Below, one piece after another: positions 1-32,636 of a stretch of DNA of 32,636 nucleotides. Source of the DNA: a virus; IMG/VR virus record IMGVR_UViG_3300028840_001200, positions 1 through 32,636 of that record; one strand, written 5' to 3'. The position numbers and the translations under genes were made by a program. Each line of letters begins with the position of its first letter. Positions within the stretch are counted from its first letter, which is position 1. The notes under the pieces were generated by a model that worked only from the letters and a program-made list of their open reading frames with translations, had not been told where the DNA came from and ran no database searches.

Positions 1-49
1 AAAGAAATTAACAATACATACAGACTCTTACAATATGATTAAAGAGATT
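1..49. repeat. Terminal direct repeat, left copy
   Basis: Bases 1-49 are identical to 32588-32636. Both copies lie inside the large terminase reading frame, and joining them keeps that frame open. This is best read as the overlap of a circular assembly. It is much shorter than a typical physical phage terminal repeat. It implies a closed length of 32587 bp, consistent with a circularly permuted or headful-packaged genome. Confidence 0.95.
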
Positions 50-196
50 GAAGGTTATTCTTGGAAAACAGATAAGGAAGGAAGATCATTAGAAGAACCT
101 TTGAAAATTGATGATCACGCAATGGATGCTATGCGTTATGCAATCTATACACATTATGCAAATAGAGTAGACTATAATCTTGTGGTACCTAAATAG
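1..196 (+). CDS. terL: Terminase large subunit, C-terminal part (gene split by the window ends)
   Basis: This is the 3' end of the gene that starts at 31551. The frame runs from base 2 to the TAG at 194-196. After removal of the 49-bp overlap the joined gene encodes 410 residues, normal for a siphophage TerL. This part contains the motif DDHAMDAMRY (residues about 383-392). The Asp in this position of TerL proteins is the last acidic metal ligand of the RNase H-like nuclease that cuts the DNA concatemer. The portal gene follows after 11 bp, the usual order. Confidence 0.95.
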   Translation, partial: KKLTIHTDSYNMIKEIEGYSWKTDKEGRSLEEPLKIDDHAMDAMRYAIYTHYANRVDYNLVVPK

Positions 197-207
197 GATA
201 AAATAAT

Positions 208-2271
208 ATGGATATTTTAAAATTATTTCGAAGTAAAAAAGTAGAAGATCTTGAGCAACAGGTGACTGATCTACAACAACAATTAGTTGCCACGTCAGAT
301 TTGAGTAAGTCTTTGATTGGATTCAATGATGGTCGAACATACTATTTTGATACATCAAAGAATGATTCTTTCTCTGAGCATTATACAATTTATAGAGGAA
401 TTGATTTACTTGCATCCCTTGGAGCAGGATTAGAAGTTGAAATATACAGAGGTGATAATCTTGTTCCACCAGAAACAACCCTACCCGGTGGATTTAATAT
501 TTACTCTCCAAATCCATATATGTCATTAAATGATCTACATTACAACGCCTTAGTATGGTATTTTTATCGTGGGGAGTATATGGTAGAGATCAATGACGAA
601 AGTGGGTTTATGTATTTGATGCCTATCAATCCAAGTAATATGTCAAGGAAAACAAACAGTAAGGATTGGACATTTGATAACGGTGGTGTTAAAAGAACAA
701 TTCTTGATGAGAATCTAATATATGTCAAGATGTTGAATCCTGATGATAATGCAAGAGGATTAAGTCCTGTCGATGTTGTTAAAACAGACTTGTTAAATGA
801 AAAGGCATCCCTTGATTACAATACTGCTTTCTTCAAAAACTTTGGTCAGATATCAGGTTTCTTCTATGACAAAGAAGGTAAAGCAAGAAATGAAGATATG
901 GAAAGAATTGTTAAGCAATTCAAGTCTACAAAAGTAGGTACACATAAAGCATATCAAGCACTTGGTTTGCCACGTGGAATCAGATACGAGCAAATGGGAC
1001 AAACAATGGCAGAAATGCAATTCTTGGAGTCTCGTAAGGATATACGAGATAGAATCTTAGCTATCCTTGGAATACACAAGGCATTGTTCGGAGTAACAGA
1101 TCAAGTCAATAGAAGTGTTTCTGAAGAAGCTGTAAGAATGCTTTGGTTACATAACCTACAACCTAAAATGAAAAGAATTGAAAGTGCTTGGAATAGAAAG
1201 TTGTTCAGAGATTACTTTCCTGCTTTTACATATAAATTCGACTTTTCTCAAATAGCTGAATTAAAGCAATCTGCTGATGCATTAGATAAACGTGCTAGAT
1301 TGTTGAAATATCTTGGATACACAACAAATGAAATCAATGAGCGTTTGAAGATTGGTATGGAAGAAATTAATGATCCAGTCTTAAACGTAAGAGTACTTCC
1401 AACTGGATTGATTCCGTTTAGTGAGTTTTCAGATACAGATGAAAATGCTTCTAATAATACAAAGTATATTTCATCACAGAACGTAGATGAATTGTTACTT
1501 GAATACTTTCCAGATGATAATGAAGAAATCAAAGAAAACAGTAATACATACAAGAATATGCGTTATGTACGCAAAATGGATAAGATATCAAGAAAGTCAG
1601 AAAAGAAAATGACTTCTAAGTTAGGTAAATTCTTCAGTAAAGAACTTGGAGCTGTAATTAAAATAGTATTGGGCGAACAACAAGCAGCAGAAGGATTCAA
1701 CACAACAGAAGTCCTGGCACAAATAATGAATCTGTTGAATGAGAATAAGTCTAATCTAATTAAACTAATGACACCTTTATATGAAGATGCCTCATTAGAT
1801 GCAGATACATTAGCTACTAATTTTGTTAAAACAACAGCTGATCCTGCAGCTAATGAAGCTGTTGTGTCACAATTAGCAAATAAAATTACAGACATATCAA
1901 ATCACACATATAGATTAATTAGAACACAGATAAAAGATGGAATCAATGCTGGTGAAACAATTGATCAAATAGCAAACAGAGTTAGAAATGTCTATAAATT
2001 CAATAAATCAAGAGCTCGAATGATTGCCAGAACAGAAACATTGAAAGTAACAGAAGCTACAACAGATGAAAGATATAAAGAAGCTGGAGTTCAATTGAAA
2101 CAATGGATCAGTTCTGGTGGAGAAGAATCAAGAGAAGAGCATATAGCAAATGCATCACAGGGACCAATTCCCTATGATCAAACATTTCAAAGTGGACAAA
2201 TGCATCCTGGAGAAGGATCAGCGTCACAAGTTATCAATTGTAGATGTACATTAGTTCCCGTCATTAGATAA
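208..2271 (+). CDS. Portal protein fused to a MuF/SPP1 gp7-like minor head domain
   Basis: At 687 residues this is much longer than an ordinary HK97-family portal (about 400-500). Residues 1 to about 400 look like a portal: an N-terminal coiled coil, then aromatic-rich segments such as YNALVWYFYRGEYMVEI and a helical core with IRDRILAILGIHKALFGV. The portal forms the ring through which DNA enters and to which the tail binds. From about residue 480 to the end the protein matches the Mu F/SPP1 gp7 head morphogenesis pattern: ARMIARTETLKVTEA, then Gly-X-X-Leu-Lys-X-Trp, REEH, and the C-terminal NCRC. In many phages these are two genes; here there is one open frame and no sign of frameshift. Start ATG at 208; the SD in front of it is weak (GGATAAAATAAT). 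Confidence 0.92.
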   Translation: MDILKLFRSKKVEDLEQQVTDLQQQLVATSDLSKSLIGFNDGRTYYFDTSKNDSFSEHYTIYRGIDLLASLGAGLEVEIYRGDNLVPPETTLPGGFNIYSPNPYMSLNDLHYNALVWYFYRGEYMVEINDESGFMYLMPINPSNMSRKTNSKDWTFDNGGVKRTILDENLIYVKMLNPDDNARGLSPVDVVKTDLLNEKASLDYNTAFFKNFGQISGFFYDKEGKARNEDMERIVKQFKSTKVGTHKAYQALGLPRGIRYEQMGQTMAEMQFLESRKDIRDRILAILGIHKALFGVTDQVNRSVSEEAVRMLWLHNLQPKMKRIESAWNRKLFRDYFPAFTYKFDFSQIAELKQSADALDKRARLLKYLGYTTNEINERLKIGMEEINDPVLNVRVLPTGLIPFSEFSDTDENASNNTKYISSQNVDELLLEYFPDDNEEIKENSNTYKNMRYVRKMDKISRKSEKKMTSKLGKFFSKELGAVIKIVLGEQQAAEGFNTTEVLAQIMNLLNENKSNLIKLMTPLYEDASLDADTLATNFVKTTADPAANEAVVSQLANKITDISNHTYRLIRTQIKDGINAGETIDQIANRVRNVYKFNKSRARMIARTETLKVTEATTDERYKEAGVQLKQWISSGGEESREEHIANASQGPIPYDQTFQSGQMHPGEGSASQVINCRCTLVPVIR

Positions 2272-2289
2272 AAAATAGGAGTATAAAAA

Positions 2290-3093
2290 ATGTCAGAATC
2301 TATAAACACAAATCTGGTTTTAGAAGCACAAGCATCTAAAAAGAATGAGAGGGTTATCAATTACATTGCTACCAAAGAAATAGTTGATTCAATGGGAAGA
2401 TTGTTTCTTGTTAGTGGTATGGACCTTTCATATCTAAAGAAATTTAAATCTATTTACTACAATCATAATAAAAATGATCTACCAATCGGAAAAGCGAATT
2501 CTGTTCGAAAGAGTGGAGATGAAGTTCGAATTGCTGTGGAATATGCCAAAATGGAGGAGAATTCCTTCGCAGACACAGTTTATAAACTCGTTCGTGCAGG
2601 ATACATCAATGGTGGTAGCATCGGAATAACAGCAAGTATGGATGATGTTGAGTTCCCAGAAAAGATGAAACATAAAGGGAAACAAGTCAAGATGCTTGTT
2701 AAGAAATCCAAATTACACGAATTTAGCATTACTCCTAATCCAGCTAATGATGGGGCAGTCCCATTGAACGCTTCATTAGATAAGGCAGTTGAAGAAGGAG
2801 TCATTGACGAACTTGAAGCAAACGAATTCAAGATCATATTGAGGGATGCTAAGGTTGATGATAATACGGAAGAAGAACACGTCGCCGGACCAAATCCCGA
2901 ACAAACTATAAATGAGGACGTCGTATCTCTACAGGCACGTATCGCTGAATTGGAGCTTCAATTGAAAGAACAAGAAGCTGAAGAAGAATCACAAGATTCA
3001 GTCTATGCAGAACTGTATGATGAATTTATAGATACAACAGAATCAGATGATAATCAGGATGAAGACTCGTGGATGAGCGAGTTTTTAAAATAA
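2290..3093 (+). CDS. Prohead protease, HK97 family, with acidic scaffold-like tail
   Basis: The 267-residue product has a herpesvirus assemblin/HK97 protease core. The candidate catalytic His is in the segment IYYNHNKNDLPIGKA, the candidate Ser is in NGGSIGITA, and the typical strand LHEFSITPNPAN closes the domain. Such proteases cleave scaffold and capsid N-termini during head maturation. From about residue 190 the sequence turns acidic and coiled-coil-like (LQARIAELELQLKEQEAEEE). This suggests that the scaffold is fused to the protease, since no separate scaffold gene is seen. The capsid protein also keeps its own N-terminal coiled coil. SD AGGAG lies upstream of the ATG. Confidence 0.92.
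   Translation: MSESINTNLVLEAQASKKNERVINYIATKEIVDSMGRLFLVSGMDLSYLKKFKSIYYNHNKNDLPIGKANSVRKSGDEVRIAVEYAKMEENSFADTVYKLVRAGYINGGSIGITASMDDVEFPEKMKHKGKQVKMLVKKSKLHEFSITPNPANDGAVPLNASLDKAVEEGVIDELEANEFKIILRDAKVDDNTEEEHVAGPNPEQTINEDVVSLQARIAELELQLKEQEAEEESQDSVYAELYDEFIDTTESDDNQDEDSWMSEFLK
2896..2913 (+). promoter_or_regulatory. Promoter-like core element, late version (upstream of capsid gene)
   Basis: The sequence CCCGAACAAACTATAAAT lies inside the protease gene, about 280 bp before the capsid start. It matches the element at 18604-18621 in front of the collagen fibre gene except for one missing T, and it shares GAACAAACTAT with a minus-strand element at 28728-28769. It is in-frame coding sequence (Pro-Glu-Gln-Thr-Ile-Asn), so its regulatory role is inferred from the match alone. 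Confidence 0.35.
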
Positions 3094-3121
3094 GAGAATT
3101 ATAGGCGTTTGAGGCACGGAA

Positions 3122-3149
3122 GTGACCATATCAAACAGCACACTATGAT
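3122..3149 (+). promoter_or_regulatory. Possible sigma70-like promoter for the capsid gene
   Basis: The 97-bp gap 3094-3190 contains GTGACC, a 16-bp spacer and TATGAT, a moderate match to a -35/-10 pair. It lies 41 bp before the capsid ATG. The gap also has a weak 6-bp inverted repeat (GTTTGA/TCAAAC). An extra promoter here would fit the need for large amounts of capsid protein. The match is not strong enough to be sure. Confidence 0.3.
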
Positions 3150-3190
3150 AATCTAATAGTAACACAATAAACCATAAGAGGTGTAAAACA

Positions 3191-4402
3191 ATGGATAAAC
3201 GTGCAGAATTAAAAGGACTTATGAAAGAGATCAATGCTGAAATGAGTTCTGAAGATAGAGAAGCTCTAGAAGCAAAATGGGCTGCTCAAGATGAAACAAA
3301 CGCTAAGATTCTTGAAGAAAATAAAGAATTGAAGGCATCCTTGGAAAAAATGCAAGGTAAAGTTATCACACTAAAACAAAATACAGGTATCAATACCTAT
3401 GTATTTAGTGGTTATGATCCTAAACTAAGCAGAAACTTCAAAGCGACTCTAAGTGCTGAAGATTCAAACAAAGTTGCTGAACTTTTAATCGCCCAAGCAA
3501 AAGCAAGACAAGTTGGCGAATTAGATCTTCAAGCTGCTTTTGATGGCTCTAATGCTGTACCAGTACAATATGGTAACGCACTAATGGGTCTTGCAGAACT
3601 ATCATCTGTTGCTCTACAATATGCTAGAGTAATTCAGATTGATGCTCCTGTGTTGAAGCTGCCTGCAAAGGGTACTCGTGATAGTGTTGATTCACAAGCA
3701 TCAGGTACTGCTAACCGTGAAGGTACTTCTACTATTGGTCAAATCACTTGGACTATCGACAAACGTGTCGGTAACTATATGGAAGTTCGCAACGACCAAT
3801 TAGATGACGCTGTTATTGATCTTGTTAATGAAATTATCGTACCATTCCAAGCAGAAGCAATTGGTCAAAATGCAGATGATGAAATGTTCAATGGAACAGA
3901 ATTCACATCAAGCGTTTCTGATGTAACTGCTGCTGTTGATAGTACTGGTACTGTTACTTTCTCTAACTTGAACACAATGTTCTATCATATTGAATGGGAA
4001 CGTCTAGGTGCTGGCGCTGATCCTAAATGGTTCGGTCCTCGCTCTATGTTGAAAGATATTGCTGGATTGGTAGACTCACAAGGTAGACCTATTTTCCAAC
4101 AAGTTCCAATCAACGGACGTCCTTCTCAAATATTGATGGGAGCTGAGTATGTAATCACTCCTTCGATTACTACTCAAGCTACTGCTACTGATGAAGCTCT
4201 TACATTAGCATTTGGTGATCCTTCTCAGTACATCATCGTTGTTCGTGGAAGTCAGTTCGTATCAATGGTAAACCCATACATCAAGATGAAAGAAGATGTT
4301 ACCCAATTTGTATGTAAAGCAAGAATGGATGGAAATATTGCAGATCACGCAACTCCAGCCAGCTCTAAAGCATGGGCAACAATGAAGTACGCGGACGCTT
4401 AA
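3191..4402 (+). CDS. Major capsid protein, HK97 fold
   Basis: The 403-residue product starts with about 60 residues of charged coiled coil (delta-domain-like, probably removed by the upstream protease). The shell domain follows, with features typical of HK97-family capsid proteins: a conserved basic and aromatic strand (WTIDKRVGNYMEVRNDQL), an acidic helix (VPFQAEAIGQNADDEMFNG) and a late strand (FGDPSQYIIVVRG). It forms the icosahedral head. SD GAGGTG sits 8 bp before the ATG. A strong hairpin follows the stop codon, so the transcript may be partly terminated or stabilised here. Confidence 0.94.
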   Translation: MDKRAELKGLMKEINAEMSSEDREALEAKWAAQDETNAKILEENKELKASLEKMQGKVITLKQNTGINTYVFSGYDPKLSRNFKATLSAEDSNKVAELLIAQAKARQVGELDLQAAFDGSNAVPVQYGNALMGLAELSSVALQYARVIQIDAPVLKLPAKGTRDSVDSQASGTANREGTSTIGQITWTIDKRVGNYMEVRNDQLDDAVIDLVNEIIVPFQAEAIGQNADDEMFNGTEFTSSVSDVTAAVDSTGTVTFSNLNTMFYHIEWERLGAGADPKWFGPRSMLKDIAGLVDSQGRPIFQQVPINGRPSQILMGAEYVITPSITTQATATDEALTLAFGDPSQYIIVVRGSQFVSMVNPYIKMKEDVTQFVCKARMDGNIADHATPASSKAWATMKYADA

Positions 4403-4421
4403 TAGGTTAATACCTAATTAT

Positions 4422-4448
4422 GGGGGTGGTCTTCGGATCACCCCCTTT
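4422..4448 (+). terminator. Strong UUCG-capped hairpin after the capsid gene
   Basis: GGGGGTGGTC (4422-4431) pairs with GATCACCCCC (4436-4445) through 10 bp, including one G-U pair. The loop is TTCG closed by C-G, the very stable cUUCGg tetraloop. Only three T residues follow, so it may be a leaky terminator or a 3' end that protects capsid mRNA from exonucleases. It lies just before the SD of the next gene (start 4462). Confidence 0.65.
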
Positions 4449-4461
4449 CAGAGGTAAACAA

Positions 4462-5043
4462 ATGGCATTAGCATCTAACGCATTAATTGACAGAACGTAC
4501 TTTAAACAGTACGCAGACGATCAAATATCTGTATCTGAAAATGACGATGCAATTGAGAATATCATTAATGCAAAAACGGAAGAGTTTCATAAGTATTGTG
4601 AAATCACTCAATTCAAATCTCGTCAATATACAGAATACTACGATGGGAATGGGGGTGGTTTCTTGTACCCTCGTAATTTACCTATCATATCAATATCTTC
4701 AATTCACGATAGCGCAGAGTGGGATTTTACTGCTGATACTCTTATAGACTCAGACTTATATAGATCTGTAGATGGTAGATATGTTGCGTTACAACCAACA
4801 GCACCCAGATTTGTGCAATCAACTCAAAACATCAAAATTGTTTATACTGCTGGTTACGCAAACATTCCAGAAGATGTTAAACTTGCCTGTGTTCGAGAAG
4901 TTGTAAGAGAGTTTCAAAACAGAAGACATCCGGATGTATCAAATATAAATTTAGATGATGGTACAATTGCTTTTGTTGAAAAAGGACTTTTGAAGTCTAC
5001 TAAGGAGGTCCTTGATCAATATAGACTATTGGGAGTTGTTTAA
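4462..5043 (+). CDS. Head-tail connector (gp6-like adaptor)
   Basis: The 193-residue protein has the pattern of the small connector proteins that bind under the portal: a helical N-terminus, a central strand region (YPRNLPIISISSIHD), then IKIVYTAGYANIPEDVKLAC and a C-terminal helix. The IVYTAGY-x-x-IPEDVK segment is a hallmark of the HK97 gp6/SPP1 gp15 type. I chose the ATG at 4462, preceded by AGAGG, rather than the in-frame ATG at 4420. The 4420 start lies in the terminator stem and has no SD. The stop overlaps the next start in TAATG. Confidence 0.82.
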   Translation: MALASNALIDRTYFKQYADDQISVSENDDAIENIINAKTEEFHKYCEITQFKSRQYTEYYDGNGGGFLYPRNLPIISISSIHDSAEWDFTADTLIDSDLYRSVDGRYVALQPTAPRFVQSTQNIKIVYTAGYANIPEDVKLACVREVVREFQNRRHPDVSNINLDDGTIAFVEKGLLKSTKEVLDQYRLLGVV

Positions 5044-5489
5044 TGTTAGATATAAGAATTAGAACAACTGCTGAAACAGAAAGGATGCTTGTAGAACTAC
5101 CAAAAGATTGGCGTAATGCTCTTGTAAAGGGTGTTAGAAACGCAACTTTATTTGCAGAAGGAAAAGCAAAAGGATCATTTGGTAAGCACGGAAACCTTAA
5201 AGTTGGTACAGGTCTATTAAGAAGATCAATCAGATCGAGAGTTAGAGAAAGATACAATGATATAATTGGTGAATTATCATCAAATGTTATATATGCTGGA
5301 ATACACGAGTATGGTGGGACTATAACAGCAATCAAAAAACCTTATCTACGATTTACCGTTGGTGGAAGATGGGTACAGGTTAAATCTGTTAGAATGCCAG
5401 CACGACCATTTCTATATCCAGCTATTGCAGATAATATTGCTGCAATTAATGATATTATAACAAACACAATTGGAGAGGAACTTGATTAA
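5043..5489 (+). CDS. Head-tail joining / tail completion protein (HK97 gp10-like)
   Basis: The 148-residue protein carries the typical sequence of the HK97 gp10-like family: VGTGLLRRSIRSRV, then VIYAGIHEYGGTI, then MPARPFLYPAI near the C-terminus. These proteins act at the head-tail junction or in tail completion. The gene is translationally coupled to the previous one (TAATG) and to the next one (TAATG). Confidence 0.85.
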   Translation: MLDIRIRTTAETERMLVELPKDWRNALVKGVRNATLFAEGKAKGSFGKHGNLKVGTGLLRRSIRSRVRERYNDIIGELSSNVIYAGIHEYGGTITAIKKPYLRFTVGGRWVQVKSVRMPARPFLYPAIADNIAAINDIITNTIGEELD

Positions 5490-5932
5490 TGGCATTAACA
5501 AGAAAATTAATAAGAGAGGCAATCATACCTAACATAAAGGATCTGTTTACACTCTCAAATGATTATGCTATTGAACCTGTAAAGGTGAGGCATGGTATTG
5601 TTAATCCAGGAGAAGTCAAGCAATACCCCACATTGTGTCTGTATATAAGTCAGACGCCAGTGATACAAGACTTCCTTGGATCTAATGAGGTTCATAGAAA
5701 CGCTACTATCAATGTCGTTGGTTATACAAACAATGAAGATGATATGGAAACTATGGCGGATGAATTTCAAAAGTTTCTTTATTCAGATGATTTTGTTTAT
5801 TCGGATTGTAATGTTTCGTTAGATAGTGAAGGAGTCACTTTTGCATCAGATGGTGTCTCTGGATCTGTCGGACTTACAATGTTCGATTTTATTTTTTATT
5901 TTGACTTTATTCAGGATTTGAATAAAGAATAA
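5489..5932 (+). CDS. Probable tail terminator protein
   Basis: This 147-residue protein sits between the gp10-like gene and the tail tube gene, where siphophages carry the tail terminator (lambda gpU-type) that stops tube growth and joins the tail to the head. The sequence has the alternating strand pattern expected (TLCLYISQTP, HRNATINVVGYTNNEDD, VGLTMFDFIFYFDFIQDL) but no single diagnostic motif. The call rests mainly on position and length. Confidence 0.6.
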   Translation: MALTRKLIREAIIPNIKDLFTLSNDYAIEPVKVRHGIVNPGEVKQYPTLCLYISQTPVIQDFLGSNEVHRNATINVVGYTNNEDDMETMADEFQKFLYSDDFVYSDCNVSLDSEGVTFASDGVSGSVGLTMFDFIFYFDFIQDLNKE

Positions 5933-5946
5933 ACGGAGGTAATAAA

Positions 5947-6369
5947 ATGGCTTGCGGAGTAAAACTATCAAACGATGCAAGGATTACTCTTAGTGGTAAC
6001 ACAGTTGCTAGATTGAAATCTTGTGCTATTAATTTTGGTTTTGGTGAAATTGATATCAGTGCCCTAACAGACAGTTATGATAAATACTGTCAAGGTTCTG
6101 GTAATTCCACAATTACAGCAGATTTTGATCTTGATCTTGAGGATACTGCACAATCACAACTTGATACTTATGGTAGAGAAGGTGGAACTTTCAATGATAT
6201 GAGAGTTTACTTTGATTCTACTACATATTTTGCTTGTGATTTGGTTGAAGACTCAGAAGCAACAATGTTTGTTACAAGTTGGAATCCATCTGCACCAGGA
6301 AGAAACCAAACTATTGCAGGAACAATGACTATTAGAGTTAGTGGTCCTCTTGGACGTTATCCGACCTAA
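5947..6369 (+). CDS. Major tail tube protein
   Basis: The 140-residue, beta-rich protein has the look of a tube subunit: a short N-terminal strand (ARITLSGNTVARLKSC), a middle with alternating hydrophobic residues (NSTITADFDLDLEDTAQ) and a C-terminal strand pair (NQTIAGTMTIRVSGPLG). Its place after the terminator and before the frameshifted chaperone genes fits. A strong SD (GGAGG) precedes the ATG. Confidence 0.72.
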   Translation: MACGVKLSNDARITLSGNTVARLKSCAINFGFGEIDISALTDSYDKYCQGSGNSTITADFDLDLEDTAQSQLDTYGREGGTFNDMRVYFDSTTYFACDLVEDSEATMFVTSWNPSAPGRNQTIAGTMTIRVSGPLGRYPT

Positions 6370-6373
6370 TAGC

Positions 6374-6390
6374 GGAGTGTAGAACACTCC
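6374..6390 (+). terminator. Short hairpin after the tail tube gene
   Basis: GGAGTGT and ACACTCC form a perfect 7-bp stem around a 3-nt loop (AGA), right after the tube gene stop. No T run follows, so this is more likely a processing or stability stem than a full terminator. Confidence 0.4.
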
Positions 6391-6420
6391 ATATAAAAAT
6401 TCATTTCGGGAGGTCAGTAT

Positions 6421-6702
6421 ATGACTACGAAAATTAAAGAAAACAAAAGAGAGATTCTATATGTCGATGAAGATGGTATCGAAAATAGAATCTCTCTTGG
6501 TTTTTCGGAGTTTGATCCTGTTGATTTTCTTTACTTTCTTACTTGGTATTTAAGTCGTCCTAACGGTCAGACGTGTAAGGATTGTATATTAACGAAATCA
6601 ATGATGAGTGGAAAGGCTCCCAACTGCCTCAAATGTGGTCTACCTACTGCAAGACTCCTGAAAAAATACTTCAAAAAGGAGAGGCCATATGAGAAAGTTT
6701 AA
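6421..6702 (+). CDS. Small Cys-rich protein, paralogue of the frameshift extension
   Basis: The 93-residue protein ends in a four-cysteine module: CKDC, then TKSMMSGKAPNC, then C two residues on. Almost the same module (CEGC, TKAMMSGKTPDC, then C) is found in the -1 frameshift extension of the next gene (7054-7120), so the two are paralogous. Residues 25-50 (FSEFDPVDFLYFLTWYLSR) form a hydrophobic helix. The four cysteines could bind zinc. Its place between tail tube and tape measure points to a tail assembly role. SD GGAGG lies upstream and its end overlaps the next gene by 14 bp. Confidence 0.7.
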   Translation: MTTKIKENKREILYVDEDGIENRISLGFSEFDPVDFLYFLTWYLSRPNGQTCKDCILTKSMMSGKAPNCLKCGLPTARLLKKYFKKERPYEKV

Positions 6703-7039
6703 TAAAAACAATACAAAAGAAGCTTGGAAAACACACCCAGATGAAAAAGATGTAAAAGCAAAAATACGTCCCTTCAAACTTTTATCTCTCACCAAAATTC
6801 CAACAGCTGAAGAAGTTGGTTTGGATCAGATGTGGAATGTCTTTAATTATGTTCTTATAGATTGGAAAGGAATTGAAGATGAGGATGGCCCGATGGAATG
6901 TAATGAAGAAAACAAAGAATTAGTCTATAACTATGATCAAGAGTTTGTTGTATTCATTATCAATGAAGCGGGTAAAATGAGAGATGCTGTTATTAGTAAT
7001 AAAGAATTAAAAAACTCGAAACCCTCGCAGACTGGTTAG
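6689..7039 (+). CDS. Tail assembly chaperone, short form (gpG-like)
   Basis: The 116-residue product of normal decoding ends at TAG 7037-7039. In lambda-like phages the two frames between tail tube and tape measure encode G and, by -1 frameshift, GT. These coat the tape measure protein during tail assembly and are absent from the virion. The protein is charged and helical and has no diagnostic motif; identification rests on position and on the frameshift signal at 7009-7061. SD GGAGAG is 8 bp before the ATG. Confidence 0.8.
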   Translation: MRKFNKNNTKEAWKTHPDEKDVKAKIRPFKLLSLTKIPTAEEVGLDQMWNVFNYVLIDWKGIEDEDGPMECNEENKELVYNYDQEFVVFIINEAGKMRDAVISNKELKNSKPSQTG

Positions 7040-7335
7040 GAGCTGGACTGGATTGCGAGGGATGCAAAGCAACTAAAGCAATGATGTCTGGTAAAACACC
7101 AGATTGTGTTGCTTGTGGATTTGTGACAGTAATCCCAGAAAATTATGAAATCGTAACTGTTCTGTTCGATTATATGAATTATATGGTCGATGGAATGAAA
7201 TCATTATCATTGAATGGTGTGTGTAAGACACTTGAGATAGCAGGTTTACCTGTAAATGATGTTAATCTTAAAAAAATTACAACCTTCCTTGTTTCTTTTA
7301 TGTTATCTAAAAACAAAGAAGCACAACAGAGGTAA
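6689..7335 (+). CDS. Tail assembly chaperone, -1 frameshift form (gpGT-like)
   Basis: Ribosomes that slip back one base on A AAA AAC (7009-7015) leave the 116-residue frame and continue in the frame ending at TAA 7333-7335. The fusion has 109 + 106 = 215 residues. The extension begins LETLADWLGAGLDCEGC and carries the CxxC ... CxxC module also found in the 93-residue protein just upstream. The extension frame has no well-placed start of its own: the ATGs at 7081 and 7084 have no SD and would cut the module in half. It ends 2 bp before the tape measure gene, as T does before H in lambda. Confidence 0.82.
7009..7061 (+). promoter_or_regulatory. Programmed -1 ribosomal frameshift signal
   Basis: The heptamer A AAA AAC (7009-7015) lies in the zero frame as TTA AAA AAC. 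Six bases later a perfect 8-bp stem forms between CCCTCGCA (7022-7029) and TGCGAGGG (7054-7061), enclosing 24 nt that include the zero-frame stop. A second small hairpin (TCTGGT/ACCAGA) follows at about 7087-7103. Heptamer, spacer and GC-rich stem are the three classical parts of a -1 frameshift site. Confidence 0.9.
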
Positions 7336-7337
7336 TT

Positions 7338-9920
7338 ATGGCAAGAGTAATTAAACAAACATATCAAGTAGATGATAAAGGTAGTGCGACAGTAAGAACA
7401 GCAACTAAGTCTATCAATGATAGTCTCGATACTGTTGATAAAAAGTCTAGTGATATTACAAAGTCAATGAAAACTTCGTGGACATCACTTGTGAGTATCA
7501 TTGGTGCTGCTGGTCTTGGTCTTGCCTTTAAGAATCTTATAACAGATACAATTGGTTATGCAGATCAGTTAGGTAAATTAAATACACGTCTTGGCGTTAA
7601 TGTTGTTAATATGGATAAGTTACGACAGGTAGCTGATCTATCAGGTGTGACATTTGAAACATTAACAATGGCAATTCAAAGAATGACTCGTAGGCTTGTT
7701 GATGCTGAAGCAGGTGGAGGCCCAGCAGCTGATGCCATAAAGGAATTGGGGATTAATGTAAAAGACTTAGCAAATTTAACACCAGATCAAAAATTCCTTG
7801 CGATTGCTGATGCATTATCAAAAGTTGATGATGGTAGTCAAAGAGTCGCTCTTGCTTTTAAATTGTTTGATTCAGAAGGTGTTAAAGTTCTACAAATGTT
7901 ACCTGGTCTAGCAGATGGTCTTGAAAACATTACATCAAATATGTCTGTTGAAAAAGCAAAGGCAGCTGAACAGTTCAATGATCAGATGACACAATTACGT
8001 GAAGAATTTCAACAGCTTGCATTAGAAACATTACCTCTTTTAAATAAACTTCTTAAATTGTTTGCTGATAATATAGGACTTATTGCAGGATCAGCATTAT
8101 CATTGGTAGGTATAAAATTAGCTGCGTGGTTCTGGGGTGTTACTAAATCATTAATTGCTATGGAAGCTGCATTTGCTGGAGTTGGATTTCTAAAATGGGC
8201 AAAGAATCTAATTACCGTTGCAATGGCAGCAAGGACTGTATCTGGTGCCCTTGCTATAGTCGGTACTACTGCGTTAGCAACTTCTCCTGCACTTGCTGGT
8301 TTTCTGGCGTTTGCTTCAAATCCTTGGGTTCTTGGTATAGGTGCTGTACTATTAGCTGTTGGAGCAGCATTCTTAGTTTTATCAAGGGATGCAAAAAGAA
8401 CAGCAGATGAATTAGAATTAACAAAAGAGCAAATTGAAGGATTAAATGAAGCAGTAGATAGATTTAAAACAGGTAAGTCTATCCTATCAGATGAAGAAGT
8501 TGAACAAATAAGAGCATACAACAATCAAATTAATGATTTAACATCTGCTCTTAATGATTTAGAATCAAGAGGCCAAGAATTTATGTTGGTCCCATCTGAA
8601 GAGGATGCAACACAATTAAAATGGGTTAAAACTATTGATTTAGTTAAACAATATCAAGACGAAATAGCAAAACTACAAGAAAAAATAAATGCTATCTTAG
8701 ATCCAGAAAGTCAATCAGAAGGCATTAGTGATGAAACAATTAAAAAACTTGAAAATAACATTAAGAAAGTAGAAGAGTTAAATGAAAGAATAGCTATTCG
8801 TAAACTTCAATTGATTGGAAATGAAGAAGAAGCTGAAATCAAATCAATGGAAGCTAGATATGAAAAATTCGTTGAGGAAGCTGGTAAGACAGCTGAACAA
8901 AGAAAGAAAATCAATGAAACATTACAATTAGAAATTGCAGCTATCAGTAAGAAATATCGTGATAAAGAATTAGAAGCAGAGTTAGAAAAACAACGAGAGC
9001 TTGATGAAATTATTGCTAAAGGTGTGACGTATGCGATTGAAGCTGCTGAACAACAATTAGCTGAAGAAACAAGAATTAACAATGAAAGAATTGCTAGAGA
9101 AAAAGAAATACACGATACTATTCTTGATGAAATGAATCAATTATCAATGAGTGAATTTGACTATCAAAGATTGATGCTTGAAAAGACTTATGATGAATAT
9201 GCTAAAATATATGGTGATATCAGTACGTTAAAAGAATGGTATGCACAAAAATCAGCTGAAATAACAAACGCTGAGTTTGAGGCAAATAAATCAGCTCTTG
9301 AAAGATGGATGGATAGTGCTCAAACTGAATATGAACAATTTGAAGCTATTGTAATACGAGCAGCAGAATCATTCTCATCAGGATTAGCTGATGCTACTGT
9401 TAATTGGTTTCAGGATTGGGTTAATGGTGTTGAGGATGCAGAAGAAGCATTTAAGAAATTCGCAGCTACATTCTTAGCTGAAATTGCTAAAATGATCATA
9501 CAACAAATCATCTTAAATTCACTTAAATCTTGGGGATGGTTCCCGAATGAAGATGGTAATGTAATTGATAATGGTAATGTGATACCTCATGCCAGAGGTG
9601 GTGTTGTAACAGGACCAACTACATTTCCAATGGCAAATGGTGTTGGATTAATGGGTGAAGCAGGTCCTGAAGCAATTATGCCATTAACAAGAGGTCCTAA
9701 TGGTAAATTGGGTGTTACAGCACAAACAGATGGTATGAACAAAGAAACTGAATCAGATCCACCAGCACAATATTATATAAACATACAAGCAATGGATTCA
9801 GAATCATTTGCTAATTTTACGAAACGTAATCCTTCTGCTATAATCGGGCCAATTACAGATGCCGTTAATAGAGGAGATACAAACGTAAGGAATACATTAA
9901 CGAAGGGGGTTAGATCATAA
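7338..9920 (+). CDS. Tail tape measure protein
   Basis: The 860-residue protein sets tail length and is ejected into the cell envelope at infection. The N-terminal 230 residues are helical (LGKLNTRLGVNVVNMDKLRQV is typical of tape measure N-termini). Two long hydrophobic stretches follow at about residues 243-280 and 297-347. Next is a long charged coiled coil (about 350-640). The C-terminal region contains FAATFLAEIAKMIIQQ and MGEAGPEAIMPL, both common in lambda H-type proteins. No lytic domain is evident. SD GAGG precedes the ATG; the stop overlaps the next start. Confidence 0.93.
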   Translation: MARVIKQTYQVDDKGSATVRTATKSINDSLDTVDKKSSDITKSMKTSWTSLVSIIGAAGLGLAFKNLITDTIGYADQLGKLNTRLGVNVVNMDKLRQVADLSGVTFETLTMAIQRMTRRLVDAEAGGGPAADAIKELGINVKDLANLTPDQKFLAIADALSKVDDGSQRVALAFKLFDSEGVKVLQMLPGLADGLENITSNMSVEKAKAAEQFNDQMTQLREEFQQLALETLPLLNKLLKLFADNIGLIAGSALSLVGIKLAAWFWGVTKSLIAMEAAFAGVGFLKWAKNLITVAMAARTVSGALAIVGTTALATSPALAGFLAFASNPWVLGIGAVLLAVGAAFLVLSRDAKRTADELELTKEQIEGLNEAVDRFKTGKSILSDEEVEQIRAYNNQINDLTSALNDLESRGQEFMLVPSEEDATQLKWVKTIDLVKQYQDEIAKLQEKINAILDPESQSEGISDETIKKLENNIKKVEELNERIAIRKLQLIGNEEEAEIKSMEARYEKFVEEAGKTAEQRKKINETLQLEIAAISKKYRDKELEAELEKQRELDEIIAKGVTYAIEAAEQQLAEETRINNERIAREKEIHDTILDEMNQLSMSEFDYQRLMLEKTYDEYAKIYGDISTLKEWYAQKSAEITNAEFEANKSALERWMDSAQTEYEQFEAIVIRAAESFSSGLADATVNWFQDWVNGVEDAEEAFKKFAATFLAEIAKMIIQQIILNSLKSWGWFPNEDGNVIDNGNVIPHARGGVVTGPTTFPMANGVGLMGEAGPEAIMPLTRGPNGKLGVTAQTDGMNKETESDPPAQYYINIQAMDSESFANFTKRNPSAIIGPITDAVNRGDTNVRNTLTKGVRS

Positions 9921-10525
9921 TGGCACTATATCCATCATATGCAGATGTTCCATATAGAAAACCTGTTGAGATGAATTTTAGATTTAAAACATTGTTTTCA
10001 AATTATGATTCTGAAGCAACAGAACAAAGAAAAAGAAAACAACAATTTCCAAAAATTGATGTTGCTATGGATTATTCTCTATGTGAAAGAGAAGAAATGG
10101 CTGAATTATATAATTTTTATATAGCAAGACAAGGACAATACGGATCATTTCATTGGATTGATATTGATTACGATGATTATGAAGGTCTTTATTTCGCAAC
10201 AGGTGATGGTGTAGAAACAACATTTGATCTTCCGGGAGCCAATACAAGTGCTCAGACTGTATATGGAGATTATGCTATATACAATCAAGCAGCAGATGCT
10301 ACATCAGCGGGTGATTACTATATATCAGATGGTAGTGGTGTAGATGGTGGAGATCAAGCAATATTCTTTGTACCTGTAGGTGAAGGCATCAAATTAACAG
10401 CTGATTTCACAGGACAATTAAAAATATTGTGTCGTTTTGATATGGATGTTTTCTCAAAGTCAAGTTTTTATGATATTGTAAGAACAGCAGGAGTACAATT
10501 AAAAGGATTACATTTGGACGAATAA
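9920..10525 (+). CDS. Distal tail protein, DUF2460-like
   Basis: The 201-residue protein has the pattern of the DUF2460/TIGR02217 family found right after the tape measure gene: an early PYRKPVEMNFRFKTL strand, a basic linker, then LCEREEMAELYNFYIARQG followed by FHWID. Proteins in this position form the distal tail ring joining tube and tip. The gene overlaps the tape measure stop (TAATG) and is 1 bp from the next gene. Confidence 0.72.
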   Translation: MALYPSYADVPYRKPVEMNFRFKTLFSNYDSEATEQRKRKQQFPKIDVAMDYSLCEREEMAELYNFYIARQGQYGSFHWIDIDYDDYEGLYFATGDGVETTFDLPGANTSAQTVYGDYAIYNQAADATSAGDYYISDGSGVDGGDQAIFFVPVGEGIKLTADFTGQLKILCRFDMDVFSKSSFYDIVRTAGVQLKGLHLDE

Positions 10526-10526
10526 T

Positions 10527-11201
10527 ATGAGAAATATAATACAAGATTATATAGACAAAGTAGGCTCAAGTGAGTTTATGTTCTTTAACTTACTTGAATT
10601 TCAAAGTAATGACTATACTTGGTATAGATATACTGACGCTGATACGGTACAATATATAAGTGATACATATCTAACAGGTGATTCGACCAGTCTTGTACGT
10701 TTTGATTCTGCTCAATTTACTGTAGAAAATATAACATACAGCACCGGAACCATTGTTGATAATATGTCAATAAAAATTGATAACAAGAATCAAGTAATGA
10801 CAGCATTATTCGGGGAAGATATGGAAGATGATCAACTCTGTAGACTATATAGAGTTGTATTTAATAATCAATTTGAAGTCATTGATGCTGTTATGATATT
10901 TGAAGGTTATCTTGATCCATATGAACTTGATGAATCAGAAATTAGATTTGATGTTGTATCAAAGTTTGTAAGATGGTCAGATAAATCATTCGCAAGACAT
11001 CCAGCGTTATGTAGATATAGACGATTTAAAGGTCCGAGGTGTCAATATACTGGCGATGAAACTGATTGTAATAGATTTTATGAGACTTGTGAGAGTTACG
11101 CAAATACAGCTAATTTTGGTGGTTTTAGATTCTTGCCAGATTTTATGAACAAGAATATCTGGTGGGGACCAACTCCAGAAGAAAGGCAAAAGGAAGGATA
11201 A
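10527..11201 (+). CDS. Minor tail protein L-like, probable iron-sulfur protein
   Basis: The 224-residue protein ends in a four-cysteine segment: ALCRYRRFKGPRCQY, then ETDCNRFYETC and NTANFGGFRFLP. This matches the C-terminal domain of lambda gpL and the DUF2163/BR0599 family, where four cysteines hold a 4Fe-4S cluster. It lies between the distal tail and K-like genes, in the lambda order M-L-K-I-J. The stop overlaps the next ATG (TAATG). Confidence 0.8.
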   Translation: MRNIIQDYIDKVGSSEFMFFNLLEFQSNDYTWYRYTDADTVQYISDTYLTGDSTSLVRFDSAQFTVENITYSTGTIVDNMSIKIDNKNQVMTALFGEDMEDDQLCRLYRVVFNNQFEVIDAVMIFEGYLDPYELDESEIRFDVVSKFVRWSDKSFARHPALCRYRRFKGPRCQYTGDETDCNRFYETCESYANTANFGGFRFLPDFMNKNIWWGPTPEERQKEG

Positions 11202-11635
11202 TGACAAGACTACCAGACGTTACATCAAAATGGTTAGGAACTGAATATACAACATATGGATTTACTCCAGAAGAGGGATGTGATTGTTTTTCGTTTTTAT
11301 ATAAAATTCTTGAAGATGATTATGGAGTGAAGTTACCATCCGAATGGAGAGGTTTCAATTTAGAAAACTACTATCAATTGTATATGGATGATGAAGAAAA
11401 AGCAATTGATTTATGGACAGAATTCTTTCAAGATTATTTAAAAGAAGTAGAAGAACACGAATTAATTAATGGGGATATACTTTTAGTTAAATCTACAATA
11501 CCACCAATTAAAAGATTCTTTGTAATATATATAGGTAATAAGAAAATAATTAACGTAGATCCCAAATATGGTGTTCGCCCTATGCATTTTAGACGAATGA
11601 AAATACTAAAAGTATTTAGAGGTGTTTCTAAATGA
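11201..11635 (+). CDS. NlpC/P60-like tail tip protein (lambda K-like)
   Basis: The 144-residue protein resembles the NlpC/P60 peptidase domain of lambda gpK. Near the N-terminus EEGCDCFSFLYKILED carries the candidate nucleophile Cys, and later GDILLV precedes FFVIYIGNKKIINV. In active enzymes a His normally stands just before the G-x-Y-x-G strand; here Val is found, so the protein may be structural and catalytically weak. I chose the ATG at 11201, preceded by AAGGAAGG and coupled to the L-like stop, over the in-frame ATG at 11162 inside the previous gene. Confidence 0.68.
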   Translation: MTRLPDVTSKWLGTEYTTYGFTPEEGCDCFSFLYKILEDDYGVKLPSEWRGFNLENYYQLYMDDEEKAIDLWTEFFQDYLKEVEEHELINGDILLVKSTIPPIKRFFVIYIGNKKIINVDPKYGVRPMHFRRMKILKVFRGVSK

Positions 11636-14196
11636 ATAAATTTTTCGACCAATACTATAAAAATATCCCTAAAGTAACTAAAATATATGACAAAGTTTGT
11701 ATAGATATTGAAACAGGTGAAGTTACTGAGGAAAGTTTTGAAGAATATGTTGGGGAGATTGCACAAGCAGGTGGTTGGGAAGGTTTCATCTTTGCAATTA
11801 TTCTATCATTAATTTCTGCATATCTTACATATCAACAAATGGATGATGTAGATGATACTCCAGAGATTGAAGGTCCTGGTCATAAAGCAAACACAAGAAC
11901 AACTGAAGCACCTTTACCTGTTGTATATGGAACAAGAAAAGTAGGTACAAATGATGTTTATGCTTGGACTGGTGGATATCATAGTAAAAAGTTGAAGATT
12001 GTTTCTACGTTATCTGAAGGTGAATGTGAAGGTATCTATGAAGAAGATGGTGTACCTCAAATATTTATAGACAAAGATATATATACAAAAGTTGGAAATA
12101 CTTTTGATTATACCTTCTATTCAGGTACAGATTCTCAAACATTCGATACAGATGTTAATGATGTTGATCCTAATTATACTGAAAATATGCGTCATACTTG
12201 CTATATAGTGTGGAATTTTACTTGGGATGAAGATATTTATAGAGGTTTACCTGAAAGACAACTTATCTTACAAGGAAAGAAGCTGTATGATTTTAGAACA
12301 TCAACAACTGCTTGGTCAGACAATCCTGTTGTAGCACTATATGATTTTCTTACAGATGATATTTATGGAATAGGGATAAGTTCTGATGATTTAGATATAA
12401 CCTCATTTACAGCAGCAGCTAACTATTGTGATACAAAAGAATTTTACATTGATATGGTAATGAAACCAACAAGGGATGAAGGTTCGTGGAGATTTGTTGA
12501 GCAGATATTGCATTGTTTCCGTGGTATGTTAAACTACTTTGATGGAAAATACTATCTACGTTATAAAGATTTAAATGAAGAATCACCTGTCGTTACAATT
12601 ACAGATGATATGATTGTTCAAGATGAGTCAGGTAGAGCACAGATACGTTTGATGAAACCTTCAAGTGTTGATAAACCTACGTCTTTAACTGTAGAATTTG
12701 AAGATAAAACAAAAAATTATGAAAAGAATTACATTCCACTTGGAGAGTTTGGTGGTCTTGGAAAAGACTATAGATTGAATGGAGTTACAAACTATGCTCA
12801 AGCAAGAATTTTAGGTATAACACATCTTGAAAGATTGAATCTAAACAGAACAATTATCGGTTCATTTAGAGATGATGCCCTATTGGTGGAACCAGGTGAT
12901 ATTGTTACATTAAACAGTACAGCACTTGCTATTTCAGATCAACTAATGAGAGTTAATCAAACTGTTATAAATCCTAATGGAACAGTATCATTGAATTTAC
13001 GTTTTGAATCATATGATCTTTACGATGATGATTATGATGAAAGTATAGAAGATATATATAATGTTGATCTGACAGATCCAAGTGAGGTATCTTCAATTGA
13101 GAATCCATCAATTGAAGAAGAAGTCTACTATTACAGAGGAAGAACATTCATCAGATTGAATATATCTTTTAATGTTCCAGATGATGAAGCATGGTTAGAT
13201 CACGTTAATGTGTGGGTCTCAACTGACGAACAAGCAACGTGGAATAAACAGTTTAATGTCCCAGCACGTTCTGGTGATACAGTAGATTTTTCAATTGATC
13301 CTGTTGAAGAAGGACAACGATATTTTATTGTGTTACAGACTGTTAATATGTGGAGAGTTACACAAGACTTTGATCAAGCTACAAAAATTGATAAAACAAT
13401 ACTTGGGAAGAGTGCTATTCCACCAGAAAGTTTGGAATATTTATCTGCTGTCCCGGGTGATAACTCCTTGATATTGATATCTGATAAATTAAATGATCCT
13501 GATATTGAAGTTTATGAATTTAGATTTGGACCTCAATGGATTGGTGGTGTATATATGGGATCATATAGAAGTCCTAATCTAACAATTAAAGGGATCAAAC
13601 CTGGATTCTTTGAATTTACAGCAAACACTCTTGGGACAAATGGTTTGTATGGACAAATTCCAAGATATGCATCAGCAAGAGTTCCACTTCCAAAAGGATA
13701 CACATATTTCAATACCTATACACACGATCCTTCAACTGGATCATTCAACAATACCCAAGCAGTTACATATAACGGTGAAAAATATGTTAAATGTAGTCAT
13801 AGCGGTGGGAATCTAACAGGTACATTTCATTCTAAAACTGTTGATATTGGTGCTTCAAATATAAATTCATATTTCATCTACATAGATACTGAGATAGTTG
13901 TAACAGGTCTTGGTACAACTTGGAATGAGATTGTACCTATACCAATGACGTGGAACGAACTTCAAGCATCAACAAATCAATGGGTAAAAATATTCGATAT
14001 TGATGTTGCTCCTGGAGTAGCTATGGAAATACAATATAAAGAGTATAGTTCTGATCCTTGGGGCGCTATCCAAAAAGCAGAATTTATCTCAGCTGTAATA
14101 ACGACACGATATATAAGATCAAAAATAATCATAACTGACCCAAGCGATGAGGTCAATGCTTTGGTAAAACAACCTAGCATAGTTCTATATAAATAG
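11632..14196 (+). CDS. Central tail tip / host attachment protein (gpI-gpJ-like)
   Basis: The 854-residue protein combines an N-terminal gpI-like hydrophobic helix (GFIFAIILSLISAYLTY, about residues 47-63) with a J-type tip protein. The segment TEAPLPVVYGTRKVG, the long domain around YDFLTDDIYGIGISSDDL and the strand VEPGDIVTLNS are typical of phage J and gp13-like baseplate hubs. Fibronectin-like domains follow from about residue 500. It caps the tail and probably starts receptor contact. It overlaps the K-like gene by ATGA. Confidence 0.88.
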   Translation: MNKFFDQYYKNIPKVTKIYDKVCIDIETGEVTEESFEEYVGEIAQAGGWEGFIFAIILSLISAYLTYQQMDDVDDTPEIEGPGHKANTRTTEAPLPVVYGTRKVGTNDVYAWTGGYHSKKLKIVSTLSEGECEGIYEEDGVPQIFIDKDIYTKVGNTFDYTFYSGTDSQTFDTDVNDVDPNYTENMRHTCYIVWNFTWDEDIYRGLPERQLILQGKKLYDFRTSTTAWSDNPVVALYDFLTDDIYGIGISSDDLDITSFTAAANYCDTKEFYIDMVMKPTRDEGSWRFVEQILHCFRGMLNYFDGKYYLRYKDLNEESPVVTITDDMIVQDESGRAQIRLMKPSSVDKPTSLTVEFEDKTKNYEKNYIPLGEFGGLGKDYRLNGVTNYAQARILGITHLERLNLNRTIIGSFRDDALLVEPGDIVTLNSTALAISDQLMRVNQTVINPNGTVSLNLRFESYDLYDDDYDESIEDIYNVDLTDPSEVSSIENPSIEEEVYYYRGRTFIRLNISFNVPDDEAWLDHVNVWVSTDEQATWNKQFNVPARSGDTVDFSIDPVEEGQRYFIVLQTVNMWRVTQDFDQATKIDKTILGKSAIPPESLEYLSAVPGDNSLILISDKLNDPDIEVYEFRFGPQWIGGVYMGSYRSPNLTIKGIKPGFFEFTANTLGTNGLYGQIPRYASARVPLPKGYTYFNTYTHDPSTGSFNNTQAVTYNGEKYVKCSHSGGNLTGTFHSKTVDIGASNINSYFIYIDTEIVVTGLGTTWNEIVPIPMTWNELQASTNQWVKIFDIDVAPGVAMEIQYKEYSSDPWGAIQKAEFISAVITTRYIRSKIIITDPSDEVNALVKQPSIVLYK

Positions 14197-14207
14197 GAGA
14201 ATTAAAA

Positions 14208-14915
14208 ATGGGACAAACGTGGGTATCAAATACATATCAAGGTGATCATACAGCTCAAACAGACTTGCAAAATATGGAAACAAATTTTGCTACCTTGAAG
14301 TCTACATTTTCAGGTACGTCTTCACCATCCAATGCAGAGGCTGGTATGCTTTGGTTTGATACAAATAAAAAATTGTTAAAGGTACGAAATCAAGCTAATT
14401 CTGCTTGGGATGGTGTTATGGCAGGAACAAAAGCACAGAGTAAAGTCTGGTTCTGGTCTAATGTAGCTGAAGATGGCTGGGTTGTTGATTCATCTACAAC
14501 TGATAGGGTATTAGCTGTTAAGGGTGGTAGTAATGCCTACAACGTGTCTGGTGGCTCGAATGCTGGTACTTGGACTCAACCTAATCACACACATACGATC
14601 TCTGCATCATCTGCTGGTGCTCACGTTCATAAGATACGAGAATCAGGTAATTCAAGTGATCAGGTTTATAATTCTAGTGGATCATTGGTAAATGTTAATT
14701 ATTCATCAAAGAATTCTGGTTATGGTGTTGCGTCAAATAGATATGTATCAGGAAGTGGAAAAGATCCAGCTGTATCTAGAAAATATGATAATAAAGATTG
14801 GTATTCACAAAGTAAAGGAGCACATACACATACAGGTACTGCTGCTTCTAATGCTACAGCTAATACATATAGACCAGCTGCTGCTGTCGGAACCATCCAA
14901 TATATGAATGTGTAA
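14208..14915 (+). CDS. Tail fibre/collar-like protein with HxH motifs
   Basis: The 235-residue protein has an N-terminal fibre attachment part (SNAEAGMLWFDTNKKLLKVR, common in phage fibres). Its C-terminal half is rich in Gly, Ser and His, with HTHTISASSAGAHVH and GAHTHTG. HxH pairs in trimeric phage fibre tips are known to bind iron. The end, TYRPAAAVGTIQYM, is shared by many collar/receptor-binding proteins. SD AGGAG precedes the ATG. It is the first gene of the adhesin block. Confidence 0.75.
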   Translation: MGQTWVSNTYQGDHTAQTDLQNMETNFATLKSTFSGTSSPSNAEAGMLWFDTNKKLLKVRNQANSAWDGVMAGTKAQSKVWFWSNVAEDGWVVDSSTTDRVLAVKGGSNAYNVSGGSNAGTWTQPNHTHTISASSAGAHVHKIRESGNSSDQVYNSSGSLVNVNYSSKNSGYGVASNRYVSGSGKDPAVSRKYDNKDWYSQSKGAHTHTGTAASNATANTYRPAAAVGTIQYMNV

Positions 14916-14925
14916 AGGAGTAAAG

Positions 14926-15420
14926 ATGTATTCAATTAAATTGATTGAAGTTAATAGAGGAATGATAGATGAAATTCATAATCTTTACTATCATTATTTC
15001 AATCCTGAAAAAGCAACTGTAATGGCTGAATCAATAGATAACAAATATATGACACACGCTTGTGTCTGTTTATATAAAGATAAAATTGTTGGTTGTATGG
15101 GTATAAATAGTGCAGGTAAAGGTGTTTATAATTTTATGTCTATTGTTACATCTAAACACCATCGTAGAAAAGGAATAGCATATGCAATAATTCAACTGGC
15201 AGTTAAATATCTATTTGAACTTGGAGCAACAAAAATAGTTAATCATAAACGTGAAAATGTCATTAAACATCAAATATTTACAGATATGGGATTTAAATTG
15301 ATAAATCATAAACCTAATGCTTCAACTGGATATTTATATACATATGGTCTAAGTCGTCAAGAAGCAGACTTTAAAAAACTTGAAAGAATATGGGGCAATA
15401 TTGATGTTAAGCAAAAATGA
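14926..15420 (+). CDS. GNAT-family N-acetyltransferase
   Basis: The 164-residue protein shows the GNAT fold pattern. The strand VGCMGINSAGKGVYNFMSIV leads to the acetyl-CoA binding loop HHRRKGIAYAII (Arg/Lys-x-Gly-x-Ala), then a helix, then VIKHQIFTDMGFKL, where GNAT enzymes carry their last conserved helix. It would move an acetyl group from acetyl-CoA to an amine; the target is not known. The ATG at 14926 has SD AAAGGAG and is preferred over the in-frame ATG at 14908. An enzyme inside a tail fibre block is notable; it may modify a virion adhesin or a host component. Confidence 0.82.
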   Translation: MYSIKLIEVNRGMIDEIHNLYYHYFNPEKATVMAESIDNKYMTHACVCLYKDKIVGCMGINSAGKGVYNFMSIVTSKHHRRKGIAYAIIQLAVKYLFELGATKIVNHKRENVIKHQIFTDMGFKLINHKPNASTGYLYTYGLSRQEADFKKLERIWGNIDVKQK

Positions 15421-15787
15421 TAAAAAATGGATCGAAGAAACAATCAGAACAGTTGTGGAGGATTGTCTAACTGTAGAAATCACAATGGAAAAAAGGCGAG
15501 ATGAAAAAACAGGACAACCTCTTGCTGTTCCAGAGATTACAAAAACAAATGAATATATTCCTGTTTATTGGGCAAAACATCTAGGTTACTTTGAAGGAGC
15601 ATTAAGAGGACTTCAAGAGCAAGTTACACTTGAAACAGCATCACAAGCAGAAAGATTAGGATCAATAACTAACTTATTGATAAACTTTGAAAATAGTCTC
15701 AAATGTGTAGCTGCTATTTCAGATAAAATGAAACAAATAGAACCATACATTGATGAAAAATTACTTGAGCATAAAGAGGAAGAATAA
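15404..15787 (+). CDS. Unknown protein of the fibre operon
   Basis: I do not recognise this 127-residue protein. It is mostly helical and charged, with an N-terminal segment KKWIEETIRTVVEDC and a C-terminal coiled coil ending EPYIDEKLLEHKEEE. There is no signal peptide or membrane helix. The ATG at 15404 overlaps the GNAT gene end by 17 bp; a TTG 24 bp upstream is the only alternative. It is coupled to the next gene (TAATG) and may be a fibre assembly helper, but this is only inferred from position. Confidence 0.6.
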   Translation: MLSKNDKKWIEETIRTVVEDCLTVEITMEKRRDEKTGQPLAVPEITKTNEYIPVYWAKHLGYFEGALRGLQEQVTLETASQAERLGSITNLLINFENSLKCVAAISDKMKQIEPYIDEKLLEHKEEE

Positions 15788-16881
15788 TGGCAATCGTAAC
15801 TTTAAATGGAGATAGAATCCTAAGCATTACGGGTGATGCATCACTTGGTATTGATGTTGGACCTTTACCTGCTGGAGCAAGTATTGACGTTTTACGATAT
15901 GATGGAACATCAATGGTCAATGTATCTGATACAACAGCATATACAGAATTTTATGTTGAACAATCAGCAGAAGAAGGATTCATTCTTCATTTACTTGATT
16001 CAACTGCTTATGTAACGCAGCTTGTTCAATGTACTTGGGATGATAGATATATCTTAACAAACGACAACGGAACTATACGAGTTAAAACGCCAGCAGAGTT
16101 GCAGTACGAGGCAGATAACTTAGAGTTTGACTCTGGTATTGTTCAAGCAGAAAATGTCATTGAGCAACAAATAAGGTACGATAGAAAGTTACCAACAGAT
16201 ATTGTCATTACCGATAAATCATTAAGGAATCCAGATAATCTAAAAGTTTTGTATAATGGGGATAATGATGATTATATAACAATAGATACAACATCTGATT
16301 TAGTTATAACAGATTCAACCTCAGAACTTAATTATTGGATTCAATATAGATTTCCTGTTGAAAGGATGATCAAGAAAGTATTTGTATATGGAGATTTTGA
16401 TACAACTGGATCTAATGTTATAGCTGCTTTCTTTGGACAATCATTAAATGGTACAGACTGGACTTATCTTGGATATGATTCTACGTCAGAGTCACTTGTT
16501 CAAATGTCATATGAAAATGCTCAAGCAAACTACTATGGATATACAGATGAACGTATGGATATTGATGGTGGAATTGGTCTGAGTGTTTTAAAGGGAACAG
16601 CAGCAAAATACTTCAGAATTTTCTTTTTAGAGCCAGAAACGGACATAAATGACCACAATTTCGAGTTAAGCGAGTTACGTTTTAATGAAATTGTAAAAGC
16701 ACAAGATATCGAAGTAGAGACATTATCTGCCTTTTCTGCTGATGTTGGATTAGTTACAGCAGGTGTCGTACAATCTTCAAACTTTGATGATGGCGGAGTG
16801 AGACTTGATCTTGATAATGATGTATTGAAGGTATATGATGCTGCTGGAACATTAAGAGTTGAATTGGGGAAACTATCATAA
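15787..16881 (+). CDS. Tail fibre/tip protein with J-type C-terminal module
   Basis: The 364-residue protein ends with VETLSAFSADVGLVTAGVVQ followed by VRLDLDNDVLKVYDAAG and LRVELGKL. This module often ends central tail fibres and J-like proteins. The middle (ELNYWIQYRFPVERMIKKV, then SLNGTDWTYLGYDS) has the layout of a discoidin-like sugar-binding beta sandwich, a tentative reading. It probably belongs to the adhesin complex. Start and stop both overlap neighbours by TAATG. Confidence 0.65.
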   Translation: MAIVTLNGDRILSITGDASLGIDVGPLPAGASIDVLRYDGTSMVNVSDTTAYTEFYVEQSAEEGFILHLLDSTAYVTQLVQCTWDDRYILTNDNGTIRVKTPAELQYEADNLEFDSGIVQAENVIEQQIRYDRKLPTDIVITDKSLRNPDNLKVLYNGDNDDYITIDTTSDLVITDSTSELNYWIQYRFPVERMIKKVFVYGDFDTTGSNVIAAFFGQSLNGTDWTYLGYDSTSESLVQMSYENAQANYYGYTDERMDIDGGIGLSVLKGTAAKYFRIFFLEPETDINDHNFELSELRFNEIVKAQDIEVETLSAFSADVGLVTAGVVQSSNFDDGGVRLDLDNDVLKVYDAAGTLRVELGKLS

Positions 16882-17888
16882 TGACAGTTTATACCGGAGA
16901 GTATAGATCAGCATCACAAGGAAGTAATCCTGATCAATTTGATTGGGATAATCTTTCAAATTGTGTAGATGGTACTGCTGAAACATATGCTTCTTGTACT
17001 TTAGTGTCTGATTCAACCTCAGAAGAAGAGTATTTTGTTTCAGAAGAAATCTATGCTTCAAATCATACATTAGATTCAACTGCTGGTGATTATATTGAAA
17101 AAGTAGAAGTTGGTGTAACATATAAACAAACAGCAGATTCAACAGATTTTAGTTTATATTTATATCTAAATGCTGGAGATGGTGTTGGGCATGCTGGTTA
17201 TACTTCAACAGAAGTTACAAATACATCTCCAGAGACATTGTGGTATGATATAACTGATAAAGGGAATTTACCTGGTGCAGGCAACTGGGAATGGACTGAC
17301 ATAAATAATATACATTTAGATTGTACAGCATTAATGAATCCAACTGGATTTATTCAAGGTCCTCCATTTATATATGATTCTACATCAGGAGATATGTATT
17401 TTATAGATGGGACAAGTTTTATATACTATGATCCTGAAAATCCATCACATGAAGCATTAGAATTTCTAGAAGAATGGTTTGATAACAATCCACCAGAACG
17501 AGTTATTGGTGAAGCTACAGTTTATATAGACACATTCTACATAAGAGTAACAACAGGAATTGATCCAGGTAAGTTTGGTTTGCGTTGTTATGATTCCACC
17601 GGAAACATTACCTTAGATATAACAGATAGAATTACAAGAGTTATATATCAAAGAGAAGTAGAATCAGGTGTTGATGGATCTGATACATTTGATTCTTCAA
17701 TGGGTGAAGATAGATATTTTGCTTTTGCGATTCCTTTAGATGCCACAAATGGTGAATTAGCTCATAACATTGAAACATCTGGAAATACAATTACTTGGAC
17801 AGCAAACAGTTCAAGTGTGAATGTTCTTGGAACTGATTATGAAGTTGTAGGGTCAGCAGATTCCTTGATAACGATAGTGGGGTGGTAA
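16881..17888 (+). CDS. Virion-associated adhesin protein, unknown family
   Basis: The 335-residue protein is rich in Ser, Thr, Asp and aromatic residues and has no membrane segment or signal peptide, like secreted or virion beta proteins. Near residue 228 it carries GKFGLRCYDSTGNITLD, which closely resembles GEYGLNVYDSTGNVVFSS in the next gene product, so the two share a module. The N-terminal 110 residues look like a separate beta domain. It is coupled to the previous gene and 1 bp from the next. Confidence 0.6.
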   Translation: MTVYTGEYRSASQGSNPDQFDWDNLSNCVDGTAETYASCTLVSDSTSEEEYFVSEEIYASNHTLDSTAGDYIEKVEVGVTYKQTADSTDFSLYLYLNAGDGVGHAGYTSTEVTNTSPETLWYDITDKGNLPGAGNWEWTDINNIHLDCTALMNPTGFIQGPPFIYDSTSGDMYFIDGTSFIYYDPENPSHEALEFLEEWFDNNPPERVIGEATVYIDTFYIRVTTGIDPGKFGLRCYDSTGNITLDITDRITRVIYQREVESGVDGSDTFDSSMGEDRYFAFAIPLDATNGELAHNIETSGNTITWTANSSSVNVLGTDYEVVGSADSLITIVGW

Positions 17889-17889
17889 T

Positions 17890-18582
17890 ATGGTAGATTA
17901 TGGATTAAGAGTTGTCAATCAAAATAACATCGTACAGATTGATTCTAAATATAAAAATCATATATATCACGCACACGGAACATCATTCGTACAAGAAGAA
18001 TTAACTGAGGTTGATATTCCTGATATAGCAACTTCCGGAATTGCATTTATAAAAGCAGAATCATTCTTAGCACTTGCATATGGATTTGTAAAATCAGGAG
18101 ATGTATATGATAAAATTCTTATAGCATCAGATTCAACTGGATATGTAGACTGGATTGTTTATAAAGAAATAGACATAGTTCCTTCTGGTGAATATGGTCT
18201 AAATGTATATGATTCAACGGGAAATGTTGTATTTTCATCAAATGAATCAGGATATTTAAATGTAGTTGAAGATGGATTATACTCTCAAACAGAAGAAACG
18301 GTTAGGGATGCTGACAATAATTATTTTGCAATTATTGGTGCTGGATTGAATATGAATTATGTAATAGCGTTTGATGGGATCAATAGAACTGAAACATATA
18401 TAAGAAAAATTACAGGGATGAAGAAAGTCGATTCAAATACGTTAGACTTTGATTTATTTGTATATAGCACAGAAATTAAAGTTACTCCTGATGCGACTGG
18501 AGGTGGTCTTTTTTCAGGAGGATATGCTAAATCATCTGTACCTCAGAGATACATAGAATTGAAACCTCCACCAGGAATTTAG
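17890..18582 (+). CDS. Tail-associated protein with repeated GLxVY-type module
   Basis: The 230-residue protein begins DYGLRVVNQNNIVQIDSKY and repeats the same idea at about residue 98 (GEYGLNVYDSTGNVVFSS). Proteins starting this way are common in fibre gene clusters of phages infecting Gram-negative bacteria, but their job is not established. The C-terminus is rich in Gly and Pro and ends LKPPPGI. SD GGTGG lies before the ATG. Confidence 0.6.
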   Translation: MVDYGLRVVNQNNIVQIDSKYKNHIYHAHGTSFVQEELTEVDIPDIATSGIAFIKAESFLALAYGFVKSGDVYDKILIASDSTGYVDWIVYKEIDIVPSGEYGLNVYDSTGNVVFSSNESGYLNVVEDGLYSQTEETVRDADNNYFAIIGAGLNMNYVIAFDGINRTETYIRKITGMKKVDSNTLDFDLFVYSTEIKVTPDATGGGLFSGGYAKSSVPQRYIELKPPPGI

Positions 18583-18603
18583 AGTTAGAAATACTTCTGG
18601 CTC

Positions 18604-18621
18604 CCGAACAAACTATTAAAT
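18604..18621 (+). promoter_or_regulatory. Promoter-like core element, late version (before collagen fibre gene)
   Basis: The 64-bp gap before the fibre gene holds CCGAACAAACTATTAAAT. Its 15-base core GAACAAACTATTAAA is identical to that of the minus-strand element at 28728-28769, and it matches 2896-2913 apart from one T. It lies 26 bp before the ATG at 18647, in a true intergenic gap, which supports a promoter role. TATTAA would be the -10-like part. Confidence 0.5.
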
Positions 18622-18646
18622 ACCGTACATATCGGAGACAATTAAA

Positions 18647-21600
18647 ATGGCAATTTTAGCAACATTTATAGACTCTACATCTTTCACAGTAGCAGGTGAT
18701 CAAACTTTTATATTTAATGATGGAAGAAGAGTGAGAGCAGACTGTGGAGTTGATGGTCTTAAATATGGTACGATAACATCTTCAACATATACTTCTTTAA
18801 CAACTGTAGAATTAACAGGTACAAGCGATGATTTGACGTCTAACCTTATAGGTGTTGATTACGGTGTTGTAAAAGGGGAACGTTTTGGAAATATTGGAGA
18901 ACACTTCCATACATCACAAGAGGGAGATGGAGGTTTAATCACATATTCAGGTACATCTGGGTCATCTGGTACGTCAGGTAGCTCAGGTGTTGCAGGTACA
19001 AGTGGAACATCTGGTAGCTCTGGAGATAGTGGTACATCTGGTACGTCAGGATCATCTGGGGTAAGCGGTACATCAGGTTCAAGTGGAAGTTCCGGAACAG
19101 GTGGTACATCTGGTAGCTCTGGAGATACAGGTACAAGCGGAACATCAGGTTCAAGTGGTAATGCTGGAACATCAGGTACTTCTGGTTCATCTGGTTCTGT
19201 TGGTCCTGCTGGAACATCAGGTACATCAGGTTCATCTGGTGCTGCTGGTACATCTGGTTCATCTGGTGTAAACGGTACATCAGGTAGCTCAGGTAATTCT
19301 GGCACATCAGGAACATCTGGCACATCAGGTGATGATGGGTATAGAGGTGGTGTTCAATGGATTTATGAAGCAGTTTCAGGTTCAGCACAACCAAGTAATT
19401 CAAGATTCCATTTTGATACTTTAATTCCTGCAAATAACACATTGTTATATATTGATAAAGATGATGCTTACAATGGAAATCAAAGAGATTTTATCTTAAT
19501 TTGGGATAATTCTACAAATGATGTTAAAGGACAATTAATCCTTCAAGAAGCTGATAGTTCAGAAGGAGATGTATCTGTATATAACATTGTTGGTGATTCT
19601 ACATCAGAAGGTGGTGGAGCATATTATGTATTGCCAGTTGAGCACGTTGAAGGTGATCAATTTGATAATCAAACTCGTGTAACATTTCAATTCTCACAAG
19701 CAGGTGATGCTGGAGATTCTGGTACATCAGGTACAAGCGGTACATCAGGAACAACCCCAACAGAAGCACAAACAGATAGATTGTTATGGGATTCTACTGC
19801 TGTAAGAGCATTAGCATTAGAAGATGGACTTTCAATATCAGACGATACAGATGATTTATTCAAGGTTTATAGAAATGGGTCTGAAACAGCACTTGTTGGA
19901 AGAACAGAAGATGCTCCTATATCTATTGGTAGAACAGATTCTGGCGATACCCTTAGATATACTTTATGGCAAGATAAAACCTGGGGATTATATTTATATA
20001 AGGAAGATAGTAAAAGAGCATTTGTATCCAATGGAGCAAGTGCAACCATTTATGGAGAAAACAATGATCGTAGATTATTGCTTGACTTCACAGATGGTGA
20101 TATCAATTTCATCAATAAATATGACGATGGAAAATTAGTTCTAAATGTTACTGATTCAACAGATGGAACTCAAAAAGTGTTACAAGCTACTCCAAGTGGT
20201 GGTGTTGAATTATATTATGATGGATCTAAAGTATTTGAAACAAATGGATCGGGAATCAAACTATCATCAGGTCCAACTGTTGATACAATCAGAGATGAAT
20301 ATGGAGCATCAGGCAGTAATGAATTGCTAACAGGAACAGCAATATATGATGCTATTGAAGAAATAGCTGTTACTCGAGAAGATTGGGGTCAAAATGGTTT
20401 TGAAAACAGAACTGATTCTGTTCTTCGTTGGGAAGATTCAACAAGAACTATGCATATTGATGCTTCAGTAGATGATTTTTACTACTATATTCTTGGTGAA
20501 AGATATCAAACATCAGGCGATTCTGTCCAAATCGACAATACAGAAGGCATCCATATCATCTACTATGACGATGATCAAGTATTGAAATCTGTTGCTAATC
20601 CATCAACTTCACAAGTTAGTGAGATCATAAGGTTGAAATGTATTGCGGCAGCTGTCTATTGGGATGTATCCGAACAAGAGGCAATATACGTTGGGGAAGA
20701 AAGACACGGTAAGGTAATGTCTCCAGTAACACATAATTATCTACACTTCACACAAGGATGTCAATATAGTAGTGGTTTAAGACTTGAAAATATGGATGTG
20801 GATGGTTCGGGTAATGATGATTCAGCAGCACAATTCAACATTGCTTCTGGCGGAGTGTATGATGAAGATATTTATCATTCAATTGATGCTGTTGATACAA
20901 CAGGTAATCTTCCAATTTACTATATGTTGAATAGTCAAGAATGGCAACGTTACTATAATCCAGGATTCCCTGTCAGAACATTTGATGGAACAGATGCAAC
21001 AAGGTTAGCATATAATCAAGATGTAGCTGGAACGTGGCAATTAACTCAAGTTTCAAATAATGACTTTGTATTGTGTCATATATTTGCAACAACAGAAAAA
21101 GATGAACCAATGATTGCTATAATGGGGCAATCAGATTATGGAAATATTGGGGAAGCAAGACAAGGAGCAAGAACAGAAATTCACGAATTACTGCTGGATG
21201 AAGTTCTGTTTCCTGAAATTAAAGCAATTGCTACAGTTATTTATCAAACATCTGATGGTTATTCAAACGAAGTCAAAGGTAGAGTAAGATCAACAGATGA
21301 TGGAAATGATTATGTTGATTGGAGATTTGATGATACAATTAGTATGTCTGGAAGTGGTTCAGGTACAAGTGGAACATCCGGAACTTCAGGTAATTCAGGC
21401 ACTTCTGGCTCATCAGGTGTAAGTGGAACAAGCGGTACATCAGGTACAAGTGGTAATTCAGGTACATCAGGTTCATCTGGTGCTACAGGTACAAGTGGAA
21501 CATCAGGTACATCTGGAGCTGGTGGAGCAGGTGGCGTTGGCTCTTGGGTATTTAATGCAAATACAACTCCTCCTCCAGGAACAGGTGAGTTTAAATTTAA

Positions 21601-23116
21601 TTCTGTATTCCACGAATTAGCATCTAAAATTTATATTCACAATACAGATGAAGACTCAGTTGATAGAGAAGGGTTATTAGGATCTCTTGAAGAAGGTAAT
21701 ACAATTTATTTTACTGATAAAGATGATACTGATATCTGGGGTTACTATGAAATAGAAGGCGTTACAGATCAAACATCATATACTGAATTTGATATATCTG
21801 TAATAGATTTTGACGGAGTAACACAAGATGGAACATCTTGTTTTGTTTATTTTAGTGTTCCTGTTCCAACAGCAGGTACAAGTGGAACATCAGGTACATC
21901 AGGTTCAGATGGAACCTCAGGAACTTCTGGCACAGGTGTGCTTGAAACATTAGCATCTGTTTCTGTTTATGATACAAGTCAAGCAGCAACGGCATCTTGG
22001 AAAGCAGTTACATTTGATACGCTGTTAGTTGAAAACGATGATACAGTTTTGAATTTTGATTCAACTACAGGTGATAGGATATATGTCTATGAAGATGGAA
22101 TATATATGGTTACTTGGTCAGCATATTCAGGTGCTAGTTCAAATGAATCAAGAATTAGTAAAAATGGAGTAGATGCACAAATAGATTCTTGTTATGCTGA
22201 ATTTTACCGTGCTGCTGGTGGCACAGGAACAGCAACATTTGGCGATACATCGGTTATAGAATTATCTGCAAATGACTATATCCAACTTGAATTAAAAGCT
22301 GGTGCAGCATCTGGTAATTTTACTAATTCTACTCTTAAAATTACTCGTATGGATGGAGTGGTTGGACCTCCAGGACCTCCTCACGGAACATCAGGTACAT
22401 CAGGAACTTCTGGTTCAGATGGTACCTCAGGAACTTCTGGTACATCAGGTTCAGATGGTACTTCTGGATCAAGTGGAGCAAGTGGTACATCTGGTTCTTC
22501 AGGAGCTACAGGAGCAGCTGGAACATCAGGTAGCTCAGGGGCAAGTGGAACATCAGGAACATCTGGTAATTCAGGTACATCCGGATCATCTGGTGCAAGT
22601 GGAACATCAGGTAGTTCTGGTGCTACAGGAGCAGCAGGTACAAGTGGATCATCTGGAGCATCAGGTACATCAGGTACTTCTGGTAATTCAGGTACTTCCG
22701 GAACATCAGGAACATCTGCATCATTAGATATAGATCCAACACCTGATACCAATCAAACAGTTGAAGGTATGACTTCAACAATGACAGTTGATTCAACAAG
22801 CTCATTTGGAGCAGCATTGACATTAGGTTCAGATGGAAACTTTGATGAAGCAGAAGCATCCGATACTACAGCTCTATGTCACGCCTTAGCAGCAGAAGAT
22901 GGAGCAGGATCTAAATCTGTTCTTCATTTAGGTTTCGCAAGAGATGATTCATGGAACTGGACACCAGGTGGATATATTTATTTATCAACTACATCAGGTG
23001 AATTAACACAAACAGCACCATCAAGTTCAGGTGAGATTGTTCAAATCTTAGGATATGCTACTCATGCGGATAGAATATTCTTCAGACCTGATCCAACTTA
23101 TGTGGAGATTGCATAA
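18647..23116 (+). CDS. Giant collagen-like tail fibre
   Basis: The 1489-residue protein has five Gly-X-Y blocks made almost only of GTS, GSS and related triplets (residues about 102-228, 358-369, 902-957, 1074-1097 and 1242-1357). They should form collagen-like triple helices linking globular domains. Two domains following Gly-X-Y blocks look alike (starting near residues 231 and 963, with VQWIYEA...RFHFD and GSWVFNA...EFKFN). Residues 1098-1238 have a C1q/TNF-like pattern (DGIYMVTWSAYSG, then SVIELSANDYIQLELKAG), and GPPGPP follows. The last 130 residues form a C-terminal cap (GGYIYLSTTSGELTQTAPSS, then VQILGYATHADRIFF). It is likely the main receptor-binding fibre. Confidence 0.88.
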   Translation: MAILATFIDSTSFTVAGDQTFIFNDGRRVRADCGVDGLKYGTITSSTYTSLTTVELTGTSDDLTSNLIGVDYGVVKGERFGNIGEHFHTSQEGDGGLITYSGTSGSSGTSGSSGVAGTSGTSGSSGDSGTSGTSGSSGVSGTSGSSGSSGTGGTSGSSGDTGTSGTSGSSGNAGTSGTSGSSGSVGPAGTSGTSGSSGAAGTSGSSGVNGTSGSSGNSGTSGTSGTSGDDGYRGGVQWIYEAVSGSAQPSNSRFHFDTLIPANNTLLYIDKDDAYNGNQRDFILIWDNSTNDVKGQLILQEADSSEGDVSVYNIVGDSTSEGGGAYYVLPVEHVEGDQFDNQTRVTFQFSQAGDAGDSGTSGTSGTSGTTPTEAQTDRLLWDSTAVRALALEDGLSISDDTDDLFKVYRNGSETALVGRTEDAPISIGRTDSGDTLRYTLWQDKTWGLYLYKEDSKRAFVSNGASATIYGENNDRRLLLDFTDGDINFINKYDDGKLVLNVTDSTDGTQKVLQATPSGGVELYYDGSKVFETNGSGIKLSSGPTVDTIRDEYGASGSNELLTGTAIYDAIEEIAVTREDWGQNGFENRTDSVLRWEDSTRTMHIDASVDDFYYYILGERYQTSGDSVQIDNTEGIHIIYYDDDQVLKSVANPSTSQVSEIIRLKCIAAAVYWDVSEQEAIYVGEERHGKVMSPVTHNYLHFTQGCQYSSGLRLENMDVDGSGNDDSAAQFNIASGGVYDEDIYHSIDAVDTTGNLPIYYMLNSQEWQRYYNPGFPVRTFDGTDATRLAYNQDVAGTWQLTQVSNNDFVLCHIFATTEKDEPMIAIMGQSDYGNIGEARQGARTEIHELLLDEVLFPEIKAIATVIYQTSDGYSNEVKGRVRSTDDGNDYVDWRFDDTISMSGSGSGTSGTSGTSGNSGTSGSSGVSGTSGTSGTSGNSGTSGSSGATGTSGTSGTSGAGGAGGVGSWVFNANTTPPPGTGEFKFNSVFHELASKIYIHNTDEDSVDREGLLGSLEEGNTIYFTDKDDTDIWGYYEIEGVTDQTSYTEFDISVIDFDGVTQDGTSCFVYFSVPVPTAGTSGTSGTSGSDGTSGTSGTGVLETLASVSVYDTSQAATASWKAVTFDTLLVENDDTVLNFDSTTGDRIYVYEDGIYMVTWSAYSGASSNESRISKNGVDAQIDSCYAEFYRAAGGTGTATFGDTSVIELSANDYIQLELKAGAASGNFTNSTLKITRMDGVVGPPGPPHGTSGTSGTSGSDGTSGTSGTSGSDGTSGSSGASGTSGSSGATGAAGTSGSSGASGTSGTSGNSGTSGSSGASGTSGSSGATGAAGTSGSSGASGTSGTSGNSGTSGTSGTSASLDIDPTPDTNQTVEGMTSTMTVDSTSSFGAALTLGSDGNFDEAEASDTTALCHALAAEDGAGSKSVLHLGFARDDSWNWTPGGYIYLSTTSGELTQTAPSSSGEIVQILGYATHADRIFFRPDPTYVEIA
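22466..22699 (+). repeat. Tandem 39-residue collagen-like repeat, identical in protein, diverged in DNA
   Basis: Units 22466-22582 and 22583-22699 encode the same 39 residues (starting GSSGASGTSGSSGATGAAG). By my codon-by-codon comparison 19 codons differ, 28 of 117 bases. All changes are silent, and five swap AGY and TCN serine codons, which needs at least two base changes each. Confidence 0.9.
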
Positions 23117-24318
23117 TGCCAAATGTAAAAACATCTACAACATATGACTTTGATAAGAAGGATAATAGTCTTTCTAAATATGAATCAGAAATAGGTGATA
23201 CTAAACAGAATGATTTTTATCCTCAAGTCAAATTGAAGCAATGGGAGAATGAGACCAATTTCTCAGTTCGTCTCTCAACCGATATAAAAGATTCAACACA
23301 TAAAGTTGTGGATGATGTAATTGAATGGGAATCTTCTGATAAAAACATTAAAAGCAGATTCTATGAATTAGATGCTGATAATGAACAGTTTGAAGAAGGT
23401 GGATTTGAATTTGAAGTTATATTTACTGAAAAACCAAAATCCAACTCTGTTTTATATACAATTAAGACAAAAGGATTAAGATTTGTTAAACAAAGAGCAT
23501 TAACAAGAGCAGAAATAGACGAAGGACACGAGCAACCTGATAATGCAAAATGGTCTTATGCTGTATTCCACAATTCAAAAATGAATAATGAATATAGAAC
23601 AGGAAAAGCATTTCATATTTATAGACCATTTGCTGTTGATGCTGATGGAAAAAGAGTGTGGTGTGAGATATATATTGATGTTATAAAAGAAGAAATGGAA
23701 ATTGTCATACCTCAAAAATTCCTTGATAATGCAGTATATCCTGTAATTCTTGACCCTACATTTGGTTATACAGTTGCTGGAGCAGCAGCTGCCCCTATGA
23801 GTCTTGATGATGCTGGGGCATCACCTGGTTCACCTGCAAGTGATGGAAATGTATCTAAAATTACATTTTACGGGCAGGCGTGGGCAGGAAAATATATGGA
23901 TGTAAAGGCAGTTATTTGGGATGATGGTACAAACAATGTTATCTCAAATGGTGTTGGTGGTGTTACTCGAATATCTGGTGGGACGAAAGCGTGGTATGAT
24001 ATCACATATTCAACACAACCATCTGTTGTATCAACATCGACTTATATGCCTGGATATGTATGCTCTCCAGAAACAAATGGATTCAGTAGATTAAGTTATG
24101 ATTTTGATAACCCAAATGGAAGATGGGATACTGCAAATAGTTATGCTTCACCTACCTCATTCACAAATAGCAATACAGAACGTAAGTTTTCTTCCTATGC
24201 AACATATTCATCAGGTCCATCTGGTTATGGAAATAATGTAAACGGAGTAGAATCAGCAAATATAGGGTCTGTAAATGGTGTAGCAACAGGAGATATTTCA
24301 AAGGTTTCGGGAGTATAA
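23116..24318 (+). CDS. Virion structural/adhesin protein
   Basis: The 400-residue protein has an N-terminal half that looks like a beta-rich structural domain ending AVYPVILDPTFGYTVAGA, a junction seen in other environmental phage structural proteins. The second half resembles a carbohydrate-binding jelly-roll (YGQAWAGKYMDVKAVIWDD, then KAWYDITYSTQP). The C-terminus ANIGSVNGVATGDISKVSGV is a short repeat (IxxVNGV / IxxVSGV) common at the ends of phage particle proteins. It overlaps the fibre gene stop (TAATG) and may be a fibre tip or decoration. Confidence 0.6.
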   Translation: MPNVKTSTTYDFDKKDNSLSKYESEIGDTKQNDFYPQVKLKQWENETNFSVRLSTDIKDSTHKVVDDVIEWESSDKNIKSRFYELDADNEQFEEGGFEFEVIFTEKPKSNSVLYTIKTKGLRFVKQRALTRAEIDEGHEQPDNAKWSYAVFHNSKMNNEYRTGKAFHIYRPFAVDADGKRVWCEIYIDVIKEEMEIVIPQKFLDNAVYPVILDPTFGYTVAGAAAAPMSLDDAGASPGSPASDGNVSKITFYGQAWAGKYMDVKAVIWDDGTNNVISNGVGGVTRISGGTKAWYDITYSTQPSVVSTSTYMPGYVCSPETNGFSRLSYDFDNPNGRWDTANSYASPTSFTNSNTERKFSSYATYSSGPSGYGNNVNGVESANIGSVNGVATGDISKVSGV

Positions 24319-24321
24319 AAT

Positions 24322-24534
24322 ATGGCACAAGTAGAATGGTCAGATTCACCATTAGATGCTGATATATGGTCTGATAATGCAGAAGATGATTTTATATGGC
24401 TCCCACCTTCTACATTTGATGGAGTTGGTAGGTGGGTTGCAAGAAAGATGTGTCATACGTTCCAGGCAAATTCAAACGCTTATCGTTTCGTGGCGTATAA
24501 AACTACAAATCAATTTACAGCAATCAAGGAGTAA
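24322..24534 (+). CDS. Small unknown protein of the structural operon
   Basis: The 70-residue product is rich in Trp and Asp at the N-terminus (EWSDSPLDADIWSD) and has no recognised motif, membrane helix or signal. SD GGGAG precedes the ATG, and it is closely spaced with both neighbours, so it is probably translated. I do not recognise its family. Confidence 0.65.
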   Translation: MAQVEWSDSPLDADIWSDNAEDDFIWLPPSTFDGVGRWVARKMCHTFQANSNAYRFVAYKTTNQFTAIKE

Positions 24535-24539
24535 AAATA

Positions 24540-24890
24540 ATGGCTTCATTTGAAACACCAGGAGATATAACATTAAAACCAGGACAAAAGGAAGGATGGG
24601 AGTTTTTACTACCTATTGCCGAGTCAGCTACAGCTAAGGGAGCAATACCTTTCGGCAGAACAATATCAAGTGTTGATGTAGATGTTTATGATGCTGATGG
24701 GACAAATGTTACTGATATCATTATAGATGGAACTCCTTCTTTTGCAGACAATATTGTTTATATAACATTTCAATATCCTGATATTTGGGGTGATGGAAGA
24801 TATAGAACAAGAATCTTAGTTACAATGGATAATGGATGGACAAAACCTTTTATATTTGACAGGGTATATTGTCGTACATCTCAATTGTAG
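24540..24890 (+). CDS. Small beta-domain phage protein
   Basis: The 116-residue protein has an Ig-like or BppU-like strand pattern: ITLKPGQKEGWEFLLP, then VDVDVYDADGTNVTDI and RYRTRILVTMDNG. Proteins of this size and layout are common near the end of phage structural operons. A strong SD (AAGGAG) lies 9 bp before the ATG. Its role is not known; a fibre accessory or capsid decoration is possible. Confidence 0.6.
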   Translation: MASFETPGDITLKPGQKEGWEFLLPIAESATAKGAIPFGRTISSVDVDVYDADGTNVTDIIIDGTPSFADNIVYITFQYPDIWGDGRYRTRILVTMDNGWTKPFIFDRVYCRTSQL

Positions 24891-24939
24891 TAGAGTTTAC
24901 GCTAAATCATAAGAATAAATTTTATAAAAAGGAGTTATT

Positions 24940-25284
24940 ATGACACCTGAGCAATCAAAAACATTATACCAGATTCAACAATGTTTATCTGATCTTAAAG
25001 ATCAAAATGAAAAGGAACACGAAGAAATTAAAACAACTCAAAATGATATTTATGATAAATTGGATGGCAATAAAACAGAGGTATATAAAGCGTTGAATAA
25101 TCGTCCTCGTTGGAATGTGGTAATGTGGTTGCTTGGTGGAGTCTTTGCGGCAATTATGATCATAGGTGGGATGGTCTATAATGTTGATATGGACGTTAAA
25201 GCGCACGTTAAGGCAGGAGAAGCTGCTTGGATTATGGACCATCCCGGTGAAGACCCAATTGATTTATCTGGCGGACGTGAATAA
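24940..25284 (+). CDS. One-helix membrane protein, holin or XhlA-like candidate
   Basis: The 114-residue protein has an N-terminal coiled coil of about 60 residues, a basic stretch (NNRPRWN), one membrane helix (VVMWLLGGVFAAIMIIGGMVY, about residues 60-80) and a polar C-terminus. This is the layout of XhlA/hemolysin-type lysis accessories and of some holins. It is the last late gene, where lysis genes often lie, but no endolysin is found beside it. The strong SD AAGGAG is preceded by a 49-bp AT-rich gap. A weak promoter-like run (AGAATAAATTTTATAAA, 24912-24928) lies there. Confidence 0.6.
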   Translation: MTPEQSKTLYQIQQCLSDLKDQNEKEHEEIKTTQNDIYDKLDGNKTEVYKALNNRPRWNVVMWLLGGVFAAIMIIGGMVYNVDMDVKAHVKAGEAAWIMDHPGEDPIDLSGGRE

Positions 25285-25286
25285 TG

Positions 25287-25661
25287 TTATATACATTTTC
25301 CATTGACTATATCATCCTGTTCTTTTTGCCATTTTTCCATATCTGTTTGAAATTTAAAACGCCAATTCACCCAATATGGTTTTCCAGTACATCCTTTAGC
25401 TGGGCAAACTTCTAATAATTTATCTGTGATTATACAGCATCCACACAGACCACATTCAAGAAAAGATTTATTTTTGTAGTTTTCATATATTGGTTTATAT
25501 AAAGAATGATCTTGTATTTGACGTTCTATAAGTTTTTCATCATCTGTTATCAATTCATCAATGATTGGATCTGACCCAGATAATTTCTCAAGAACATCTT
25601 TATCAAGAAAAGATTTTTCTTCATCTATTTCTTCAATGATTGGATTTTCCATCTTAATCAT
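25287..25661 (-). CDS. Small protein with Cys cluster, last early gene
   Basis: I do not recognise this 124-residue protein. It has an acidic N-terminal half, then a cysteine cluster (CGLCGCCII, then CPAKGC about 18 residues later) that could bind zinc, then KPYWVNWRFKFQTDMEKWQ. I chose the ATG at 25661 because GGAGAG lies just upstream and the start overlaps the lipoprotein stop in ATGATTAA. An in-frame ATG at 25772 would give a tail of residues that is only the shadow of the lipoprotein gene. Its stop lies 2 bp from the stop of the convergent late operon. Confidence 0.62.
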   Translation of the reverse strand: MIKMENPIIEEIDEEKSFLDKDVLEKLSGSDPIIDELITDDEKLIERQIQDHSLYKPIYENYKNKSFLECGLCGCCIITDKLLEVCPAKGCTGKPYWVNWRFKFQTDMEKWQKEQDDIVNGKCI

Positions 25662-25821
25662 CACATTCTCTCCAGCAAGTTGTTCCGGTGAATTTACCAA
25701 CACTATCATAATGTCTGACACATTTATATTCACACCCTTTTCTATCTCTATCACTTTTTTGTGGTATAGCACATCCTGTTAAGAAAGCAATTAACAGGAT
25801 GCACATAATCATTCTAAACAT
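25654..25821 (-). CDS. 55-residue Cys-rich lipoprotein
   Basis: The reading frame encodes a lipoprotein signal, MFRMIMCILLIAFLTGC, with the lipobox Leu-Thr-Gly-Cys (lipidated Cys at residue 17). A short basic and acidic linker and a domain with four more cysteines (RKGCEYKC, then TTCWREC) follow. AGGAG lies about 10 bp before the ATG, and the gene sits 3 bp after the previous stop. It should be anchored in a membrane, probably the outer one. Small phage lipoproteins include outer spanins (Rz1) and superinfection-exclusion proteins such as T5 Llp. The early location and lack of Pro-rich sequence favour exclusion, but this is inferred. Confidence 0.75.
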   Translation of the reverse strand: MFRMIMCILLIAFLTGCAIPQKSDRDRKGCEYKCVRHYDSVGKFTGTTCWRECDD

Positions 25822-25824
25822 AAT

Positions 25825-26538
25825 TTACTCTTCTCCTCTATTCTCTCTGCTTCTTATTCGATAGTATTCATTTCTTGGATATTTCTTTCCACGTCTGTTT
25901 ACTTGTGCTTTAGTGTAATTATGTCTAAATACTAAACATTCCTTTTCATTATCATTATGTAAATATAACATTGTCTGGCGTTTCTTTTCTTTTACTTCTG
26001 GTCTGTTTTGTGCTTCTTTCATTGCTTCAGACATCATCTGTCTATATTCAACAGTACCTCTTTGTTCCTTAAACTTCTTTGAAAGATCATCGTGAAATTT
26101 TGGACATTCTTTCAATTTTGGAGAACAAGATAAACGTTGTCCAAAAAGAAGATATTTTGCCTTTTCTCCACATTTTTCACATTTATATGGATGATCCCCT
26201 CCTTTTTGTAATATAGAACGTATCTTTTGATTCTCTATTTGTTTTGTTGTTAATTCATTATTTGGATCTTTTCTGCGTTTCATCAATAAATATTTAAATG
26301 TTTCACAATGTCTGTAATGTTTTGATTGTAATCTATAATAGATTTTCTGCCCTTCTGTACTTTTATATACATCCTTACATAACTCACAAGTTTCTAAATG
26401 TTTAATTATTTCTTTAAGTCCATCGCAGAAATTATATCCTTTAAAACACACATAAGCATTAAACATCCCGCTATGTGCTGTTACTTTATTACTACAGAAA
26501 CGGCATATTCCTCTGTCTTTAGTCGTATTTGGCCCCAT
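25825..26538 (-). CDS. Multi-zinc-finger protein with NUMOD-like helices
   Basis: The 237-residue protein carries three CxxC pairs (CRFC at about 12, CELC at about 51, CEKC at about 117) and further Cys/His pairs (HLETCELC, HYRHCETF), consistent with several zinc-binding fingers. Residues about 165-195 (VEYRQMMSEAMKEAQNRPEV) resemble NUMOD3-type helices that bind DNA in phage homing endonucleases. No HNH or GIY-YIG nuclease core is visible, so it is a probable nucleic-acid-binding protein rather than a proven nuclease. SD GAGAGGG precedes the start, which overlaps the end of the 44-residue gene by 20 bp. Confidence 0.65.
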   Translation of the reverse strand: MGPNTTKDRGICRFCSNKVTAHSGMFNAYVCFKGYNFCDGLKEIIKHLETCELCKDVYKSTEGQKIYYRLQSKHYRHCETFKYLLMKRRKDPNNELTTKQIENQKIRSILQKGGDHPYKCEKCGEKAKYLLFGQRLSCSPKLKECPKFHDDLSKKFKEQRGTVEYRQMMSEAMKEAQNRPEVKEKKRQTMLYLHNDNEKECLVFRHNYTKAQVNRRGKKYPRNEYYRIRSRENRGEE

Positions 26539-26653
26539 AATAATTATCCCTCTCTTGATAGTATTTCATCTGGGCATCTAATTCTTCATCTTCATCCCAA
26601 ATATCATTGTTTATTTCTTTTTTATTTTCATTCTCTTTATTTTTTTCTGACAT
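26519..26653 (-). CDS. 44-residue charged protein
   Basis: A very strong SD (AGGAGG, 8 bp spacing) starts this short frame, MSEKNKENENKKEINNDIWD and so on, ending TAA at 26519-26521. The product is very hydrophilic, first basic/Asn-rich then acidic, with aromatic residues at the end (MKYYQERDNYYGAKYD). Its end overlaps the next start, which suggests translational coupling. No family is recognised. Confidence 0.7.
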   Translation of the reverse strand: MSEKNKENENKKEINNDIWDEDEELDAQMKYYQERDNYYGAKYD

Positions 26654-26665
26654 TACAATATCCTC

Positions 26666-27082
26666 CTAGAATTTAATTGTTGAAAAATCAAACATTTGCT
26701 TTTTGTTACTGGCAGATGTATTCCTTGTTTCTGTCATTGTCAATACGCCAGTTGCTTTCGGAACTTCTTTTGGTGGTTCTGCAGTCTTTCTCAAGTCCAT
26801 ATTCGTATCAAAATCAGATGTATGTTTATAAAGATCTTTGATTAAATATAGAAGTGATTCGTGAGGGCACTTTTGCAATGCTTCAATAAGAGCGAATTCT
26901 TTTGTTGCTGGCAGATATTGAATCCATCTTTTGAATGGCCCACATTGCCTGATACGTTTTATTTCTCTTTCAACATATTCCATAGGACGTCCTGTCATTC
27001 TTGTAATTCCAGCTACTGTGATTGGTCCGTTTGCGATTTGTAGTGCTTTTACTACGTCTCCGAATAATGTTCTTTCTGTCAT
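26666..27082 (-). CDS. Probable winged-helix regulatory protein
   Basis: The first 60 residues of this 138-residue protein look like a winged helix-turn-helix: FGDVVKALQIANGPITVAGI, then TGRPMEYVEREIKRI, where the second helix would read DNA. The rest is polar with a low-complexity linker. SD AGGAGG lies 9 bp before the ATG, and a promoter-like element (27109-27147) lies just upstream, so it may be made on its own as well as from the operon. A role as early regulator is inferred. Confidence 0.6.
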   Translation of the reverse strand: MTERTLFGDVVKALQIANGPITVAGITRMTGRPMEYVEREIKRIRQCGPFKRWIQYLPATKEFALIEALQKCPHESLLYLIKDLYKHTSDFDTNMDLRKTAEPPKEVPKATGVLTMTETRNTSASNKKQMFDFSTIKF

Positions 27083-27108
27083 GCTTCTATCCTCCTGTGT
27101 AAAATTTG

Positions 27109-27147
27109 ATATTATATATTTGTTCTAAAAGATTTAGAAGTTGTCCC
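27109..27147 (-). promoter_or_regulatory. Early promoter-like element A
   Basis: On the minus strand it reads GGGACAACTTCTAAATC, then TTTT, then AGAACAAATATATAATATC. It shares GACAAC, TTC-T-AATCTTT and AGAACAAAT with elements B (28728-28769), C (30606-30646) and D (28585-28621). It fills the gap between the dpdA-like gene and the 138-residue gene, and TATAAT lies about 30 bp before that gene's ATG. Confidence 0.6.
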
Positions 27148-27155
27148 ATTAATAA

Positions 27156-28451
27156 TTAGAGTTTAAGCAAAGAATCCGTCTGAAATAATGCAGTAGCATT
27201 TTGTTTCAGAAGCATTTCTACACGATTTAGATTTTTATCTCTCATAATATCCAAGAATTTAATAAGATTTACAGTATCATTCCTCAAATTCTTAGTTAAT
27301 TTACCTCCGTTTAATCTTTGTAGAAAATCAATACATTTATTATAGAATAATTCTGTTTCTCCATTTAGATAATATCTAAGTATTCCGGAAACTTTCTTGT
27401 TAATAATTTCTTGTATTTCCTTATAAACTAAAAGATCATACATCGTCATAAGCACATAACAATCCATATTTTGTTTTCCATTGTCTTGATAAATACTGTT
27501 TGCGTGAACAGAAAATCCGTTTTCATCTGCAAATTTATTTAACTTATCTAAGATATACGTTTCTAATGTTTTACCCATAAAGTTGGATTTCAAATGTTTT
27601 GAAAAATACGTCAATTTATGTATTGTTTCGTTTTCTAATGCCATAAATACCCTGGCACGTGCTAATTTCTGATGGGGACAGGAATCACTTTGAATGTTAA
27701 ACGATATTTGGTATTCATCTTTGATAAACTCCTTCACAAGAGCGAATAAGAACGTTAGAACGGTACTCGCTTGACCAGCACCTAAGAAATGGATATCAAT
27801 TTCCTTCATATTGTATTGTAAACACTTCTCCAGATACGTCTTAAACGGCACACTATACGATATAATTCTATTCATATTACCATATTGTTTGATAGCAATT
27901 CCACCAACTCCAAACATATTGAATTTGTCGTGATATTGATCAAACAACTCTGTCCAAATTCTATATGATTGGATGTTTAACATATGAAACACAAATATAT
28001 TTTTATCATCATTCATATCAGCAGCAATCTTATATGTCTTTTGATTCCATTGTCTAACATCATCCCAATTCTTAAAACAGAAATCGTTTGGCGGTAAATC
28101 AAGTACAAACGCCCTATCATATCTATCTGGATTGTTTTTAAGATAGTCATAATAGACCTCAGATAATTTCTCAACGTCTTCTATTGAATATTTCCCAAGA
28201 AGAACTTGAAATCCTCCTGAATCAATATATAAAGGGATTGTCTTTGTATATATCTCAAGTTTATCTAAAGAATGATCTACTCTTTTATTGAATGTTTGCA
28301 TCTGTTTCGTATTAGATACGTCTTCAGCTACACAATGTAAAAGTCCAAGAGTATTTTTTTCGAGAAAGGATACTTCTTCTTGAATGTTGACATTTGAATT
28401 TTTGTGATGTCCGATATAACTTAGAGGTGATGCAGGTATGTAATTGTTCAT
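27156..28451 (-). CDS. dpdA: Transglycosylase of the TGT/DpdA superfamily (candidate 7-deazaguanine DNA modification)
   Basis: The 431-residue protein carries the signature motifs of tRNA-guanine transglycosylases and their DNA-acting relatives (DpdA), in order: LYIDSGGFQV (74-83, with the Asp that acts as general acid/base in TGT), LDLPPND (117-123), FGVGGIAI (180-187; TGT has GIGGL), IHFLGAG (220-226; TGT has HxLG) and QSDSCPHQKLARARV (254-268; Asp256 is the candidate nucleophile). The CxCxxC zinc motif of bacterial TGT is not seen, and the C-terminal 130 residues are distinct. DpdA enzymes swap guanine for preQ0-type bases in DNA, which hides phage DNA from restriction. No preQ0 synthesis genes are present, so the host would supply the base. 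The ATG at 28451 has SD CAGGGAG. Confidence 0.75.
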   Translation of the reverse strand: MNNYIPASPLSYIGHHKNSNVNIQEEVSFLEKNTLGLLHCVAEDVSNTKQMQTFNKRVDHSLDKLEIYTKTIPLYIDSGGFQVLLGKYSIEDVEKLSEVYYDYLKNNPDRYDRAFVLDLPPNDFCFKNWDDVRQWNQKTYKIAADMNDDKNIFVFHMLNIQSYRIWTELFDQYHDKFNMFGVGGIAIKQYGNMNRIISYSVPFKTYLEKCLQYNMKEIDIHFLGAGQASTVLTFLFALVKEFIKDEYQISFNIQSDSCPHQKLARARVFMALENETIHKLTYFSKHLKSNFMGKTLETYILDKLNKFADENGFSVHANSIYQDNGKQNMDCYVLMTMYDLLVYKEIQEIINKKVSGILRYYLNGETELFYNKCIDFLQRLNGGKLTKNLRNDTVNLIKFLDIMRDKNLNRVEMLLKQNATALFQTDSLLKL

Positions 28452-28496
28452 TTTTAATCTCCCTGTGTGTGTTTTTATCTTCCTGAGTAAGTAGGT

Positions 28497-28534
28497 TCTG
28501 GGTGGTCCAGGGCATGACTCCAAGACCACCCAGA
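28497..28534 (-). promoter_or_regulatory. Leader hairpin of dpdA-like gene, 16-nt loop with anti-SD
   Basis: TCTGGGTGGTC and GACCACCCAGA form a perfect 11-bp stem with a 16-nt loop (28508-28523). In the minus-strand RNA the loop ends in GCCCUG, and its CCCUG can pair with CAGGG in the SD (28461-28465). The hairpin lies 46 bp before the ATG. It has the same design as hairpins at 30471-30512 and 30809-30854. Confidence 0.6.
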
Positions 28535-28555
28535 TTACACAGGAAAATATCGTTA

Positions 28556-28585
28556 ATAAAATCTAGTAGAGGGAATAGATTTTAT
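28556..28585. terminator. AT-rich dyad, weak bidirectional terminator or operator
   Basis: ATAAAATCTA and TAGATTTTAT form a perfect 10-bp inverted repeat with a 10-nt loop, just inside the region transcribed toward the dpdA-like gene and beside promoter-like element D. It has few G-C pairs, so a protein binding site (operator) is as likely as a terminator. Confidence 0.4.
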
Positions 28586-28621
28586 AGTATTAATTTGTTC
28601 TTAATTGTGTTGGTAATTGTC
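28585..28621 (-). promoter_or_regulatory. Early promoter-like element D (dpdA-like gene)
   Basis: On the minus strand it reads GACAAT, 14 bases, AGAACAAATTAATACTATA. The spacing between GACAA(C/T) and AGAACA is 14 bases, as in elements B and C. The sequence is more diverged than the other copies. It starts directly after the stop of the 26-residue gene and would drive the dpdA-like gene with a leader of roughly 120 nt. Confidence 0.45.
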
Positions 28622-28702
28622 TTAGTCTTTCATAATCCAGAAATATCCGCGCCACAAGACCAAGATTGCTAAAACATACATTGATAGCTCCAAGATTAAC
28701 AT
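28622..28702 (-). CDS. 26-residue membrane peptide
   Basis: An excellent SD (GGGAGG, 8 bp spacing) starts MLILELSMYVLAILVLWRGY and a short tail FWIMKD. Most of it is one hydrophobic helix, so it should sit in the inner membrane. It lies behind promoter-like element B. An overlapping 62-codon frame starting with TTG is less likely, because it has no SD and begins inside the promoter element. Phage membrane peptides of this size often act on host membrane enzymes; the target is unknown. Confidence 0.6.
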   Translation of the reverse strand: MLILELSMYVLAILVLWRGYFWIMKD

Positions 28703-28727
28703 TTATTTTTCCTCCCGTGTGATATTT

Positions 28728-28769
28728 GATGTTTAATAGTTTGTTCTCCAAAGATAGGGAAGTTGTCGC
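28728..28769 (-). promoter_or_regulatory. Early promoter-like element B
   Basis: On the minus strand it reads GCGACAACTTCCCTATC, then TTTGG, then AGAACAAACTATTAAACATC. It matches element C (AGAACAAATATTTAAACATC) at 17 of the last 20 bases and shares the 15-base core GAACAAACTATTAAA with the plus-strand element at 18604-18621. It lies in the gap between the 125-residue gene and the 26-residue gene. Confidence 0.6.
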
Positions 28770-28784
28770 AGTTTTCAACTGAAA

Positions 28785-29162
28785 TCAATTCCGCGCATCT
28801 GTTGTAGTGTTTCCTTTGATATTATCTAGACATCTTTTACAAACTTCAAACTTGAAATTCTCGTTGTCTAATTTGAATATTTCACTTGTCCTTTCGTTAC
28901 ATATGTGACATCTTTTGAGATTAGGATCTACAATTCCACGTTTCTTATGTCCTCTTTTGAAGATTCTTTCTTCTGGAATTGGTTTTTCACTAATCATATA
29001 TCCTCCACAACCACATTGACATTTCTTAATGTTGATATCAATCCCAAGACCTTGATGATAACCTTTGATTCTACAATATTCTGAGCAATATTTCTTACCT
29101 CCAGTTGAAGATCTTTTAATAACTGTATTACAAACAACACAGATAAATCCAGTTGAATCCAT
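28785..29162 (-). CDS. Treble-clef zinc-finger protein
   Basis: The 125-residue protein is built from three probable zinc sites: CVVC plus YCSEYC (residues 8-30), KCQCGCGG plus the following RGH (48-71), and CHIC plus VCKRC (86-112). The first looks like a treble clef of the HNH/recombinase type, and the CQCGCGG...FKRGHKKRG part is also found in phage homing endonucleases. The His-Asn-His catalytic core is absent. A nucleic-acid-binding role is likely, but the exact function is unknown. SD AAGGAG lies 7 bp before the ATG. Confidence 0.68.
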   Translation of the reverse strand: MDSTGFICVVCNTVIKRSSTGGKKYCSEYCRIKGYHQGLGIDINIKKCQCGCGGYMISEKPIPEERIFKRGHKKRGIVDPNLKRCHICNERTSEIFKLDNENFKFEVCKRCLDNIKGNTTTDARN

Positions 29163-29398
29163 TTGAATCTCCTTTTCTAATAGTTAGACTGTTGTGGGAA
29201 TTTTTTCTTTTTTAACTCGCGCTTGCCGACGAGTTCAAAAACTACAAAAAAAAATATCCACCACATAGCAAGATTTAAAATCTAATTGAATAATCCAAAT
29301 CTTAAAGTTATATCTTAAATGCTAATATTTTTAAATGTTCTAATAAATAGAATAATAACTTTTAATATATTGTATATAGTATTAGCTTGCTTACGGAA
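29163..29398. other. AT-rich non-coding stretch, possible origin or operator region
   Basis: This 236-bp gap has no supported gene. It holds an extended dyad (AACTCG 29214-29219 with CGAGTT 29230-29235, flanked by T and A runs), a 13-bp palindrome AGATTTAAAATCT (29271-29283), two copies of ATCTTAAA 13 bp apart (29299 and 29312), and a TGTTCT half-site (29336-29341) as in the early promoter elements. Repeats plus very high AT content would suit a replication origin or the control region of the 125-residue gene. This is inferred. Confidence 0.4.
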
Positions 29399-30133
29399 CT
29401 AGACTCGCTTTTTAACACGAAGGCGTACTACATTATCAATTTTTCGTTCATTTTCACAATCATTAAATAATTTATTTAACATCTTTAATGTAGAATCTTT
29501 CTTAAGACCAGACTGTAAATACATCATCCATTTAGATTTTATGCGTTTCTTTTCAATATTTACATCAGAAATTAACTTCGTTAACAAATCTTGATGAACA
29601 CGATAGTTTCTAACTGTTGCATTTACAGCATACCAATATTTGTTATTCTTATACAATTTGACGAAATTATAATATGCAGCAACAATTCTATGTGGATGTT
29701 TTTCGAAATACTCTAAAAGATGATATTCAACGAAACTCTCATATGTGTATTTTCTTAATATAGTTAAGATAGAATCTGTTTTTGGATCATAAACAGAAAT
29801 AGGTACTTCAACTTTTAATACAGGTTCATATGGTTTTACCCAATATGGATTAACAAGATACATCATATTGCCATTTTCATCTTGTTTTGATATTGAATAC
29901 CATTTATTTTTTTCAATTCTAAACTCCACCATCATATTCAGATGTAATTTCTTTTTAACTCCATTTAAAAAAATAACTCTTCCAACTTCTTTATGGTTTT
30001 CATTTTTGATAGTAGGATTACATTCAATTCCAACAATCTTACCAAGTTCTCGATTCGCATATAAATTATGATGTGATTCCTCGGGTATATATTTCAAGAC
30101 AAGATCTTTTATCATTCCATCGTTATTTATCAT
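29399..30133 (-). CDS. Unknown early protein
   Basis: I do not recognise this 244-residue protein. It has a beta-rich N-terminal half (GRVIFLNGVKKKLHLNMMVE, YLVNPYWVKPYEP), then a helical and strongly basic C-terminal part (KKRIKSKWMMYLQSGLKKDS, ending VVRLRVKKRV) that could bind nucleic acid. No membrane helix or cysteine cluster is seen. SD GGAGG lies 8 bp before the ATG, and the start overlaps the previous stop (ATGA). As the largest unassigned early protein beside the AT-rich gap it is a candidate replication or take-over factor, without direct evidence. Confidence 0.65.
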   Translation of the reverse strand: MINNDGMIKDLVLKYIPEESHHNLYANRELGKIVGIECNPTIKNENHKEVGRVIFLNGVKKKLHLNMMVEFRIEKNKWYSISKQDENGNMMYLVNPYWVKPYEPVLKVEVPISVYDPKTDSILTILRKYTYESFVEYHLLEYFEKHPHRIVAAYYNFVKLYKNNKYWYAVNATVRNYRVHQDLLTKLISDVNIEKKRIKSKWMMYLQSGLKKDSTLKMLNKLFNDCENERKIDNVVRLRVKKRV

Positions 30134-30426
30134 AGCATTATATCCTCCTCAAAATTAAACATAACATTTTTGTTATCTACTTTAGTAGAATTATCCATAT
30201 TCTCCTCAACAGCAAATATTTTATAGTAAAATAATGCATGGACTTCATATGGTATGTTAAGAGTTGAAATTATATCTTCCTCACTATAATAGACGATATC
30301 TTGAAATCCAACTGAAATCGCACCAGATGTACCTATTGATATAATTTTACCCCTGAATGTATTTTTGGTTTTTGAGATAGGTTTGATTAGGACGGAACTT
30401 GCTGTGGCTTTGATTTGATTTGGCAT
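30130..30426 (-). CDS. Possible GroES-like co-chaperonin, first early gene
   Basis: The first 75 residues of this 98-residue protein follow the GroES beta-barrel pattern: SSVLIKPISKT at the N-terminus, then GKIISIGTSG (GroES has G-x-V-x-x-V-G), then SVGFQDIVYYSEED (GroES has G-D-x-V), and a final strand YKIFAVEEN (GroES ends with I-x-A-x-x-E). The length is also that of GroES. The usual mobile-loop region is short. If right, it would help fold phage capsid with host GroEL, as T4 gp31 does. The match is by eye and not certain. The gene sits behind a long structured leader. Confidence 0.45.
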   Translation of the reverse strand: MPNQIKATASSVLIKPISKTKNTFRGKIISIGTSGAISVGFQDIVYYSEEDIISTLNIPYEVHALFYYKIFAVEENMDNSTKVDNKNVMFNFEEDIML

Positions 30427-30605
30427 AAAATTCTCCTTTGTTGTTAAATTCCTTTGTTGTGTTAGAATATGATGGGAGTGAGTACAACAAAGGAAGAAGA
30501 CTCACTCCCATCTTTAAACTTGTACGGCCAATACAAGTTGTTATTTTATTTGTTCTCAGTTACTCTAATTGAGAACATATCAAACTTTCAATAATATCTC
30601 CATTT
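30427..30605 (-). promoter_or_regulatory. Structured leader of the first early operon
   Basis: Between element C and the 98-residue gene the minus-strand RNA would form three hairpins in a row: a TGTTCT/AGAACA dyad (30551-30561 with 30567-30577), an 8-bp stem (30517-30524 with 30532-30539) and a perfect 13-bp stem (30471-30483 with 30500-30512). The 16-nt loop of the last contains UUCCUUUGUUGU. This is complementary for 12 nt to ACAACAAAGGAA (30449-30460) and for 11 nt to ACAACAAAGGA (30434-30444), which contains the SD. Pairing would hide the ribosome site. Confidence 0.65.
30471..30512. repeat. Perfect 13-bp inverted repeat with 16-nt loop
   Basis: GATGGGAGTGAGT (30471-30483) and ACTCACTCCCATC (30500-30512) are exact reverse complements. 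The loop 30484-30499 contains ACAACAAAGGAA on the plus strand, the inverse of two direct copies of TCCTTTGTTGT at 30434-30444 and 30450-30460. The set can be read as an RNA switch or as origin iterons. Confidence 0.9.
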
Positions 30606-30646
30606 GATGTTTAAATATTTGTTCTTGAAAGATTTAGAAAACGTCC
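30606..30646 (-). promoter_or_regulatory. Early promoter-like element C
   Basis: On the minus strand it reads GGACGTTTTCTAAATC, then TTTCA, then AGAACAAATATTTAAACATC. It is a close match to elements A and B and would drive the 98- and 244-residue genes through the structured leader. No standard -35 hexamer is obvious, so an activator or a different sigma factor may be needed. Confidence 0.6.
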
Positions 30647-30688
30647 ATAATATTTACAGATATTTTCCAAGATATCCAGATAAACGAC

Positions 30689-30704
30689 GAACAAATATAT
30701 ACAT
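30689..30704 (+). promoter_or_regulatory. Promoter-like core, late version, divergent to element C
   Basis: GAACAAATATATACAT, preceded by C, lies on the plus strand 43 bp from element C on the other strand. It shares the 10 bases GAACAAATAT with element C. It could start the late transcript leading to the terminase genes. Confidence 0.4.
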
Positions 30705-30711
30705 AGTCCGT

Positions 30712-30739
30712 TTGTCAATACCGTAGGTGGTAATATCCT
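30712..30739 (+). promoter_or_regulatory. Possible sigma70-like promoter toward terminase genes
   Basis: TTGTCA, a 16-bp spacer and TATCCT form a moderate -35/-10 pair on the plus strand in the divergent gap. It and the core element just upstream are alternative starts for the late transcript. Confidence 0.3.
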
Positions 30740-30808
30740 TCTAAAGATAATGTTATCAAAAACGCCATTTTTGAATTTTTAAGCAAATACGACAAACAGC
30801 TCACTTAC

Positions 30809-30854
30809 ATTGGATGGGGATATTTTCGAATCTCCTTGGATATCCCCATCCAAT
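30809..30854 (+). promoter_or_regulatory. 15-bp leader hairpin before the first late gene
   Basis: ATTGGATGGGGATAT (30809-30823) and ATATCCCCATCCAAT (30840-30854) form a perfect 15-bp stem with a 16-nt loop. The loop has CTCCT (30832-30836), complementary to AGGAG (30869-30873) in the SD of the gene starting at 30879. A short T run follows, so it could also terminate transcripts. Confidence 0.6.
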
Positions 30855-30878
30855 ATCTTTAAATTAAGAGGAGTAAAT

Positions 30879-31097
30879 ATGAAAGATTCAACAAATGAGC
30901 CAATCATAGTAGAAATTGATGATATTGAAGATCCAGATAAAAACTTCTTCAGGAAGAATATCAAACGTTTTCCATTAGACCATTGGGCAAGTTGTATCAA
31001 ATGTGATTTCGTAGGCAAAGTAGAAATTACAATGTATGATTGTCCAAAGTGTGGTGTAGAATTAATCCCACCCGAAGAAGTTGAGGGCTGGAAGTAA
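30879..31097 (+). CDS. Small zinc-ribbon protein
   Basis: The 72-residue protein has an acidic N-terminus and one zinc ribbon: CIKCDFVGKVEITMYDCPKCG (21-residue span shown by its two CxxC pairs, residues about 42-62). The ATG at 30879 has SD AGAGGAG at 5 bp, while the longer frame from a TTG at 30810 runs through the hairpin and has no SD. It is the first gene of the late unit, just before the terminase genes. It may bind DNA or a packaging partner; the role is unknown. Confidence 0.7.
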   Translation: MKDSTNEPIIVEIDDIEDPDKNFFRKNIKRFPLDHWASCIKCDFVGKVEITMYDCPKCGVELIPPEEVEGWK

Positions 31098-31105
31098 TCT
31101 GACAT

Positions 31106-31145
31106 AGGAGGAAAGAATCCCTGAGAACAGGGAAAGAATCTGACG
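31106..31145 (+). promoter_or_regulatory. Hairpin placed between SD and start codon of terS
   Basis: AGGAGG (31106-31111) is 34 nt from the ATG at 31146, too far for normal use. Between them TCCCTG and CAGGGA (31118-31123, 31128-31133) form a 6-bp stem with loop AGAA. Folding would bring the SD to about 18 nt from the start. GGAAAGAATC is repeated on each side of the stem (31110-31119, 31131-31140), and AATCTGAC is repeated at 31096-31103 and 31137-31144. Confidence 0.5.
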
Positions 31146-31550
31146 ATGAGAGATAAAAAAACAGGACAATTTATTCCAGGACATTCAGGAAATCCCGGGG
31201 GTAGACCGTCTGATAAAAAATTAAGAGAGAACATCTATAATATGTTTGGAGAAGGAGGTGAAGATTTAATCTCCTTATTGACTTGCCAAATGTTAGGCAT
31301 CCCAATTAAGATAGATGATTTTCCAAATGCAAAAAAGTTTGTTGAAAGTAGGGATTTCAGAAAGTTTCTTACAAATAAAAAGAAATCTCGTAAACCACAT
31401 ATTGATCTACGTTTAATGTCTGATAATATAAAATATCTAATTGATAGAGGATGGGGTAAGGCTCTTACAAATATCAATGCTGAAATAGATAATAAAGTCA
31501 CAAATGTTAAAATGGATTTACCGGAGAATTTATCTGAAGAGGACTTCTAA
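31146..31550 (+). CDS. Terminase small subunit candidate (DUF5681-like N-terminus)
   Basis: The 134-residue protein starts with GQFIPGHSGNPGGRPSDKK, the signature of DUF5681 proteins, which often lie next to the large terminase gene. The rest is helical and basic, suited to DNA recognition. Its stop is immediately followed by the terL ATG (TAAATG). Recognition of the packaging site is the inferred job. No normal SD lies close to the ATG; see the hairpin at 31106-31145. Confidence 0.7.
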   Translation: MRDKKTGQFIPGHSGNPGGRPSDKKLRENIYNMFGEGGEDLISLLTCQMLGIPIKIDDFPNAKKFVESRDFRKFLTNKKKSRKPHIDLRLMSDNIKYLIDRGWGKALTNINAEIDNKVTNVKMDLPENLSEEDF

Positions 31551-32636
31551 ATGGATTTAAACATAGACCTCCAAGGATTAATCAATTTGATAATGTCCCA
31601 CTTCTGGGCATTGTTAAAAGATAAAAATAGATTCTTAGTAATGAGGGGTGGTGCTGGTTCTGGTAAATCTGTTTTCTGTGTCCTAAAGATCATTATTCGT
31701 ATTCTGATAGGATACAAGACAGGAACAACACATAATGTCCTTGTGATTATGAAAACCGCGTCTTCGATGAATGACACGGTTATAGCAGAGTTTAAAAGAT
31801 GGTTGAACAAGTTTAATATCCTTGGAACAATATGTACAGAAAAGAAAATGCCAGCAGAGTTTTTATTCTCTAATGGCTCAAGAATATTTTTTAAAGGGTG
31901 TGATGATCCAGACAAACTCTTATCAATATCTGGAGTTACATCAATATGGATTGAAGAAGCATCAAGAATAACTCTAAATGATTTTGAAATAATCAATACA
32001 AGATTAAGAGGTGTGGATTTAACATATCCACAGATAATGCTTTCATTCAACCCTGTGTCTAAATTATGTTGGTTGTATGATTATTTCTATGTAAACGACA
32101 AAGAAAATACAACATTACATCTATCGTTATTGAAAGATAATTATTTAATCAATGATCCAGAGTATGTAAAACAAATAGAAGGTTTCAAAGATACAAATAT
32201 AAATAAATATAAAACATACTGGTTAGGTGAATGGGGTTCATTAGAGGGTGTCATCTATGAAAACTATGATATTCAACCTACAATACCAGAAAATGTTAGT
32301 GAAATTATTTATGGTCTAGACTTTGGATTCAACGCACCAACCTCCTTAGTTAGAATCAATAACTCTGATGATCAATTCTATATTGAAGAGTTGTTATATC
32401 AAAGCAAGCTAACAAACACAGATTTAATAAAGAAGTTAGGTAATTTAATCCCAGAAGAACACAAAAACAATTGCTATATATATGCTGATACTGCAGAACC
32501 AGCACGTATTGAAGAAATATATCAAGCAGGTTATAATATACATCCATCAGAAAAGAACGTGCGTGATGGTATAGATTATGTTAAATCAAAGAAATTAACA
32601 ATACATACAGACTCTTACAATATGATTAAAGAGATT
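31551..32636 (+). CDS. terL: Terminase large subunit, N-terminal 362 residues (continues at base 1 side)
   Basis: The ATPase half has the Walker A motif RGGAGSGKS (residues 32-40) and the Walker B motif SIWIEE (131-136). The coupling-type segment SFNPVS (165-170) follows. The nuclease half starts with YGLDFGF (Asp257), and YADTAEP (Asp313) is the second acidic ligand. The frame is open at the window end and, once the 49-bp overlap is removed, continues in bases 1-196 to a 410-residue protein. It drives DNA into the prohead and cuts it. The sequence type is that of the PBSX/Terminase_3 group. Confidence 0.97.
   Translation, partial: MDLNIDLQGLINLIMSHFWALLKDKNRFLVMRGGAGSGKSVFCVLKIIIRILIGYKTGTTHNVLVIMKTASSMNDTVIAEFKRWLNKFNILGTICTEKKMPAEFLFSNGSRIFFKGCDDPDKLLSISGVTSIWIEEASRITLNDFEIINTRLRGVDLTYPQIMLSFNPVSKLCWLYDYFYVNDKENTTLHLSLLKDNYLINDPEYVKQIEGFKDTNINKYKTYWLGEWGSLEGVIYENYDIQPTIPENVSEIIYGLDFGFNAPTSLVRINNSDDQFYIEELLYQSKLTNTDLIKKLGNLIPEEHKNNCYIYADTAEPARIEEIYQAGYNIHPSEKNVRDGIDYVKSKKLTIHTDSYNMIKEI
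32588..32636. repeat. Terminal direct repeat, right copy
   Basis: This stretch is identical to bases 1-49 and marks the overlap where the circular genome was opened. Confidence 0.95.

Follow-up and report, generated by a model that had tools for sequence, protein, structure and literature searches.

Can a phage with a genome of about 32.6 kb modify its DNA using a single enzyme and a base made by its host? The question is raised by a 431-aa open reading frame on the minus strand of the window, meaning here the whole 32,636-nucleotide stretch of DNA that was analysed. A sequence-only reading had described the product as a DpdA-like transglycosylase in a phage without preQ0 synthesis genes, preceded by its own promoter-like element and a leader hairpin. 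The frame is a real gene, complement(27156..28451), with an ATG at 28451 and a ribosome-binding site, and the following features mark it and its leader.

27156 to 28451, minus strand: gene for a TGT/DpdA-like base-exchange enzyme of 431 aa (open reading frame, profile matches, motifs, fold and relatives)
28459 to 28464, minus strand: AGGGAG ribosome-binding site, predicted to lie inside a leader helix
28497 to 28534, minus strand: leader hairpin with an 11-bp perfect stem and a 16-nt loop (fold z -6.4)
28575 to 28601, minus strand: promoter-like AGAACAAA element (consensus only; weaker copy of the motif upstream of other early genes)

Both the promoter-like element and the hairpin are thus present, but neither is special to the enzyme gene, because both recur elsewhere: AGAACAAA-type promoter-like elements also lie upstream of other early genes, and the leader of a 98-aa gene carries a strong hairpin (30425-30520, fold z -5.6) resembling that of the TGT-like gene. 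The leader gave no credible Rfam riboswitch match. Just upstream of it, on the minus strand, lies a possible gene for a 26-aa membrane peptide (28620-28705, MLILELSMYVLAILVLWRGYFWIMKD).

The enzyme gene sits in a minus-strand region of ~5 kb (25287-30426) composed mostly of genes with no known role. Two related phages (L017 and L019) have records that cover the terS side. In both, ~0.2-0.8 kb separates terS from the counterpart of the 237-aa gene, and the 4 kb that hold the enzyme gene in the window are missing there, which makes this stretch look like cargo. The enzyme gene was found in none of 20 records of related phages, most of them fragments. In another related phage (L036), a lone QueC-like gene at 13606-14178 directly follows the tail-tip gene, a slot that in the window is occupied by a GNAT acetyltransferase gene (14908-15420).

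The encoded protein is an enzyme of the TGT superfamily, as judged from profile, motifs and fold. The motifs named in the sequence-only reading, IDSGGFQV (D77), FGVGGI (G183/G184), HFLGAG (H221, G224) and QSDS (D256), are all present in the order given there, and with them the two catalytic aspartates and base-binding motifs that define the superfamily (D77, D118, GG183-184, H221-G224 and D256, in order). In an alignment of the protein with 33 IMG/VR DpdAs, D77, Y100, D118, H156, H221 and G224 are invariant across the 34 sequences and the catalytic Asp is retained as D256, with 35 residues between H221 and D256. The PHROG 887 profile, which represents the DpdA family of phage 9g (9g DpdA itself matches at E 2e-98), matches residues 68-228 only, with an E of 1.1e-8. 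With an HMM of 87 phage DpdAs the protein scored 19.5 bits, against 14.6 for the best of 1,000 shuffles and 138 bits for the DpdA of phage 7-11. The second half of the protein lies outside the DpdA profile match, and its sequence support comes from the motifs, the fold and the relatives described below.

An AlphaFold model from the single sequence was unusable, while a model computed from the alignment with the 33 IMG/VR DpdAs reached a mean pLDDT of 65 and a pTM of 0.65; because its alignment rows were DpdAs, this model is not fully independent of the sequence comparison. When it was compared with the PDB, the top 50 aligned entries were all TGTs (Z 16.9-18.2, 286-316 residues, rmsd 3.9-4.5), none falling outside the TGT fold, and Foldseek alone ranked other TIM barrels beside TGT. 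The HMM and structure comparison that had been proposed as a check therefore came out in favour of the assignment. The zinc site (CxCxxC...H) is absent from the protein, whose cysteines lie at positions 40, 125, 210, 258, 331 and 373. The earlier remark on this point was accurate, but the property is shared with all the phage DpdAs compared, and since CxCxxC occurs in 0 of the 87, its absence is usual for the group.

Whether the missing pathway genes carry meaning depends on the completeness of the genome, which is settled by the ends of the window.

1 to 49, no strand: left copy of an exact 49-bp terminal repeat (genome complete)
32588 to 32636, no strand: right copy of the repeat, an exact match to 1 to 49

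The terL frame at 31551-32636 leaves the right end and resumes in frame at 2-196, and the uncut terL of a relative (L013) matches the window terL across the join. A mere fragment is ruled out by this repeat together with the continuous terL: the window is a complete phage genome of ~32,587 bp, which gives meaning to the lack of pathway genes. Six-frame HMM searches of this genome for FolE, QueD, QueC and the transporter YhhQ were empty, as the sequence-only reading had anticipated for the preQ0 genes, and the same searches found FolE and QueD in phage 9g. No further pathway enzymes were found among the predicted window proteins scanned, which included a normal siphovirus structural set. Genes for replication, integration and a repressor were not recognisable in the complete genome.

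The enzyme most likely exchanges guanine in the phage DNA for a host-made 7-deazaguanine, giving partial protection from restriction, and we hold this reading with reasonable though far from full confidence; we infer DNA as the substrate, the identity of the base, its supply by the host and the protective effect. TGTs act by covalent attack of a catalytic Asp, with guanine exchanged for a 7-deazaguanine. By analogy with this mechanism, D256 would attack C1' of the nucleotide, and guanine would leave with the assistance of D77, to be replaced by a deazaguanine that D118 and the GG loop hold. Because the phage encodes no base-making enzymes, it would obtain preQ0, preQ1 or another intermediate from the queuosine pathway of the host or by uptake, and the modified phage DNA would be partly protected from host restriction. 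A search for the host by portal alignment in GTDB genomes gave no match. The base-modification reading is supported by other DNA-modification genes in related phages, namely an NPPY-type DNA methyltransferase in L017 (PHROG 799, 4e-5) and, in L019, a gene resembling QueC (Pfam QueC 37 bits; PHROG 1550, 2e-19).

Precedent exists for both the chemistry and the genetic arrangement. Phage DpdA inserts preQ0 into DNA and thereby protects it, and 9g-type DpdA, DpdA2 and lone DpdAs have all been described (PMC6884629). The lone-DpdA phages resemble the window phage in having a DpdA-type gene without preQ0 genes (PMC6884629), but they carry 9g-type enzymes, whereas the window protein belongs to a separate family. 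In the two lone-DpdA phages tested, dADG made up ~0.02% of G in 7-11 and was not found in Orion (PMC6884629), results that warn against over-reading.

The same fold could instead serve a TGT-like enzyme that places a queuosine-type base in host or phage tRNA and alters translation during infection. The TGT fold of the model and the TGT-like letters DSGGFQ agree with such an activity, and the QueE and QueD neighbours of the relatives (see below) are compatible with either substrate. However, neither the Pfam nor the NCBIfam TGT models match the protein, the zinc site is lacking, the closest profile is that of the DNA-acting DpdA family, and no tRNA genes are present in the window genome, so that we regard action on tRNA as unlikely.

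With DNA as the favoured substrate, the position of the enzyme among the DpdAs can be considered. It shares with 9g-type DpdA the superfamily, the residues D77, Y100, D118, H156, H221 and G224, the lack of a zinc motif and the match to PHROG 887 (E 1.1e-8), but identity is only ~11-21%, the 9g type has DSGAFS and a short spacing to the catalytic Asp where the window protein has DSGGFQ and a longer stretch, and the C-terminal part of the window protein is longer. Phage 9g also encodes the base pathway, in contrast to the window phage. Many phage DpdAs (L041-L120, 9g L003, R5C L126, Me-ZS1 L008) end in a QxLF/QxxLF-like tail (QVSLF in R5C), which resembles a sliding-clamp-binding motif. LF or LW occurs within the last 12 residues of 42 of 64 distinct DpdA tails, compared with 9.4 in shuffled tails, and dpdA adjoins a clamp gene in 9g and Me-ZS1; the window protein has no canonical clamp-type tail motif.

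The DpdA2 comparison used ORF390 of Vibrio phage nt-1 and its relatives, the 464-aa ORF390 being assigned here as the nt-1 reference from its location between folE and exsB/queC; the reported lack of His at position 196 in DpdA2 (PMC6884629) was not used as a criterion. A divergent DpdA2 enzyme as defined in Hutinet 2019 would account for the common DSGG(F/L)Q and HxLGxG motifs, the long stretch before the catalytic Asp with its matching spacing, and the similar length (403-464 aa). Identity to DpdA2 is nevertheless 18-21%, a DpdA2 profile (from 3 sequences only) scored the window protein at 8.3 bits, only just above the top-scoring shuffle (7.9), and the HMM of the new family introduced below gives DpdA2 10-13 bits compared with 222 bits for the window protein. 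The nt-1 enzyme also has QueD, FolE and QueC genes beside it, which the window phage lacks. Membership of DpdA2 thus appears rather improbable. Neither the 9g-type nor the DpdA2 profile picks up the other type, and by sequence comparison the window protein is not a 9g-type DpdA, nor does it clearly belong to DpdA2. The DpdA-like label of the earlier reading survives in that HMM and fold support it, but the protein is not a standard DpdA and belongs to a separate family barely visible to the DpdA and DpdA2 profiles.

This family is newly found here, many lone phage DpdAs being already known. With the window protein as query, tblastn against phage and plasmid records gave no match at E up to 10, scanning IMG/VR and the GTDB genomes with the single sequence returned one spurious tape-measure match and nothing else, and the exact IDSGGFQV DNA pattern had no match in IMG/VR. 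Patterns derived from an alignment of the protein with three DpdA2s overturned the notion of an orphan, yielding 14 IMG/VR loci (L132-L145) that encode 11 distinct proteins 424-614 aa long. The seven best-matching ones are 26-32% identical to the window protein over nearly its full length, and four further relatives match over part of it. An HMM of the 11 relatives, with the window protein left out, matches the window protein at E 8e-67. D77-SGGFQ-82, L117-D118, G183-G184, H221, L223-G224 and D256-S257 are kept in 12/12 family members, the relatives thus carrying all catalytic motifs of the window protein, and position H156 is His in 8 and Gln in 4.

The gene neighbours of the relatives appear to tie the family to 7-deazaguanine chemistry, as context evidence. 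A QueE-like gene lies within 6 kb in 8/11 relatives by tblastn (L133, L134, L136, L137, L141, L143, L144 and L145); all five of those scanned match PHROG 2076 'QueE-like' (1e-26 to 1e-32), and in L136 the last codon of the QueE-like gene is separated by 15 bp from the enzyme gene that follows. QueD is found near the enzyme gene in L142, and L133 encodes a 557-aa protein (741-2411) whose N-terminus is amidotransferase-like (MCGI) and whose C-terminal domain is QueC-like, so that a QueE, QueD or QueC-like gene is present within 6 kb in 9/11 relatives. The 557-aa protein resembles Gat-QueC and is encoded near both a relative of the window enzyme and a QueE-like gene. The relatives are mostly on larger contigs (17.8-277 kb) than the 32.6-kb window genome, and the window phage has retained the enzyme alone, without the pathway genes found near them.

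QueE produces 7-carboxy-7-deazaguanine. Because it is QueE that recurs beside these enzymes, and a QueC-like domain was verified within 6 kb of just one relative, the base may be other than preQ0. We tentatively propose, at slightly less than even confidence, a third phage DpdA-like subfamily, apart from DpdA and DpdA2, that occurs in large environmental phages beside QueE and that in this very small phage would act alone on a host-made base. Retention, after pathway loss, of a TGT-fold protein that is a relict or has been retooled and does not exchange bases (e.g., a regulator or base-removing enzyme) would fit the absence of supply genes and of the gene itself from related phage records, but is very improbable given the open frame with its ribosome site and the retention of every catalytic residue over long divergence.

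The combination of a complete 32.6-kb genome, a single intact enzyme and a family found elsewhere beside base-making genes means that one gene is enough to test the idea of a 'borrowed base'. The proposed third subfamily, if true, would mean that more phages with possibly modified guanine exist than current profiles detect.
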